64,000 bases of DNA from Amorphoplanes friuliensis DSM 7358 (lineage in GTDB: Bacteria > Actinomycetota > Actinomycetes > Mycobacteriales > Micromonosporaceae). Position numbers and translations under genes: made by a program. The notes beneath the pieces were generated by a model. It saw nothing but the letters and a program-made list of their open reading frames with translations. It ran no database searches and had not been told where the DNA came from. This document shows, piece by piece, positions 1 to 64,000 of this stretch; within the stretch, counting starts at the first letter, position 1; each line of letters begins with the position of its first letter. The stretch lies in contig NC_022657.1 in the NCBI RefSeq assembly GCF_000494755.1, forward strand, positions 1,375,501-1,439,500, read 5' to 3'.

Positions 1-610
1 CGGTGACCTTGACCCGTCCACCGGACACCTGGATCAGGGTGCGGCGGCCGGCCCAGCTCAGCTCGTACCCCCAGTCCTGGTCGTCGGGCGGCAGGCCGGC
101 GGCCCGGGTCGCGAGCATGGGCTCGACGGCCTCGGGCATGGTCTCCCAGCCCGGCTCGGAGGGGTCCATCCGGCGGACCATCCAGTCGTTGCCGCCCGTC
201 TGGAAGAAGACGTAGCGCCCGCTGGTGCGTTCACCGTGGAAAGTGACGCTGATCTCGTCGTCGCGCCACTTGTCGGTCTCGAAGGTGCCCCGATCGTGGA
301 TGGTCATCCGGCCGCCGCCGTACTCACCGGCCGGGATCTCGCCCGCGAAGTCCAGGTATTCGAGCGGGTGGTCCTCGGTGTGCTTGGCGAGGTGGTTGCG
401 GGCGCGATCGCGAGGCAGACCCCGCGGCACGGCGAACGAGACGAGCACGCCGTCACGCTCCAGCCGGACGTCCCAGTGCAGGCTGCGGGCGTGATGCTGC
501 TGGATGACGAACCTGTTCCCCGTGGTCGGGCGGGGCCGGGCACGCGGCACGGGTTCCGGCGTACGCCGGGCGTCCCGCCGCCGTCGGTACTCCTCCAGCT
601 GGTCGGTCAT
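1..610 (-). CDS. LigD-type 3'-phosphoesterase / ligase-like protein, partial at the left edge
   Basis: The first 203 codons are in the window; the 3' part lies beyond base 1. Residues 31-150 match the LigD phosphoesterase (PE) domain, which trims 3'-phosphates and ribonucleotides at DNA ends in bacterial NHEJ: FVIQQHH..LHWDVRLE places likely metal ligands at His39, His45 and Asp47, with HPLEY (His81, Tyr85) and GEYGGG further on. From about residue 164 a ligase-like region begins (MLAT...WGYELSWAGRR). In true ATP ligases motif I reads K-x-D-G; here the lysine position is Ser and the Asp is Ala, so adenylylation looks impossible. The start ATG is at 608-610, divergent from the AraC-type gene. 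The PE assignment is firm; the pseudo-ligase reading covers only the first ligase motif. Confidence 0.85.
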   Translation of the reverse strand, partial: MTDQLEEYRRRRDARRTPEPVPRARPRPTTGNRFVIQQHHARSLHWDVRLERDGVLVSFAVPRGLPRDRARNHLAKHTEDHPLEYLDFAGEIPAGEYGGGRMTIHDRGTFETDKWRDDEISVTFHGERTSGRYVFFQTGGNDWMVRRMDPSEPGWETMPEAVEPMLATRAAGLPPDDQDWGYELSWAGRRTLIQVSGGRVKVT

Positions 611-682
611 ACCACGATTGTCCGCCGGAGTTACACAGTTGTCATTCGCAGACCTGTCGTACCCCCGTGCCAGGGTCGAGGC

Positions 683-1348
683 ATGTACGTCGAATGGGCG
701 GCCGAGCTGCCGCACGTGATCGCCTGGCGCAGCACGGTGGCGCCGGGCACCCCGCCCACGCGCATCCTGCCCGACGGCTGCCTCGACGTGATCTGGCACG
801 ACGGCACGGTGTTCGTCGCCGGTCCCGACACCACGGCGCAGGTCTCCGGTGCGTCGGCGGGCAGCACGTTCTTCGCCCTGCGCTTCGCCGCCGGGACGGG
901 TCCGGGAGTGCTCGGCCTGCCCGCCGACGAGCTCACCGACCGGCAAGTCCCGCTCGACCAGATCTGCGCACCCGCCGAGGTCAGAGCCCTGTCCGAGGCC
1001 GATGACCCGCTCGCCGCCCTGGACCGCTTCACCCGGCGCCGCTGGCACGCGCCCGACAGCGTGATGGTCGCCGTTGCCGCTCAGGCGCGGGCCGGGCGAC
1101 CGGTCGGCGCGATCGCCGACCGGTCCGGCCTCAGCCCGCGCCAGCTGCAGCGTCGCTGCCGGACCGCTTTCGGGTACGGCCCGAAGTCGCTGGCCAAAAT
1201 TCTGCGGATGCAGCGAGCGGTGGGGCTGGCCCGGGCCGGACGACCGTTCGCCGAGGTGTCCACGACGGCCGGTTACGCCGACCAGGCGCATCTCTCCCGG
1301 GACGTGAAAGCGCTGGCAGGGGTGCCCCTCGGTGACCTTGTCAGCTGA
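683..1348 (+). CDS. AraC-family transcriptional regulator
   Basis: 221 residues. The N-terminal half (about 1-110, containing ILPDGCLDVIWHDG and FFALRF) resembles the sensor domain found in many actinobacterial AraC regulators (DUF6597 type). The C-terminal third (about 125-221) has the two helix-turn-helix units of the AraC family: IADRSGLSPRQLQRRCRTAFGYGPK, then FAEVSTTAGYADQAHLSRDVKALAGVPL. The same frame is open back to 236, but that part lies antisense to the LigD-type gene, so the ATG at 683 is taken as the start. It is divergent from the ligase-like gene with a 72-bp shared upstream region. The effector is unknown; targets may include itself or the FAD monooxygenase downstream. Confidence 0.85.
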   Translation: MYVEWAAELPHVIAWRSTVAPGTPPTRILPDGCLDVIWHDGTVFVAGPDTTAQVSGASAGSTFFALRFAAGTGPGVLGLPADELTDRQVPLDQICAPAEVRALSEADDPLAALDRFTRRRWHAPDSVMVAVAAQARAGRPVGAIADRSGLSPRQLQRRCRTAFGYGPKSLAKILRMQRAVGLARAGRPFAEVSTTAGYADQAHLSRDVKALAGVPLGDLVS

Positions 1349-1405
1349 CCAGCGCCGTGGCGGCGTCGCGGGGCTCCAGAGGGGAGCGACCCGAGCAGTG
1401 ACGAC

Positions 1406-1420
1406 TGTTCGTTTCGAACA
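1406..1420. promoter_or_regulatory. 15-bp perfect palindrome upstream of the FAD monooxygenase
   Basis: TGTTCG-TTT-CGAACA is a perfect inverted repeat with a 3-base centre. It sits 99 bases upstream of the monooxygenase start, in the only non-coding stretch between the AraC-type gene and that gene. It has the size of a dimeric repressor site, but no regulator can be assigned. The core resembles the GTTCG/CGAAC boxes at 5477-5523. Confidence 0.4.
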
Positions 1421-1519
1421 AATCGGACGCGGACATGATCGTGGGTTCCCCCTCCCGGTGGCGGCGGGTAGTGTCTTGGCTCCGACGCGTATCGAACACC
1501 CCTCGGAGGCGTTGCTGCG

Positions 1520-2629
1520 ATGACCTTGCGCATCCTCGTCGTGGGCGCCGGCATCAGCGGCCTCGCGGCGGCCCGAGGGCTTCGTGTCGCGGGTTTCCGG
1601 CCCGACGTGGTCGAGGAGCTGCCCGCCACGACTGTCCCCGGCGCCGGCATCTACCTCCCCGGCAACGCATCCAGGGCCCTGCGCCTGCTCGGCCTCGACG
1701 CGCCGCTCCGGCCGCTCGGCCACCTGATCTTCCGGCAGGTCTTCCAGGACTCCGACGGCGGCGAGCTGTTCGAGATGGACGTCGCCGGCCTCTGGGCGGG
1801 CGTGGGCGAGAGCCGTGCGCTGTCCCGCGGCGACCTCCAGCAGGTGCTGCTCACCGGCGTCGGGGGCGAGGTGCGCTACGACACGGTCGTCCGCGACCTC
1901 GAGCTCGTCGACGACGGCGTCAAGGTCGAGTTCGGCACCGGTGCCGTCGCCGAGTACGACCTGGTCATCGGGGCCGACGGCCGGCGTTCGACCATCCGGG
2001 ACAAGGCCGGGCTGGGCGGGCCCGCGGTCCCCACCGGCCAGATCGTCTACCGCAGTGTGGTCGCCGGTGGACCGCCGATCACCGACTGGACGGCCCTGCT
2101 CGGCCGCCGGTCCCAGTTCGTCGTGATGCCGATGGGCGGCCGGCGGCTCTACTGCCACGCCGACGAGACCGCCGGACCCGACACACCCAACCCGGCCGAC
2201 CCGCTCGCCCGCGTCCGCGAGCTCTTCGGAGAGTTCGGCGGGCCCGTCCCGGCCATCCTGGACGCGATGGAAAAAGTGCAGGTCGCCCGCACCGACGAGG
2301 TCGTGCCCGAGGGCTGGTCCAAGGGCCACGTCCTGCTGGTCGGTGATGCTGCCCACGCGACCGCACCGACGCTGGCGCAGGGCGCGGCAATGGCCCTCGA
2401 GGACGCTGTTGTGCTCGGCGAGGTGCTCAAGGCGAACCCCCACGACGTGCCGGCGGCGCTCAGTGCGTACGAGAAGAGGCGCCAGGGGCGCTGTGACCAG
2501 GTCCGCGAGCGGACCCGGGAGCGGGATCGGACCCGTGATGTGCCCCCGGCGTTGCGCGACCCTATGCTGCGGAGGCGGGGTCAGCGGATCTTTGCGGATC
2601 AGTACAGGGGACTGACCGAACCGTTCTGA
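1520..2629 (+). CDS. FAD-dependent monooxygenase
   Basis: 369 residues, the usual size of single-component flavin aromatic hydroxylases. Three family signatures are visible: the N-terminal dinucleotide fold VVGAGISGLAAARGL (residues 7-21), the DG motif DLVIGADGRRSTIR (about 148-161) and the GD motif LLVGDAAHATAPTLAQGAAMALEDAV (about 272-297) that binds the FAD ribityl chain. Such enzymes use NAD(P)H and O2 to hydroxylate or epoxidise a small substrate in the cytoplasm. The substrate cannot be told from sequence. The gene stands alone, 171 bases after the AraC-type regulator. ATG start with a weak upstream GGAGG-like stretch. Confidence 0.85.
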   Translation: MTLRILVVGAGISGLAAARGLRVAGFRPDVVEELPATTVPGAGIYLPGNASRALRLLGLDAPLRPLGHLIFRQVFQDSDGGELFEMDVAGLWAGVGESRALSRGDLQQVLLTGVGGEVRYDTVVRDLELVDDGVKVEFGTGAVAEYDLVIGADGRRSTIRDKAGLGGPAVPTGQIVYRSVVAGGPPITDWTALLGRRSQFVVMPMGGRRLYCHADETAGPDTPNPADPLARVRELFGEFGGPVPAILDAMEKVQVARTDEVVPEGWSKGHVLLVGDAAHATAPTLAQGAAMALEDAVVLGEVLKANPHDVPAALSAYEKRRQGRCDQVRERTRERDRTRDVPPALRDPMLRRRGQRIFADQYRGLTEPF

Positions 2630-2752
2630 GACCAGGGTGCTCTTTGGTCACCCCGCGCCCGCCGGGGGTCGGCGGGGGACTATTCTGCCTGCGAGGTACG
2701 CCTTTCCACTCGGGTGTACGCAGTGGGACGAACGAGACACCGGAGGCTATCC

Positions 2753-4510
2753 GTGACGACCGTTGCGCCTAAGCCGATCGTGACCCGGCCCTGGCCGGTT
2801 CGGCAGCAGGTCAAGGGCTCGGCCCTCGCGCGGATCCTGCGGACGACGGACGCGAAGCAGATCGGGATCATGTACATGATCACCGCCTTCGTGTTCTACA
2901 TCCTGGGCGGCTTCATGGCCCTGCTCATGCGCACCGAGCTGGCGCGCCCGGGCATGCAGGTCCTGTCGCCCGAGCAGTACAACCAGCTGTTCACGATGCA
3001 CGGCACGATCATGCTGCTGTTCTTCGCGACGCCGATCGTGTTCGCCTTCGCGAACTTCCTGGTGCCGATCCAGATCGGCGCGCCCGACGTGTCGTTCCCG
3101 CGGCTCAACGCGTTCGCGTACTGGCTGTACCTGTTCGGCGGCACCATCACCATCAGCGGGTTCCTGACGCCGGGTGGCGCGGCTGACTTCGGCTGGTTCG
3201 CGTACACGCCGCTCAGCGACTCTCTGCACTCGCCGGGCGTCGGCGGCAACATGTGGGTCGTCGGCCTGGCACTGTCCGGCCTCGGCACCATCCTCGGTGG
3301 CGTCAACATCATCACCACGGTGATCACGCTGCGCGCCCCGGGCATGACGATGTTCCGGATGCCGATCCTGACCTGGAACATCCTGGTCACGATGCTCCTG
3401 GTCATCATGGTCTTCCCGTTCTTCGCGGCGGCGCTCTTCGCCCTGGCCGCGGACCGGGTGCTCGGCGCGCACGTCTTCGACGTGGACACCGGCGGGCCGA
3501 TGCTCTGGCAGCACCTCTTCTGGTTCTTCGGGCACCCCGAGGTCTACATCGTCGCGCTGCCGTTCTTCGGCATCATCACCGAGGTCATCCCGGTCTTCAG
3601 CCGCAAGCCCGTCTTCGGCTACAAGGGCCTGGTCGGCGCGACCCTGCTGATCGCGGCGCTGTCGATGAGCGTGTGGGCGCACCACATGTTCGTCACCGGC
3701 CAGGTGCTGCTGCCGTTCTTCAGCTTCCTGAGCTTCCTCATCGCCGTACCGACAGGCATGAAGTTCTTCGTCTGGATCGGCACGATGTGGCGCGGCCAGA
3801 TCAGCTTCGAGACACCGATGCTGTTCGCCATCGGCTTCCTCATCACGTTCCTCTTCGGCGGCCTGTCCGGCGTGCTCCTCGCGGCCCCGCCGATCGACTT
3901 CCACGTCTCCGACTCGTACTTCGTCATCGCGCACTTCCACTACGTGCTCTTCGGCACGATCGTGTTCGCGGTGTTCTCGGGCATCTACTTCTGGTTCCCG
4001 AAGATGTTCGGAAGAATGCTGGACGACCGCCTCGGCAAGATCCACTTCTGGCTGACGTTCCTCGGCTTCCACGCCACGTTCCTGGTCCAGCACTGGCTGG
4101 GCGCGGAAGGCATGCCCCGCCGCTACGCGGACTACCTCCCCAGCGACGGCTTCACCTTCCTCAACACGTTCTCGACGATCGGCTCCTTCGTGCTCGGCGC
4201 GTCGACCCTGCCGTTCATCTACAACGTGTGGAAGTCCTACAAGGTCGGCCAGCTGGTCACCGTCGACGACCCCTGGGGCGCCGGCAACAGCCTCGAATGG
4301 GCAACCAGCTCCCCGCCGCCGCTCCGCAACTTCGACAAGATGCCGCGCATCCGCTCGGAACGCCCGGCCTTCGACGCGAAGTTCCCCGAACTGGCCGCCG
4401 GCGCCCAATCCGTCGCCGGCCCGCCGGAAGGCGGCGCCCGCCCCCTGACCTCCGAGTCCGACGGCGGCGCGACCTACCAGGAAGACCTGAGCGACCGCAA
4501 CAAGCACTGA
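2753..4510 (+). CDS. ctaD: Cytochrome c oxidase subunit I (aa3 type)
   Basis: 585 residues. Catalytic subunit of the proton-pumping aa3 terminal oxidase in the cell membrane. The expected ligands are all present: His83 (TMHGT) and His395 for haem a, His393 (HFHYV) for haem a3, and CuB ligands His261 (the HPEVY motif with the cross-linked Tyr265), His309 and His310. About a dozen hydrophobic helices cover residues 40-500, with a hydrophilic C-terminal tail typical of actinobacteria. The GTG at 2753 is preceded by GGAGG at 2742-2746; an upstream in-frame GTG at 2714 lacks such a site. No ctaC or ctaE lies next to it, as is common for ctaD in actinobacteria. A strong hairpin follows. Confidence 0.97.
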
Positions 4511-4527
4511 CCTGAACCAGCAAAGCC

Positions 4528-4555
4528 GACCCGTCCCGGACGCCCGGGGCGGGTC
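4528..4555 (+). terminator. Hairpin terminator after ctaD
   Basis: A 12-bp stem (4528-4539 with 4544-4555, one G-T pair) and a 4-base loop, starting 18 bases after the ctaD stop and followed by a short pyrimidine-rich run. No long U-tract, as is usual in high-GC actinobacteria. Confidence 0.7.
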
Positions 4556-4713
4556 GCTTCGTTCCCAGCCTTTTGCAGCGGCCCGAAGCTTGTTCGACAG
4601 CTCGGCCGATGTGGCGCCGTAGCGGTCGGCTCCACCGATCCTGCCCGATCAGCCGGAGTGGGCTGACGTCAACTGCTGTAACGGCGACGGGTAGGCCCTG
4701 AACGCGGCAGTCT

Positions 4714-5457
4714 CTACGACGGTCCGCGATGGGTCAGCAGCCCGTCGATGATGACGCTGAGTTTCCAGTTGGCGTAGGCGTGGCCGTCGCGGCCGGCGGT
4801 GGTCATGGCCGGGCGCAGGGCATGGATGGTCGGATAGGTGTCGGCTGGTAGGCCGCCGTAGACGGCGTCGAGTTCAGACCCGGCGGCTTCGGACATAGCC
4901 CTCTCGGTGGCCCCGGCCGCACCCTCGGCAGCGATCAAGGCCCGCTGGTCGCGCAGCCTCGCGGCGAGCTCCAGGGCCGATGAGGTCACGAACTGGTCGA
5001 GCAGGTCTGCTGCCCACGGGCAGAGGTTGTCGTCGATGCCGCCGGCGCGGAGCAGGGTCATCGTCGCTTCGAGGATGCGCAGGGCGTGCGGTCCGGTCGG
5101 CACCCGGGCGATGGCGACGAGGGCGATGTCGTCATGACTCGCGAGGGTGGTGATGGCCCGGCTGATGAGCAGCTCCAGCCGGGCCCGCCAGTCGCCGTCG
5201 GCCGGGCCCGGCAGGTGGATTCCGGCCAGCGCAAGGTCGTAGACCTCGGCCATCAGCTCGTCCCGGTCGGCCACGTAGACGTAGAGCGATGCCGGGCCGG
5301 TGTCCAGCGCCTGGGCAACGCGGCGCATGGTCACCGCGGTGTAGCCAACCTCGTCAATCAGTTGTAGTGCGGCTGCTACGACGGCGTGGCGGCTCAACGG
5401 CGCTTTGGCAGGGCGCGTACGCGGGGTGTCTCGGACGCGGCCGGTGCTGTCAGTCAC
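4714..5457 (-). CDS. TetR-family transcriptional repressor
   Basis: 247 residues. The N-terminal helix-turn-helix (about residues 24-70: ALQLIDEVGYTAVTMRRVAQALDTGPASLYVYVADRDEL) is a clear TetR_N domain; the rest is a helical ligand-binding domain of the longer TetR type. The GTG start at 5457 lies 20 bases from the first of three palindromes at 5477-5523 that separate it from a divergent MFS efflux gene. This is the classic layout of a drug-responsive repressor controlling itself and an exporter. The inducing ligand is unknown. Confidence 0.88.
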   Translation of the reverse strand: MTDSTGRVRDTPRTRPAKAPLSRHAVVAAALQLIDEVGYTAVTMRRVAQALDTGPASLYVYVADRDELMAEVYDLALAGIHLPGPADGDWRARLELLISRAITTLASHDDIALVAIARVPTGPHALRILEATMTLLRAGGIDDNLCPWAADLLDQFVTSSALELAARLRDQRALIAAEGAAGATERAMSEAAGSELDAVYGGLPADTYPTIHALRPAMTTAGRDGHAYANWKLSVIIDGLLTHRGPS

Positions 5458-5476
5458 TGGATCAACTTAGCTGTTG

Positions 5477-5523
5477 ACGAACCCCGTTCGCAACGAACAT
5501 GGTTCGTGACGAACAACGTTCGT
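5477..5523. promoter_or_regulatory. Three tandem TetR-type operators
   Basis: Three 15-bp boxes of the form ACGAAC-N3-GTTCGT lie head to tail at 5477-5491, 5493-5507 and 5509-5523, an exact 16-bp period. Boxes two and three are perfect palindromes; box one has a single mismatch in its last base. They fill the gap between the TetR gene and the divergent MFS gene, and the last ends 12 bases before the MFS start, overlapping the region just upstream of its ribosome-binding site. The 16-bp step is about one and a half helical turns, so neighbouring dimers would sit on different faces. Confidence 0.75.
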
Positions 5524-5534
5524 TAGGAGATGTG

Positions 5535-6899
5535 ATGGAGAAGCGTTGGTGGGTGCTCGTGGTGGTGCTGACGGGCGGCGTAATGGATCTGCTCGACTCG
5601 ACCGTGATGACCGTCGCCGGTCCCTCCGTACGGGTTGGGCTCGGCGGGACAGAAGCCACTCTGCAGTGGCTGACAGCGGGCTACGTGCTCCCGTTCGGTG
5701 TCCTGCTCGTCATCGGCGGAAGGCTCGGTGACCGGTGGGGACGACGACGGCTCTTCCTCATCGGCGCGACCGGATTCACGCTCGCCTCCCTGGTCTGCGC
5801 GCTCGCCGTGTCGCCGACGATGCTCATCTCGGCACGGGTGGCGCAGGGAGCACTCGGCGCATTGATGATTCCGCAAGGCTTCGGCGTGCTGTCGACCGTG
5901 TTCACCGGTGTTCGGGAACGCGGCCGAGCCTTTTCGTTGTTCGGCCCGGTCAGCGCGCTGGCCGGGATCGGTGGTCCGATCCTCGCCGGCCTGCTGATCG
6001 CCTGGAACCTCGGCGGCCTCGACTGGCGCCTGATCTTCCTGATCAACGTGCCACTGGGGGCCTTCGCCATCCTCGGAGCGCTGGCCTGGATGCCGGCCGA
6101 TGACGGCGACCGCGCAGCACGTCTCGATCCGATCGGCGCGGTACTCGTCGCGGCGGGGTCCGCAGGGCTCGTACTGCCCCTGATCCAGGGCCGGGAAGCG
6201 GGCTGGCCGTGGTGGACCTTCGCCCTGCCGGCCATCGCAGTACTCGCGTTCGCCGCCCTCGCACGACGCCAGACGACCAGTCTCTTTCCGATCCTCGCTC
6301 CGGCTCTGCTGCGTAAGCGCCCCTTCGTCGCCGGGCTGTCCGTGGCAGTGCTGCTGTTCGCCGGAACCGGGGGGCTGATGCTCATCCTGTCGCTGTTCTT
6401 GCAGCTGGGCCTGCACTACTCGGCGCTGCACACGGGCTTGGCGCTCGCCCCCGTGGCCGTGGGTATCGCGGCCTCCTCGCTGCTCGTCCCAGCTCTGTTC
6501 TCGCGCCTCGGCCGCCGCCTCCTTCACATCGGACTCGGCGTGGAACTGATCGGCGTGCTCGGATTCGCCGTTGTGGCGGCCGTCGGCCCGACGGACCTGG
6601 CATTCGCCGCCGCCGGGCTGGTGAGCGGCCTCGGACTGGGGTTGCTCTTCGGCCCCCTGATCCAGAGCACCCTCGCCGTCGCCGCCCCCGGCGAGGTGGG
6701 CAGCGCCTCCGGAACCATCAACGCCGTCCAGCAGATCGCCACCGCCCTCGGCGTCGCCGTCCTGGGCACCGTTTTCCTCGCCGACGCCGCCCCGGCCCAC
6801 GCCCTGATCACCGGCGCGCTCATCGTGGCCGCCACTTGTGTGCTCTGCGCCGTCGTCGTCCTCGCCCTGCCCACCGCTGAAAGGAACGCAGCAGCATGA
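5535..6899 (+). CDS. MFS drug exporter, DHA2 (EmrB/QacA) type
   Basis: 454 residues, about 14 hydrophobic segments. The start of the protein (MEKRWWVLVVVLTGGVMDLLDSTVMTVAGPSV) carries the LDSTVxxVA-like motif D1 of DHA2 proton-coupled exporters, and GGRLGDRWGRRRLF (about 58-71) is the MFS loop 2-3 motif A. The ATG at 5535 follows TAGGAGA at 5524-5530. It is the promoter-proximal gene of a two-gene unit: its stop overlaps the next start by 4 bases. It is probably repressed by the divergent TetR protein. Substrate unknown; such pumps often expel antibiotics or dyes. Confidence 0.9.
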   Translation: MEKRWWVLVVVLTGGVMDLLDSTVMTVAGPSVRVGLGGTEATLQWLTAGYVLPFGVLLVIGGRLGDRWGRRRLFLIGATGFTLASLVCALAVSPTMLISARVAQGALGALMIPQGFGVLSTVFTGVRERGRAFSLFGPVSALAGIGGPILAGLLIAWNLGGLDWRLIFLINVPLGAFAILGALAWMPADDGDRAARLDPIGAVLVAAGSAGLVLPLIQGREAGWPWWTFALPAIAVLAFAALARRQTTSLFPILAPALLRKRPFVAGLSVAVLLFAGTGGLMLILSLFLQLGLHYSALHTGLALAPVAVGIAASSLLVPALFSRLGRRLLHIGLGVELIGVLGFAVVAAVGPTDLAFAAAGLVSGLGLGLLFGPLIQSTLAVAAPGEVGSASGTINAVQQIATALGVAVLGTVFLADAAPAHALITGALIVAATCVLCAVVVLALPTAERNAAA

Positions 6900-7522
6900 G
6901 CCTCAACATCGTGGTTCTAGGGGCCGCCGGCCGCACCGGACGCCTGATCGTCGCGGAGGCCCTGCACAGCGGCCACCAGGTCACCGCCGCCGTCCGTAGC
7001 CCCGCAAGTGTCCCGGCGGCCCCGGGTCTCCGGGTGGAACGTGCCGACGTCCGCGACGCGGACAACTTGCGCGCCGTGATCCAAGGTCACGACGCTGTCG
7101 TCTCCGCCATCGGCGCCTCCGGCCGCAAAGCCGACAACCTCTATTCCGACGGCGCCCGCGCCACGGTGTCGGCAATGCAGGCCACCGGGGTGAAGCGGCT
7201 GCTGGCCATCACCTCCGTCGGCGTCCGGCGCGACGACCCCCACCACGCCTGGTGGTACCGGGGTCTGATCCGCCCCATCGGCGCAGACCTGTACGCCGAC
7301 ATGACCCGCATGGAGCAGATCGTGCGTGACAGTGATCTCGACTGGACCTTCGTGCGACCCACCTACCTGCAGGACCGCGAACCCACCGGCGGCTACCGCG
7401 CCACCGACAACAGCACACCCCAGGGCGGCTGGCGCATCACACGCACCGACGTCGCGCGCTTCATCGTCGAGGAACTCGACGCGCACCGTTGGTCCCGCCA
7501 GGCACCCAGCCTCGCCGAATAA
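6896..7522 (+). CDS. NAD(P)-binding atypical short-chain dehydrogenase (NmrA/SDR-a type)
   Basis: 208 residues. The N-terminus IVVLGAAGRTGRLIVAEALHSGHQVTAAVRS is the GxxGxxG dinucleotide motif of atypical SDR proteins acting on NAD(P)H; LLAITSVGVRRDDP and DLDWTFVRPTYLQDRE are further hallmarks of the subgroup. The classical YxxxK pair is not evident, so it may be a sensor or reductase of NmrA/HSCARG type. It starts within the ATGA overlap at the end of the MFS gene and is therefore translationally coupled to it. Co-expression with an exporter suggests a role in modifying or sensing the same toxic compound; this is inference. Confidence 0.8.
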   Translation: MSLNIVVLGAAGRTGRLIVAEALHSGHQVTAAVRSPASVPAAPGLRVERADVRDADNLRAVIQGHDAVVSAIGASGRKADNLYSDGARATVSAMQATGVKRLLAITSVGVRRDDPHHAWWYRGLIRPIGADLYADMTRMEQIVRDSDLDWTFVRPTYLQDREPTGGYRATDNSTPQGGWRITRTDVARFIVEELDAHRWSRQAPSLAE

Positions 7523-7609
7523 CGACGCCGGCCAACACCGACGAGCAAACGCAGCGCATCGTCTGGCCCTGTGCGGCCCCGTGTGCGGGTGAAGCCCATC
7601 AAGGCAGGG

Positions 7610-8920
7610 CTAGACCCCCGCGTCGGCCGAGCTGGTCGGCCGGTCGGCGGCCGGCTGGGGTGGGGCGTCGGCGTCGGCGTCGACCGGCCCAGCCGGCATG
7701 CCGCCGGTCTGCTGCGGTGGGAGTTCGGGGTTCAACGGCGACGTTGCCACGTCGCGGCGGCGTTGGAGCTCTGCGGGCAGTGCCAGCGCCGCCACCACAA
7801 GGCCTACCCCGCCGACCGCGGCGAAGCCCCACGCCGGCGACCAGGTGTCCATCACAACGCCCGCCAGCGGAGCCCCCAGGGCCACCCCCACGGTGAGCGA
7901 CGAGTTGTGCAGGCCCATCGCCTCGCCGCGGGCCGAAGCCGGGGTCAGGCGGCTGACCGCGTCCGCCGTCGCTGTGATGGTGGGCGCGCAGAGGGCGCCC
8001 GCGGGCAGCAGCAGCAGGCCCAGGAGCCACCAATGGCCGCCCGCCAGGCCTACGGGAATGGTCAGCAAAGCCATGGGGGCGAGCAGGGTGAGAGGCGAGA
8101 GGCCTTGGCGGACCGTGCCGTAGGCAAAGCCGCCGACCAGCGAGTACGCCGCCCACATGCCGAGCACGGCCCCGGTCCATTCCACCTCGCCGGAGTTCTG
8201 GAGGACTGCGACCACGGCGACGTCCGTACCGCTCAGGACCAGGGTTGCGGCACTGCTGATGGCGAGGACGGCCACCAGGCGGGGGCGGAGCCAGGTGTTG
8301 CGGGGGACTCGGGAGGCCGCCGAGATCGGAGCCTCGTCCTTGCCGCGGATGGGGGGATTCAGCAGGTACAGGCCTACGCCGGAGATGAGGATGCCGGCGC
8401 CGACCGCCAGCATCGCCACGCGGGGGCCTGCGGTGGTGCAGACCAGGACGCCCAGGGCGGGGCCGGTCATGAAAGAAAGCTCAGTGGTGATCGAGTCGAG
8501 GGCGAAGGCCGGCAGGCGATGGCTCTCGGGGGCCAGGGCGGCGATCGACTGGCGGGCCACCGCGAAGGCCGGGAGGGTCAGGAAGCCGCCGACCAGGGCT
8601 GCGATGAGCAGCGCCCAGTACGGCATGGCCTGCGCCGACGTCCAGAAGGCGACCTCGGCGACCGTGGTCAGCACCAGCACCGGGCGCAGGCCCTTGCGGT
8701 CGGTGATGCGGCCCATCACCGGGGCACCCACGGAGCTGCCGACGGTGAAGGCGGCTCCGACGAGGCCGGCTGCGCCGTACCCGAGGTTGAGGTCCTGGGT
8801 GACGTGCAGGGTCAGGGTGACCGTGCCGGCGGTGATGGGGATGCGGGCGAGCGTCGCCACGACGAGCAGGGAGCGGATCCCGGGCAGGGCGAGGGTTTCC
8901 CGGTAAGGCGTGAGTGTCAT
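7610..8920 (-). CDS. MFS transporter
   Basis: 436 residues with about 12 membrane segments. GAPVMGRITDRKGLRPVLVLT (about residues 69-89) is the conserved MFS loop motif; the second half has a matching LTPASARGEAMGLHNSSLTVG segment seen in DHA1-like drug/sugar exporters. The C-terminal 45 residues are hydrophilic and rich in Pro, Ala and Asp. It is transcribed alone, convergent with the TetR-controlled unit and 57 bases downstream of pncA in the same direction. A polar substrate of NAD salvage is possible from context but nothing in the protein shows it. Confidence 0.87.
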   Translation of the reverse strand: MTLTPYRETLALPGIRSLLVVATLARIPITAGTVTLTLHVTQDLNLGYGAAGLVGAAFTVGSSVGAPVMGRITDRKGLRPVLVLTTVAEVAFWTSAQAMPYWALLIAALVGGFLTLPAFAVARQSIAALAPESHRLPAFALDSITTELSFMTGPALGVLVCTTAGPRVAMLAVGAGILISGVGLYLLNPPIRGKDEAPISAASRVPRNTWLRPRLVAVLAISSAATLVLSGTDVAVVAVLQNSGEVEWTGAVLGMWAAYSLVGGFAYGTVRQGLSPLTLLAPMALLTIPVGLAGGHWWLLGLLLLPAGALCAPTITATADAVSRLTPASARGEAMGLHNSSLTVGVALGAPLAGVVMDTWSPAWGFAAVGGVGLVVAALALPAELQRRRDVATSPLNPELPPQQTGGMPAGPVDADADAPPQPAADRPTSSADAGV

Positions 8921-8977
8921 TGCGGTCCTAACCTCCGGCGGACAGTCTGCGCCGGGGGTACGACAACCCCAAATCGG

Positions 8978-9553
8978 TTAGACGGAGTTCACCACCGGCC
9001 GGCCGGTCGTGGCCACCGAGGCGTCGGCGAACTGGGTCAGCGCGGCCTCGGTGGTTGCCGGCGCCACGCCCGCGGTGAGGTCGAGCAGGACCGTGGTCGA
9101 GAAGCCCGCGGCTACCGCGTCCAGGGCGGTGGCGCGGACGCAGTGGTCCGTGGCGATGCCGACCACGTCGACCGAGGTGACCGAGCGGGCGCGGAGCCAG
9201 TCCGCCAGGCCCTGGCCTTCGGCGGTGTGGCCTTCGAAGCCGGAGTACGCCGCCGCGTGCTCGCCCTTGTGGAAGACCGCCTCGACCTTGCCGGTCTCCA
9301 GCGCCGGGTGGAAGTCGGCGCCACCGGTGCCGACCACGCAGTGCGCCGGCCACGAGTCGACGAAGTCGGGATGGGCGCTGAAGTGGGCGCCCGGGTCGAC
9401 GTGGTAGTCCTTGGTCGCCACGACGTGGTCCCAGGAACCGCTGGTCAGGGCCTGGGTGATGCCGGCGGCGACACCGGCGCCGCCGGCCACGGCCAGGGAG
9501 CCGCCTTCGCAGAAGTCGTTCTGGACGTCGACGATGATGAGGGCGCGGGACAT
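8978..9553 (-). CDS. pncA: Nicotinamidase
   Basis: 191 residues. Hydrolyses nicotinamide to nicotinate plus ammonia in NAD salvage. The isochorismatase-fold triad is visible: Asp9 (VDVQNDFCEGG), Lys96 (HKGE) and Cys138 (ATDHCVRAT). Metal ligands Asp49, His51, His57 and His71 match those of mycobacterial PncA (ATKDYHVDPGAHF, PAHCV). It lies 10 bases downstream of pncB on the same strand, so nicotinate would be passed to the next pathway enzyme. Because PncA activates pyrazinamide in mycobacteria, this gene would also be expected to confer that hydrolysis. Confidence 0.93.
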   Translation of the reverse strand: MSRALIIVDVQNDFCEGGSLAVAGGAGVAAGITQALTSGSWDHVVATKDYHVDPGAHFSAHPDFVDSWPAHCVVGTGGADFHPALETGKVEAVFHKGEHAAAYSGFEGHTAEGQGLADWLRARSVTSVDVVGIATDHCVRATALDAVAAGFSTTVLLDLTAGVAPATTEAALTQFADASVATTGRPVVNSV

Positions 9554-9563
9554 GAGAAACCTC

Positions 9564-10853
9564 TCAGGCGGTCGGGACGACGGTGACGGGGATGGCCGGG
9601 TCGCCGGCGGACAGCTTCAGGCCTTCCCAGGGGATCGAGATCAGGCACTGGCGCAGGTGGTCGCGGGACTCCGCGAGGGTCGGCAGGGCCGTGACCTCGC
9701 CGCCGACGACAAACGAGCGCTGCAGCAGCCGGTCGTTGGCGACGTGGTCCGGCACTCCCTGGGAGACGACGATCTCCTCGGTGGCCGTACCCGTGGGCTT
9801 GTGCCGCCGGATCGCGGTCTTGCGGCCGCCGACCGTGGCCTTGTTTTCGGAGCGCTTGACCACCGCGCGGCCCTCGACCTCGACCAGCTTGTAGACCAGG
9901 CCGGCCGTCGGCGCGCCGGAGCCGGTGACCACGGCTGTGCCCGCGCCGTACATGTCGACGGGCTCGGCGGCGAGCGTCGCGATCGAGTATTCGTCCATGT
10001 CGCCCGAGACGATGATCTTCGTCTCGGTGGCGCCGAGGGAGTCGAGGAGCTCGCGGGAGTGCTGCGCGAGCACCGACAGGTCGCCGGAGTCGATGCGGAC
10101 CGCGCGCAGGTCCGGGCCCGCCACCGCGATGGCGTTGCGGATGCCCTGGGCGATGTCGTAGGTGTCGACGAGCAGCGTCGTGTTCTTGCCCAGCGCGGCG
10201 ACCTGCGAGGCGAACGCGGCCGGCTCGTCGTCGTGCAGCAGCGTGAACGCGTGCGCCGACGTGCCGGTCGTCGGGATGCCGTAGCGGCCGCCCGCGGCGA
10301 GGTTCGACGTCGAGGCAAAACCCGCCAGGTAGGCCGCGCGGGCCGCTGCCACCGCGGCCTCCTCGTGCGTACGCCGGGAGCCCATCTCGATGATCGGCCG
10401 TCCCCGGGCGGCGGTGACCATCCGGGCCGCACCCGCCGCGATGGCGCAGTCGTGGTTGAGCACCGACAGGATGAGCGTCTCCAGGACCACACACTCCGCG
10501 AAGCCCCCGGAGACGGTCAGGATCGGGGAGCCGGGGAAGAACAGTTCACCTTCGGCGTACCCGTCGATGTCGCCCGTGAAGCGGTAATCCGCGAGCCACG
10601 CCGCTGTGGTCTCGTCGACGACACCGGCGCCGCGCAGGAACGTGATGTCCTCGTCGGTGAACCGGAAGTCGCGGATGAGCTCCATGAGGCGTCCCTGACC
10701 GGCGACCACACCGTAGCGGCGCCCGCTGGGCAGCCGCCGGGCGAACACCTCGAAGACGCTGCGGCGGTCGGCCGTGCCGTCCTTGAGAGCGGCGCTGACC
10801 ATGGTCAGCTCGTACTGGTCGGTCAGCAGCGCGGGCGCGAAGGGAGTTGTCAC
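9564..10853 (-). CDS. pncB: Nicotinate phosphoribosyltransferase
   Basis: 429 residues from the GTG at 10853. Converts nicotinate, PRPP and ATP to nicotinate mononucleotide, the entry step of the Preiss-Handler NAD salvage route. The family start ALLTDQYELTMVSAALKDG is present, as are GSRRTHEEAAVAAARAAYLAGFASTSN and GTSAHAFTLLHDDEPAAF, which form the phosphoribosyl/nicotinate site. The same frame is open further upstream but that part overlaps the LuxR-type gene and lacks family similarity; AAGG lies about 12 bases before the chosen GTG. It is flanked closely by the LuxR-type regulator (10 bases upstream) and pncA (10 bases downstream), suggesting one transcript. Confidence 0.93.
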   Translation of the reverse strand: MTTPFAPALLTDQYELTMVSAALKDGTADRRSVFEVFARRLPSGRRYGVVAGQGRLMELIRDFRFTDEDITFLRGAGVVDETTAAWLADYRFTGDIDGYAEGELFFPGSPILTVSGGFAECVVLETLILSVLNHDCAIAAGAARMVTAARGRPIIEMGSRRTHEEAAVAAARAAYLAGFASTSNLAAGGRYGIPTTGTSAHAFTLLHDDEPAAFASQVAALGKNTTLLVDTYDIAQGIRNAIAVAGPDLRAVRIDSGDLSVLAQHSRELLDSLGATETKIIVSGDMDEYSIATLAAEPVDMYGAGTAVVTGSGAPTAGLVYKLVEVEGRAVVKRSENKATVGGRKTAIRRHKPTGTATEEIVVSQGVPDHVANDRLLQRSFVVGGEVTALPTLAESRDHLRQCLISIPWEGLKLSAGDPAIPVTVVPTA

Positions 10854-10863
10854 GCCGCCAACC

Positions 10864-13455
10864 TTATTGCGGGAGCAGGCGAAGCGCGGGCGCAAGCTCG
10901 ACCCGCCCGTTGACTCCCAGCTTGGTGTAGACGCGCTGTAAGTGGTTTTCCACGGTGCGTGGCGAGAGGTAGAGGCGGTCGGCGATCTCGCGGCTGCGGA
11001 CACCCTCGGCGGCCAGCTCGGCGACCTGGCGTTCGCGGACGGTGAGCGCCGGCTGGACGGCCATCAGGGCGGGTGTGCGCATGACACCGCAGCGGGCCAG
11101 CACGTCGGCCATCAGCGTGCTGGCGGCCAGCGCCCGCGGATCCCGGGCCTGCCGGAAGATCCGGACCGCGCCGGCCGCGGCCTCCGCGGCGAAGAGCTGA
11201 TATCCCAGTACGGCGAACTCGCGCGCCACCGCGAACAGGTCCTCGGCGGCCTCGTCGGCGGCGGCCCGGGCGTGCCGGACGAGCAGCGGTGTCGCGCGCC
11301 CGCCGACGGTCGTGGCCAGGGCGTCCATGCGGTCGGCGGCGAGCTCCGGGCGGCCGAGGCGGACCAGGTCGTAGAGGGCGAGCAGCTCGTGGGCGTGGAA
11401 TCCGTCGGCCCGGAGCCGGGTCGCGGACCGGTGCAGCACCCGTACGGCGTCGGCGAGCTCGCCCCGGCAGGCCAGGGTCCAGGCGCGGGCCTGCTCCTGC
11501 CAGGCGTAGTAGAGGCCGACGGCGGTGCCCGCGGACGCCTCGGCCACGGCGAGGGAGTCGACGGCCACGGTGACCTCACCGCGGAGCGCCGCGGCGTTGG
11601 CGCGGGCGAAGTGGGCGCTGCCGTCGTAGACGCGGGCGGGGGCGAGCGCCGCGCAGGCCTGCTCGGTGGCGCGCAACGCCTCCTCGGTCTGCCCGCGCAG
11701 CAGGCAGGCCTGGGCCTGCAGCAGCGAGACCCAGCCGGAGCCGAAACCGAAACCGCCGGCCTGGGCCAGGTGGGCGAACTCGGCGGCCAGGATCTTGTCG
11801 ATGGCGGGCAGGTCCATGGAGACGCTGACCAGCGTGCCCTCGGCCATCTGCAGGGCGTACTGGAGGGTCGGGGTGTCGCGCCGCCAGGCCGCCGTGTCGG
11901 CCTCGACCGCGGCGATCAGCTCGGCGCTGCCGCGCGGGTCGCCCCCGGCCGCTGCCAGGAACGCCAGCACGCACCGGGCCAGCGCCTTGGTCGCGACGCC
12001 GGATGCGGGCTCGTCGAGCACACCGCGGGCGAGGGACCGGGCCGTGGCCAGCTCGTCGAGCTGGAGCCGGATGAACGCCTCGAACGCCCGGACCCGCGCG
12101 GCCTCGGCCGGATCGGCGAGCTCGGCGGCGGCCAGCCGGTCGGCCGCGGCGGCCTGGCCCAGCCCGAAGAACTCGACCGCGGCGCGGGAGGTCAGCCGGC
12201 GGGCGCTGTCGTCCGGGGTGGCGTCGAGGACGGCCAGCGCCTCCTGGGGGCTGTCGGCGAAGAGCAGCACGGTGGCGAGCAGCTCGGCGGCGGAGTAACC
12301 CGCGCCGGCGTCGTGGGCCGCCGCGGCGAGGCGGCGCGCGAGGTCGATGTCGAACCGGGCGAACGCCTGCCGGGCCGCGTCGAGCAGCAGGGCGCCGCCC
12401 TGGGCCGTCCCGGAGTCGAGCCGCCAGACCGCCACCCGCAGCAGGTCGTCGCGGCGGTGGGCGCCGGCCCCCTCGACCAGGTCGGCGAGGGTCGCCAGCA
12501 GGCGCCGGGACCGTGTGACCGGGCAGCGGCGGCGCACGACCTCGCCGTAGAGCGGATGGGCCAGCCGGACGTCGCGGCGGCGCTCGTCGACGCCGACCCG
12601 GATCAGCCCGCGTTCCTCGGCGGTCTCCACGTCGCGGGGCTCCGCGGCGCGCAACAGCAGCGACAGCCCGACCGGCTCGCCGAAGGACACCAGCTCCAGC
12701 ACGTCGCGGACGCCGCCGGTGAGACCGCCGATGCGGGTGTCGACCAGGTCGGCCAGGCTCGGTGCCAGCGTCAGACGGCCGGTCCAGCGCCAGAATCCGT
12801 ACGTCCGGACAAGCTCACCCCCGCCGACCGCTGCCAGGACCAGCTCGCGCAGCAGTAGGGGGTTGCCGCCGCCGAGGCGTGCGAGCCGCTGCGCCGAACC
12901 CGCCTCGACCGGGCCGCCGACCAGACCGGTGAGCAGGGCCCGCGACTCGTCCTCGGTCAGGGGCGCCAGCTCGGCGTGGCTGAGCAGTCCCTCGGTCCAC
13001 AGTGCGCTGATCGGCGGCGGCACCGGCTCGGCGATGCGCAGGGTGGCCAGCAGGGTGGCGCCCTCGCGCACCAGGAGATGGGCCAGGGCGGCGGAGGGTG
13101 CGTCGAGCAGGTGCGCGTCGTCGATCGCGAGCACGATGGGCCGGTCGCCGGCCGCGTCGTGCAGGCCGTCGACCGCCCAGCGCAGCAGCCCGGCGGGGGA
13201 GAGCCCGGCGGGTGGATCGGGCGGCAGGATCTGGGCCAGACCACCGAACGGCAGACCGGAGCTGGCGATGTTGGCCGAGGCGTAGTGCACCGCGTAGTGC
13301 TCGGGTGGGAGCTCGGCGACACCCTCGTTGAGCAGGCGACTCTTGCCGATGCCCGCGGCTCCGCTGAGGATCAGGCCACGCTCGGCATCGATCGTCGCGA
13401 CCGTCGTGAGGCGGGCCAACTCGTCGGCGCGACCGACGAATTCCCAGTGCTCCAC
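10864..13455 (-). CDS. LuxR-family ATP-binding (LAL) regulator
   Basis: 863 residues, typical for large ATP-binding LuxR regulators. The N-terminal AAA-type module has Walker A SGAAGIGKSRLL (about residues 32-43) and Walker B-like PIVLAIDDAHLLD (about 106-118). A long helical TPR-like middle follows. The C-terminus (about 795-863: LTVRERQVAELAAEGVRSREIADRLYLSPRTVENHLQRVYTKLGV) is a textbook LuxR/GerE helix-turn-helix. GTG start at 13455. In mycobacteria pncB is directly divergent from clpS; here this regulator is inserted between them and sits upstream of pncB-pncA, so it may control NAD salvage or simply share the transcript. Confidence 0.9.
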   Translation of the reverse strand: MEHWEFVGRADELARLTTVATIDAERGLILSGAAGIGKSRLLNEGVAELPPEHYAVHYASANIASSGLPFGGLAQILPPDPPAGLSPAGLLRWAVDGLHDAAGDRPIVLAIDDAHLLDAPSAALAHLLVREGATLLATLRIAEPVPPPISALWTEGLLSHAELAPLTEDESRALLTGLVGGPVEAGSAQRLARLGGGNPLLLRELVLAAVGGGELVRTYGFWRWTGRLTLAPSLADLVDTRIGGLTGGVRDVLELVSFGEPVGLSLLLRAAEPRDVETAEERGLIRVGVDERRRDVRLAHPLYGEVVRRRCPVTRSRRLLATLADLVEGAGAHRRDDLLRVAVWRLDSGTAQGGALLLDAARQAFARFDIDLARRLAAAAHDAGAGYSAAELLATVLLFADSPQEALAVLDATPDDSARRLTSRAAVEFFGLGQAAAADRLAAAELADPAEAARVRAFEAFIRLQLDELATARSLARGVLDEPASGVATKALARCVLAFLAAAGGDPRGSAELIAAVEADTAAWRRDTPTLQYALQMAEGTLVSVSMDLPAIDKILAAEFAHLAQAGGFGFGSGWVSLLQAQACLLRGQTEEALRATEQACAALAPARVYDGSAHFARANAAALRGEVTVAVDSLAVAEASAGTAVGLYYAWQEQARAWTLACRGELADAVRVLHRSATRLRADGFHAHELLALYDLVRLGRPELAADRMDALATTVGGRATPLLVRHARAAADEAAEDLFAVAREFAVLGYQLFAAEAAAGAVRIFRQARDPRALAASTLMADVLARCGVMRTPALMAVQPALTVRERQVAELAAEGVRSREIADRLYLSPRTVENHLQRVYTKLGVNGRVELAPALRLLPQ

Positions 13456-13751
13456 CGCGTCAGCATATCGAGATCCGTCACCTTCAGGTCACGGGTCGTA
13501 CCGCGTTCGAGAATGAGTAACCGGGGTGGAAACGGTGAGTAATGAGACATCTGTCCGGACCCTCCGGAGTCCCATACGGTTCGGCGGTGCCGGCGCGACT
13601 GCCCGGGTCCAGCCTGGCGGGGCGGACCCGGGCGCCCGCCGGGGACTCCGGTGCCGGAACGGGCTCGGGGACGCCCATATCCCACGCCCGTACGGCGCGG
13701 TTGAGTCGGCGGTTCGACCCCTGCCCGAATCGGCGTGGCACGATGGGGGGC

Positions 13752-14042
13752 ATGGCGTTGCCTCAGGTCGCTCCCGCAGAGACGCCGCAGATCGAGGAGG
13801 TACCGGCTGATGATCGGCCGTGGGTGACCATCGTCTGGGACGATCCGGTCAATCTCATGTCGTACGTGACCTGGGTTTTTCAGAAGTTGTTCGGCTACAG
13901 CCACGACAAGGCCGAGCAGCTGATGATGGACGTGCACAACAAGGGCAAGGCGATCGTGTCGACCGGCGCGCGCGAGCGTATGGAAATGGACGCCTCGCAA
14001 CTCCACGGCTACGGTCTGTGGGCGACGGTGGACCGGGGGTGA
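13752..14042 (+). CDS. clpS: ATP-dependent Clp protease adapter ClpS
   Basis: 96 residues. ClpS delivers N-degron proteins to the ClpA/ClpC unfoldase. The signature [46 protein letters not shown] covers the binding pocket for N-terminal bulky residues (NLM, with His in DVHNKG). The ATG at 13752 directly follows a run of G residues (13745-13750); a second ATG nine bases upstream would add three residues. It heads the conserved clpS-DUF2017 pair, 21 bases apart. Confidence 0.95.
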
Positions 14043-14063
14043 GTGGGCGGGTGAACTGACAAC

Positions 14064-14570
14064 ATGTTCCGACGCAACGGCAGTCAGTGCGTGGCCACCT
14101 TCGCCGTCGACGAGGTGCGCGTGCTGCGCAAGGTCGCCGGCGAGGTCGTGGGGTTGCTCATGGACGGTTTCGACCACACCGATCCGGTCGTGGGGCGCCT
14201 CTTCCCGGACATCTACCCGGACCGGCCCGACGACTCCGCCGAGTTCCGCCTCTACACCGAGGGTGACCTCAAGACGGGCAAGATCGATCAGGCCGGTGCG
14301 ATCCTCGCCGCCCTGCCCGACGACGGCCCCGGTGAGGTGCGCCTCGACGGCGAGGAGGCCGAGGCCTGGCTGCGCGCGATCAACGACGCCCGTCTCGCGA
14401 TGGGCACCCGGCTCGACATCCAGGGCGACACGGACCTCGGCGACGAGTTGGACGACGCCGTGATCCGTGACCCCGCCTCGAGCCGGGTCTTCCAGCTCTC
14501 GGTCTACGCGTACCTGGGTTATCTCCAGGAATCCCTGCTCAACGCGCTCCCCGAGATCCAGGAACGCTAG
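14064..14570 (+). CDS. DUF2017 family protein
   Basis: 168 residues, starting MFRRNGSQCVATFAVDEVRVLRKVAGEV. It belongs to the actinobacterial family that always follows clpS (the Rv1332 position in M. tuberculosis). No catalytic motif is visible; it is soluble, acidic and mostly helical. Its invariable pairing with ClpS suggests a role in Clp-dependent proteolysis, but this is context only. The stop codon overlaps the stop of the convergent aldo/keto reductase gene (14567-14570). Confidence 0.88.
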   Translation: MFRRNGSQCVATFAVDEVRVLRKVAGEVVGLLMDGFDHTDPVVGRLFPDIYPDRPDDSAEFRLYTEGDLKTGKIDQAGAILAALPDDGPGEVRLDGEEAEAWLRAINDARLAMGTRLDIQGDTDLGDELDDAVIRDPASSRVFQLSVYAYLGYLQESLLNALPEIQER

Positions 14571-15427
14571 ACCGCGTCCAGCTGGACGAGGTCCTGGGCG
14601 GTGAGGGTCAGGTCGGCGGCCTGGGCCGAGTCGATGATCGACTCGGGGCGGCTCGCACCGGGGATCGGGATGACGTGCTCGCTCTTGCTGAGCATCCACG
14701 CCAGGGTGACCCGCTGCGGGCTCACGCCGTGGATCTCGGCGATGCGGGCGAACTCGGAGAACCGGTCACCCAGCTCGCCGGCCCGGGCGATGCCGCCCAG
14801 CGGGGAGTAGGGCAGGAAGGCGATGCCCAGCTCGTCGCAGAGCCGCAGCTCGGGCTCCGAGGAGCGGAACGCCGGCGAGTACTGGTTCTGGACCGAGGCC
14901 AGCCGGCCGCCGAGGATCTCCTGCGCCTGGCGGATCTGGTCCACGGTGGCGTTCGAGATGCCGGCCAGCCGGATCTTGCCCTCGTCGAGCAGGTCACGGA
15001 TGGTGCCGACCGACTCCTCGTACGGCGTGCCGGGGTCGGGGCGGTGGAACTGGTAGAGGCCGATCGCGTCGACGCCGAGGCGCTTGAGTGATCCCTCGAC
15101 GGCCTCGCGCAGGTGGGCGGGGGAGCCGTCCACCGTCCACGAGCCGTCGCCGGGGCGCAGGTGGCCGCCCTTGGTGGCGACCAGCACGCCGGAGGTGTCA
15201 CCGCTCCAGCTGCTCAGCGCCTGGGCGATCAGCGACTCGTTGTGGCCGACCTCGTCCGCGTGGAGGTGGTACGCGTCGGCCGTGTCGATCAGCGTCACTC
15301 CCGCGTCGAGCGCGGCGTGGATGGTCCGGACCGAGCGGTCGGTGTCGGGGCGTCCCTCGATGGACATCGGCATGCCGCCGAGCCCGATGGCGCCCACCTG
15401 GACGTTTCCGATTGTTCGCTGCTTCAT
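14567..15427 (-). CDS. Aldo/keto reductase
   Basis: 286 residues from the ATG at 15427 (MKQRTIGNVQVGAIGLGGMPMSIEG). NADPH-dependent reductase of carbonyl compounds, TIM-barrel fold. The catalytic tetrad is readable: Asp and Tyr in LIDTADAYHLHADEVGHNE, Lys in LVATKGGHL, His in GLYQFHRPDPG; the cofactor region is IPIPGASRPESI near the C-terminus. The frame continues upstream to 15478, but similarity starts at MKQR. It lies opposite to the surrounding genes, between DUF2017 and mec, so it is an insertion in an otherwise conserved block. No good ribosome-binding site is visible. Substrate unknown. Confidence 0.9.
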   Translation of the reverse strand: MKQRTIGNVQVGAIGLGGMPMSIEGRPDTDRSVRTIHAALDAGVTLIDTADAYHLHADEVGHNESLIAQALSSWSGDTSGVLVATKGGHLRPGDGSWTVDGSPAHLREAVEGSLKRLGVDAIGLYQFHRPDPGTPYEESVGTIRDLLDEGKIRLAGISNATVDQIRQAQEILGGRLASVQNQYSPAFRSSEPELRLCDELGIAFLPYSPLGGIARAGELGDRFSEFARIAEIHGVSPQRVTLAWMLSKSEHVIPIPGASRPESIIDSAQAADLTLTAQDLVQLDAV

Positions 15428-15506
15428 TTCAGGAGCTTTACCCCCGCACCCGCGTCGTACGCGCGTGAGCACTGCCACGCCCTGTCTTCCGCTGTGTCAC
15501 GGTAAT

Positions 15507-15938
15507 GTGAACAACGTGCTGACCATCGACAGTGCGATCGTCGACGCGATCGTCGCCCACGCCCGCCGGGACCACCCCGACGAGGCCTGTGGCGTCGTCG
15601 CCGGCCCGATCGGCAGCGACCTGCCCACCCGGCACATCGCGATGGACAATGCGGCCCGCTCGATGACGTTCTACGAGTTCGACTCGATGGAGCAGCTGCG
15701 GGTCTGGCGCGAGATGGACGACAACGACGAGGAGCCGGTGGTCATCTACCACTCGCACACCGCGACGGAGGCGTACCCGTCCCGCACCGACATCTCGTTC
15801 GCCGGGGAGCCGGGTGCCCATTACGTGCTGGTCTCGACCCGCGAGCCGGACTCCGAGGAGATCCGCTCGTTCCGTATCGTGGACGGTGTGGTGACCGAGG
15901 AAAAGGTCAACATCGTGGATGCGACGGTTGACGCGTGA
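15507..15938 (+). CDS. mec: Mec, JAMM/M67 metallopeptidase of the CysO cysteine pathway
   Basis: 143 residues from the GTG at 15507 (a GTG at 15516 is also possible). It matches mycobacterial Mec, the zinc peptidase that releases cysteine from the CysO-cysteine adduct. The JAMM motif is complete: Glu26 (HPDEACGV), His82 and His84 (YHSHTATEAYPSRTD), Ser92 and Asp95. It is followed by cysO and cysM, the sulfur carrier and the synthase of the same pathway, so all three proteins of the O-phosphoserine cysteine route are encoded together. Confidence 0.93.
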   Translation: MNNVLTIDSAIVDAIVAHARRDHPDEACGVVAGPIGSDLPTRHIAMDNAARSMTFYEFDSMEQLRVWREMDDNDEEPVVIYHSHTATEAYPSRTDISFAGEPGAHYVLVSTREPDSEEIRSFRIVDGVVTEEKVNIVDATVDA

Positions 15939-16082
15939 GTGGGAGTGCGGACGGCAACGCCGTCCAGTCGTACATGTTCGGGCAGAGCCCCGCATCGGTC
16001 TATTACGAGTGTCGCTGACGCGACCCTGCCGACCTTGCCCTGAACTCTTTCGACTTCTCTCTTTACTAGGAGCATCACAGTC

Positions 16083-16442
16083 ATGGCTATCGAAGTTCGC
16101 GTCCCGACCATCCTGCGCAGCTACACCGGTGGTTCGAAGGTCGTCGAGGGCTCCGGTGCGACTCTGTCGGGCCTGATCGACGACCTCGACGCCAAGCACT
16201 CGGGCCTCAAGGGCCGGCTGCTCACGCCCGAGGGTGGCCTGCACCGGTTCGTCAACATCTACGTCAACGACGAGGACGTCCGCTTCCTGGGCGCGCTCGA
16301 CGCGAAGCTGAACGACGGCGACGCCGTGACGATCCTGCCGGCCGTCGCCGGTGGCGCGCTGGGCTTCGCGGCGGCGGCCGCCCTGCTCGGCCGCCCGTCC
16401 AACCACCCCACCGCCGCCCGTAAGCGGACTGAAGGCAACTAG
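16083..16442 (+). CDS. cysO: CysO-like sulfur carrier (MoaD/ThiS family) with a C-terminal extension
   Basis: 119 residues. Residues 1-91 match CysO, the ubiquitin-like sulfur donor for CysM: TILRSYTGGSK, HRFVNIYVNDEDVRFLGALD, DGDAVTILPAVAGG. In mycobacterial CysO the protein ends at this Gly-Gly, which becomes a thiocarboxylate. Here the diglycine (90-91) is followed by 28 more residues (ALGFAAAAALLGRPS...RTEGN), in frame and without a stop. Either a protease (Mec is the obvious candidate) exposes the diglycine, or the tail has another role. AGGAG at 16068-16072 precedes the ATG; cysM starts 3 bases after the stop codon. Confidence 0.9.
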   Translation: MAIEVRVPTILRSYTGGSKVVEGSGATLSGLIDDLDAKHSGLKGRLLTPEGGLHRFVNIYVNDEDVRFLGALDAKLNDGDAVTILPAVAGGALGFAAAAALLGRPSNHPTAARKRTEGN

Positions 16443-17408
<966 letters not shown>

Positions 17409-17411
<3 letters not shown>

Positions 17412-17449
17412 GCAAGGGGCGGGGCGGTCACACCGCCCCGCCTGCTCAG
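17409..17449. terminator. Bidirectional terminator between cysM and the convergent membrane-protein gene
   Basis: An 11-bp GC-rich stem (GGCGGGGCGGT paired with ACCGCCCCGCC, 3-base loop) extended outward, after a small bulge, by TGAGCA/TGCTCA. It begins at the cysM stop codon and ends 2 bases before the stop of the convergent gene at 17452, so it can serve both. Confidence 0.75.
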
Positions 17450-17451
17450 GG

Positions 17452-17889
17452 TCAGTAGGCCACGGCCAGCATGACGTCCGCGATCAGCGGCACGGCCGCG
17501 CCCAGCAGCAGCAACCACGGCAGCACCCGCCGGTGGATGGACAGGAACGCCCCCACCGAGAACGCGACGCTGACCATGCCGAGGAACGCGAGCACGGGCA
17601 CGTACCAGCCCGGCACGCCGCCGCCGATCTGCGAGACGAGACCGCGGATCCCCACGCCGACACCGGCGAGGCCGAGGAACGACGCGTAGATGGACATCGC
17701 CAGCAGCCGCCGCGTGCCGGGGGCGGGATCGTCGACACCCGGGAAGCGGAAATACACCTCTTCGCCGTCGATCGGCTCGGGGGCGTCCGCCGGTCCGGTT
17801 TCCCAGCCGAACGGGACCACGTCCGGCGCGGGAGAATCCTGGACCGGTACCCGGGTCCGTCTCGGTTCTTCCACGTCCGTCGTCGTCAC
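17452..17889 (-). CDS. Small membrane protein, unknown function
   Basis: 145 residues from the GTG at 17889, chosen because GGAGGGG lies 6 bases upstream. The first 65 residues are hydrophilic (VEEPRRTRVPVQDSPAPDVVPFGWE...GEEVYFRFPGVDDPAPGTRRLL); the rest has about three hydrophobic helices (MSIYASFLGLAGVGVGI, WYVPVLAFLGMVSVAFSVGAFL, VLPWLLLLGAAVPLIADVML). No family is recognised. It occupies the place where mycobacteria have a rhomboid protease and murI, but shows neither rhomboid GxSx motif nor racemase features. Confidence 0.75.
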   Translation of the reverse strand: MTTTDVEEPRRTRVPVQDSPAPDVVPFGWETGPADAPEPIDGEEVYFRFPGVDDPAPGTRRLLAMSIYASFLGLAGVGVGIRGLVSQIGGGVPGWYVPVLAFLGMVSVAFSVGAFLSIHRRVLPWLLLLGAAVPLIADVMLAVAY

Positions 17890-17999
17890 AGTGCCCCTCC
17901 GATTTGACCGGTGTCGTTCCTTCACCCTGTGCAACGGATGCGACTCACGTGGCGTAACGGATGGGAAAATGACCCAGCTCACGGCGGGTGTGACATACG

Positions 18000-18022
18000 T
18001 TGTCGATTTGGCGACAAATCGA
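18000..18022. promoter_or_regulatory. Overlapping inverted repeats upstream of the MBL gene
   Basis: Two inverted repeats overlap: TTGTCG/CGACAA (18000-18005 and 18012-18017) and TCGATTT/AAATCGA (18003-18009 and 18016-18022). They lie in the 291-bp divergent gap between the small membrane protein (start 17889) and the MBL gene (18181). The rest of that gap (17890-18180) shows no gene. It may be an operator; no regulator is known. Confidence 0.35.
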
Positions 18023-18180
18023 TCAGACGTTTACGTGACGCGCTGGTCCCGGCGTAGGCTGCGCAGCGTGATTGACTGGTCTGCCGTCTCGACCGAGGGC
18101 CGATTCTTGGGGGCAAGCGTCTTTCAAGGAGCAAGGATCTTGGGCGAGTGGACGACCGAGCGTGAACCAGAGGTACCCAG

Positions 18181-18927
18181 ATGCGACTGACCGTTCTCGG
18201 CTGCGCCGGCTCTTTTCCCGGCCCCGAGTCGGCCTGCTCCGCCTACCTCGTCGAGGCCGAGGGTTTCCGGCTGCTGATCGACTTCGGCTCCGGGTCCCTG
18301 TCGGCCCTCCAGCGGTACGCGGGCATCGGGGCCGTCGACGCCATCATGCTGACCCACCTGCACTGCGACCACATGCTCGACGCGTGCACGTACGTCGTCG
18401 TGCGCCGGTACGCCCCGGGTGGCCCGCTGCCGCCGCTGCCGGTCTACGCGCCGATGGGTGCCGCCGAACGCATCTCGGCCGCGTACAGCTCCGAGAACGA
18501 GCCGGTCGACGACGTCTACACGTTCTACGGGCTGCAGCCGGGCACGTTCCCGATCGGCCCGTTCACGGTGACGGCCGACCGCGTCAACCATCCGATCGAG
18601 ACCTACGGCGTGCGGGTCGAGCACAACGGCAAGGTTCTCGCGTACTCCTCGGACACCGCGCCGTGCGACTCGCTGCTGCGTCTGGCGCAGGGCGCAGATC
18701 TTTTCCTGTGTGAGGCCAGTTACCTGGACGGGGTGGAAAATCCGCCTGACCTGCACCTCACCGGGGGTGAAGCGGGTGAGGCGGCGACCAAGGCCGACGT
18801 AGGCAAGCTCCTGCTGACCCATCTGGTTCCCGCCTGGGTCAGCGAAGCATCTACTGTGGAGGCCGCCTCGGCTGCTTACGCGGGTCCGGTGGAGGTTGTC
18901 CGGCCCGGCTCCCGCTACGATCTCTGA
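18181..18927 (+). CDS. MBL-fold metallohydrolase, Rv1339-like (probable cyclic-nucleotide phosphodiesterase)
   Basis: 248 residues. Metallo-beta-lactamase fold starting MRLTVLGCAGSFPGPESACSAYLVEAEGFRLLIDFGSG. The metal motif THLHCDHMLD (about residues 59-68) is present, with a further Asp in AYSSDTAP and a His in LLTHLVPAW near the end. It belongs to the family conserved upstream of rph in actinobacteria (Rv1339 in M. tuberculosis, reported as an atypical cAMP phosphodiesterase). ATG start; a glycosyltransferase gene separates it here from rph. Confidence 0.85.
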   Translation: MRLTVLGCAGSFPGPESACSAYLVEAEGFRLLIDFGSGSLSALQRYAGIGAVDAIMLTHLHCDHMLDACTYVVVRRYAPGGPLPPLPVYAPMGAAERISAAYSSENEPVDDVYTFYGLQPGTFPIGPFTVTADRVNHPIETYGVRVEHNGKVLAYSSDTAPCDSLLRLAQGADLFLCEASYLDGVENPPDLHLTGGEAGEAATKADVGKLLLTHLVPAWVSEASTVEAASAAYAGPVEVVRPGSRYDL

Positions 18928-18982
18928 GCTTGCCGGGGGGCGGCACGACGGACCACCGACAAGTAACCCTGGAGTGGCTTGA

Positions 18983-20239
18983 ATGAGCGGTCGATCAGTG
19001 GGTGAGCGTGGACTGCGCATCGTCCGACTGGCGAATTTCGTCTCACCTCGTTCGGGCGGGCTGCGCACTGCGCTGCGCAACCTCGGCGAGGGATATCTGC
19101 AGGCGGGGCACGAGCCCGTCCTGATCGTCCCGGGGCGTGAACGCTCCGACGAGATGACCTCCCAGGGCCGGGTCATCACGCTTCCCGGCCACCACCTTCC
19201 GCGTACGGGCGGCTACCGCGTGCTGGCGTCCCGCCGCGAGCTGACCCGGGTGCTGGACGAGCTGGAGCCGGACCGCATCGAGGTGTCCGACCGGTCGACG
19301 CTGCGCTGGACGGGCCGCTGGGCCCGCGAGCGGGGTGTCGGCTCGATGATGGTCTCGCACGAGAGCCTGGCCGGGCTGCTCGGCGTCTGGGGCATGCCGG
19401 CGCGGGACTCCCTGGCCGACCGGCTCAACCGCCGCACCGCCGAGGCGTTCGACCAGATCATCTGCACCACGGCGTTCGCCGCGGCCGAGTTCCGCCGCCT
19501 CGGCGTGCCGAACCTCGTCGAGGTGCCGCTCGGTGTCAACCTGCGGCAGTTCCACCCGAGCCGCGCCGACGAGGCCCTCCGCTCCCGGTACGCCCGTCCC
19601 GACGAGCTGCTGGTCGTCTACTGCAGCCGGCTGTCGGCGGACAAGCGTCCCGAGCTGGCCGTCGACACGATCGCCGCACTGCGGGCCGCCAAGGTGCCCG
19701 CGGTGCTGGCCATGGCCGGTGACGGTTCACGCCGTGCCGCCCTGGCCTACCGGTCGGCGCGCCTGCCGGTGCGTTTTGCCGGGCACATCAGCGACCGCGA
19801 CGACGTGGCCGCCCTGCTGGCCAGCGCCGACGTGGCCGTCGCGCCGGGACCGGTCGAGACGTTCGGCCTGGCCGCACTCGAGGCCCTGGCCTGCGGCACA
19901 CCCGTGGTGGTCAACGCCGCCAGTGCGCTGCCCGAGGTTGTCGGCGACGCCGGCCTGGCCGTTCCGGGCACCCCCGCGGCGTTTGCTGAGGGCGTACGCG
20001 AGTTGATGGACCGTCCGGAGGGTGAGCGACGCGCCGCAGCCCGGGCCCGCGCCGAGCTGTTCGGCTGGCCGCAGGCCGTCGACGGTTTCCTGCGCGCGCA
20101 CGGTGCTCTGCCGCAGGGCCGCAGCTCAGCGGTCGTGGCCCGCCAGCCGATGCCCGCGCGGGGCCTGCGCCCGGCCGTGCCGGCGGTCGCCGCCGCCGCG
20201 TCCAGTGCCTGGGCGACGGCACCCGGCGACGCGCTGTAA
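18983..20239 (+). CDS. Glycosyltransferase family 4 (GT-B fold)
   Basis: 418 residues. N-terminal GT4 features: [34 protein letters not shown], where the Gly-Gly loop binds the nucleotide. C-terminal donor site: [17 protein letters not shown], and [23 protein letters not shown], the E-x7-E motif that holds the sugar nucleotide. Similar actinobacterial enzymes move mannose or other sugars from GDP/UDP donors to lipids. The last 45 residues are Ala/Pro-rich and probably disordered. It sits between the MBL gene and rph, interrupting a conserved pair; acceptor unknown. Confidence 0.88.
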
Positions 20240-20264
20240 CGGCCATCCGCCTAGGGTGTTGGCC

Positions 20265-20993
20265 ATGGCGCGACCCGACGGCCGAGAGCCCGGCCAACTC
20301 CGACCCGTGACCCTGACCCGCCGGTGGAGCATCCATCCGGAGGGATCGGTGCTCGTCGAGTTCGGCGACACCCGGGTGCTCTGCACCGCCAGCGTGACCG
20401 AGGGTGTGCCGCGCTGGCGCAAGGGCTCCGGCCTGGGCTGGGTCACCGCGGAGTACGCGATGCTGCCCCGCGCGACGAACACCCGCGGCGACCGCGAGAG
20501 CGTCAAGGGCAAGGTCGGCGGCCGCACCCAGGAGATCTCCCGCCTGATCGGCCGCAGCCTGCGGGCCTGCATCGACCTGAAGGCCCTGGGCGAAAATTCG
20601 ATCGTGCTGGACTGCGACGTGCTCCAGGCCGACGGCGGCACCCGCACGGCCGCGATCACCGGCGCGTACGTCGCCCTGCACGACGCGGTGAACTGGCTGG
20701 CCGAACGCAAGTCGCTGGCGGGCAAACCGGCCGCGGTGATGCACCGGTCGATCCAGGCCGTCAGCGTCGGTGTGGTCGACGGCGAGCCCCGCCTCGACCT
20801 GATGTACCTCGAGGACGTTGCCGCCGAGGTCGACATGAACGTCGTCTGCACCGGCGACGGTGACTTCGTCGAGGTCCAGGGCACCGGCGAGGCGAACGTG
20901 TTCCGCCGCGACCAGCTCGACGCGCTCCTCGACCTCGGTGTGCTCGGCTGCGCCGAACTGAACGCTGCCCAGCAGAAGGCCCTGGCCTCATGA
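20265..20993 (+). CDS. rph: Ribonuclease PH
   Basis: 242 residues from the ATG at 20265. Phosphate-dependent 3'-to-5' exoribonuclease that trims tRNA 3' ends. Family segments: [74 protein letters not shown] and [19 protein letters not shown], which contains the catalytic aspartates. The stop overlaps the rdgB start by 4 bases (ATGA), a coupling seen across actinobacteria. Confidence 0.96.
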
Positions 20994-21604
20994 GCGCCCG
21001 CCTCCTGCTCGCCACGGCGAACCAGAAGAAGCTAGTCGAGCTGCAGCGCATCCTCGACAACGCGCTCGGCACCGGCGGCATCGAGCTGGTCGGCCTGGGT
21101 GACTTCCCCGGTTACCCGGACGTGCCCGAGACCGGCCTGACCTTCGGCGAGAACGCCCTGATCAAGGCCCGCGAGGGTGCGTCCCGCACCGGCCTGCCGA
21201 CCGTCGCCGACGACTCCGGCCTGGCCGTCGACGCCCTCAACGGCATGCCGGGCGTCTTCAGCGCCCGCTGGTCCGGCCGCCACGGCGACGACGACGCCAA
21301 CCTCGACCTCGTCCTGGCCCAGATCGGCGACGTCGGCGACGAACACCGCGGCGGCGCCTTCGTCTGCGCGGCAGCCCTGGTCCTGCCCGGTGGCCGCGAA
21401 CACCTCGTCGAGGGCAAGCAGCGCGGCGAGATCCTGCGCGCCCGCCGCGGCACGGGTGGCTTCGGTTACGACCCGATCTTCCTCGGTGAGGGCCAGACCC
21501 GCACCAACGCGGAGTTGAGCCCGGCCGAGAAGGACGCCATCAGCCACCGCGGCAAGGCCTTCCGCGAGCTCTCCAAGGTCATCGCCAAGGAACTGCCCCG
21601 CTGA
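20990..21604 (+). CDS. rdgB: Non-canonical purine NTP pyrophosphatase (RdgB/HAM1)
   Basis: 204 residues. Hydrolyses dITP, XTP and ITP so that deaminated purines do not enter DNA or RNA. Signatures: [17 protein letters not shown] (substrate lysine loop), [44 protein letters not shown] (catalytic Asp pair) and FGYDPIF...ISHRGKAF at the C-terminus. It is translationally coupled to rph and is the last gene of the conserved block; the convergent ABC permease gene ends 9 bases away. Confidence 0.96.
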
Positions 21605-21613
21605 CCTCGCCCC

Positions 21614-22411
21614 TCAGGTGATGTCCCGCCGCATCGGCAGAACCACGGCGATCAGGGCCGCGGCCAGCGCGTACGCCGTCAGCAGCAGCGCGCCGGCCGC
21701 GGGTGGCAGCAGCTGGACGGCGGTGCTGCCGACCTCCTGCGAGATCGCGTCGGCCAGGTAGGTGAAGTCGGTCAGCGAGGCCATCGCGCCGCCGGGCAGG
21801 ACCGGGTAGAGCTGATTGACGCCGGGGATCATCATGAGCAGCGGCTCGCCGACGTACAGGTAGCCGACCACGATGCACAGGGCGGCGATCTGGTTGCGGA
21901 GCAGCGCGCCCACGCCGACACCGAGCAGCAGGTAGACGACCATGGCCAGGCCGATGCGGGCGAGCAGCGCGATCACGGTGTCCGCCGGCAGGCCGAGCGG
22001 GATGCCTCGCAGAAAAGCCACGGCGAACAGCGCCGTTGCGGCGGTGCCGGCGAGGATCAGCCCGTAGGCCAGTCCGGCGGCCCCGTAGGTGGCGAGTTTG
22101 GCCGCGAGCACCTGCCAGCGGCGGGGTGCGAAGAGGAACGTGACGGCGGCGGTGCGGTGCCTGTACTCCGAGGTGACGGCCAGCGTGCCGACAGCGGCCG
22201 GGACAAACGCGGTGTAGCCCAGCATGCCGAGGACCGAGCGGATGCCGGTCTCGGTGTCCAGCCCGGGCATGGGCGGGTCGAAGTTCTCCGGCCCGACGAG
22301 GGCCATCGCGCCCATCAGGCCGCCACCGATGAGGACGGCGCCGAGCAGCAGCCCACCCCACATGCGCGTGGCGAACAGCCGCCGGAATTCAGCCTTGATC
22401 AGGTGTTTCAT
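21614..22411 (-). CDS. ABC-2 type exporter permease
   Basis: 265 residues with six hydrophobic segments in the ABC-2 pattern. It starts MKHLIKAEFRRLFATRMWGGLLLGAVLIGG (a short amphipathic helix before TM1), and has the long loop EYRHRTAAVTFLFAPRRWQVLAAKLATYG, in which EYRxxT is typical of ABC-2 permeases of this group. Its start overlaps the end of the ATPase gene by 4 bases. The substrate is unknown; similar systems export lipids, peptides or antibiotics. Confidence 0.85.
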   Translation of the reverse strand: MKHLIKAEFRRLFATRMWGGLLLGAVLIGGGLMGAMALVGPENFDPPMPGLDTETGIRSVLGMLGYTAFVPAAVGTLAVTSEYRHRTAAVTFLFAPRRWQVLAAKLATYGAAGLAYGLILAGTAATALFAVAFLRGIPLGLPADTVIALLARIGLAMVVYLLLGVGVGALLRNQIAALCIVVGYLYVGEPLLMMIPGVNQLYPVLPGGAMASLTDFTYLADAISQEVGSTAVQLLPPAAGALLLTAYALAAALIAVVLPMRRDIT

Positions 22412-23316
22412 GAGGTGGCCGCCCTCTCGGTCGTCAGGTCGAGGAAGAGCTGTTCGAGGCTGGTGCTGTCGCTGACCAGCTCGTGCACCGGCAGCCGGTG
22501 AGCGGCAGCGAGGTCGGCGACGCCGGGCGCGTCCAGCCCGCGTACGCGCAGACGCCCGTCATCGAGCGCTTCGACCTGCGGTGCAGCCTCACCGGGCCGG
22601 CCGTCGCGCAGGACCGCAGCCAGGCGGTCGGCGTCGGGGGACCGCACCAGCACCGCGGGCGGCCCGGTGAGCCGCGACCACGGCCCGGCGGCGACAAGCT
22701 CACCGCGCCGGATCACCACCACGTCGTCGACCAGCTGCTCCATCTCGCTGAGGACGTGGCTGGAGATCAGGACAGTGTGGTCCTCACCGGCCAGCCGGCG
22801 CAGAAAGCCGCGCAGCCAGAGCATGCCCTCGGGGTCGAGGCCGTTGCTCGGTTCGTCCAGCAGGAGCACCCGCGGGTCACCGAGCAGGGCGGTGGCGAGG
22901 TTGAGCCGCTGGCGCATGCCGGTGGAGAACTCGCGGGTGCGGCGGTCGGCGGCCCCGGACAGGTCGAGCAGCTCGAGCACGTCGGTGACCCGGCTGTCCG
23001 GGTAGCCGCCCATCGCGGCGTAGACACGCAGGTGGTCCCGGGCGGTGTGCCCCGGGTGGAACGCACCCGCGTCGAAGACCGCGCCGACGGTGCTCGACGG
23101 ACGTCGCAGCTGGGCGTACGGCAGGCCGCCGATCGTCACCGTGCCGGAGGTCGGCGACACGAGACCGGTCAGCATGCGCATCGTGGTGGTCTTGCCGGCG
23201 CCGTTCGGGCCCAGGAAACCCGTGACCACGCCCGGTGCGACGGTGAAGGTCAGATCGTGGACGGCGGTGATCGGGCCCCATCGTTTGGTCAGGTGCGAAA
23301 CCGTGACTGAGACCAT
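22408..23316 (-). CDS. ABC transporter ATPase
   Basis: 302 residues. Walker A GPNGAGKTT (36-44), signature FSTGMRQRLNLA (about 131-142), Walker B VLLLDEPSNGLDPEG (about 151-165) and switch histidine in LISSHVLSEME. The C-terminal 90 residues form the regulatory extension seen in ABC-2 exporters of the drug/lantibiotic group. It lies between the regulator gene (TGATG overlap at 23316) and the permease gene (ATGA overlap), so the three form one tight operon. Confidence 0.94.
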   Translation of the reverse strand: MVSVTVSHLTKRWGPITAVHDLTFTVAPGVVTGFLGPNGAGKTTTMRMLTGLVSPTSGTVTIGGLPYAQLRRPSSTVGAVFDAGAFHPGHTARDHLRVYAAMGGYPDSRVTDVLELLDLSGAADRRTREFSTGMRQRLNLATALLGDPRVLLLDEPSNGLDPEGMLWLRGFLRRLAGEDHTVLISSHVLSEMEQLVDDVVVIRRGELVAAGPWSRLTGPPAVLVRSPDADRLAAVLRDGRPGEAAPQVEALDDGRLRVRGLDAPGVADLAAAHRLPVHELVSDSTSLEQLFLDLTTERAATS

Positions 23317-23885
23317 CAGTCACTCCTTTCCTCTCCGGTGGTGGCCGGCTGGTCGGCCGGCAGCAGGATGGTGGCCAGCAGCCGGGGCACCCGGCCCTCG
23401 CCGGGCTTGTTGGCGAGCAGCGGCCCGATGACCTGGCCGAGGTCGGCGGCGAACCGGGCCAGCTCCTCGTCGCTGAGGTGGAGCATCAGCTGCTGATATC
23501 CGGCCCCGTCCGCGGCGAAGTCGACCCGGTCGCGGGCGAGGTAGCGGGAGAACTCGGACAGCAGGCTCGACATGAAGGCCGTGAAATAGCGGGCGTGATC
23601 GTCGGGTGTCGCCGTGGCCAGGGCCGCCGGGTCCATCGGCGCCCCCGGGGTGGCCAGGGCGTAGACCCGCTCGACCGCCCCCCGGATCCGGCGCTCCTCG
23701 ACCACCTGGATCAGGTCGCCTTTGACCAGGGTGGACAGGTGCCGGTAGAGCGTGGCGTGCGGGATGTCCGGGAGCAGCGGCACGAGGTCGTGTGTTGTCA
23801 GCCGGGCGCCGGCGAGCGCTCTGAGGATGCGGATGCGCACCGGGTGCAGGGCCAGGTCGGCCCACCGGTCGCCGGACGTCTTCAT
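23316..23885 (-). CDS. Winged helix-turn-helix regulator (ArsR-like) of the ABC exporter
   Basis: 189 residues. The N-terminus DLALHPVRIRILRALAGARLTTHDLVPLLPDIPHATLYRHLSTLVKGDLIQVVEERRIRGAVERVYAL is an ArsR/PadR-type winged helix; the C-terminal half is helical and may bind ligand or mediate dimerisation. It is the first gene of the exporter operon and its start lies 10 bases from a perfect 20-bp palindrome at 23896-23915, so self-repression of the operon is likely. The signal is unknown. Confidence 0.85.
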   Translation of the reverse strand: MKTSGDRWADLALHPVRIRILRALAGARLTTHDLVPLLPDIPHATLYRHLSTLVKGDLIQVVEERRIRGAVERVYALATPGAPMDPAALATATPDDHARYFTAFMSSLLSEFSRYLARDRVDFAADGAGYQQLMLHLSDEELARFAADLGQVIGPLLANKPGEGRVPRLLATILLPADQPATTGEERSD

Positions 23886-23895
23886 GACTGAACGC

Positions 23896-23915
23896 TATCA
23901 GTATCGATACTGATA
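23896..23915. promoter_or_regulatory. Perfect 20-bp palindrome, probable operator
   Basis: TATCAGTATCGATACTGATA is fully self-complementary with no spacer and is AT-rich inside GC-rich DNA. It starts 10 bases upstream of the regulator gene (start at 23885) and also precedes the divergent lipoprotein gene, so one dimeric repressor could control both directions. A typical site for a winged-helix regulator. Confidence 0.75.
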
Positions 23916-23951
23916 ATGAAGACTTGGCCCAAACCCTCTACCATCACGGCC

Positions 23952-25199
23952 GTGAAGACACGGGGGATGGTCGCGGTTGTTGCACTGGTGCTGGCGGCGG
24001 CCGGATGTGATCCGGGTGGGTCCGGGGCGCAGGACGTCGAGGTGGTGGCGGGGGCCGGGGAGGCCGATGGTGGCCCGGCCGCGGATGCGTTCATCGACGG
24101 GCGGCTCGTCGACATGGTCATGGACCGGGCCGGGACGTTGCGGGTCCTGACCGAGGTGGATGCCGTGGCCACGCTGTGGACGGTGCAGGGTGGTCAGTTG
24201 ACGCATGTTGCCGTGCCGGAGGTCAAGGCCGACTACGTCAGTCAGATGACCGCCGGGCCGGACGGGGCGATCTACGTCGCCCTGTGGAACGGCGAGGGGG
24301 GTGTGTGGCAGATCAAGCCGGACGGCCGGGCGGTCCACACGCTCGGCATCGACCGGGACACGTACTCCGGTGATCGGGTGCCGCCCGCCGACGGCGCCCC
24401 GGTCAAGGGTGCCTTCCTGCAATACATGCACGGTGTTGCGGTCTCCGCGGACAACCGCATGTACTTCGCCGAGGAACGGATCCGGCCGACGACCTTCCAG
24501 CTCGTCCGGACGGTCGACGCCGGCAAGCTGAAGACCGTCCTCGGGCGTGATCTGACCGGTCTGACCGAGCGGCAGTGGCGGTCCTCGCGGGCCGGCAAGG
24601 GATTCCCCGACGGCTCACCCGCCACGCAGATCGCCCTCGAGGGTGGGCTGGACAACCCGATCGCCGTCGCTCCGGACGGGACGGTCTACGCCGCGCCGGG
24701 ACGTCGTACCGTCGTCGCGGTCAAGCCGGACGGCAGCGCCCGGAAGGTGATCGGCCGGGAGGGGCTCGACGGTGACATCGACGATCCCAGCGAGCCGTTC
24801 GAGGCGCGCGGCTCTGCGAGCGAGGCGAGTGTCTGGCTCAAGGGCAGCGGTTCGGTACGGCAGGGGACGACCAACCCGAGCCTGGTCGTCGACGCCAACG
24901 GTGACCTGTACCTGACCAGTTCGCGCTCGTTCGGCGAGGATCTGCCGGAGTCGTTCGACTGGACCGGTGACGCCACCGGGCGTCAGGAGGAGCTGCTGGT
25001 GCAGTCCCGGGACAGTCTGGACGGCCGGACCGAGGAGACCGAGGTGCTGCGCGTCAAGCCGGACGGGTCGCTCTCGACGGTCGCCGGGCACGCCGACGCG
25101 GTCGCCGTGCACGACGACTGGCTCTACCTGGCCCGCAGCTTCACCGACGACGAGGGTGACAACCGGGTCCTGGTGGTGAAGACGGCGATCGCCCGCTAG
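23952..25199 (+). CDS. Lipoprotein with probable NHL-like beta-propeller
   Basis: 415 residues from the GTG at 23952; an ATG at 23916 in the same frame would add 12 residues. The start MKTRGMVAVVALVLAAAGCDPGG is a lipoprotein signal with lipobox AAAGC, so the protein should be anchored outside the membrane. The mature part has repeated segments of the type GPDGAIYVALWN, SADNRMYFAEERI, APDGTVYAAPGR, DANGDLYLTSS and KPDGSLSTVAGHADA, which resemble blades of an NHL/SMP-type propeller. VVAGAGEADGGPAADA near the start is the familiar NHL entry motif. Ligand unknown; it may share the palindromic operator with the ABC exporter. The stop overlaps the stop of the next, convergent gene. Confidence 0.75.
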   Translation: MKTRGMVAVVALVLAAAGCDPGGSGAQDVEVVAGAGEADGGPAADAFIDGRLVDMVMDRAGTLRVLTEVDAVATLWTVQGGQLTHVAVPEVKADYVSQMTAGPDGAIYVALWNGEGGVWQIKPDGRAVHTLGIDRDTYSGDRVPPADGAPVKGAFLQYMHGVAVSADNRMYFAEERIRPTTFQLVRTVDAGKLKTVLGRDLTGLTERQWRSSRAGKGFPDGSPATQIALEGGLDNPIAVAPDGTVYAAPGRRTVVAVKPDGSARKVIGREGLDGDIDDPSEPFEARGSASEASVWLKGSGSVRQGTTNPSLVVDANGDLYLTSSRSFGEDLPESFDWTGDATGRQEELLVQSRDSLDGRTEETEVLRVKPDGSLSTVAGHADAVAVHDDWLYLARSFTDDEGDNRVLVVKTAIAR

Positions 25200-27205
25200 A
25201 TGCGGTGGTCGCCCCGGACCAGGTGGGCCAGGTTGGAGTCGCTCATCACCTGCTGCGGCTGATATTTGTAGCGCAGCTTGTGCGCGAACGAGCCCGTCAG
25301 CAGCCGCTCGAAGCTCTCCGGCTCGTACGGCTGCAGCATCGCGACCTGCAGCGCGTGCGCGGGCCGGGTGCTGACGCGGTTGCCCTTGTCCCACTCGGCG
25401 GCGAAGTCGGCATCGAGGTGGTAGAGCATCTCGAAGATGTGGTGCGCCAGGAAGTATTCGATCAGCTCACCGCGCTTCTCCCACCACAGGTACATCGCCG
25501 CGCGCCACAGGTGCGCGACGTAGCTGCCGGGGCGGGCGGCGAGGAACCAGTTCGAGATGTACGGCCCGTGGTAGTTGAACGCGAAGAAGTCACCGTCGCC
25601 GAGTGCCGCCCCGACCGGTTCGCTCAGCGCCTTCGGGGCGTACACGGTGGCGTCGACCCAGATGCCCCCGAACTTCTCGAGGAGCGCGAGGCGTACCAGG
25701 TCGGAGAAGTTGGTCTTGTTGTCGCCGAGGGCGGTGACCAGGTCGACCGGCATGTCCACGTAGTAGCCGAGGTTGGTGTCCGACAGCTCGTGCACCTGGG
25801 CCTGCGGGTTGTTCGCGCGCAGCTCGGCCACACACCGCTTGACCAGGGCGGGCGCGCTCTCGAAGCCCTGCGCCCAGTAGACGAAGATCGGCATCTCCAG
25901 CGCGGTGCGGGCGGGCCGGTCGAGGCGCTGGCGGGCCTGCGTGCGGATCTGATCGAGGTGTTCGGAGAGGAAGATCCCGATCTCGCGGCGCGCCCCGAAG
26001 CACTTGACGTCGAGGTCGAGCACGGCCGGGCCGTCGAACGGCAGCTCCCCGTCGACGGCGAGGCCCTGCCGGGAGGTCTGCTTGCTCTCGTCGCGGCGCT
26101 TGAGTTTGTCGAGCGTGTAGGCCAGGCGATAGAAGCGCTCGCTGTCGCCGGGCTTCTTCTCGACCGCATCGCGGTACAGCTGCTCGGCGCCGGCCCAGTC
26201 GTGTTTGCGTTCGTGCAGCCGGCCCAGCTCGAACGCCGCGTCCCCGTGCTCGTCGCCCGCCTTGATCATCTTGCGGAGTGTCTGCCGGGCCTGCGGGATC
26301 TCATCGCGGTCCCGCAGCCGGCGTGCGGTGGTGAGCCGGGAGATCGGGTCGAGCTCGCCGGCCAGCGCGGCCACCAGCAGGTCGGCCTCGGCTGCCTCCC
26401 CGGCCCGGGACAGCCGCGCGGCCTCGTCGGCCACACCCTGCCGGTCGGTCCGGGTCAGGATCTCCTGGTACGCGCGCAGCGTGCGTCGTGAAGCCGACGC
26501 CCCGGGCTCGCCCAGCCACTCGTACGTGAAGAAGTTGTCGTCCTCGGTGTCACCGTCGAAGTAGGTGACGTGCTGCTCACCCTCGGTGAGGCTGAACGAG
26601 TGCCAGTAGACCTGACCGTGCCCCTGCGACATGCCGGCGAGCAGCCGCACCCAGGCGGCGGTCGCGTTCTCCGGCAGCGTGAAGGTGACGCTGATGCGGT
26701 GGTCGCCGTACTCGTTGCGGGCCGGCGGTGACGCGGTCAGGTGGAAGTTGGCCGTGCCGCCGCGCACACAGCCGGGGATGATCCTCAGCGCGTACGGGTT
26801 GATCGCACCGGTGAGCGGCTCGGTCAGGAAGACCGAGACGCTCGCGGTGTAGGTCCCACCGGCGCGCAGGCCGAGGCGGAAGTCCTGGCTCTCGTCGCGG
26901 CCACCGGGGGCGATGTGGCTGTCGTTGTTGGTGCCCGAGCCCGTGACCAGCGCACCGGTGACACCCAGGCCGGGGACCGGCGCCGAGCGGGCGGCACTGT
27001 GGAAGTGCACGTAGACGCCGCCCGCGTCGAGCGGCTGGTCGAAGGTGCCGTCGGCCTGCGCGGACCGGAAGGACGGGTTCGGCGCGAGGTTGACGACCGG
27101 CGCCGGGCCCGCCACCAGCCGTGCCGCCCGGGAGGCGGGCAGGCGCAGGTTGCCGGTCGCGGCCTGGGTCAGACGGCGTCGGAGGCCGGAGGTGTTCGGA
27201 CGCAT
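25196..27205 (-). CDS. Multi-domain glycosyltransferase (capsular-polysaccharide type) with carbohydrate-binding-like and TPR regions
   Basis: 669 residues, no signal peptide. About 35-230 is a beta-rich region (NLAPNPSFRSAQADGTF, ...YTASVSVFL, ...VTFTLPENATAAWVRLLAG) like carbohydrate-binding modules. About 290-390 is a TPR-like helical stretch (AAFELGRLHERKHDWAGAEQLYRDAVEKKPGDSERFYRLAYTLDKLKRRDE). About 430-600 is a GT32/capsular synthesis transferase: IFVYWAQGFESAPALVKRCV, and NFSDLVRLALLEKFGGIWVDATVY with the Asp of the DxD-like donor site. It probably adds a sugar to a surface glycan. It is transcribed alone; its stop overlaps that of the convergent lipoprotein gene by 4 bases. Confidence 0.75.
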   Translation of the reverse strand: MRPNTSGLRRRLTQAATGNLRLPASRAARLVAGPAPVVNLAPNPSFRSAQADGTFDQPLDAGGVYVHFHSAARSAPVPGLGVTGALVTGSGTNNDSHIAPGGRDESQDFRLGLRAGGTYTASVSVFLTEPLTGAINPYALRIIPGCVRGGTANFHLTASPPARNEYGDHRISVTFTLPENATAAWVRLLAGMSQGHGQVYWHSFSLTEGEQHVTYFDGDTEDDNFFTYEWLGEPGASASRRTLRAYQEILTRTDRQGVADEAARLSRAGEAAEADLLVAALAGELDPISRLTTARRLRDRDEIPQARQTLRKMIKAGDEHGDAAFELGRLHERKHDWAGAEQLYRDAVEKKPGDSERFYRLAYTLDKLKRRDESKQTSRQGLAVDGELPFDGPAVLDLDVKCFGARREIGIFLSEHLDQIRTQARQRLDRPARTALEMPIFVYWAQGFESAPALVKRCVAELRANNPQAQVHELSDTNLGYYVDMPVDLVTALGDNKTNFSDLVRLALLEKFGGIWVDATVYAPKALSEPVGAALGDGDFFAFNYHGPYISNWFLAARPGSYVAHLWRAAMYLWWEKRGELIEYFLAHHIFEMLYHLDADFAAEWDKGNRVSTRPAHALQVAMLQPYEPESFERLLTGSFAHKLRYKYQPQQVMSDSNLAHLVRGDHRI

Positions 27206-27261
27206 CGTTGCAAGCTAGCCCGATTACGTTTCGCACAACTACCCCGCGCGACCAACTTCAC

Positions 27262-28797
27262 CTAACGCAGTAGCCCCACGGAGGACTCGATCGCGCCGCG
27301 CAGCCCGCGGCCGGCGACCACCTCCCGGGCCTGTTCGAGCACCGGGGCCAGGAACACGTCCGGTCCGGGCTCACCCGCAAAACCACCCACCGCGGCGACC
27401 GCCTCACGTCCGGCGGGTGAGGGCGTCAGGGGTGCGCGCAGCTGGATGCCCCGGACCCCGGCGAGCAGTTCGACGGCGAGCAGGCTGGTCAGGTTGTCGA
27501 GGACCGTCCGCAGTTTTTTCGCCCCGGCCCAGCCCATCGACACGTGGTCCTCCTGCATGCCGCTGGTCGGCAGGGAGTCGACCGACGCCGGGTTGGCCAG
27601 CCGGCGGTTCTCCGCGACGATGCCCGCGGCGGTGTACTGCGCGATCATCAGGCCGGAGTTGACCCCGGCGTCCGGCGCGAGGAACGGTGGCAGTTCGCGG
27701 TTGCGGGTGACGTCGAGCAGCCGGTCGACGCGGCGCTCGGCGATCGCACCGACCTCGGCAGCGGCGATGGCCAGGAAGTCCGCGGCAAAACCGAGCGGCG
27801 CCCCGTGGAAGTTGCCGGTCGACTCGACCCGGCCGTCGGCCAGCACGACGGGGTTGTCGACGACCGAGCGCAGCTCCCGCGCGGCGGTGGTCCGGACGAA
27901 CTCCAGCGTGTCGCGGGCCGCGCCGGCGACCTGCGGCGCGCAGCGCATCGAGTACGCGTCCTGCACGGCGTGCGCGAGGTCGTCGCGGTGCGAGTCCATG
28001 ATGGCCGAGTCCTGCAGCAGCCGGTGGATGTTCGCCGCCGAGTCGGCCTGACCCGGGTGCGGGCGGATCGAGTGCAGCTCGGGCAGGAACGGCCGCTCCG
28101 AGCCGAGCATCGCCTCGATCGCCAGCGCGGCGGTCACGTCGGCCATCGCGAACAGGTGACCGGCGTCCTCGATCGCCAGCAGCAGCATGGCGAGCATGCC
28201 GTCGGTGCCGTTGATCAGCGCCAGGCCCTCCTTGGCGGCCAGCTCGAGCGGCTCGAGCCGGGCGCTGTGCAGGGCGTCGGCGGCGGACATCCGGGCGCCG
28301 TCCTTGCCGAGCACCCAGCCCTCACCGAGCAGCACCAGTGCGCAGTGCGCCAGCGGCGCGAGGTCACCCGAGGCGCCCAGCGAGCCGTGCTCCGGCACCC
28401 ACGGCGTGATGTTGTTGTTCAGCAGGTCGACCAGCCCCTGCGCGAGCACCGGCCGGACCCCGGACAGGCCCATCGCGAGCGACCGCACCCGCAGCAGCAT
28501 CATCGCGCGGACGACCTCGCGGGGCATCGGTGCGCCGATGCCCGCCGCGTGCGAACGGATCAGCGCGTGCTGCAGCTCGGCGCGGCGCTCCGGTGCGATC
28601 GACGTGTTGGCCAGCGCGCCGAAGCCGGTCGAGACGCCGTAGACGGGCCGGCCGGAGGCCTCGATCGTGTCGACGATGCCGCGGCTGCGGGCCATCACCG
28701 CGTACGCGGCCTCGGTGAGCTCGACCCGCGCGTCGTGCCGGGCGACGGCGACGACGTCGGCGGGAGTGATGCCGGTGGGTTCCACAAAAACGCTCAT
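27262..28797 (-). CDS. hutH: Histidine ammonia-lyase
   Basis: 511 residues from the ATG at 28797. Deaminates histidine to urocanate, the first step of histidine degradation. The MIO prosthetic group forms from Ala142-Ser143-Gly144 in [35 protein letters not shown] and [22 protein letters not shown] are further family segments. The open frame continues upstream but over the hutI gene. Last gene of the hut operon; its start overlaps the end of hutI by 4 bases. Confidence 0.97.
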
Positions 28798-29942
28798 AGG
28801 GGCACTCCGTCGTGCAGAGTCGTGGTGATCAGGGGAACACCGGGCCGGTAGGCCAGGTGCAGGTAGGACGGTGCGTCGAGGACCACGAGGTCGGCCCGCG
28901 CGCCGGGACGCACGACACCGACGTCGTCGCGCCGCAGCGCCCGGGCGCCACCCGCGGTCGCCGCCCACAGGGCCTCGGCGGGCGTCATCCGCATCTCGCG
29001 CACGGCGAGGGCCAGGCAGAACGCCATCGACGACGTGTAGGACGAGCCCGGATTGCAGTCGGTCGCCAGCGCCACGGTCACACCGGCGTCGAGCAGCCGG
29101 CGGGCGTCGGGATAGGGCGAGCGGGTCGAGAACTCCGCGCCGGGCAGCAGCGTCGCCACCGTGTCCGAGCCGGCCAGGGCGGCCACGTCCGCGTCGCTCA
29201 GGTGCGTGCAGTGGTCCGCGCTCGCGGCGCCGAGCTCGACGGCCAGTTGCACCCCCGGCCCCGCCACCAGCTGGTTCGCGTGCACCCGCAGCTGCAGCCC
29301 GGCCTGGGCGCCCGCGGTCAGGATCGTCCGGGCCTGGTCACCGTCGAAGGCTCCGCGGTCACAGAAGACATCAACCCATCTTGCGTACGGCGTGACGGCC
29401 TCGAGCATCGGCCCGGAGACCAGCCGCACGTACCCGTCGGGGTCGTCGGTGTACTCGGCCGGGACGACGTGGGCGCCGAGGAAGGTGGTCTCCGCGGTGA
29501 GCTGCCGGGCGACCCGCAGGCTGCGGACCTCGTCCTCGACGGACAGCCCGTAGCCGCTCTTGATCTCGACGGTCGTGGTGCCCTGCCGCCGCATCTCCCG
29601 CACGAGGCGCTGCGCCGAAGCCAGCAGCTCGTCGTCGGTGGCCGCCCGTGTGGCGGCGACGGTCGTGCGGATGCCACCGCCGGTGTACGGCTCGCCGTTC
29701 ATCCGCGCGGCGAACTCACCCGCCCGGTCGCCCGCGAAGACCAGATGCGCGTGACTGTCCACAAAGCCCGGAATCACCGCGGCGCCACGGGCGTCGAGGC
29801 GTTCGTCGGCCGCCGGTGCCGCGGCCGCGGGCCCGACCCAGGCGACGCGATCGCCGTCGGCCACCACGGCCGCGTCGGACAGGACGCCCAGCTCCGGGTC
29901 GTTGGTGACCAGCTCGCCGATGTTCGTGATCAGCAGGCTCAT
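28794..29942 (-). CDS. hutI: Imidazolonepropionase
   Basis: 382 residues. Opens the ring of imidazolone-5-propionate to give N-formimino-L-glutamate. Amidohydrolase metal site His64-x-His66 in [16 protein letters not shown], the substrate segment [21 protein letters not shown], a downstream His in LRVHANQLV, and Asp in [13 protein letters not shown]. It overlaps hutH and hutF by 4 bases at each end, so the four downstream hut genes are coupled. Confidence 0.96.
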
Positions 29943-31213
29943 GACAGGGCCTTCCGCAGGGCGGCGGCCACGTCGAAGCCCGTGTGGCGCCCGCCGTCGA
30001 CGATCAGGCGGCCGTCCGCGATCACGTGGATGACGTCGGCGGCCGTGGCCGCGTAGACCGCACCCGACGGCTCGACCCCGGCCGTGCGCACGCTCTCCAG
30101 CGAGACCGCGACCAGGTCGGCGCGATGGCCCGGGGTGATGCGACCGGCGTCGTCCCAGCCCAGCGAGCCGTGGGCGGTCGCCGCCGTGAGCAGCTCGGCC
30201 GGGGTGAAGTGACCCCGCCGCTCACTCGCAAGACGCTCGTCCAGCTCGACGCCGCGGGCCTCCTCGAACAGATCGATCACGGCCTGGCTGTCGCTGCCGA
30301 GGCTCAGTGGCACACCCGCGTCGGCGAGGGCCCGGCCCGGTCCGATGCCGTCGGCCAGATCGCGTTCGGTGGTCGGACACAGGCAGACACCTGTGCCGCT
30401 GCCGCCGAGCGCCTTGATGTCGCCGTCGCTCAGATGCGTCGCGTGCACGGCGGTCGTACCCGGGCCGAGGATGCCGTGCTGCTGCAGCAACTCGGTGGGT
30501 GTGCACCCGTGGACGGCGCGGCACTGCTCGTTCTCGGCGCGCTGCTCCGACAGGTGGACGTGCAGCGGCGTCCGCCCGGCCAGGCCCGAGAGGTGGCGCG
30601 CCGGCACTGCGCGTACCGAATGGATCGCCGCGCCGAGCAGGGCGTGATCCGCCGGCCGGAGGGCCGCGGTCCGGTCCTCCCACGCGTCCAGATCACGGTC
30701 GCCGAAGCGGCGCTGGACACCCTCGAGCGGCTTACCGTCCACACTGGACGTCAGGTAGAGCGTGTCCAGCAGCGTGATCCGGATGCCGGCCTCGTGCGCC
30801 GCGGCGATCAGCGCCTGGCCCATGGCGTTCGGGTCGGCGTAGGGCGTGCCGTCGGCGGTGTGGTGCAGGTAGTGGAACTCGCCCACGCAGGTGATCCCGG
30901 CCAGCGCCATCTCGCCGTAGACCGCCCGGGCGAGCTCGAAATAGCTGTCCGGGTCGAGACGCGCGGCGACGGAGTACATGAGCTCGCGCCAGGTCCAGAA
31001 ACTGCCCCGATCACCGTGGGTACGCCCCCGCAGCGCGCGATGGAACGCATGGGAGTGAGCGTTTACTAACCCGGGCACGACCAGGCCTGACAGGCGTGTG
31101 CCCGCCGCCGGCGCGTTCGGCGTGACGGCCGTGAACCGGCCACCAGCGACCTCGATCCGCACGTCGCGCGCGACGGCGCCGTCGACCCACGCGTACTCGG
31201 CGAAGTACGTCAC
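29939..31213 (-). CDS. hutF: Formimidoylglutamate deiminase
   Basis: 424 residues. Converts N-formiminoglutamate to N-formylglutamate and ammonia, so this organism uses the five-step hut route. Amidohydrolase metal ligands in [37 protein letters not shown] and [15 protein letters not shown] supply further ligands, and [24 protein letters not shown] holds the catalytic Asp. It is coupled to hutI and to the M20 amidase by 4-base overlaps. Confidence 0.94.
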
Positions 31214-32381
31214 GTCAGCTCCCGCAGCACCGTGGCCAGCGCCTCGACACCGGCCGTGCAGTCCTCGTCGGACGCGTACTCGGCGGGGGAGTGGGAGACG
31301 CCCGTCGGGTTACGGACGAAGAGCATCGCGGTCGGTACGTGCGCCGACAGCACCCCCGCGTCGTGGCCGGCACCGGTCGGCAGGATCGGTGCGTCGCCCA
31401 GCAGAGCCGAGAGGCGTGCGGCCAGGGACGTGTCGAAGGCGACCTCGGGGGAGACCGACTCCGGCTCGACGACCACCTGCGTACCGTCCTGGCCGGCCCG
31501 CTCGACCGCGCGCTTGACGACCGCCTCGACCAGCCGTTCCATGGTCGGGGTGTCCGCCGCGCGGGCGTCGAGCCAGCCGCGGACCAGCGACGGGATCGCG
31601 TTGGTGGCGTTCGGCTCGACCGTCACCCGGGCGATCGTCGCGTGCGCGCCGGCCAGCCACGCCTCCTCGTTGGCGGCCAGCACGGTCGACGCGAAGGTCA
31701 GCATCGGGTCGTGCCGGTCCGCCATCCGCGTGGTGCCCGCGTGGTCGCCGTGCCCGGTGAAGTCCAGCCGCCAGCGGCCGTGCGGCCAGATCGCGCTGGC
31801 CACCCCGACCGGTACGTCCAGCACCCGACCCTGCTCGATGTGCAGCTCGACGACAGCACTCACCCGCGCCGACAAAGACGGCAGTGCACCCGCCGGCCGG
31901 CTGCCCAGCGCCTCACCGAACGTCACACCGTCGCGGTCGCACAGCGCCGCCGCCTTGCCGGGATCGATCACTCCGGACAGCAGCCGCGAGCCGAGACAGG
32001 GCAGCCCGAACCGGCCACCCTCCTCGTCGACGAACGCGGCCACACCGATCGGCCGCCCCGGCGTGAACCCCTGCTCCCGCAACCGGTCCACGGCCAGGAA
32101 CGCGCTGACGATGCCGAGCGGGCCGTCGTAACCACCACCGTGCGGGACCGAGTCGAAGTGCGAGCCGGTCAGCACGGTGCCGCGGCCCCACTGTGCACCC
32201 CACCAGGCGAACAGGTTGCCGTTGCCGTCGTCGGTGACGGTCATGTCCCGGCGATCCGCCTGGTTACGGAACCAGTCGCGCAGGGTCAGCTCCGGGTCGG
32301 TGAGGGCGTACCGGAGGTAACCGCCCTTGCGGTCACGGCCGATGGGCGCGATCTCGGCCCAGAGCCGCGCGAACGCCGCGG

Positions 32382-32385
<4 letters not shown>
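31210..32385 (-). CDS. M20-family amidase (allantoate amidohydrolase type) in the hut operon
   Basis: 391 residues from the GTG at 32385, which overlaps the hutU stop (GTGA). Zinc-dependent amidase of the allantoate amidohydrolase / N-carbamoylase group: [18 protein letters not shown] (metal His and Asp), [17 protein letters not shown] (catalytic Glu pair), [11 protein letters not shown] and [13 protein letters not shown] in the dimer domain, and a C-terminal metal His in [10 protein letters not shown]. The operon makes N-formylglutamate but has no classic HutG deformylase; this enzyme sits exactly where one is needed, so N-formylglutamate hydrolysis to glutamate is the likely role. That is inference from context. 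Confidence 0.88.
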
Positions 32386-34013
<1,628 letters not shown>

Positions 34014-34018
34014 CGACG

Positions 34019-34045
34019 GCTCCTTCACGCTTCTGCTCCTTCACG
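34019..34045 (-). repeat. 12-bp direct repeat in the hutR-hutU junction
   Basis: GCTCCTTCACGC occurs at 34019-34030 and again at 34034-34045 (15-bp step). Read on the coding strand each copy is GCGTGAAGGAGC and contains a Shine-Dalgarno-like AAGGAG; the upstream copy spans the hutR stop codon, the downstream copy serves hutU. A small duplication. Confidence 0.6.
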
Positions 34046-34889
34046 CCTCGAACAGGTGGCGGCGGGAGGCGTACGCCTCGAACTCCTCCAGGCGACGCTG
34101 GGCCTGCTCCGGCGCCGCGTCACACATCGCCTGCAGCAACACCATCGCCATCGCCATCGGCCCGGTGTGCAGGTCGAACACCAGCTGGGTGCCGACCGGT
34201 GCGGGCAGCACCACGTCGGCGTGACCGGCGACCGGGCTGACCGCCGAATCGGTGAGCGCCACGACCCGCAGCCCGGCGGCGCCGGCCTCACGGATCACGT
34301 CCAGCGTCTCCCGCGGATAGCGCGGCAGCACGATGGCCAGCATCGCAGTCGCACCGGCCGCGCGGGCCTGATCGACCCGGTCGAGCAGCATCGTCCCGCC
34401 GCCGTCGAGCACCCGCACATCAGGATGCACCTTGGCGGCGAAGTACCCGAAATAGCCGGCCAGCGGCCCGGCGGCGCGCAACCCCAGCACCGGCAGCGGA
34501 CGGCTCGCGGCCAGCAACCCGGCGGCCTCCCGCACCGCGTCGAGGCTGCCCAGCTGGTCGGCCATCCGCTCGAGATGCTGCGTCTCGGCCCGCAGAGCCC
34601 GCTGCATGGCGTTGTCACCACTGTCCGCGGGAGCCGGACCGACGTCGACCAGCGCGCGCAGCTCCCGGCGCAGCGCCGGATAACCCGCATAACCCAGCGC
34701 CATCGCAAACCGGGTCACCGAGGGCTGACTCACCCCGGCGAGCTCGGCCACCTCGGCCGCGGACAGGAACGCCGCCGACGAGGCGTGCTGGACCAGGCTG
34801 TGCGCGATCCGCCGCTGAGTCGGCGTCAGCCGGGCACCCTGGAACAGATCCAGCACCCGCTCGGCCGTCCTGACAGCTCCGTCATTCAC
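34041..34889 (-). CDS. hutR: MurR/RpiR-family regulator of the hut operon
   Basis: 282 residues. N-terminal RpiR helix-turn-helix (about 20-95: LTPTQRRIAHSLVQHASSAAFLSAAEVAELAGVSQPSVTRFAMALGYAGYPALRREL) and a C-terminal SIS sugar-phosphate-type domain (about 125-260: LPVLGLRAAGPLAGYFGYFAAKVHPDVRVL). It is the first gene of the hut operon. RpiR regulators usually sense phosphosugars, but those linked to hut genes respond to urocanate or a later intermediate; the ligand here is not visible. A TGAAA-AC-TTTCA box precedes it. Confidence 0.85.
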   Translation of the reverse strand: MNDGAVRTAERVLDLFQGARLTPTQRRIAHSLVQHASSAAFLSAAEVAELAGVSQPSVTRFAMALGYAGYPALRRELRALVDVGPAPADSGDNAMQRALRAETQHLERMADQLGSLDAVREAAGLLAASRPLPVLGLRAAGPLAGYFGYFAAKVHPDVRVLDGGGTMLLDRVDQARAAGATAMLAIVLPRYPRETLDVIREAGAAGLRVVALTDSAVSPVAGHADVVLPAPVGTQLVFDLHTGPMAMAMVLLQAMCDAAPEQAQRRLEEFEAYASRRHLFEA

Positions 34890-34905
34890 TCGAGCAGACT
34901 ATGCA

Positions 34906-34917
34906 TGAAAACTTTCA
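34906..34917. promoter_or_regulatory. TGAAA-AC-TTTCA operator candidate before hutR
   Basis: A 12-bp inverted repeat with 5-bp arms, 16 bases upstream of the hutR start. TGAAA/TTTCA half-sites are common for RpiR-family regulators, so autoregulation of the hut operon is plausible. The gap to the divergent MOSC gene (34890-35004) holds no gene. Confidence 0.5.
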
Positions 34918-35004
34918 CTGCGCTAGTGCTGCACCGCATGGTGACGAATCCGTCGGCGTCCTCGCCGGACGGCGGGTGCGTGATCAGGCGCCTAGGCTGG
35001 GGTG

Positions 35005-35808
35005 ATGCGGATCAGCTCGCTGCACACGTACCCGGTCAAAGGCGGTCACCGCCTCGACCACGACGCAGCGCTGGTGGAGCCGTGGGGTCTCGCCGGTGAC
35101 CGCCGCTGGATGATCGTCGACCAGGACGGGAACGGCATCACCCAGCGCCAGGCCCCGATCCTGACCGGGCTGCGGCCCGTCCCCTACGCCGGCGGGCTGG
35201 ACCTCAACGGCTTCCGCGTCGACGAACCGGTCGACGGCCCCAAAGCGACAATCCGCGTCTTCAGCTCAAAACCCCCGCTGACCGCCCGGATCGCACCGGC
35301 GGCCACCGACTTCATCAGCACGTTCCTCGCCCGCCCGGCCCGGCTCGCCTGGCTCGCCGACACCGGCGTCCGGCCCATCGAGACCCACGCCCGGCCCAGC
35401 GACCGCGTCAGCTTCGCCGACGGATACCCGCTGCTGCTCACCACCACCGCGTCCCTCGACGCCCTCAACGACTGGCTCCTCGAAGCCGGCGACGAACCCG
35501 TACCCATGACCCGCTTCCGCCCCAACGTCGTCATCAGCGGCACCCGGCCCTGGGCCGAGGACAACTGGCTCGGCGGCCGCCTCCAACTCGGCGACGTGAC
35601 CTTCCGCGCCGCCAAATCCTGCAGTCGCTGCGTCGTGACCACCATCGATCAGGACACGGGCGAAACCGGCCGGCAACCCCTGCGCGCCCTCGGCCGCCAC
35701 CGCCGATACACCGACGGACTCCTCTTCGGCATCAACCTCATCCCCGACATCACTCCAGGTGAGACAGGAATCATCCGCGCGGGGGAGTCTTCCTTAGCTC
35801 TGCCTTAG
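35005..35808 (+). CDS. MOSC domain-containing protein
   Basis: 267 residues from the ATG at 35005 (a GTG directly before it is also possible). N-terminal MOSC beta-barrel (MRISSLHTYPVKGGHRLDHDAALVEPWGLAGDRRWMIVDQDG) and C-terminal MOSC domain with the conserved cysteine in AAKSCSRCVVTTIDQDTGETG; MTRFRPNVVISG is the other family marker. MOSC proteins bind molybdenum cofactor and carry sulfur; mARC/YcbX-like members reduce N-hydroxylated compounds. No ferredoxin domain is fused here. Substrate unknown. Confidence 0.88.
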   Translation: MRISSLHTYPVKGGHRLDHDAALVEPWGLAGDRRWMIVDQDGNGITQRQAPILTGLRPVPYAGGLDLNGFRVDEPVDGPKATIRVFSSKPPLTARIAPAATDFISTFLARPARLAWLADTGVRPIETHARPSDRVSFADGYPLLLTTTASLDALNDWLLEAGDEPVPMTRFRPNVVISGTRPWAEDNWLGGRLQLGDVTFRAAKSCSRCVVTTIDQDTGETGRQPLRALGRHRRYTDGLLFGINLIPDITPGETGIIRAGESSLALP

Positions 35809-35851
35809 GAGAGTTGCCCAGGCGCCACGCACCCGCGAAGGATGCGTCAGC

Positions 35852-36775
35852 GTGACCGCACATCGCCTCCTCGCCCCCCGCTGGCTCGCCACGGGCGGCG
35901 CCGTGCTGCTCGCCGGAATCATCGGCGCCGCGCTGCTGCTCCAGAACGGTGGCTCCGCCTGCGCGGCCCCACCGAGCAGCGCCAAGCACACAGGCAAGGC
36001 GACGTTCTACGACCTGGCCGGCACCCAGGGCAACTGCTCCACCAAACCACCGGCCGACGACCTCTACGTCGCCCTCGGCAAAACCGAATACTCCGGGGCG
36101 CGCGCCTGCGGCTCCTACCTCGACGTCACCGGCCCCAAAGGCAAGGTCCGCGTCAAGGTCTTCGACTCCTGCCCCGAATGCGCCGCCGGCCACCTCGACC
36201 TGAGCCGTACCGCGTTCAAGAAGATCGGCAAGGAGATCGACGGCATCATCCCGATCACCTACAAAGCCGTCCCGAACGCCCCCACCCCGGGCCCGCTCAG
36301 CATCACCTTCGTCGAAGGCACCTCCCAGTACTACTGGGCGGTCACCATCGACAACCACTCGAACCCCATCAAATCGGTGCAGGCCAAGGGCCCGGGCGGC
36401 AGCTTCAAGTCCGCCCACCTCGAGGACTACAACGTCTGGATCCTCGACGGATCCGCCGGCCAGGGCCCCTTCCAGGTCAAGATGACCGACATCTACGGCA
36501 GGACCGTCACGGCCAAGAACATCAAACTCAAACCCCAGACCCGGCAGACCACTTCCGTACGCTTCTCGGCCGGCACGACCAGTCAGGCCGAGAAGCCGGC
36601 TCCCGCCAAGAAGAAGAAAAAGCCTTCCCCCTCGGCGTCCGTATCGGCGTCGGCGTCACCCTCACCAGCGCCGTCCCCCTCGGTGTCGCTGTCGTCCGAG
36701 GCTCCCGTCCTCGAATCGACCGAGGAGGTTGCGCTCGCCGCGGCTGCCCCGGTGGCGAAGAAGTCCTGCGGCTGA
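35852..36775 (+). CDS. Expansin-like (EXLX1 type) secreted protein with a Ser/Pro/Lys tail
   Basis: 307 residues from the GTG at 35852. An N-terminal hydrophobic stretch (residues 12-31) is a signal peptide or anchor. About 45-145 is the RlpA-like double-psi barrel of expansins (GKATFYDLAGTQGNCS, KVRVKVFDSCPECAAGHLDLS), with Asp116 at the position of the key Asp of Bacillus EXLX1. About 148-235 is the CBM63-like wall-binding domain, with aromatic residues Tyr160, Tyr161 and Trp162 (SQYYWAVTIDNHSNPIKSV). Such proteins loosen cellulose or cell wall without hydrolysis. The last 70 residues are a lysine patch, then Ser/Pro/Ala repeats, ending VAKKSCG. Confidence 0.85.
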   Translation: MTAHRLLAPRWLATGGAVLLAGIIGAALLLQNGGSACAAPPSSAKHTGKATFYDLAGTQGNCSTKPPADDLYVALGKTEYSGARACGSYLDVTGPKGKVRVKVFDSCPECAAGHLDLSRTAFKKIGKEIDGIIPITYKAVPNAPTPGPLSITFVEGTSQYYWAVTIDNHSNPIKSVQAKGPGGSFKSAHLEDYNVWILDGSAGQGPFQVKMTDIYGRTVTAKNIKLKPQTRQTTSVRFSAGTTSQAEKPAPAKKKKKPSPSASVSASASPSPAPSPSVSLSSEAPVLESTEEVALAAAAPVAKKSCG

Positions 36776-36782
36776 CGGCGTC

Positions 36783-37301
36783 CTAGCGCAGGTCGAGCCA
36801 CATCAGGACCTCATCGCGGTCGTCACCCGGGCCGACACGCAGTGCGCCCGGGATCCGGCCGACCTCCCGGTAGCCGACACTGCGGTAGAAGTTGTCCAGC
36901 CCGTGCCCGTCCCGCAGGGTGACCTGCAGACCGGCCAGGCCCAGCTTGCGGCCCACGACGGTGGCCTCCCGCATCAGCGCGGCGCCGTACCCCCGGCCCT
37001 GGCTACCCGGCACGACCATGACGCGCTTGAGGACACGCCAGTGCGCCTTGAGCTCGAACCGGTTGTCCGCCACAAAAAGCAACGAGACCAGGCGGCCGTC
37101 GTCGAGCCCGATGAGCAGGTGGTCGACGCCGTCCGCGACACCGGTAAAGGCCGCTTGCGCGACGGGGCGTACCTGGTCGGCGGTGACCGGGGCGACAAAA
37201 CCGACGGCCCCACCGGCGTTGGTGACCTCGGTCCACAGCTCGACGATCTCCGCCCGCAGCCGATCGGTCAACGGCGGATCAAGCACGAACGACAAAGTCA
37301 T
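36783..37301 (-). CDS. GNAT-family N-acetyltransferase
   Basis: 172 residues from the ATG at 37301 (MTLSFVLDPPLTDRLRAEIVELW). The acetyl-CoA site is KRVMVVPGSQGRGYGAALMREA (Q-x-R-G-x-G/A, about 93-114), followed by GLDNFYRSVGYREVGRIPGAL at the end of the fold. The open frame runs on upstream into the tRNA-Leu gene, which cannot be coding, so the chosen start is well supported. The acceptor amine is unknown. It is convergent with the expansin-like gene. Confidence 0.87.
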   Translation of the reverse strand: MTLSFVLDPPLTDRLRAEIVELWTEVTNAGGAVGFVAPVTADQVRPVAQAAFTGVADGVDHLLIGLDDGRLVSLLFVADNRFELKAHWRVLKRVMVVPGSQGRGYGAALMREATVVGRKLGLAGLQVTLRDGHGLDNFYRSVGYREVGRIPGALRVGPGDDRDEVLMWLDLR

Positions 37302-37371
37302 GCCGCCATCCTCGCGCCCGTCGCCGGCCCGGACGCGGCGTGCGTTCCTCAGGGTGCGCGAGACCACAGGG

Positions 37372-37454
37372 TGCGGAAGGCGGGACTCGAACCCGCACGC
37401 CCTCTCGGACACAAGCTCCTAAGGCTTGCGCGTCTGCCATTTCGCCACTTCCGC
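37372..37454 (-). tRNA. tRNA-Leu (anticodon TAG)
   Basis: 83 nt without CCA. Acceptor stem GCGGAAG/CTTCCGC with discriminator A, anticodon stem-loop CAAGC-CTTAGGA-GCTTG, a long variable arm typical of tRNA-Leu, and T-loop GGTTCGAGTCC. The anticodon complement is at 37419-37421. Confidence 0.95.
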
Positions 37455-37487
37455 CCGATTTGCCACCAGCAAATCGCTGCCAGCATT

Positions 37488-38378
37488 CTAGACCGGGCCG
37501 TGCGATTCCAGCCGCTCGGCCGCCGTCACCCGAGTCTCTATCGTGCCCAGCCCGGCCGCCGTGAGGACGGCCCGGACGGACGACGGGGACAGGTCGATCG
37601 GATCGTCCTCCCGCAATCGGAGGGCGTGAGCCAGCTTTCGGTCGCCCAGCGTCGGATTCTCCAGCGCAAAAGCCAGGACCGCATCGCGCTCGGACTGCGA
37701 GAGTGGGCGGCGAGCTGCAAAGGTCAGTGAACCGCGAACGGCCAGACGACGCTTCAGCTGATAGATGTGGCCGACGCTGCAGCCGATCAGCCGGGCCGCG
37801 TCCGAGGTGGTCACCTCACCCTTGCCGACCAGTGTCAGTACCTCGATCTTCTCCTGCTCGCTCAGTGCGATGTGCGGCCGGTCGGCATCGAAGGAGATGC
37901 CGGGCGAGCGCTGCCGGTTACGCCCGGCATATGTCGCGGTCTGGCTGTGGCAGTTCGGGCAGAGGAACTGAACGTTGTCCGGCCGGCAGTCCCAGAACTG
38001 ACCATCGATGTGATCAATGTGCAGGGTCAGCGGACGCCCGTTCCAGCTGTCACCGACACCGCATGCGGCGCATCGGTAGGCCCGGCCCAGATCCGTCAAG
38101 GCGCGGCGCAGGACCGTCGGCTTCTCGCGCTTGGCGTCGACCGGCCGGACCACCAGCACTTCGGTGTGCTCGCGTCGCTTCGAGCTGCGATAGCGGCGGA
38201 CCGGCGGCGTCCCCTCGAAGTGCGAGGTGTCGATGCCGAGCTGGTCGATGCGGCGGCGCAGATGGGCGTGGGCGCCGCCGTTCAGCCGCAGACCGAGGTG
38301 GCGCAGGACTCCGGCCATGGAGGTGGAGGCGGCGACGGCTTCGCTGAGGATTTCGCGGGTGTATCTGACGTAGGCCAC
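37488..38378 (-). CDS. HNH endonuclease with helix-turn-helix region
   Basis: 296 residues. An HNH/zinc core spans about 106-155: YRCAACGVGD...LTLHIDHIDGQFWDCRPDNVQFLCPNCHSQTATYAGRN, with two CxxC pairs and the catalytic His. It is followed by SEQEKIEVLTLVGKGEVTTSDAARLIGCSVGHIYQLKRRL, a helix-turn-helix like those of resolvases and Hin. The N-terminal 70 residues also look DNA-binding (EILSEAVAASTSMAGVLRHLGLRLNGGAHAHLRRRIDQLG). Start ATG at 38378. It lies 33 bases upstream of tRNA-Leu on the same strand. The function could be a homing-type or defence nuclease. Confidence 0.82.
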   Translation of the reverse strand: MAYVRYTREILSEAVAASTSMAGVLRHLGLRLNGGAHAHLRRRIDQLGIDTSHFEGTPPVRRYRSSKRREHTEVLVVRPVDAKREKPTVLRRALTDLGRAYRCAACGVGDSWNGRPLTLHIDHIDGQFWDCRPDNVQFLCPNCHSQTATYAGRNRQRSPGISFDADRPHIALSEQEKIEVLTLVGKGEVTTSDAARLIGCSVGHIYQLKRRLAVRGSLTFAARRPLSQSERDAVLAFALENPTLGDRKLAHALRLREDDPIDLSPSSVRAVLTAAGLGTIETRVTAAERLESHGPV

Positions 38379-38410
38379 CGCGGGAACCTAGCGACGCGGT
38401 CCGACAGTTC

Positions 38411-38965
38411 TCAGTGCTGTCGCGCGTCCAGAATGGCCAGTGTGCGCTCGGCCCAGGTGATGTACGCCTGCTCGTACATGCGGCCGGCCATCAGGGTCAG
38501 GTAGGGGCCGATGCGGTTGCTGTCGCGGAGGTAGGTGTCCTCGTCGCGCCCGTTCAGCAACTTGTCGCGCATGCGGTCGTACCGGGCGAGTTTGGCGGTT
38601 GACCGGGTCAGGCGGGCGGCGACGGTTGCGCGCAGGGTTTGCTGGTCGCCGGTGTCGAGGGCCTGCATCTTGACCATGAGTTCGTCGCGGATCGCCGGGG
38701 GCCGGGCGGGTTCGGTGGTGGAGGTGTGGAGTTCGGCGAGGCCGGCCTCGGTCAGGGAGAAGACGCGTTTGTTGGGGCGGCGGTGCTGCTCGACGACGCG
38801 GGCGTCGACGAGGCCGTCGGTTTCGAGGCGGTCGAGGTCGCGGTAGAGCTGCTGCGGGGTGGCCGACCAGAACTCGGCCACGGAGACGTCGAAGCGTTTG
38901 GCCAGTTCGTATCCCGAGGCCTCGCCTTCGAGCAGGGCGGCCAGGACGGCATGGCGCAGTGACAT
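38411..38965 (-). CDS. PadR-family transcriptional regulator
   Basis: 184 residues from the ATG at 38965 (MSLRHAVLAALLEGEASGYELAKRFDVSVAEFWSATPQQLYRDLDRLETDGLVDARVVEQHRRPNKRVFSLTEAG), a clear PadR winged helix. The rest is the Vir-like helical domain (about 90-180) that dimerises. It is divergent from a SnoaL-like gene 70 bases away. Frame upstream of 38965 lacks similarity. Confidence 0.9.
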   Translation of the reverse strand: MSLRHAVLAALLEGEASGYELAKRFDVSVAEFWSATPQQLYRDLDRLETDGLVDARVVEQHRRPNKRVFSLTEAGLAELHTSTTEPARPPAIRDELMVKMQALDTGDQQTLRATVAARLTRSTAKLARYDRMRDKLLNGRDEDTYLRDSNRIGPYLTLMAGRMYEQAYITWAERTLAILDARQH

Positions 38966-39008
38966 CTGGACAGTCTCCGATCCCGGGGTTAGCGTCATCC
39001 GCACCTAA

Positions 39009-39020
39009 TCAATTTGTTGA
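39009..39020. promoter_or_regulatory. Short inverted repeat between padR-type and SnoaL-like genes
   Basis: TCAA-TTTG-TTGA in an AT-rich patch, 15 bases upstream of the SnoaL-like start. It could be the PadR operator, but the arms are only 4 bp. Confidence 0.25.
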
Positions 39021-39035
39021 GTATAGGGAGTCGCC

Positions 39036-39410
39036 GTGCATCCGTTTCGCGCCGCCGTCGAAGCACGGGACATCGAGGCCGCCATCGCGCTCCTCAGCGA
39101 TCGGGTCGTCTTCAACTCACCGATCGCCTTCACTCCGTACGAGGGCAGGCAGGCCGTAGGGACCGTCCTGCGTGCGGTGTTCGAGGTTTTTGAGGACTTT
39201 CACTACGTGCGGGAGATCGGGGCCGACGACGCCGCCGACCACGCGCTGGTCTTCCGGGCGCGCATCGGCGAGCGGCAGCTCGAAGGCTGCGACTTCGTGC
39301 ACCGCGGTGACGACGGCTCGATCGACGAGTTCACGGTGATGGTCCGCCCGCTGAACGGTGCGATGGCCCTGGCCGAGGCGATGAAGGCCAAACTCGCCGC
39401 GAGCCGATGA
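39036..39410 (+). CDS. SnoaL-like / NTF2-fold protein
   Basis: 124 residues from the GTG at 39036, with AGGGAG upstream. The pattern HPFRAAVEARDIEAAIALLSDRVVFNSPIAFTPYEGRQAVGTVLRAVFEVFEDFHYVREI is an NTF2-like fold with the SnoaL layout (helix, then strands with a buried pocket). Members act as small isomerases, cyclases or ligand binders. It is coupled to the next gene by an ATGA overlap and is probably repressed by the divergent PadR protein. Confidence 0.75.
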   Translation: MHPFRAAVEARDIEAAIALLSDRVVFNSPIAFTPYEGRQAVGTVLRAVFEVFEDFHYVREIGADDAADHALVFRARIGERQLEGCDFVHRGDDGSIDEFTVMVRPLNGAMALAEAMKAKLAASR

Positions 39411-39877
39411 CGGTGACGGTCCGCACGGCCGACGTCCCGGACGCGGTCCTGGCGCTCGCCGGCCTCGACCCGATCCACTACGCGGAAGCGTTCCGTTTCG
39501 AGACGCCTGCGATCCGCAGCCCGCTGGAGTGGTCCCGGCTGATCCTCGAAGGCGCGCCACCGATCAAGCGTCTCCAGATGCGGGCCGTCTGGACGGGCCT
39601 GGGGATCCGGCTCGCGATGCCGTTCAGCAGCGGGCAGGTGCTCGGCTGGCGGATCCGGCAGAGCGGCGCGGACGCGGTGGTGCTGGGTGTCCGTGCGGCG
39701 ATCGGCCTCACCGCCCGGCTGGTGATCCGGGCCGAGCCGGGGCAGGTCACCCAGTCGATGCTGGTCCGCATCGACCGGGACCGGGCCCGCGGGGTCTGGG
39801 ACCGGCTGGCCCCGCGCCACCGCCACTTCCTCACCGAACTCCTCGACCGAGACGACCTCAGAGCCCCGACCGGATAA
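39407..39877 (+). CDS. DUF2867-like protein
   Basis: 156 residues. Segments RSPLEWSRLILEGAPPIKRLQMRAVWTGLG, GWRIRQSGADAVVLGVRAAIGLTARLVIR and RGVWDRLAPRHRHFLTELLDR resemble a family of small actinobacterial proteins annotated DUF2867 (a START/SRPBCC-like pocket). No catalytic residue is evident. It is translationally coupled to the SnoaL-like gene, so the two likely act on one small hydrophobic ligand. Confidence 0.65.
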   Translation: MTVTVRTADVPDAVLALAGLDPIHYAEAFRFETPAIRSPLEWSRLILEGAPPIKRLQMRAVWTGLGIRLAMPFSSGQVLGWRIRQSGADAVVLGVRAAIGLTARLVIRAEPGQVTQSMLVRIDRDRARGVWDRLAPRHRHFLTELLDRDDLRAPTG

Positions 39878-39879
39878 CG

Positions 39880-39945
39880 CCGTCCTGAAGACCGTGCGCG
39901 GCCGTCTTGGAGACCGTGCCCGGCCGTCTTGCGGGCCGCGCACGG
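39880..39945. repeat. Three tandem copies of a 22-bp unit
   Basis: Units at 39880-39901, 39902-39923 and 39924-39945 share the frame CCGTCTTG-GA-ACCGTGC-CGG with a few substitutions each. They lie in the 134-bp gap between the convergent DUF2867-like and chemoreceptor genes, just before a hairpin. Confidence 0.6.
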
Positions 39946-39989
39946 CACGGCGGCCGCCTCGCGGATCAAGCCGCATGACGGCCGCCGTG
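39946..39989. terminator. Nested hairpin between convergent genes
   Basis: An 11-bp stem (CACGGCGGCCG with CGGCCGCCGTG) encloses a second 4-bp stem GCGG/CCGC. It lies between two convergent genes ending at 39877 and 40012, so it can terminate both. Confidence 0.55.
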
Positions 39990-40011
39990 GGTCGGCGGTC
40001 CCCTTCAGGGA

Positions 40012-41667
40012 TCAGTAGCGGAACATCGCCAGACTCTGCTGAAGCTCGTGGGCGACGCGGGCAAGCTCGTCGGCGGCCGCGGCGGTGTTGGCCGCCGCGC
40101 TGGTTGTCTCGGCGGCGGCTTCGGCGACCTCGGCCACGTTCGAGGAGATCTCGTGGGAGCCGGCGGCGACCTCGCCGACGTTGCGGCCCATCTCGTTGGT
40201 GGTGGCCGTCTGTTCCTCGACCGCCGCCGCGATCGCGGTCTGGGTGGCGTTGATCTGGTCGATGACCGCGCCGATCTCGGCGATCGCGGCGACCGCAGCC
40301 GACGAGTCGGTCTGGATGGCGCCGACGCGGGTGCGGATGTCCTCGGTGGCGCGGGCGGTTTCCTGGGCGAGTTCCTTGACCTCGCCGGCGACGACCGCGA
40401 AGCCCTTGCCGGCGTCGCCCGCCCGGGCGGCCTCGATGGTGGCGTTGAGGGCGAGCAGGTTCGTCTGTTCGGCGATACCAGTAATGATCTTGACGACGGA
40501 GACGATCTCGGCCGAGGATTCGCCGAGTTTCTGCAGGATCGCGCCGGCCTCGCCGGAGATGCGGACGGCCTGGCCGGCCACGTCGGCGGCGCTGGAGGTG
40601 CTGCGGGCGATCTCGGTGATGGAGCTGCCGATCTCGTCGGCGCCGGCGGAGACCGTGGCGATGTTGGTGCTGATCTCGTCGGAGGCGGTGGAGACCGCGT
40701 GGGCGCGGCTGGCCGAGCGGGCGGCGGACGAGTTCATCCGGCCGGCGACGGCGGTCAGGTCCTCCGACGAGGAGGCGAGCGTCGTGACGTTGGTGCCGAT
40801 GTCGCGCAGTGCGGCGGTGAGCCGGTCGAGCGCGGTGTTCAGCGCCTCGGCCATGCGGCCCACCTCGTCGCGGCCGCGGACCTTGAGGCGCTGGTCGAGG
40901 CGGCCCTCGGCGAGCGCTTCGAGGACCTTGACGGTTTCGCCGAGCGGGCGGGCGATGGCCCGGCTGACCGCGATGGCGATGACAACGGCGAAGGCCAGGG
41001 CGGCGCCCATCAGGGCGATGGTGAGGATCCGCGCCATCGTGGCGTTGCTGCGGGCGTCGGCCATCTGCTGCTGGGCGGCCTTGTCCTCGATGCCGGCGAG
41101 GTTGTTCAGCGCCACCGTGATCTTGCTGGTGAGCGGGTCGATGAAGTTGTTCTGCACGCCGAGGTAGGTGCTGAGGCTGTTGGCCTGCGCCGCCGGGACG
41201 AGCTGCTGGTCGCGGACCTTGCGGTACTCGGCCAGGCCCGCGGCGAAGGCGGCCCGGTCGGTCTGGGTGCCGGCCGCCGGGCTCTTCGTGTACGCGGTCC
41301 ACGTGCTGTCGATGTCGGCGTCGAGCCGCTTGATCGCCATCTGCACGTTGCTGACGTCGGCGAGCGGTGACCGCAGGATGAGCTTGGCCGAGAGCGAGGT
41401 GGCCTGCTGAACGTCCGCGCGGACCTCACCGAGCCGGGCGATCGACTGCAGGTTGTTCTGGTACATGTCCTCGAGGCGGTTGTTCGCACTGTTGAGCTCG
41501 ATGCCACCGGTCACGCCCATGGTGATGACCAGGACGCTGAGGACGCCGAACGAGGCGAACAGCTTCTGCGACACACGCAGGTTACGCAGCGCGCCACCGC
41601 GTGGGCCCTTCTCGCTGGAGGAGGGCGCCTTGCGGGAGCGGCTAGGCGTCTGGGCGGGTGTCGGCAT
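40012..41667 (-). CDS. Methyl-accepting chemotaxis protein
   Basis: 551 residues. TM1 (about 35-54), an extracellular four-helix-bundle sensor (about 55-210, [29 protein letters not shown]), TM2 (about 211-233), a HAMP domain (about 235-288, [38 protein letters not shown]) and the cytoplasmic signalling hairpin whose tip reads [31 protein letters not shown]. It should pass ligand binding to CheA/CheW. Non-motile actinomycetes lack such receptors, so this supports a motile (zoosporic) host. The ligand is unknown. Confidence 0.95.
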
Positions 41668-41747
41668 CGGCGGTCTCCGGGGGAGGGACAGTGGTTACCG
41701 CTCTATTCGGCACCGCCCCCCAGGATCCGCGAAATTTGTCGGAAAAG

Positions 41748-42218
41748 TCAGTCGATACCGAGATCTCGTCGCAGCTTGGCGACGTGGCCCGTGGCCTTGA
41801 CGTTGTAGAGGGCCTTCTCGATCGTGCCGTTCTCGTCGATGACAAACGTCGAGCGGATCACGCCGGTCACCGTCTTGCCGTAGAGCTGCTTCTCACCGAA
41901 CGCGCCGTACGCGGTCAGCACGCTCTTGTCCTGGTCACTGACCAGCGGGAAGGTGATCGCGTCGCGTTCGCGGAACTTGGCCAGCTTGGCCGGGACGTCC
42001 GGGGAGATGCCGACGACCTCGAAGCCGGCCGCCTGCAGCGAGCCGAGCGAGTCGCGGAAGTCGCACGCCTGGGTCGTGCAGCCGGGCGTCATCGCGGCCG
42101 GGTACACGTACAGGATGACCTTGCGGCCGCGGAGGTCCTCGAGGGTCAGGGTGTCGCCGTTGTCGGTGGGCAGGGTGAACTCGGGAGCCGGGTCACCCGG
42201 CGTGAGGCGCTCAGTCAT
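41748..42218 (-). CDS. bcp: Thioredoxin-dependent peroxiredoxin (Bcp/PrxQ)
   Basis: 156 residues. Reduces hydroperoxides. Peroxidatic Cys47 (YPAAMTPGCTTQACDF) with Cys52 five residues on, the E. coli Bcp spacing for an atypical 2-Cys enzyme; PDVPAKLAKFRERDAITFPLVSDQD follows. The start ATG overlaps the stop of the upstream membrane-protein gene (ATGA), so it is the last gene of a redox operon with mauE-like and DsbA-like genes. Confidence 0.94.
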   Translation of the reverse strand: MTERLTPGDPAPEFTLPTDNGDTLTLEDLRGRKVILYVYPAAMTPGCTTQACDFRDSLGSLQAAGFEVVGISPDVPAKLAKFRERDAITFPLVSDQDKSVLTAYGAFGEKQLYGKTVTGVIRSTFVIDENGTIEKALYNVKATGHVAKLRRDLGID

Positions 42219-43198
42219 GCGTCCGAAGATATCGGGGTGGCCCGCAGGCGCAGCACACCCGTCGCCGCCATGCCCACTCCGGCGCCGACGGCGATCAGCA
42301 CGGCGACCCGGGCGAGCCAGGACGGGCCGGGGAACGAGACGACCGCCTGACCGAAGACACCCACGTCCGCGAAGCCGCCGAAGACCGCCAGCACCGCCCC
42401 GGCCAGGGCCAGCAGGAACGGTGCGCGTCGCAGCCAGGTGAGCACACCCGCGGCCACGGCGAGGACCGCCGCCACGTACGCCGGTGCCTGCCCGCTGACG
42501 CCGACACTCGCGCGCGTCACGGCGTACGCGAAGGTGATCGTGCCGGCGAGGAGCGCGGCCGGGCCGATCCAGCGGGGGCGGCGCAGGCCGAGGGCCGTCA
42601 GGACCGCACCGAGCGCGAGCGCGCCGACCCACCAGAGCCAGGCGAGGGGCGGGGGTTCCCAGGTCAGGGTGCCGCGGACCTCGTAGGTCGTGACGCCCTC
42701 GCGCAGCGGGACGACCCAGTCGCGCAGCAGGTGACTGCGTGACGGGTCGGCCTCGGCCTGCGGCGGGAGGTCGTCGCCGAGCCAGCGGGTGCGCTGGTCG
42801 TGCCAGCGCACGGACGGCTCGGTGGAGACGCGGCGCCACTGCGGGGCCGCGGCCGATGAGGCGGTCGCCGGCACCGGCGTCTCACCGTCGAGGGTCTGGT
42901 TTCTGTACGTCGACGGGGAGTTGACGTTCTCGAAGGTGCCGTCGGGACGCACCTCGAGGTAGGGCTCGCCGTCGTAGCCGAGCACCTCGACCGTCCTGCC
43001 GGTCCGGTTGACCAGCTCGAGCCGGGCACCGGCCTCGACCGTGCGGACGGTCAGCCCGGGCTCGGCGGGTGTGATCCCGGTGACCTCGATGCTGTACGCC
43101 GTCGCGTCGGGCGCCTCGCCGCCGTGCGCGAACGCCGGGCCGGCCGGTGCGAGCAACGCACCGGCCAGCACGGCGACGAACAGGGCGACACGCCTCAC
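42215..43198 (-). CDS. Exported membrane protein of the redox operon, unknown function
   Basis: 327 residues from the GTG at 43198, which overlaps the stop of the DsbA-like gene (GTGA). The N-terminus MRRVALFVAVLAGALLAPAGPAFAHGGEAPD is a signal peptide cleaved before HGGE. About 33-165 is a beta-rich external domain (YSIEVTGITPAEPGLTVRTVEAGARLELVNRTGRTVEVLGYDGEPYLEVRPDG). Then come five or six membrane helices (about 175-315). No family name is recognised. The mature N-terminal His resembles copper-binding exported proteins, but no metal site can be proven. The position between thiol-oxidoreductase and peroxiredoxin genes suggests a part in cell-surface redox. Confidence 0.78.
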   Translation of the reverse strand: MRRVALFVAVLAGALLAPAGPAFAHGGEAPDATAYSIEVTGITPAEPGLTVRTVEAGARLELVNRTGRTVEVLGYDGEPYLEVRPDGTFENVNSPSTYRNQTLDGETPVPATASSAAAPQWRRVSTEPSVRWHDQRTRWLGDDLPPQAEADPSRSHLLRDWVVPLREGVTTYEVRGTLTWEPPPLAWLWWVGALALGAVLTALGLRRPRWIGPAALLAGTITFAYAVTRASVGVSGQAPAYVAAVLAVAAGVLTWLRRAPFLLALAGAVLAVFGGFADVGVFGQAVVSFPGPSWLARVAVLIAVGAGVGMAATGVLRLRATPISSDA

Positions 43199-43926
43199 GC
43201 GCCGGCCGCCTCCACGGCTGCGGTCAGCCCTTGCGGCGTCCGGTCCTCGAGGGCCTTGCCGCCGACCAGGACGGTCGGGGTGCTGCTCACGCCCCGGGAC
43301 GCCGCGGTGTCGGTGGCCTTGGTCGCCCAGGCCCGGTAGGTGCCCTTGTCGACGGCGTCGGAGAACGCGGCGTCGCTCAGGCCGACCGACTTGCCCAGCT
43401 CGATCAGCTTGGCGTTGTCGAGCCCGGCCGAGCCCTCCTCGGGCTGATTGGCGAAGAGCACCTTGTGATATTCGGCGAACTTGCCGCCCTGGGCCGCCGC
43501 GGCCGAGGCGCCGGCGGACCGGGTGGAGTATTCGGTGCTGGAGGCCCGGTCCAGGATCGCGATCGGGTGGTACTGCACGGTCACCTTCTTGTCGGCGACG
43601 AGCTGGTCGACCGTCGTCGCGACCGAGGACTCGAACTGCCCGCAGATCGGGCACATGAAGTCCTCGTAGATGTCGATCTTCACGGGGCCGGTGCCGACCG
43701 CGAAGGCCGTGCCGTCGTCCACCGCGACGCTCGGCGTCGTCAGGTTGGCGGTCTTGTCGCTCTCCTGCCCGGCGGCGACGCTCCAGCCGATCAGCCCGGC
43801 GATGATCAGCACGCCGACGACGCCGAGGCTGGTCCAGAGGGTGATCCGGCGGCGGCGCTCCTTGGCCAGTTGCTCCTGGACGACCCGTTTGGCCTTGGCC
43901 CTGTCCCGGTTGTTCTTCGCGCTCAC
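43195..43926 (-). CDS. Membrane-anchored DsbA-like thioredoxin-fold protein
   Basis: 243 residues from the GTG at 43926. A basic N-terminus and one membrane helix (about 28-52) anchor it; the rest is outside. The thioredoxin fold starts PVKIDIYEDFMCPICGQFE with the active-site pair Cys92-Pro-Ile-Cys95, and ends SSTPTVLVGGKAL with the cis-proline loop (TPT). This is the actinobacterial DsbA/MdbA-like class that forms disulfides in exported proteins. It is coupled by GTGA overlaps to the MauE-type gene before it and to the membrane-protein gene after it. Confidence 0.9.
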   Translation of the reverse strand: MSAKNNRDRAKAKRVVQEQLAKERRRRITLWTSLGVVGVLIIAGLIGWSVAAGQESDKTANLTTPSVAVDDGTAFAVGTGPVKIDIYEDFMCPICGQFESSVATTVDQLVADKKVTVQYHPIAILDRASSTEYSTRSAGASAAAAQGGKFAEYHKVLFANQPEEGSAGLDNAKLIELGKSVGLSDAAFSDAVDKGTYRAWATKATDTAASRGVSSTPTVLVGGKALEDRTPQGLTAAVEAAGA

Positions 43927-44414
43927 TCTTCCCCCATCAGGACACCATCGATCGAGAACCGGGTCCGCGGTTTCCACAGCAGGATCCCGGCGAGCAGGAG
44001 GAAGCCGACGTCACGGACGATGTCGAGGGTGTATTCCGGGCTCTCCCCGGCACCCAGCGCCCCGCCGGAACTGAAGCAGCCGCAGTCGATCTGCAGGCCC
44101 TGCACCCAGGCGTAGGTGATGCCCGCGATGAAGATCAGCAACAGGCCGGCCGAGATGGCGGCGCTGAGGCGCACCGCCAGACCCACCAGCAGCAGCAGGC
44201 CGAGTGCGATCTCCAGGAACGGCTGGGCCGCCCCGATGACCTTGGCAACGTCGTACGGAAAGATTTCGTACGCGTTGACCGCGCGCCCGGACTCGGCCAG
44301 GTCACCGACCTTCAGACCGCCCGCGACCAGCCACACGGCAGCCAGGCCCAGACGGGCCACTGTCGAGATCCAGGGCCAGACGGCCGTCGTGTGGGCAGAC
44401 TGCCCCGTCTCCAT
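43923..44414 (-). CDS. MauE/DoxX-family redox membrane protein
   Basis: 163 residues from the ATG at 44414 (AAGGGGG lies 7 bases upstream; a GTG two codons earlier is too close to that site). Four membrane helices. GLQIDCGCFSSGG (about 107-119) has the paired cysteines characteristic of MauE-type proteins, thought to reoxidise thiol-disulfide carriers through quinones. Directly upstream of and coupled to the DsbA-like gene, so it likely recycles that protein. Confidence 0.85.
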   Translation of the reverse strand: METGQSAHTTAVWPWISTVARLGLAAVWLVAGGLKVGDLAESGRAVNAYEIFPYDVAKVIGAAQPFLEIALGLLLLVGLAVRLSAAISAGLLLIFIAGITYAWVQGLQIDCGCFSSGGALGAGESPEYTLDIVRDVGFLLLAGILLWKPRTRFSIDGVLMGEE

Positions 44415-44504
44415 GCTCACGCCCCCTTAGTCGGCGGATGCCGCCGCCAGGTTCCGTCATACCGCCTGGGGATTGGCTGTGTGACGGGTCCAAGGTCCTG
44501 AAGA

Positions 44505-45044
44505 TCAGCTCGCCTGGGCCGCGGCGACCGCGGTGACGAGCTCTTCGCGGGCCCGGGCCACCCGGGAGCGGATCGTGCCCACCGGAACATTCTCGACCTC
44601 GGCGGCCTCCGCGTACGACAGGCCGAGCACCTGGGTGAGAACGAATGCGGTTCTGCGCTCCTCGCCGAGGCGGCTGAGCAGGTCCGCTGCGCTGAGACGG
44701 TGAGCGGGGTCACCCTGTTGCGGGATGTCGGTCCACGCCTGGGCGGCCAGCCGGGCGTCGAGGCGCCGCCGCCGGACGACCGCCCGCAGGTGATCGGCGC
44801 ACGTGCGCCGGGCGATGCCGAGCAGCCAGGTGCGCACCTGGGCGCGGCCCTCAAAACCGGGCAGCGCCTTGAACGCGCGCAGATAGGTTTCCTGCGTGAG
44901 ATCGTCGGCCGCGCCGGGATCGACCAGGGCGGCGGTGAACCGCCACACCTCGGCCTGGGTGCCGCGCACGAAGGCGGCCTGCGCACCGGCGTCGCCGGCA
45001 CGCGCCCGGAGGGCGAGCGAGGTGAGGGGATCCGCCGCAATCAC
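44505..45044 (-). CDS. ECF-type RNA polymerase sigma factor
   Basis: 179 residues. Sigma region 2 (about 20-90: EVWRFTAALVDPGAADDLTQETYLRAFKALPGFEGRAQVRTWLLGIARRTCADHLR) and region 4 (about 118-172: RRTAFVLTQVLGLSYAEAAEVENVPVGTIRSRVARAREELVTAV). It resembles the SigC-like group. No anti-sigma gene lies next to it; the next genes on the strand, 90 bases on, are the MauE-DsbA-membrane-Bcp operon, which it may control. It is divergent from the CopC-CopD gene. Confidence 0.92.
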   Translation of the reverse strand: MIAADPLTSLALRARAGDAGAQAAFVRGTQAEVWRFTAALVDPGAADDLTQETYLRAFKALPGFEGRAQVRTWLLGIARRTCADHLRAVVRRRRLDARLAAQAWTDIPQQGDPAHRLSAADLLSRLGEERRTAFVLTQVLGLSYAEAAEVENVPVGTIRSRVARAREELVTAVAAAQAS

Positions 45045-45189
45045 AACCGGAGATGGTACGCGGGCCGGAAATGTCAGAGGGTCCGGGAACTATCGTCACC
45101 GTGCGGGCGACAATCACAGGTCCTCACGTTTCTGCCCCGCGCGCGACCACGTTGCGGGCCCATCGACGCCATCGGGGAGCATTACCTGC

Positions 45190-46887
45190 ATGACCGTTGA
45201 TCTCCGGGGTGCCACCGACCGATCCGTGCGGCCCGCCCGCGGGCGCCGCGCACGGGGCCCGGCCGCCGCATTGGGGCTGCTCATCGGGCTGTTCCTGGTG
45301 CTGCTCGGCCCGGCCGCACCGGCCAGCGCGCACGCGGCTCTGGTCGGCAGCGACCCGGCGAGCGACACGATCGTCCCGGACGCCCCCAACAAGATCACGT
45401 TGTCCTTCAGCGAGTCGGTCCAGCTCATCTCCGGCAAGATCCAGGTGCTCGCGCCGGACGGCAGCCGCGCGGACCAGGGCGAGCCCCAGGCCACCGGCAG
45501 CACGGTCGTCATCCCGCTGCGGTCCGGCGGCGGCCGCGGCACCTATCTGGTCAGCTACCGCGTCGTCTCCGCCGACAGCCACCCCGTCGCGGGCAGCCTG
45601 ACCTACTCCGTCGGCGCCGCGTCGACCCCGCCGACCGAGTCCGCGGGCGCCGAGTCGGTCGATCCGGTCGTCCGCGCACTCATCCCGGTCGGCAAATACC
45701 TCGGGTACGCCGGACTTGTGCTCCTCGTCGGCCCGGTGCTGGTGCTGGCCCTGCTGTGGCCGCACCGGCTGTCCCGCACCGGCCCGGCGCGGCTCGTCTG
45801 GACCGGTGTCGGGCTGGTGCTCGGCAGCACGGTGCTCGCGTTGTGGCTGCAGGCCCCGTACACGACGGGGTCGGGTCTTTTCGGTGTCAGCGGGGCCGAC
45901 CTGCAGGATGTGCTCGGCAGCACGTTCGGCGCGGTCATGCTCGTGCGGCTCGGCGTGATCATCGCCGCCGCCTTCCTGCTGCGGCCGCTGCTGCGCGGCG
46001 ACGGTGGCGAGTCGAAAGCCGACCTGGCGCTGCTCGGCGTCCTCGGTGTGGCCGCCCTGGCCACCTGGCCGCTGACCGGGCACCCGACCGCCTCACCGGT
46101 GGCCGGCGTCTCCGTGGTCGTCGACGCCATCCACCTGGCCGCCATGGCGGTGTGGCTGGGCGGCCTCGTCATGCTCGTCGCCTTCCTGCTGCGCCAGGCC
46201 AACGAGCGTGAGCTGGGCGCGATCCTGCCGATCTGGTCCCGCTGGGCGGCAACCGCGGTGGCCGCGCTGATCATCGCCGGTTCCGTCCAGGCGTTGATCG
46301 AGGTCGCGTCGTTCAAGGGCCTGTACGCGAGCACCTACGGCCGCCTCATCCTCGTCAAGATCGGGCTGGCCGCCGTGGTCATCGCGATGGCGGCGGTCTC
46401 CCGCAACCTGGTGCGCAGCCGGACGGCCGAGAACGGCCCCGGGCGCCTGCGCCGCATCGTGATGGCCGAGCTGGCCGTCACCGCGGTCGTGCTGGGTGTG
46501 ACGGCGGCGCTCGTGCAGATCCCGCCGCCCCGGACGGCGTCCGCGGCCGAGAGCGCGAGCACCTCCACGACGATCTCGCAGACGGTCGCCGACGACTCGG
46601 TGTCGTTGCAGGCGGACATCTTCCCGGCCACCGTGGGCAACAACTCGATCCACCTGTACGCGTACACCCTGGACAACAAGCCGTTGCCCGTCGTGGAGTG
46701 GACGGCGACCGCGGCACTGCCCGCGAAGAACATCGAGCCGATCGAGGTGCCGCTGCTGCGGATCACCGACTTCCACGCCGTCGGGGACATCGCCCTGCCG
46801 ATGGCGGGCGAGTGGACCTTCAAGTTCACCGTACGCACGAGCGACATCGACCAGTCCACGTTGACGATGACGGCCAAGATCTCGTAA
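45190..46887 (+). CDS. CopC-CopD fusion copper protein
   Basis: 565 residues from the ATG at 45190. A signal peptide (about 24-47) ends PASA before HAALVGSDPAS, so His48 becomes the N-terminal copper ligand. The CopC domain runs to about 142, with Asp129 and His131 in VSADSHPVAGSL completing the likely Cu(II) site. About 160-440 holds eight or so membrane helices of the CopD family (MAVWLGGLVMLVAFLLRQ). The C-terminus (about 470-565: DDSVSLQADIFPATVGNNSIHLYAYTLD...WTFKFTVRTSDIDQ) is an external YtkA-like domain. Probable role: copper uptake or delivery across the membrane. Confidence 0.92.
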   Translation: MTVDLRGATDRSVRPARGRRARGPAAALGLLIGLFLVLLGPAAPASAHAALVGSDPASDTIVPDAPNKITLSFSESVQLISGKIQVLAPDGSRADQGEPQATGSTVVIPLRSGGGRGTYLVSYRVVSADSHPVAGSLTYSVGAASTPPTESAGAESVDPVVRALIPVGKYLGYAGLVLLVGPVLVLALLWPHRLSRTGPARLVWTGVGLVLGSTVLALWLQAPYTTGSGLFGVSGADLQDVLGSTFGAVMLVRLGVIIAAAFLLRPLLRGDGGESKADLALLGVLGVAALATWPLTGHPTASPVAGVSVVVDAIHLAAMAVWLGGLVMLVAFLLRQANERELGAILPIWSRWAATAVAALIIAGSVQALIEVASFKGLYASTYGRLILVKIGLAAVVIAMAAVSRNLVRSRTAENGPGRLRRIVMAELAVTAVVLGVTAALVQIPPPRTASAAESASTSTTISQTVADDSVSLQADIFPATVGNNSIHLYAYTLDNKPLPVVEWTATAALPAKNIEPIEVPLLRITDFHAVGDIALPMAGEWTFKFTVRTSDIDQSTLTMTAKIS

Positions 46888-47030
46888 TTCCGCGTTCTCC
46901 CGATGGCCCGGCCCGCACCCGCGGACCGGGCTATTGTCATACCTCTCGGGGCCTAAGTAACCGTTTATCCATTTTGGTGTTATTTCGGTCTGTATGGTCT
47001 GCGCAGTACCACCGAGAAGGGGGAGATCAG

Positions 47031-50000
47031 ATGCGGGTGTTCCGCACGATCCTCGGCATGCTGTTGCTGACCGTCGGACTACCGACACTGCTGGCAGGAG
47101 GCGCTTTCTGGGCCGCCATGCAGCACCGGGACCCGGGCGGCGCCTTCACCGGCGACATGCAGCGCGTCGCCACATCGGGCTACGCGGTCGTGGTGGACGA
47201 CTTCGACGGCCTGCTGAAGAACGACGCTCCGTTCGTCCGCTTCGGCGACACCCGGATGCGCCTCACCGCACAGTCCGGCGGCGCCCCGGCGTTCATCGGC
47301 ATCGCCCCGGCATCCGACGTCAGCAGATATCTGACCGACGTCCCGCAGATCGGGGTCTCGTCGATCGACCTCGGCACGGGCGCACTGCCGGTGACCAGCA
47401 AACTCCGTCCGGGCACCATCGCCCCGGAGCAGCTTCCCGGCCGCCAGCGCTTCTGGCTGAAGAAGGGCGCGGGCACCCTCGACTGGAACCCGGCCGAACT
47501 GCGCGACACCCGGTACAGCCTGGTCATCATGAACCCGGCGGCCCAGCCCGGCGTACGCCTGGAGAGCACGGCCGCCGTCCTCCCCGGCTGGCTCAACCAG
47601 GCCACCTGGGCCCTGCTGATCCTCGGCAGCCTGCTGGTCATGGTCGGCATGATCGTCCTCGGCTGGCCGTCCCGCCGCCGCGAAGTCGTCTACATCGTCG
47701 AACCCAGCCAGGTCCCCGACCTGATGCAGGCCATCGGCGCGCCGCTGCCCCTGAGCCGTACCGGCGGCGGCCGCCACGCGGGCACCCACCGTCCGCGGAC
47801 GCTGGCGGACTCTCAGCCGCGGTCCCGCCCACCGGCGCTGACCTGGCCGCCCTCGTCGTCCTCACCGTCGTCGGGCCGCGGCTCGGCCATCCCGATGCCC
47901 GCAGCACCGGTCTCCGGAGCGGCGACCTCGGTCACCGAACCCGCCATGGCAACCGCCTCGGCCGCCTCCGGTGCTTCCGCAGCACCGACCCCGGTGGCTG
48001 CGGGTTCGGTGGCAACGGCTTCCTCCACGGCGGCTTCCTCTACGGCGGCTTCCTCTACGGCGGCGCCTGATTCGGCGGCTTCAGGTTCCCCGGCCCCCGG
48101 TGCCGTGACCTCTGGCTCCGCGGTCTCTGGCTCGGCGACCTCCGGCTCTGCAGCTTCCGGTTCGGTGGCACCCGCGCAGGCCAAGCCGGCTCCGGGTGAG
48201 CCGCTCAACCTCATCTCGACCAGCCCGGCTCCTGGATCGGTGTCCGACCCGTCACCGATCACGTCGCCTGCCGACCCGCTGTTCAGCCGCAGCTCGACCG
48301 CCGCCCCGGACCGCGCAAACCGGCGCCGTAACGCGGCACAGCCGACGGACCTGCCGATCTTCGAAGCCTCTGCGGTGGGCGCCTGGGTGGCGGAAACCGC
48401 CGCAGCCCGCGCCCGCGAAACCGAAGCCCGCGCCGCCGCAGCCCTCAACGCCTCCCGCAAGTCGACGGCTGCCGCCTCGGTGCCGTCCGGCTACGACGTT
48501 GTGGTCGTCGGTCTTACGGAATCGGCAACCGACAGCGCCGCTTCCCCTGCCGCCGGCAAGGCCGCTCAGACTCGCGACCTTTCGGCAGCTGCCGCCGGCA
48601 AGGCCGCTGCAAACCAGGACCTTTCGGCAGCCGCCGCCGGCAAGGCCGCTGCAAGCCAGGACCTTTCGGCAGCCACCGGCCGCGCGGACCAGACCACCGC
48701 CGCCACCAAGCCGGAAGAGCCGAACGCCATCGCCACGGTGGCCACCCGCCTGCAGCCCGCGACTCCGGCCGGCGAGGAAAACACAACATCCTCGACCGAG
48801 TCCGCTTCCGCGGCCGGCAAGGTCGTGCCCTCATCGGTGACGCCGACCGCCCCCAAGGCGGCCGACGAATCCCGGCCGGCCGCACCCAAGCCGCCTGTCC
48901 CCGCTCCGCCCAAGCACCCTGTGCCCACGCCGCCCAAGCCCCCCGTCCCCGCCCCGCCCAAGCCCGCCGGCGACACCGACTCCAGGTCGACTGTCCCCTC
49001 CACGTCTGCGACGGCTGGCGAGGTCCGGTCGGCGACGGATTCGGTTGTGCCCGCCATGAAGGCCGGCGAGGCTCGGCCGGCAGCAGCGGAGCCGGTCGCG
49101 TCTGCCATGAAAGCCGGCGATGCGGCGTCGGCCGCGTCGGATTCGGCGGTGTCTGCCGTTAGGGCCGGCGAAGTCCGCTCGGCGGCGCCGGATTCGGCTG
49201 TGCCCGCCGTGAAGGCTGGTGAGGCCCGGTCAGCCGCGTCGGACTCGGCCGTCTCCGCTAAGTCCGCCGTGGAAGCTGGGTCAGCCGCGTCGGAATCGGC
49301 GGCAGCTGCCGCGAAGGCTGGCGACGCTCGGTCGGCCGTCCCGGGATCGGCCGTCTCGGCCGCTTCTGCCGCGAAAGCCGGCGAAGGCCAGTCGGTCGCA
49401 CCGGGATCGGTCGTCTCGGGCGTCCCCGCCGGGTCCAAGGCAGTTACCCCGCCCAAGGCCGAGGTGGCCGGGCCAACGGGGTCGAATTCGGCAGACCAGG
49501 CTGCAGGGCAGGTTTCCGCACCGAACGTGACCAAGCCGGCCGCCGCTCCGAGCATCTCGTCGGCCGCCGCCAAGGGGACCGATTCCGCGTCGGCTGATGA
49601 CCTGACGTTGCCCGCTTCGAGAGAGGCCGGCGCGGCTGGAGGAAACGCTTCTCGGATCGCCGGTCCTGCGTCGGCGGCAGCCAAGGCCGCCGCGCCTCAG
49701 GTTGCTCGTGAAGGTGTTTCGGCTGCGCCGCGGATCGCCGACGAGGCCGGTGAGGGTGGGAAGGCCGCGCCTCAGGTGGCGGCCGAGAGCTGGCTGATCG
49801 CTTCCGCGGGTGCCGCGGAGGGCGTGCCGATCACGCCGCGCGGCGCAGCTGAGGAAGCGGCTGCTCGGGCCGCCGCAGCCGGTGCCGCTGCTACGAGGGC
49901 GGCTGCCAACGCCGCGGCTGCCCGGGCGTCCGCAGCGGAAGCTGTCGAAGCATCCGAGGCCGCCAAGTCGAAGGCCGCCACGTCCGGTGGGGACGGCACT

Positions 50001-51614
50001 GCCGCGCCTGCGAAGGCTGCCCGGCCTGCCGGTGCAACCCCGCGGAACGCGCTCTTCGGCGGGTCGGCGACCCCGGGCTGGGCGGCGGCCAGCGGGCTGA
50101 CCCGCGCGGACTCCGGCCGGGTCGGCGTGGCCAAGACCCCTGCCGCTGACAAGCCGGAGGCAGCGAGCCCGGCCGCCAAGGGCCGGCCGTCGGCTGTCCC
50201 GGCCGAGAAGCCGGTGCCGAAGCCGAACCCGACCAGCCCGAACCGGCCGGTTCCGACCACCCCGGCCCGGCCCGCGGCCTCGACCAAGCCGCCGGCCGGC
50301 AGTGACAGCCCGGCGGGGGAGTCCACGACGGCGGCCCCGAGCCCGGGGAACCGTCCCGGGTCGTCGGCTCCGGCGCAGTCGACCGGTCCGGCGCGGTCGG
50401 GCGGTCAGAGCAGCCCGATCACCTCGCACCACATCACGCAGTCCGTGCCCGGCGACGGTGGGACCGCGCGGCCGACCGGCCCTTCCTCGGGGTCGAAAAC
50501 ACCGACCTCGGCGGGCACCGACCCCGCCGGGCCGAACCCGGCCCAGGCCGCGACGGCTGGGCAGGGGACAGCATCGGGACCGACGACCGGGGGAAGCTCG
50601 ACACCCGGTTCGGCGGAGAAGCGGGTTCAGACCCCGGCCGCGCAGAACACCGCGCCGACCCCGACGCGGCCCGCTCCGACCGACCCGGTCCCGGTGCCGC
50701 CGAACAGCCCGGCCCAGCCGCGGCCTTCGGTGCCCGGCCCGTCGCGACCCTCGGATCCGGATCGGGAGCCTGTTCCGGCCGCTCACGGTACGGGCGGCGG
50801 CGTCCGCAGCGCGAGCCCGGTCACGGACCCGGCCGCCGACCCGCAGCGCAACAACCCGGTTTGGCCGATCAACTCGGCCGGCGTTCCGAACGCGGCAGCC
50901 CAGGCGGACGCGGGCCAGCGAATCACCGAGCAGCGGATCGCCGGCCTCCGCCCCGCAGTCGAGCAGCCCAGGACCGAGCAGCTCAAGTCCGAGCAAGCCA
51001 GGAACGAGCAGCTCAGGTCCGGCCAGGCCGGTAACGAGCAGCTCAGGTCCGACCAGGCCAGGAACGAGCACCTCAAGTCCCAGCAGGCCAGGAACGAGCA
51101 GCCCAGAACCGGGCAGGCCGGATCCGAGGCGCAGAGGCTCGAGACGCAGAAAGCCGAAGCGCAAAAGGTCGAATCGCCGAAGACCGAACCGCTGAAGGCA
51201 GAGGCGCAAGCCACGACGGTGCAAGCCACGACGGCGCAGGCCACGACGGCGCAGACCGCGGAGGCGCAGACCACGACAGCGCAGCAGGCCGAGGCGCCGA
51301 AGACCGGACAGCAGGCCGCAGCCGGGCTGCCCAAGGCCGAGCCGGACAAGAGCGGCGACGCAACCGCCACCAACCCTGAAGCTCCGGCGAAAGAGGACAA
51401 GAAGCGGAAGGCCGAGAGCTCGCTGTCGCGCCTGGCCGGGTACAAGGCGGAGGTTGCGGAGCTGCTCGGCGGGGATTCCGCGGCACGCCGGCGGCGGAAG
51501 AACACCACCGCGTCCGGGTTGCCCGCGCCGGATCCTGCGTCGCAGGAGCCGCCGATCAAGTTGACCCGGCCGGATCGGAAGGGTGGCCGGCGGCAGCAGC
51601 CGCCGCAGGACTGA
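47031..51614 (+). CDS. Giant membrane-anchored low-complexity repeat protein
   Basis: 1,527 residues from the ATG at 47031, preceded by AGAAGGGGGAG; the open frame upstream of it lies antisense to or within non-coding DNA and copCD. Two membrane helices (about 5-28 and 193-212) flank an external domain (about 30-190: VATSGYAVVVDDFDGLLKND...). After about residue 260 the chain is Ala/Pro/Ser/Thr/Gly-rich and likely disordered, with four repeat blocks: 14-residue AAGKAA..DLSAA units (507-548), about 17-residue AGEARSAASDSAV units (662-800), 10-residue EQLRS.QARN units (1316-1365) and ATTAQ units (about 1394-1424). It ends with a basic segment (AGYKAEVAELLGGDSAARRRRKN...). Function unknown. Confidence 0.85.
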   Translation: MRVFRTILGMLLLTVGLPTLLAGGAFWAAMQHRDPGGAFTGDMQRVATSGYAVVVDDFDGLLKNDAPFVRFGDTRMRLTAQSGGAPAFIGIAPASDVSRYLTDVPQIGVSSIDLGTGALPVTSKLRPGTIAPEQLPGRQRFWLKKGAGTLDWNPAELRDTRYSLVIMNPAAQPGVRLESTAAVLPGWLNQATWALLILGSLLVMVGMIVLGWPSRRREVVYIVEPSQVPDLMQAIGAPLPLSRTGGGRHAGTHRPRTLADSQPRSRPPALTWPPSSSSPSSGRGSAIPMPAAPVSGAATSVTEPAMATASAASGASAAPTPVAAGSVATASSTAASSTAASSTAAPDSAASGSPAPGAVTSGSAVSGSATSGSAASGSVAPAQAKPAPGEPLNLISTSPAPGSVSDPSPITSPADPLFSRSSTAAPDRANRRRNAAQPTDLPIFEASAVGAWVAETAAARARETEARAAAALNASRKSTAAASVPSGYDVVVVGLTESATDSAASPAAGKAAQTRDLSAAAAGKAAANQDLSAAAAGKAAASQDLSAATGRADQTTAATKPEEPNAIATVATRLQPATPAGEENTTSSTESASAAGKVVPSSVTPTAPKAADESRPAAPKPPVPAPPKHPVPTPPKPPVPAPPKPAGDTDSRSTVPSTSATAGEVRSATDSVVPAMKAGEARPAAAEPVASAMKAGDAASAASDSAVSAVRAGEVRSAAPDSAVPAVKAGEARSAASDSAVSAKSAVEAGSAASESAAAAAKAGDARSAVPGSAVSAASAAKAGEGQSVAPGSVVSGVPAGSKAVTPPKAEVAGPTGSNSADQAAGQVSAPNVTKPAAAPSISSAAAKGTDSASADDLTLPASREAGAAGGNASRIAGPASAAAKAAAPQVAREGVSAAPRIADEAGEGGKAAPQVAAESWLIASAGAAEGVPITPRGAAEEAAARAAAAGAAATRAAANAAAARASAAEAVEASEAAKSKAATSGGDGTAAPAKAARPAGATPRNALFGGSATPGWAAASGLTRADSGRVGVAKTPAADKPEAASPAAKGRPSAVPAEKPVPKPNPTSPNRPVPTTPARPAASTKPPAGSDSPAGESTTAAPSPGNRPGSSAPAQSTGPARSGGQSSPITSHHITQSVPGDGGTARPTGPSSGSKTPTSAGTDPAGPNPAQAATAGQGTASGPTTGGSSTPGSAEKRVQTPAAQNTAPTPTRPAPTDPVPVPPNSPAQPRPSVPGPSRPSDPDREPVPAAHGTGGGVRSASPVTDPAADPQRNNPVWPINSAGVPNAAAQADAGQRITEQRIAGLRPAVEQPRTEQLKSEQARNEQLRSGQAGNEQLRSDQARNEHLKSQQARNEQPRTGQAGSEAQRLETQKAEAQKVESPKTEPLKAEAQATTVQATTAQATTAQTAEAQTTTAQQAEAPKTGQQAAAGLPKAEPDKSGDATATNPEAPAKEDKKRKAESSLSRLAGYKAEVAELLGGDSAARRRRKNTTASGLPAPDPASQEPPIKLTRPDRKGGRRQQPPQD
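48549..48674 (+). repeat. Three 42-bp tandem repeats inside the giant gene
   Basis: Units at 48549-48590, 48591-48632 and 48633-48674 each encode AAGKAAxxxDLSAA. The last two are nearly identical in DNA, pointing to recent duplication. Confidence 0.8.
49014..49430 (+). repeat. Degenerate repeats of about 51 bp inside the giant gene
   Basis: About eight copies of a roughly 17-residue unit, AGEVRSAAPDSAVPAVK and variants (AGEARSAASDSAV..., AGDARSAVPGSAVS...). The copies vary in length by a few residues and differ in DNA, so they look older than the 42-bp set. Confidence 0.65.
50976..51125 (+). repeat. Five 30-bp tandem repeats inside the giant gene
   Basis: Units at 50976, 51006, 51036, 51066 and 51096, each 30 bp, encode EQLKSEQARN-like decapeptides. 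They are charged and Gln-rich and could form a coiled coil. Confidence 0.8.
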
Positions 51615-51628
51615 GTTCAGGAAATTCG

Positions 51629-51666
51629 GGCGGCCGCGACTCTCCACCAGGAGTCGCGGCCGCCCT
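51629..51666 (+). terminator. Perfect 15-bp hairpin after the giant gene
   Basis: GGGCGGCCGCGACTC (51629-51643) pairs perfectly with 51652-51666 around an 8-base loop, 15 bases after the stop codon. Confidence 0.75.
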
Positions 51667-51688
51667 CGAGGTTTTGGTGGGAAAGCCG

Positions 51689-51726
51689 AAAGGGCCCTCC
51701 GCGCTGCCGACGCGGAGGGCCCTTTT
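51689..51726 (+). terminator. Second hairpin with T-run after the giant gene
   Basis: AAAGGGCCCTCCGCG (51689-51703) pairs with CGCGGAGGGCCCTTT (51711-51725), 7-base loop, ending in TTTT: a classical intrinsic terminator. The remainder of the gap to orn (51727-51921) holds no gene. Confidence 0.85.
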
Positions 51727-51921
51727 ACCGGGGGAAACGGAGTAACCGAAGGGGGGCTTCGTCCGTTAAGCACAGTTTAGCCCGTGGAGGGGCGAACTGG
51801 GTAGTCCTATCCCCAATACGGACAATGTGGGGTGAAACTGCAGGGTGGGGGTGTTGCGTCCCGGACGGGTGGGTACCGGGACGCGGCGACGCGCGCGGCA
51901 TGTTCCGCGTAGGCTGAGCCC

Positions 51922-52512
51922 GTGGCGGATCTTCTGGTGTGGATCGACTGTGAGATGACGGGTCTCGACCTGGGCAAGGATGCCCTGATCGAGGTGGCCG
52001 CACTGGTGACCGATCCCGATCTCAATGTTCTGGGCGAGGGTGTCGACCTCGTCATTCACGCCGACGACGCGTCCCTCGACGCGATGCCCGAGGTGGTGCG
52101 CGACATGCACGCCAAGTCGGGCCTCACCGAGGAGGTGCGGCGCTCCACGGTCACCATGGCCGAGGCCGAGGCGGCCGTCCTGGCGTACATCAAGGAGTTT
52201 GTCCCTAATCCCCGCAGCGCCCCGCTGTGTGGCAATTCGATTGCCACCGACCGGGGTTTCCTGGCCCGGGACATGCGCGAGCTGGACGACTTCCTGCACT
52301 ACCGGATGATCGACGTCTCGTCGATCAAGGAGCTGGCCCGCCGGTGGTACCCGCGGGTGTATTTCGGTCAGCCGCAGAAGGGCCTGGCCCACCGCGCCCT
52401 TGCCGACATCCGCGAGAGCATCCGTGAGCTGGAGTATTACCGCCGGACGGTCTTCGTCCCGCTGCCCGGCCCCGACGTCGACCAGGCCCGCGCCATCGCC
52501 GCCGAGCTGTAG
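51922..52512 (+). CDS. orn: Oligoribonuclease
   Basis: 196 residues from the GTG at 51922. 3'-to-5' exonuclease that degrades di- to pentanucleotides, including pGpG from c-di-GMP turnover. DEDDh motifs: Asp9 and Glu11 in [26 protein letters not shown], Asp in [19 protein letters not shown], and the final His and Asp in [22 protein letters not shown]. It stands alone, between the terminators of the giant gene and tRNA-His. Confidence 0.96.
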
Positions 52513-52631
52513 GGCGTCACCACCGAAACGTGAGGCGCGCCGCGCGGTAACCCGGTCGACGTCAGGCCGGATGGTGCGGCTATGCTTGTCCGGCACGTGC
52601 CGCGGGGGTCGTTCCGCGGCAAAGCGGCATG

Positions 52632-52704
52632 GTGGTCGTAGCTCAGCTGGTAGAGCACCGGGTTGTGGTCCCGGGGGTCGCGGGTTCAAGTCCCGTCGGT
52701 CACC
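52632..52704 (+). tRNA. tRNA-His (anticodon GTG), probable integration target
   Basis: 73 nt plus an encoded G at 52631 (the G-1 of tRNA-His) and discriminator C at 52704. Acceptor stem GTGGTCG/CGGTCAC with two G-U pairs, anticodon loop TTGTGGT (GTG at 52665-52667), T-arm GCGGGTTCAAGTCCCGT. CCA is not encoded. A tyrosine-integrase element begins right after it, so its 3' end is the likely attachment core (attL side); the other attachment site lies outside the window. Confidence 0.95.
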
Positions 52705-52723
52705 CTGAAGTAAGCGCAGGTTG

Positions 52724-52754
52724 GAACGCCTGGCCGCGAAGCGGTCAGGCGTTC
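52724..52754 (+). terminator. Hairpin terminator after tRNA-His
   Basis: GAACGCCTGGCCGC (52724-52737) pairs with GCGGTCAGGCGTTC (52741-52754), one G-T pair, 3-base loop, followed by TGCTGTTG. Twenty bases after the tRNA. Confidence 0.75.
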
Positions 52755-53274
52755 TGCTGTTGAGGTGTCCAATTTTGGGAGCCGATTGGGAGCGGCAGCT
52801 CCAACAGAACGGCCGTCGATGGTCGCTGAAGTTGTCGACGCGGGTCGTCGGCATGGAGAGGCGCTGGCGACGAGGCACCTGCAACAAGAAGCACCTTTAC
52901 TCCTTACGGCTGATAGGACTTGGTGCCGGCGATGTCCTGCCAAACCTCACGGGCGCAAAAATCTCTCGCGCCTAATCTCGTGCAAGCCCTATGACAGTGG
53001 AGCGGTGGCTGAGCTTGAGGTCGAAGACGCTACCTACTTTGCGGCGCCACTCAGCGGGCGCGGGATCTAAGGGCCGCCCATCTCTCTAGGACCGGCCCGG
53101 CTCGCCGCGACACAGGCGTGGTCGCTGGCTCGGCGGCCAGGCCGACCCACTGATCCGCTGCCCCTGAGAGATCAACTTGGGTTTCGATCAGCGACCCCAA
53201 GCTTCAGCCTTTATCACAAACGGCGGGTGCCATACTAAGGCGGTTGTGCTGTGCGAGGAAGTGCGAGGTAGTCG
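52755..53274. other. No recognisable gene between tRNA-His and the cargo gene
   Basis: Short frames exist on both strands (for example 52765-53070 plus), but none has a ribosome-binding site or family similarity. Base composition falls toward the cargo gene. The stretch probably contains the integrase arm-binding region of the attachment site and the cargo promoter. Confidence 0.5.
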
Positions 53275-54483
53275 GTGGGAGTAAGTGTTAAACAGCTGAC
53301 AATGCGCTGGCCGACGCGTTCAGTCCGGAAACAGATCGCGAGCCGAGCACGCCATCACAGGGCCATGCTGGGCGCCGTTGGCGCTTTAGAGGCGGCATCA
53401 GTAGATAACGCTCCGCTACGCAAATTGTGTACGCTCGTAGCCTATCGGGCGGTTCGTCAGAACCAGATCACCAGAGTTTCCTCCGCTTTCGCATCCATCT
53501 TTTTCATAGCGCCTGCATTTTACCTGTTCGCGCTTGTTCCCCTCTTCTCTCGCCCGCTAATCACGCTGATAGCCATGATCGGTATATGTGGAACACTGCT
53601 TTTGACTCAGAGGTTTAATGGAAACGACGTGAGCAAGTTTTTCATTACGCTAGCCATTGTCGCGCTGTTCTTTCTATCTTCTCTGCTTTGGCTCGCGTTG
53701 GCCGATCGCCTGAAATCCGCATGGGCGGGCCCCCTAGACAATTTGCGCAGGGCGGCGAGCCTACTACAAGAGCTGGCCATGGTGATGGGTTTGCTCGTTA
53801 TGTTGCTTGCCATGGCTTTTCTGACCGTGAGCATCCTGCAATCCGTCGTATCGAAAATTGAGCACCGCAACGCCCCTCGGCCAGTCATATTTTTCGCGAT
53901 GTTGAAAATGTCAGAAGTGGCGTCAGACGCGGCCAAATTCGAAGATGATGAAGTCCGTCGTTACTGCGTGAATCGCTTGGAGAACGCGGCTCGATGTCTT
54001 GAAAAAGGATTAGCATGGCAGCTTCGTCTTGCTTCGCCAAGCTTCAATAGTGTAGTGCAACATCGCATGAGAAGCGCTGCCGAAGCGGTCCGAGAACGAC
54101 AGGTTTGGCTCACTCTCCCTGAGCCGCAGACTGGACAAGATTTATTGCGGTTTAGTCTTGACGTGATGAGCGCCGTAGCTACAGGGCGATATGGTGAACT
54201 GCCTCTCGCAAGCTCGGAGATAACCACAAAGGTTAAGTTCGTCAACGCTCTTATGGGCACCGGTCGAATCGTCCTTGGAGCGATCGTACCGGTGTCCTTA
54301 GTGGTCGCTCTTGATGCTACGAATGTTTTACGAGGCGGCGCGACTAGCGTAGCCCTTTATGCCGTTGCATCCATATTGGCAATCATTTCTATCATGACAT
54401 TGATTGATCCAGGTTTTACTTCAAGGATCGCGACGGCGAAGGATGTGGTAGGCATGTTCAAAGAAGCTGGTGGATTTAAGTAA
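53275..54483 (+). CDS. Multi-pass membrane protein, AICE cargo, unknown function
   Basis: 402 residues from the GTG at 53275 (GAGG eight bases upstream; ATG at 53302 also possible). About six membrane helices: four between residues 68 and 190 (SIFFIAPAFYLFALVPLF, LITLIAMIGICGTLLL, FFITLAIVALFFLSSLLWLAL, MVMGLLVMLLAMAFLTVSI), a cytoplasmic helical middle of about 135 residues (VSKIEHRN...LPLASSEITTK), and two more (about 335-380). No family is recognised. Base composition and codon use differ clearly from the neighbours (many A/T-ending codons), a sign of separate acquisition. It is the only plus-strand gene in the element. Confidence 0.75.
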   Translation: MGVSVKQLTMRWPTRSVRKQIASRARHHRAMLGAVGALEAASVDNAPLRKLCTLVAYRAVRQNQITRVSSAFASIFFIAPAFYLFALVPLFSRPLITLIAMIGICGTLLLTQRFNGNDVSKFFITLAIVALFFLSSLLWLALADRLKSAWAGPLDNLRRAASLLQELAMVMGLLVMLLAMAFLTVSILQSVVSKIEHRNAPRPVIFFAMLKMSEVASDAAKFEDDEVRRYCVNRLENAARCLEKGLAWQLRLASPSFNSVVQHRMRSAAEAVRERQVWLTLPEPQTGQDLLRFSLDVMSAVATGRYGELPLASSEITTKVKFVNALMGTGRIVLGAIVPVSLVVALDATNVLRGGATSVALYAVASILAIISIMTLIDPGFTSRIATAKDVVGMFKEAGGFK

Positions 54484-54603
54484 TAACCTCACGGCTGTGA
54501 GACCCAGTGCAATATCAAACGTTCGTCACTGGATGGCACCCTGCCGAATCTAATGCATTAGTCGGTATGTTCCATGGCCTACGTGACCATCAAGGGAAAG
54601 CCG

Positions 54604-56016
54604 CTACATAGGAGCGGAGTGCGTCAACAGTGCCGCGTTTAGAGACGGTACCGCCGAGGTGGGTGACAAAGTTGCCCTCATTTTCAAAGCGGCCAGCCAG
54701 CGTTGTTGAAGCGCATCACGGACTTCGTTGAGCATGCGGTCGGTGACGTGGCTGTAGACCCCTCGCATGCCGGGCACCTCGTGGCCCATCTGCTGCGACT
54801 GGGCAACGTACGGGATGCCATCCTCGTCCAGCCACGTCTGATAACCGTGCCGTTGACCGTGCGGAGTCAGGCCGGGCAGTACCGGCAGCCATGAGGCCAA
54901 TCGCGAGTCTTCGGTGACCCGGGGCCGGCCCCGTCCTTGCGGCGCCACGTACTCCTGGCCCGCCTCCACCGCCGGCCAGGGCGGCAGAGGCTTGCCGGGC
55001 CATGGGTGTCGATAGTCCACCAGAACCGGCATGCGGTCGCGCTTATCGGAGCGTCGCGGATACCAGCCATCGGCGGCGGGCCGGAATACCCTTTCGCTGA
55101 AATTCGATCGCCGGTAGTGACGGCCTTCAGCAGTGAGGAACGTGTACGCGTCGCCCGTGCACCACGAAATCCCGTCCTTGTCGTCGAGCTGAGGAACGCA
55201 GGAGCATTTCAGCGGAACCTTCGACGACAGGTGATGACTCAGCAGGCCGTTCAGAAAAGGTGGTGTCGCCACCGTGCGCATCGATCCGTCTTTGGGCCGG
55301 CCCCGGTAGAACCGGCCGTTGAGTTCGTACAGTTTCCAGTGCACGTCGATGGCATCGTCGTGGATGAGTTCAGGCGGCAGGGCCAACATCTCACTCCAAC
55401 GGCAGCCCGTGTATTGAATGGTGATGTCCGCGATGAACGTTGCGTCCAAACCGGAGATGATCGCCGCCCTTTCGGCTATCAGCAGAGTTTGCAACGGAGA
55501 CGCCCATACCTTGGACTCCTTCTCGATGCGCTCGATACGGCTGCTGCCCTTCCTGCCCTTTCCCTTGCTCTTGGCGGCCGGGTTCAGGGGTATGTACCGC
55601 GGGACGGCGTCGCCCAGCGTCGTAGAAAGAGCGCCGCGGGCGTTTGATGCAGTCTTCTTGGAGTAGCCGGACTTGACCAGCTTCATTTCCCATTTGGCGA
55701 TTCCCTCATTGGTCAGGGACATCAGGGTGCTGTCGCCAAATTCGGGAAGGACGAACACCTCCAGCAGGTAGCGGTAGCTGTCCAGCGTGCTGGGTTCGAG
55801 GTCGAGTGCGGGAAACCAGATATTGACCCACTCGGTGACTGTCATTCGGCCGCCGCGAGGATCGACGTACCGGCGTGCGCGGATGGCCGCCTCCTGATCG
55901 CGGCCGTACTTCAGAGCCGCTTTCTCCGTCTGGAATCCGGGCTCGGATTCCAGGGTCCCGTCTGGTCCGCGCCAGCGGGCACGCCACAGACCCCCGCGTT
56001 TTTCCGCATACGCCAT
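54604..56016 (-). CDS. int: Tyrosine integrase of the AICE
   Basis: 470 residues from the ATG at 56016 (AAGGAAGGG upstream). An N-terminal arm-binding domain (MAYAEKRGGLWRARWRGPDG), a core-binding helical domain (about 58-150: MTVTEWVNIWFPALDLEPSTLDSYRYLLEVFVLPEFGD) and a catalytic domain with Arg206 (YTGCRWSEM), His386-x2-Arg389 (LTPHGQRHGY), His412 (QMGHEVPGM) and the nucleophile Tyr421 (GVYSHVTDRM). Residues 268-375 carry an insertion with several Cys and Pro residues, longer than in minimal integrases. Its 3' end faces tRNA-His, the probable target. Confidence 0.94.
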   Translation of the reverse strand: MAYAEKRGGLWRARWRGPDGTLESEPGFQTEKAALKYGRDQEAAIRARRYVDPRGGRMTVTEWVNIWFPALDLEPSTLDSYRYLLEVFVLPEFGDSTLMSLTNEGIAKWEMKLVKSGYSKKTASNARGALSTTLGDAVPRYIPLNPAAKSKGKGRKGSSRIERIEKESKVWASPLQTLLIAERAAIISGLDATFIADITIQYTGCRWSEMLALPPELIHDDAIDVHWKLYELNGRFYRGRPKDGSMRTVATPPFLNGLLSHHLSSKVPLKCSCVPQLDDKDGISWCTGDAYTFLTAEGRHYRRSNFSERVFRPAADGWYPRRSDKRDRMPVLVDYRHPWPGKPLPPWPAVEAGQEYVAPQGRGRPRVTEDSRLASWLPVLPGLTPHGQRHGYQTWLDEDGIPYVAQSQQMGHEVPGMRGVYSHVTDRMLNEVRDALQQRWLAALKMRATLSPTSAVPSLNAALLTHSAPM

Positions 56017-56044
56017 TACTTGCCCTTCCTTGATACTTCGGCTT

Positions 56045-56392
56045 TCAAGCTGCGATCCTGTCCTGCTGATGTGTACGCCTGGCTCGCGGTTGCAGCGGGA
56101 CGAGTCCCGGATCGGCGCACTCCACCGCGGGCCGCCTTTTGCTACGAACCGTAGGAACGATCGGCGGCGCCTGGTAGCCGGAACTCCCTGGTACCTGCTC
56201 GAATTCTCGGAAGATCTGCCATAGGTGCTCGGGGGAGAAGCGATAGCTGCCGCCCAGCATGGAAAAGGGGATTCGGCGGGCCGCCGCCTTTTTCTCCAGC
56301 CAGCTTTTCTTGACTCGAAGAATCTCGGCAGCCTCTTCGAGGGTGAAGATTTGGGGGATCGGTCCGTGAGCATCCGGGGACGGCGGGGTCAC
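56045..56392 (-). CDS. xis: Excisionase-like helix-turn-helix protein
   Basis: 115 residues from the GTG at 56392, chosen for the AAGGAGG just upstream. The core IFTLEEAAEILRVKKSWLEKKAAARRIPFSMLGGSYRFSPEHLWQIFREFE (about 17-66) is a MerR/Xis-type winged helix (helix_turn_helix_17). The C-terminal half is basic and Pro/Arg-rich. It lies 28 bases upstream of int on the same strand, the usual xis-int order in AICEs, and should direct excision. Confidence 0.88.
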   Translation of the reverse strand: MTPPSPDAHGPIPQIFTLEEAAEILRVKKSWLEKKAAARRIPFSMLGGSYRFSPEHLWQIFREFEQVPGSSGYQAPPIVPTVRSKRRPAVECADPGLVPLQPRARRTHQQDRIAA

Positions 56393-56650
56393 GCGGCCTC
56401 CTTGGAAAGGGCGTCGGGCCGCGCGGAACGGCCCGACAGCGCCCGTTCCGCGCATGAGGGGTGTTGCAGGGGCACTGAGGAATCAGGCTGACTGACGGAC
56501 CACGTGGAAGCCGCCTGAGAGGCCCGCCGAGCCATGATCGGCCATGGCTCGGGTGGTCCGGATGGGCCGGACCGGCAGAGGGCGTCTCAGCGGGTCAATC
56601 GTCGGCGTCGGGCAGCCGTGGTTTGTCGCTGTCGTCAGGAGGGCTGAAAC
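56393..56650. other. Non-coding leader of xis
   Basis: 258 bases with no convincing gene. It links the xis start to the repeat cluster and must contain the xis-int promoter if these are not transcribed from rep. Confidence 0.5.
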
Positions 56651-56878
56651 ATCTCGGCATCTCGGCATCTCGGCAAAGGTGCCTCTGAGCTGCGGTTATG
56701 TCTGCCGAGATCTTTTACGTGCCGGTTCAAGATCTCGGCAACCGGCCATGATCTCGGCAGATTGAGGTGGGTTGGTTGCCGAGATGCCGAGATGGTGCCG
56801 AGATCTTGAGATCGATCTCGGCAGAGTGTTTCCGCAGCTAGAGGCAGGTGCCGAACCGGTTTGCCGAGATGCCGAGAT
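56651..56878. repeat. Twelve copies of GCCGAGAT in both orientations (iteron-like)
   Basis: Plus-orientation GCCGAGAT at 56704, 56778, 56786, 56797, 56863 and 56871; reverse ATCTCGGC at 56651, 56659, 56667, 56732, 56751 and 56815. Several are in direct tandem (8-bp step). Two larger hairpins are built from them: 56704-56714 with 56729-56739 (11-bp arms), and 56797-56805 with 56814-56822 (9-bp arms). The cluster lies between the end of the helicase-like rep gene (56899) and the start of xis (56392). Candidate replication origin or multi-site operator. Confidence 0.8.
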
Positions 56879-56898
56879 GTTTCAGCAGGTTCTAGGGG

Positions 56899-58470
56899 TC
56901 AGCCTTCGTGTTGCTCGACGTGGAACACGGCCCGGTTGCCGCGTTCGTGCTTCCCGGCTCGGATGACGTACTCGCCGCGCCAGCGGCCGTTCTGCCCGGT
57001 GAGCAGCCGGCCGAGTTGCAGCGGGTTGGGTAGCCGCCCGGTGGTCGTGGTGATGAACTGTCCGTCCCATCGGTCGATGTGCATGCCGTTGAGCAGGTCA
57101 GGTTCGGCGTCGGCGCGTAGCTCGGCGGCGGTCATCGGGGTGTTGCCGTGCCGCTCGTGCCAGGCGGCGAGGAAGGCTTGCCAGCGGCTTTCGTCTTCGT
57201 CGATGTCGCGGACGTCGGCGAGGTTGGTTAGGAACCCGGTTATGCCGTGGTGGGTGAGGAACCCGCCGAGGGCTTGCGCCCACGGGGTGAACTGGCGCAT
57301 CGACAGGCTGGTGACCTTGGGCGCGTCGTTGCCGGTCCAGTCGAGGATCAGGATGAGCAGGTGCCACAGCACGGTGAGCTGGTTCGCCGGGACGGTGATC
57401 CACTGATCAAGGTGGGGGATACCGAACCCGGACTGGTCACGTGCCTCAGGCCGGGGCATGTTCGGATCCAGGTGGACCCGCACGGTGCGCGACGCCATGT
57501 CCCCGCCGACCTGGAGGTTGTTGCCGGTCGCCATCCACAGCCGGTCGTTGACCGCCGCCATCGTGTTGTTCGTGCCCAACGACCGGTCGGACCAGACGCC
57601 ACCGGTGACCAGCAGGGCGAGGTTGGCCGAGTCGATGACGGTGCCCTCGGCAAGGTTGTCCCAGATGACCACCCCGACCTGCTGAGCGAACACACTGGTG
57701 ATCGACTTACGGAGTTCCTCCTCCGTGTCGGCCCACGGCAAAACCCGCTGTCCGTAGAGCATCCCCGGCCCGGCGGTCAAGATCGTCTTGCCGGATGCGG
57801 GCATGGTCGCGTCGATCAACGCGAACGGGGTCAGCGACCGGACGAAGCGGCGCAGCACCGGCGTGGCCAGCAGGGCGAGGTAGTTCGCCCGGTCGGCCGG
57901 CCCGGCCCACGGGAAGTCCCGCAGGAACCGGTCCAGCAGGAACGTGCGGGCGGCGGCGACCTGCACCGGGGTCGGCTTGTCCGGCACGGGCGCCAGCGCG
58001 ACCTTCGAGGCCAGGTACAGCCCGGTCGCCGGGTCGTAGCCGGGTTTCTGCAGCAGCGTGCCGTCACGGCGCAGGACCGGGGCGCCGATGATCCCGCGCA
58101 GCGGCGGCACCTCGGGCCACGTCTTCGCGACCAGCGCGGAGGCCAGCGCGTCACGCGGCGGGGTGAACTCTTCCTCCACCAGCTCGGGATCTCCGTTGGC
58201 GTCCTTGCGGGTGCGCATCCGATACACGTAGGCGTGATCGGCAAGCAGCCCGGCCAGCGACGCCGGGTTCAGCGGACTGGAGGCGATCGGCAGCGGCGAG
58301 TCCTCATCGGCGGCGACGCTGGCGAGATCGCCGGACACCTGCTCGGTGTAGACCAGTGCGCCACCGGCGACGTAGGTATCGGGCAGCACCCGGCTCCGCA
58401 GCGCCGTCTTGAGAGCGCGGATGGTCTCGGGTCCGGTACCGACCTTGATCCGGGGCCGGTCGTCGGTCAT
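56899..58470 (-). CDS. Replication helicase-like ATPase of the AICE
   Basis: 523 residues from the ATG at 58470, overlapping the prim-pol stop (ATGA). A P-loop is seen at 221-229 (ATMPASGKT), a Walker B-like strand at about 265-272 (VGVVIWDNLAEG), and a sensor-like LWMATGNN (about 311-318), an AAA+/helicase arrangement common next to prim-pol genes in mobile elements. The C-terminal part may bind DNA. With the prim-pol it probably forms the initiator of the element's replication; the iteron cluster lies just downstream. No exact family name can be given. Confidence 0.78.
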   Translation of the reverse strand: MTDDRPRIKVGTGPETIRALKTALRSRVLPDTYVAGGALVYTEQVSGDLASVAADEDSPLPIASSPLNPASLAGLLADHAYVYRMRTRKDANGDPELVEEEFTPPRDALASALVAKTWPEVPPLRGIIGAPVLRRDGTLLQKPGYDPATGLYLASKVALAPVPDKPTPVQVAAARTFLLDRFLRDFPWAGPADRANYLALLATPVLRRFVRSLTPFALIDATMPASGKTILTAGPGMLYGQRVLPWADTEEELRKSITSVFAQQVGVVIWDNLAEGTVIDSANLALLVTGGVWSDRSLGTNNTMAAVNDRLWMATGNNLQVGGDMASRTVRVHLDPNMPRPEARDQSGFGIPHLDQWITVPANQLTVLWHLLILILDWTGNDAPKVTSLSMRQFTPWAQALGGFLTHHGITGFLTNLADVRDIDEDESRWQAFLAAWHERHGNTPMTAAELRADAEPDLLNGMHIDRWDGQFITTTTGRLPNPLQLGRLLTGQNGRWRGEYVIRAGKHERGNRAVFHVEQHEG

Positions 58471-59411
58471 GCGGCCACACTCCTCGGGTTGCGGGCTCCG
58501 GCGGTCAGGCCGGAGCGGATCGTGCGGGCGGTCTCGCGGGCGGTCAGGCCGAGCGAGCGGGCCGCGGGTTCCAACGCGTCGGTCACCTGCTGGTCGGTGA
58601 GCGCGCCACCGGCGGCGAGCTGGCCGAGTGACTGCGCGGCCATCCACAGCGCGTCGTTGCGCCCGCCCTCGGAGGCTCCGGCGAGCTTGGTCAGGGTGCG
58701 GTCGATCGCGGCCCGGACGTAGCGGCCGGCCCGGTCGGCGCCCAGCACGACCGGCACGGCCGGGCGCGGCGGTTCGGGGTACAGCGGCTCGGCGAGCCAC
58801 CGGGGCAGCAGCTCGGGTGCGGTGTCGTCCAGGACGGTGTAGGTGTGTGCGCCGATGACGGAGCCCGCGGCGACGACCAGGCCGCCGTGAGCGCGGGTGT
58901 CGATCAGCGGGCCGAGGCCGCGCCCGGACTCACCGCGGGTGTTGCGCAGTGGGCTGCCGGTTGCCGGGTGGCGGAAGTACAGGTGCGTGCCGCCGGACGC
59001 GGTGCTCACGGTGTAGGTGTTCGGGAACGGCTGCCCGGCCCGCTGGCAGAGGACGGCGAAGACGTCGCCACCGTCACGGACACCTTCGGTGACCCACTCG
59101 GCGGGCAGAACCGTGCCGGGCTTGGGCATGTCCAGGTCGATCACGATCAGGCGAGACGGGCCGCAGGCGATGCCGATGTTGTACGGGATGCGCTGCCACG
59201 CCCGGGTGATGCGCTGCGGGTCGGTGGTGGCGCGCCCCTCCCATCCGGTGTGTCCGGTCCGGCAGCGCAGGTCCGTGCGGGCGCAGCGGTCCTCGGCGTG
59301 GTCGGGGAATGCGGGCCGTTTGTCGCCGGGGCGCAGCGGGAAGACGTGCCAGCCGCGGGCGGCGGCCGACAACGCCGCCGCCCGCAGGCTGTCAAGGCAT
59401 GAGACGGGCAT
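58467..59411 (-). CDS. Bifunctional DNA primase/polymerase (prim-pol) of the AICE
   Basis: 314 residues. The N-terminal prim-pol domain is clear: ARGWHVFPLRPGDKRPAF, the metal pair Asp92-x-Asp94 in LIVIDLDMPKPG, His143 in STASGGTHLYFRHP, and RGESGRGLGPLIDTRAHGGLVVAAGS. The C-terminal 90 residues (AGRYVRAAIDRTLTKLAGASEGGRNDALWMAAQSLGQLAAGG) are a helical domain common to prim-pol proteins of actinomycete elements. It replaces the RepSA/RepAM initiators of other AICEs. Coupled to the helicase-like gene. Confidence 0.9.
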   Translation of the reverse strand: MPVSCLDSLRAAALSAAARGWHVFPLRPGDKRPAFPDHAEDRCARTDLRCRTGHTGWEGRATTDPQRITRAWQRIPYNIGIACGPSRLIVIDLDMPKPGTVLPAEWVTEGVRDGGDVFAVLCQRAGQPFPNTYTVSTASGGTHLYFRHPATGSPLRNTRGESGRGLGPLIDTRAHGGLVVAAGSVIGAHTYTVLDDTAPELLPRWLAEPLYPEPPRPAVPVVLGADRAGRYVRAAIDRTLTKLAGASEGGRNDALWMAAQSLGQLAAGGALTDQQVTDALEPAARSLGLTARETARTIRSGLTAGARNPRSVAA

Positions 59412-59443
59412 GGTGATGCCTCCCGTTCGGGTTTCGGATCAGG

Positions 59444-59770
59444 TCAGGCGGAAGTGCGGGCCTGCCGCACGGCGTCGAGGTCGATCAGGTCCGCGCCCGC
59501 GGTGCCCCGCTGTGAAACCGGCCGTACCTCGGCGGCGACGGCCAGGCGTAGATGCACGCTGTGGCGGCCCTGGTCGCCGGTGCCGTGGAGCCTGCGGCGG
59601 GTCGAGCGCCAGAGCAGCCGCCCCGCCTCGTTCAGCGCGATGAGCGCGGCGTCGAGTTCGGCGTCGGTGCCGTTGAGCCAGATCTCCAGACCGGTCAGCT
59701 TGGCGTCAGTACGGAAGTTGGGCTGGTCCGGTGTTCCGCTCGCCCCGCGCGGTACCCGGGCGGCCATCAC
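59444..59770 (-). CDS. Small AICE protein, unknown function
   Basis: 108 residues; its start overlaps the methyltransferase stop (ATGA). The sequence NFRTDAKLTGLEIWLNGTDAELDAALIALNEAGRLLWRSTRRRLHGTGDQGRHSVHLRLAV suggests an alpha/beta fold with basic patches, possibly a DNA- or RNA-binding accessory. No family recognised. It sits between the methyltransferase and prim-pol genes. Confidence 0.7.
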   Translation of the reverse strand: MMAARVPRGASGTPDQPNFRTDAKLTGLEIWLNGTDAELDAALIALNEAGRLLWRSTRRRLHGTGDQGRHSVHLRLAVAAEVRPVSQRGTAGADLIDLDAVRQARTSA

Positions 59771-61365
59771 GCGGCCAGGTCGAACGGGTCGCCGGTGATG
59801 GCCTCCACCACGCAGGCCACCAGGTCGCGGGCGGCCGGTGGGGTGACGGCGTTGCCGAGCATCCGCACCTTGGCCCGTTTCGCGGTGCCCAGCAGCACGT
59901 AGCCGGGCGTGAACGCCATCCCGGCGCGGATCTCGTCGACGGTCAGCATCCGGAACGTGCAGTCGTCGACGTCGACGGCGGTGCCGAGCAGGGCGTCACC
60001 TTCGACGGTGGTCTGCGCGGGCAGTGGCATCTCGAGCGGGCGCAACCGGCCGGTGTCGTAGCCATAGGTCAGATGGTCGAAGCCGATCAGGGACTGGTGA
60101 CCGGCGGTGGTCAGCGCCCGCATCGGCTCGCCGACCGGGGTCGACATCTCCGCCCCGCCGGTGTTGTTGCGCATGAGCAAGCCCTGATGGGTGCCCGCGG
60201 CGGCGACAGTGAGCAGCGGTGAGGCGTCGGCAGGTTTGGCGACGCCGTTGTTGCGCAGCGGGATCACCAGTGCGTTCTCGGCCCGGGCGGTCTGCGCCCG
60301 CATCGGGTCGGCGACGGTGCGGGCCAGCTTGCCGTCGCGGCCCTCCACCGGCACGAGCAGCGGCGGGCAGGCCAGCGCCTTGGACGCCGTGGTGTGCACG
60401 GTCCGCAGCGGCTCGACCAGCGGCCAGGTACGCACTCCGGGCCGCCGTTCGAAGGTGTTCCCGGCTGCTTCCAAGCTGGAAGGCCCGGCGTAGCGGGCCA
60501 GCCCGGCGCGGATCCGGGCCAGGGTCTTGGGTTCCAAGGGCTTGACCCGTTCCCCGATGCGCTGTGCGGGCACTGCCCAGTCGATGATGGCGGCAGCCGG
60601 AAGGGCGTACGGGGAGACTGCCCGGCCACGGCACGCGGTTGCGGGACAGCGGTAGGTGTACTGCTGGCCGTAGCGCATCGTGCGCCGCACTCCAGGCCGC
60701 TTGTCGACGTAGACCGCCCGCACGTCGCCGCACCGCGGGCACCATGCCCGCGGCCGGGTCCACTTCGCGAAGTCCGGCGACCGGCCACCCGTACGCCAGA
60801 ACACGAAGTACACCCGATCGCGCAGCTGCGGCGCCCCAGGGCCGTACGCGGTCGCGAACGCGCTGTTGAGCACGACGATGCGGTGCTCGTAGCCGAGGAG
60901 TCGCATCCGGCGCAGCCACTGGTCCAGGTGTGACCACTTGAGGACGTCGGTGACGTTCTCCACGATCACCGCCCGGTACCGGTGGACCTCGGTGAACCGG
61001 GGGACGTCCTGCATCAGCATCCGGGAGCGCACCGCCGCCTCATCCGGCAACGGCGCCTCGTCGTCCTGCTCGAACAGGTTGCCCTGCACGGGTTTGCCGT
61101 CGTAGTCGACCTTCATGCCCTTGGCCTGCGACCAGTTCGTGCACTCCGGTGAGAACCAGCCGATGTCGGTGGACGGGTGCCGCCGTGGGTCGATGCGGGT
61201 GATGTCCTCGCGGTCGTGGTCGGCGTCGGGGAAGTTCGCGTTGTGGGTGTCCACGGCGAGCTGCCAGTGGTTGGAGGCCATCACGACGCGCACGCCGGGG
61301 ACCTGATGCATCCCGGTCGAGCTGCCGCCTGCTCCGCAGAAGTAGTCCGCGACGGTGAGGGTCAT
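59767..61365 (-). CDS. Cytosine-5 DNA methyltransferase of the AICE
   Basis: 532 residues from the ATG at 61365. Motif I YFCGAGGSSTGMH (8-20), motif IV with catalytic Cys75 in WFSPECTNWSQAKG (SPEC instead of the usual PPCQ), motif VI VIVENVTDVL (about 134-143) and a C-terminal motif X-like MLGNAVTPPAARDL. Residues about 233-275 insert a four-cysteine zinc-ribbon-like unit (CPRCGD...YRCPATACRGRAV) in the variable region. No restriction partner is nearby, so it is probably a solitary methylase guarding the element in new hosts. Coupled to small genes on both sides. Confidence 0.9.
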   Translation of the reverse strand: MTLTVADYFCGAGGSSTGMHQVPGVRVVMASNHWQLAVDTHNANFPDADHDREDITRIDPRRHPSTDIGWFSPECTNWSQAKGMKVDYDGKPVQGNLFEQDDEAPLPDEAAVRSRMLMQDVPRFTEVHRYRAVIVENVTDVLKWSHLDQWLRRMRLLGYEHRIVVLNSAFATAYGPGAPQLRDRVYFVFWRTGGRSPDFAKWTRPRAWCPRCGDVRAVYVDKRPGVRRTMRYGQQYTYRCPATACRGRAVSPYALPAAAIIDWAVPAQRIGERVKPLEPKTLARIRAGLARYAGPSSLEAAGNTFERRPGVRTWPLVEPLRTVHTTASKALACPPLLVPVEGRDGKLARTVADPMRAQTARAENALVIPLRNNGVAKPADASPLLTVAAAGTHQGLLMRNNTGGAEMSTPVGEPMRALTTAGHQSLIGFDHLTYGYDTGRLRPLEMPLPAQTTVEGDALLGTAVDVDDCTFRMLTVDEIRAGMAFTPGYVLLGTAKRAKVRMLGNAVTPPAARDLVACVVEAITGDPFDLAA

Positions 61366-61676
61366 GCGGCACCGCCGAAGCAGTCGCGGTGCCCGCACGG
61401 CAGTGCGCCACGGGCGAGAGCCGCCGGGGTGGACAGCTCGTAGAAGCGCTCGCCCGGGTTGCTGTCGGGCAGGCAGGCGGGCCGGATCTCCCATCCACCG
61501 GCGGCGAACGGCCCGCTGCGCTGCTCGGCCGGCGTGTCGGCGGTGTCGGGGTGGTGCAGGACGCGTTCGATGCGGTGGGCGGCCGGGTCGGCCGGGAAAC
61601 GCAGGGCGACGGCGGTGAAGCCGGTCGAGTGCTCGTTGGCGGGGATTCCCTCAACAGCGGTCGTAGTGGCGGTCAT
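61362..61676 (-). CDS. Small AICE protein, unknown function
   Basis: 104 residues; the stop overlaps the methyltransferase start (ATGA). MTATTTAVEGIPANEHSTGFTAVALRFPADPAAHRIERVLHHPDTADTPAEQ... ending with LPCGHRDCFGG. The paired CGHxxC at the end may bind zinc. No family recognised. Its coupling to the methyltransferase gene suggests a related role. Confidence 0.68.
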   Translation of the reverse strand: MTATTTAVEGIPANEHSTGFTAVALRFPADPAAHRIERVLHHPDTADTPAEQRSGPFAAGGWEIRPACLPDSNPGERFYELSTPAALARGALPCGHRDCFGGAA

Positions 61677-61702
61677 GGCGCGGCGCCTCCCGAGGGGGTT
61701 TG

Positions 61703-62029
61703 TCAGGCAGCCCGGCGGAGCCGGTCCGTGTTGGGGTTGGTCGTGGCGGTGCGGGTGGTGTTGAGGGCGGCGCGGGTGGCCGGGTCCATGAAGGCGCGGT
61801 CGGCGTCGTCCAGGCCGTGGGTGAGGGCGTGGCGGCGGCGGGCCTCCAGGACGGCGGGCAGGTCGGGGTGGCCGATGCGGCGGCGGCCACCGGGCAGGAC
61901 GGTGACGGTCAGCCCTCGCGCTTCGGCTGCGGCGTCAGCGCGGGAGTGGATGCGGTCGGCGATGCGGTCGAACAGGCTCACGACGGTTCCTTTCGGCGCG
62001 GCGGCCGGTCGCTGGCGGGTGGTGGTCAT
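61703..62029 (-). CDS. Small AICE protein, unknown function
   Basis: 108 residues from the ATG at 62029, which overlaps the previous stop (ATGA). A GTG at 61981 with AAAGGAA five bases upstream is a strong alternative start (92 residues, MSLFDRIADRIHSRADAAAEARGLTVTVLPGGRRRIGHPDLPAVLEARRRHALTHGLDDADRAF). It is helical, rich in Arg and His; no family recognised. Confidence 0.65.
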   Translation of the reverse strand: MTTTRQRPAAAPKGTVVSLFDRIADRIHSRADAAAEARGLTVTVLPGGRRRIGHPDLPAVLEARRRHALTHGLDDADRAFMDPATRAALNTTRTATTNPNTDRLRRAA

Positions 62030-62274
62030 CGGGTACCGCTGTTCTTGGCGCTGGCGGCGTCGGCGTGGATGCGGGCGAGGTAGTTGAAGGCGGCCCGGCC
62101 GTGGCGCAGGCGAAGGCCGGCCCCTTTGCAGCGGCGGCAGGTGGTCAACTTGCGGGTGATCAGCCGGGGGTGTGAGCCGGTCTTGCGGCAGCGCCAGCAC
62201 CGGCCGAACGGCAGCACCCAGCACAACAGTGCGTAACCGGCGATGAGGCTGGTAGCGGCGAGCAGGGGTGTCAC
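62026..62274 (-). CDS. Small membrane protein with zinc-ribbon motif
   Basis: 82 residues. One N-terminal membrane helix (MTPLLAATSLIAGYALLCWVLPF) is followed by a four-cysteine unit CWRCRKTGSHPRLITRKLTTCRRCKGAG (two CxxC pairs, about 26-50) and a basic tail. It lies between the translocase and the other small genes in the conjugation/replication array. A membrane-bound partner of TraB is possible; nothing shows it. Confidence 0.65.
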   Translation of the reverse strand: MTPLLAATSLIAGYALLCWVLPFGRCWRCRKTGSHPRLITRKLTTCRRCKGAGLRLRHGRAAFNYLARIHADAASAKNSGTR

Positions 62275-62315
62275 GGAGTGCCTCCAGAGGCGTTCTCGGG
62301 CCTGTTTTCGGCATG

Positions 62316-62427
62316 GCGCTACCCGCTACCTGCGGAAAGTCTCCGCAGGCAGAGATTCTGTTGATCAGGTAGCGGCAGAGGTAGCGCTGCCGCTACCTAC
62401 GTCTCTGCCGCTACCTCAGCCGCTACC
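62316..62427. repeat. CCGCTACC repeat cluster at the 3' end of the translocase gene (candidate clt)
   Basis: Exact CCGCTACC at 62323, 62390, 62408 and 62420, its complement GGTAGCGG at 62368, and one-mismatch copies GCGCTACC at 62316 and GGTAGCGC at 62380. Copies at 62367-62378 and 62387-62398 form a perfect 12-bp inverted repeat. The last copy ends on the first base of the translocase stop codon complement. Position directly downstream of a traB-type gene and 8-bp unit size match the clt/TRS sites bound by TraB in Streptomyces plasmids, although the sequence differs. Confidence 0.75.
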
Positions 62428-64000
62428 TAACTCTGCGTAGAGCCTTCGTCGTCCCGGTCGTCGCCGCCGCCCGGCCCGTCGGGGGCCTGCTCGGCGGTGT
62501 CACGGGCGACGATGACCTTGCGCAGCTCGGCGGACTTGTAGCCCTTGCGGTTGCGGCCAGCCACCTTCACGTCCACCGACTCGACACCCAACGCGCGGGC
62601 CAGCTCACTCAATGCGTCCTGGGTCAGGGCGGGGTACGCCTGCGGCCACCGCTCGGACAGGGCGGGGGCCGCCTTGTCCCAGTGCTGGCCGTTGGAGGCG
62701 GCCACTTCCAGCAGGTCGGCGAGCAGGTCGCGGGCGGCGGGCAGCTGCTCACCGGTCGCGCCGACCGCACGGCCGTGGCGCAAGGCGATGGCGCGGGCCA
62801 CCATGTCGTCCCACACGTCCAACGGGGGGAACTGCGAGCGGACCGACACCGGGGTGGGCAGGCCGGTCATGCAGCCCCAACCGGCGTCCTGCACGGGCCG
62901 GTAGACGGTGCCGGTGATGCCGCGCTTGTACGCGCCGGTACCGAGGATCATGTCGTTTTCCTGCTGCCCGGCGACCGACAGGCACCACCGGTTGGTGACA
63001 CAGCGGACGATGTTGGGCGGCAGGCTGGTCTTGTCCGGGATCTGCGTGGCCAGGATGATTTCCATGTTCAGCGCCCTGGCCCGCTTGATCAGCCGTTCGG
63101 CGTTGGCGGCGGCCTCGGGGATCGCCGAGAACAGCTCGTGAACCTCGTCGAAGAGCAGCACGACCGGGTGCAGGCCGCTGCCGGACTTACGGGACAGTTC
63201 CGGGGTGACCTTGCCGTGCGGGGCCTCACCGCGCTTCTTCGCGGCCAGGATCCGCCTGCCGCGCTTCTCGGCCTCCCCCAGCGCCCACACCAGGATCGCG
63301 GCGCCCTGCTTGAGGGATTCGTCGTCGACACCGACGACGTAGGTCGAGCAGATCGGCTCCAGGTCGAGGAAGTCGCCAGTGCCCTTGAACTCGGCAATCT
63401 TGTACTCCGCGGTCGGATCCAGCATCCCGACCGCCGCGACCGAGCGGGCCGCGTAGGACTTGCCGGAGCCGGGCTGCCCGCCGATCAGCCACGAACGGGC
63501 GAACAGCTCGCACTTGACCGGGCGTTGCCGTTCGTCGGTGCCGAACTCGAACGGCTCGAACACGCTGGTCACCGCGTTCGGTGCGGCCAGAGACCACTTC
63601 GGCTGGCCCATCTTGGAGGCGGGCTGGTAACCGACCCACAGATCGACCTGACCGGCGTGTTCGGGACCTGCGGCCGGCCACACCTGATCGACGGGCAACC
63701 GCAGCGCTGAGGACAACCGGCCGCGCTGCTCGATCACCTTGACCGCTTCCAGACCTTCGGGCAGGTTCACCCGGGCCAGCCAGCCCGGCCCGTCGCGGTG
63801 GATGCCCGGGTGCACGAACTCCATCGAGTCGAGTTCCTTCATCTGCGACAACCCGAGCCGGGTGAAGGACTTGCGGACCATCTCCGCGGTGAGCTTGGTG
63901 AACTTCGGCCCGTTGGACACCCGGTCGACGAACGGGGTGTCACCGGTCCAGCCGACCCGGGCCAACCCGATCAGCAGGGCGGCGATGACCGCCCACCAGC
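62427..64000 (-). CDS. TraB/FtsK-SpoIIIE-like DNA translocase, partial at the right edge
   Basis: 524 codons are in the window; the N-terminus is beyond base 64000. The visible start (WWAVIAALLIGLARVGW) is the end of a membrane helix. Walker A is WLIGGQPGSGKSYAARS, Walker B VVLLFDEVHELFS, followed by IILATQIPDKTSLPPNIVRCVTNRWCLSV, the FtsK/TraB pattern. The last 130 residues include ALTQDALSELARALGVESVDVKVAGRNRKGYKSAELRKVIV, which looks like the winged-helix gamma domain that reads short DNA repeats. It should move the element as double-stranded DNA between mycelia. The repeat cluster at its 3' end is the likely target. Confidence 0.9.
   Translation of the reverse strand, partial: WWAVIAALLIGLARVGWTGDTPFVDRVSNGPKFTKLTAEMVRKSFTRLGLSQMKELDSMEFVHPGIHRDGPGWLARVNLPEGLEAVKVIEQRGRLSSALRLPVDQVWPAAGPEHAGQVDLWVGYQPASKMGQPKWSLAAPNAVTSVFEPFEFGTDERQRPVKCELFARSWLIGGQPGSGKSYAARSVAAVGMLDPTAEYKIAEFKGTGDFLDLEPICSTYVVGVDDESLKQGAAILVWALGEAEKRGRRILAAKKRGEAPHGKVTPELSRKSGSGLHPVVLLFDEVHELFSAIPEAAANAERLIKRARALNMEIILATQIPDKTSLPPNIVRCVTNRWCLSVAGQQENDMILGTGAYKRGITGTVYRPVQDAGWGCMTGLPTPVSVRSQFPPLDVWDDMVARAIALRHGRAVGATGEQLPAARDLLADLLEVAASNGQHWDKAAPALSERWPQAYPALTQDALSELARALGVESVDVKVAGRNRKGYKSAELRKVIVARDTAEQAPDGPGGGDDRDDEGSTQS

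Follow-up and report, generated by a model that had tools for sequence, protein, structure and literature searches.

A clt-type repeat array with a new repeat at the stop codon of a TraB-like translocase gene, probably read mainly through the beta-wing of the protein

The 64,000-nucleotide stretch of the Amorphoplanes friuliensis DSM 7358 genome analysed here (the window) carries GGTAGCG(G/C) eight times, with six exact copies and two that match at 7/8 positions, within the 177 bp of positions 62251-62427, an interval that runs from the stop codon of a translocase gene to the first codons of the next gene. We propose that this array serves the TraB-like translocase of the same element as a clt-type loading site, with specificity lying largely in the beta-wing of the C-terminal domain, and we put the probability of this reading at roughly 0.85. 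Clt-type loci beside tra genes are known; what appears to be new here is the repeat sequence.

The array and the element that carries it

Read in the direction of the translocase gene (minus strand), the unit is GGTAGCGG. From the stop codon onward, three direct copies on this strand (GGTAGCGG at 62420-62427, 62408-62415 and 62390-62397) are followed by two inverted copies on the plus strand (GGTAGCGC, matching at 7/8, at 62380-62387, and GGTAGCGG at 62368-62375), then by a second block, a tandem pair on the minus strand (GGTAGCGG at 62323-62330 and GGTAGCGC, again 7/8, at 62316-62323), and last by an exact copy on the plus strand within codons 6-8 of the next gene (GGTAGCGG at 62251-62258). 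The copies at 62390 and 62368 pair in a perfect 12-bp inverted repeat (62367-62378 / 62387-62398), and the copy nearest the translocase overlaps the TAG stop codon (62427-62429, minus strand) by one base, the G. The sequence-only reading had described five exact and two near-exact 8-mers in 62316-62427, a perfect 12-bp inverted repeat, and repeats ending at the stop of the TraB-like gene. Our recount agrees with all of these, finding CCGCTACC exactly at 62323 (+), 62368 (-), 62390 (+), 62408 (+) and 62420 (+), and the 7/8 copies at 62316-62323 and, on the other strand, at 62380-62387; the cluster as then delimited is real but incomplete, since the exact copy in the next gene had been overlooked.

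Exact CCGCTACC occurs eight times in the window against 2.18 expected, a count that none of 100 shuffles reached, and six of the eight occurrences lie in the array. The 9.38-Mb genome contains four same-strand pairs of exact copies no more than 30 bp apart, two of them in this array; because the backwards pattern also gives four, it is the run of copies, not the pairs, that is unusual. At the 3' ends of the six other FtsK-family genes in the genome, no 7-mer is present in more than two copies, versus seven at the array.

Clustered 7-9-bp repeats beside tra, the mark of a clt, are present at 62251-62427, the span of the proposed clt-type locus. The array is like the clt of the Streptomyces plasmids pSVH1, pJV1 and pWTY27 in having several such repeats at or across the tra stop codon, beside an FtsK-like translocase, and this match in position, repeat size and relation to tra favours the clt-type site that had been suggested from the letters of the sequence. 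It differs from the three plasmid loci in the 8-mer itself, in the extra copy within the next gene, in its location in a chromosomal AICE of an Actinoplanes-type host, and in being known from sequence alone. In those parts of the TraB/clt literature drawn on here (PMC3583192, PMC3218068, PMC9513070, PMC12857230, PMC4170104 and PMC6137059), four clt loci are named, with repeats that look unrelated to one another, and the pWTY27 clt is given as 16 bp of traA plus 159 bp; in a literature search on TraB and clt, no title or opening of an abstract pointed to a TraB-clt residue code.

The surrounding element is about 26.6 kb long and the window holds its left part only. Direct repeats at a tRNA gene enclose genes for an integrase and for replication as well as tra, and this content identifies it from sequence as an AICE. 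The left attachment repeat is the 45-bp 3' end of tRNA-His (52661-52705, plus strand), with a second copy outside the window at extended position 79247-79291; the tyrosine integrase (longest open frame, 54604-56373) and the Prim-Pol replication protein (58467-59411) are both encoded on the minus strand. The product of the gene after the translocase (62026-62274, minus strand) is 82 aa long and hydrophobic at its N-terminus, has two CxxC motifs and a weak DnaJ zinc-finger-like match below the Pfam cut-off, and is possibly a Spd-type partner. The AICE also encodes an excisionase-like HTH protein, a C5-methylase and, about 8-10 kb from the array, GntR and Xre regulators. Beside the element, 46698-51614 forms a 1638-codon open frame whose translation is repetitive and very rich in Ala and Pro.

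Arrays at related tra genes and the switching of the repeat core

About 230 related loci entered the comparison overall. Homologs of the translocase were found at E up to 1e-20 in 32 of 67 genomes of the same genus and at E up to 1e-30 in 158 of the 354 family genomes; the loci are a sample, since they were taken as the best 30 of each of three homolog lists and the best 80 of 177, together with chosen stretches. After two loci with cut 3' ends (L162 and L169) had been dropped, 129 non-identical loci with usable 3' ends were available, and in 113 of these sampled loci a 7-mer was repeated at least four times in 190 bp at the tra stop, versus 3.8% of 14,754 control windows. Sixty-five of the 129 arrays exceeded every control window of their own locus, and a few control windows reached 10 copies. 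Two loci (L077 and L079) had a weak array only, and no array could be called in L103, L172 (= L257), L277 and L294. In Dactylosporangium roseum a related tra locus is present twice, about 8.1 kb apart, with equal score and identity (L157 and L158).

A blind count of 7-mers right after the tra stop returned GACCCGGA five times in pSVH1, which we take to be the TRS of that plasmid, and CCGCACA nine times in pJV1. Elsewhere the count gave CCCGGAC five times in pSG5 and short TATCGATA dyads in the NBC_00562 plasmid, and no array at the tra stop was found in pIJ101 and pPaSha2. CCGCACA is the clt repeat of pJV1 as quoted in PMC3583192, and the clt of pIJ101 is reported to lie near korB.

The cores differ by element (GGTAGC, GGTAAC, GGTCGC, GCTAGC, GATAGC, CCTAGC, TGGCGC and others), and within an element most copies change core together. 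With the array type called only from positions -15 to +75 around the stop, 109 loci could be tested for recurrence: the second block again held the own type in 71 loci (permuted mean 31.8, maximum 49), and codons 2-13 of the next gene did so in 52, the present locus included (permuted mean 19.7, maximum 33), while each of three coding control stretches gave 0/109. The signal in the next gene comes mainly from the GGT types (GGTAGC 8/12, GGTAAC 5/5, GGTCGC 17/18) and GATAGC (5/6), because the CTAG types often carry a variant core there (own type in GCTAGC 17/52, CCTAGC 0/5, TCTAGC 0/10). Between +178 and +400 there was no own-type excess (8 of 122 loci, permuted mean 7.99), since the array ends before +178. 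Layouts vary by type, with three direct and two inverted copies here and 2-bp-spaced dyads in the CTAG types, and the unit is kept.

The C-terminal domain of the translocase and its co-variation with the repeat

The 3' part of the translocase gene occupies 62427-64000 of the window (minus strand); the length of 730 aa assumes an ATG that we chose at extended position 64619, outside the window. A profile of 14 homologs matched FtsK structures (E 4e-14) and aligned with pSVH1 TraB over residues 215 to 706 (hhalign E 2.7e-43); Pfam FtsK_SpoIIIE was detected in 11 of the 14, and the protein on its own gave only AAA, below the cut-off. For residues 616-730 (62430-62774, minus strand), AlphaFold2 with 49 sequences predicted a winged helix (pLDDT 84), with helices at 632-639, 647-657 and 667-676, strands at 682-686 and 689-694, and a final helix at 696-711. 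The best fold matches of this domain were weak, though they agreed in being winged-helix proteins (Foldseek E 0.035, Z 5.9), and TcpK chains were among the matches (E 0.07, TM about 0.35); FtsK gamma was not among the matches listed, which carries no weight against the assignment. Sequence profiles and model thus indicate both features of a TraB-type double-stranded DNA translocase, the motor of the FtsK/SpoIIIE family and the C-terminal winged helix. The beta-wing comprises residues 682-694 (VDVKVAGRNRKGY; 62538-62576, minus strand) and contains D683, R691 and K692, which co-vary with the repeat, and Y694, which does so in the first 184 loci only. Given a two-residue turn at 687-688, as the limits of the modelled strands suggest, residues 683 and 692 would lie opposite each other.

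For the co-variation analysis, a FastTree phylogeny of the motor domain was built from 122 loci, that is, the 129 minus five dropped before alignment (L103, L161, L167, L172 and L175) and two without a motif call (L077 and L079); the stop of L161 was misplaced because its tra frame is broken, and L175 was restored by hand for the dyad tables. The motif switches 25 times on this tree, and the residue changes that coincide with switches are concentrated in the C-terminal domain (Mann-Whitney p 2e-9), with T666 and Q667 of helix 3 among the co-changing columns. Co-change was scored by parsimony, with a single tree for each data set; loci of the same clade are not independent of one another, and independent switches are few, 3 to 11 per base. 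When 184 loci and 470 columns (residues 251-730) were scanned in this way, the top columns were D683 for base 5 (3/3 changes coinciding), K692 for base 6 (4/5), R691 for base 2 (6/11) and H646 for base 4 (3/3). Y694 is not among the seven columns listed in that scan; by state it is perfect for base 4 in the same first 184 loci, A or M at 694 corresponding to C4 in 19/19 and other residues to A4 in 165/165; L248, which has dyads of another kind, was entered by state only. When each of two C4 clades was left out in turn, 2 of 637 TraB columns (694 and 637) predicted base 4 in both.

CTAGnnCTAG dyads occur in 130 of the loci, and in these C6 accompanies R/K692 (115/115), G6 accompanies G/Q692 (9/9) and A6 accompanies T/I692 (4/4), A692 being mixed in two. 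Among long-wing loci, GRRIDGK-type wings occur with CG between the CTAG half-sites in 115 of 119 dyads, and GTD-type wings with AC/GT in 100 of 103.

Residue rules fixed beforehand were applied to two sets of new loci. The first, of 60 loci, was not a challenging test, because none with A/M694, K691 or a short wing was seen in it, and the base-6 rule emerged from this set rather than being predicted there. The second comprised 45 loci of other families (L250 and L254 excluded as duplicates, L256 and L296 as cut), 39 of them scorable; the six others were L257 (the same as L172), L269, whose array, GCTTGCGCAAGC, was missing from the word list used, L276 (wrong frame), L277, L293 and L294. Base 6 was predicted correctly from residue 692 in 38/38 (34 C6 and 4 A6, the four A6 loci all belonging to family f19), L295 being without a prediction. 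Base 5 followed from residue 683 in 10/10, five with A683 and GTAAC and five with D/N683 and GTAGC, all ten loci belonging to family f20 and to a short-wing subset that was delimited only once the arrays were known, in part from their cores; this filter excluded L288 (D683 with core GTCGC, giving G5). The base-4 rule (A/M694 giving C) was right in only 28/39, the misses being L288 and ten loci with A694 but A4, and it is local to the first set, since 11 of the 39 new loci missed. The base-2 rule fails in L253, L263, L271, L289 and L290 of the second set and in L019; base 2 depends on context.

These results bear on two expectations of the sequence-only reading. An alignment of tra 3' flanks from related elements did reveal the co-variation between repeat and C-terminal domain that it had called for, although not every residue rule generalised. 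Its pairing of a new specificity with the C-terminal winged helix holds in that the co-variation lies in this domain, but the co-varying residues, as placed by alignment and model, sit mostly in the beta-wing rather than in helix 3. Recognition by pSVH1 TraB has been assigned to helix 3 in what we have of PMC3583192; this view and a wing-centred one would not be exclusive, judging from the co-change of T666 and Q667.

Other possible readers and the meaning of the array

The product of the next gene is an unlikely reader of the repeats, although it would have a precedent in SpdA2 of pIJ101, reported as a DNA-binding protein with a zinc-finger hit that reads palindromes within its own coding region (PMC4170104). 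One site does lie inside the gene, and a relative of its product was found in 37 of 40 loci examined for neighbouring genes, loci that were chosen for their TraB, so that TraB is present in 40/40 by selection. The repeats, however, start at the tra stop, outside the next gene, and when the two C4 clades were held out in turn, none of 67 columns of its product predicted base 4 in both, versus the two TraB columns given above; this comparison is only moderately strong, because base 4 alone was scanned and the base-4 rule failed in a distant lineage.

Iterons, or an origin bound by the element's replication proteins, would also account for a repeat cluster, as origins typically hold such clusters and RepA of pWTY27 is reported to bind an iteron with 7- and 8-bp repeats, but we consider this very unlikely. 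Rep-helicase relatives were present in only 8 of the 40 loci, one at 33% identity (L090) and seven at 73-79%, and these seven accompany differing arrays: GCTAGC (L063 and L074), GGTAGC (L078 and L098), GGTCGC (L092) and weak ones (L077 and L079). Prim-Pol was found in 29/40, a 20-kb stretch being searched at each locus. With three array types plus weak arrays beside these seven Rep proteins, the repeat does not follow the Rep protein, and the replication iteron was rejected. At L098, the integrase (73%), Rep (73%) and methylase (70%) are similar to those of the present element and TraB is only 38% identical, yet the GGTAGC core is the same, a pattern that may reflect either module exchange or convergence.

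More improbable still is a role of the repeats as operators for a repressor of the transfer genes, KorA-like or other; a KorA-like repressor encoded to the right of the window had been named as the alternative that would overturn the clt assignment. GntR and Xre regulators are indeed encoded in the same element, but when the whole of the 39 genomes behind the 40 array loci was searched (E up to 1e-8), relatives within 25 kb of tra were found in two loci for GntR (L083 and, weakly, L084) and in one for Xre (L083), and with a looser threshold the 20-kb stretches yielded seven GntR relatives and one Xre relative in the 40 loci. Seven of the sites fall between two genes of the same direction and one within a gene, and it is the wing residues of TraB that track the site. 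A repressor unrelated to the element's GntR and Xre proteins is a conceivable but improbable reader. At L083, which is of the GGTAAC type, two adjacent genes about 9 kb from the tra stop encode close relatives of both regulators, unlike at the other 39 loci. Least probable of all is an RNA structure (attenuator or terminator) ending the tra transcript, for although the strand forms a better fold than its 200 shuffled versions (z -5.7 as DNA), no T run follows, array layout varies by type while the unit stays, and isolated copies, that in the next gene included, tend to switch with the rest.

On the sequence comparisons, then, replication, repressor and neighbour-gene readers fit worse than TraB, and the locus is probably a clt-type array with a new repeat, read by TraB mainly via the beta-wing. 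In the mechanism that we propose, the motor is a hexamer whose C-terminal winged helices would bind the GGTAGCGG copies on double-stranded DNA; this would load it onto the circular element after excision and mark the element for conjugal transfer. Homology with pSVH1 and pWTY27 is our ground for proposing binding, hexamer loading and transfer. Specificity would lie largely in the wing (682-694), with D683 and K692, as cross-strand neighbours, corresponding to the adjacent bases 5 and 6, and R691, in combination with the length of the wing, to base 2. Since the array lies next to the gene of its presumed reader, the two would change together, and AICE lineages would gain addresses of their own.

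Two other winged-helix systems invite comparison. FtsK gamma is the C-terminal winged helix of a hexameric DNA motor and reads the 8-bp KOPS, which are spread all over the chromosome. The TraB-like protein is similar in having a C-terminal winged helix on a motor and 8-bp sites, but its sites are clustered beside its own gene and a helix follows the wing in the model. In TcpK of pCW3, the beta-wing is reported to read 9-nt oriT repeats in the major groove (PMC6137059). The TcpK boxes resemble the present array as short tandem repeats at a transfer locus, and a winged helix, with reading by the wing, is proposed here as well; TcpK, however, is a separate relaxosome protein, whereas the domain here is fused to a double-strand DNA motor, and homology is not claimed. 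That the TraB beta-wing constitutes a recognition code, in which residues 683 and 692 specify adjacent bases 5 and 6 and which is wing-centred as in TcpK, not helix-3-centred as for pSVH1, has in our judgement about an even chance of being correct. If it is, the address of an element transferred as double-stranded DNA would be predictable, and could be re-written, from a few residues.

Within one homologous family, more than 100 arrays now provide a case in which repeats change along with their probable reader, and TraB specificity can therefore be tested by single-residue swaps. Candidate clt sites can be found in AICEs, and the switching of arrays offers a possible way for coexisting elements to keep their transfer systems separate.
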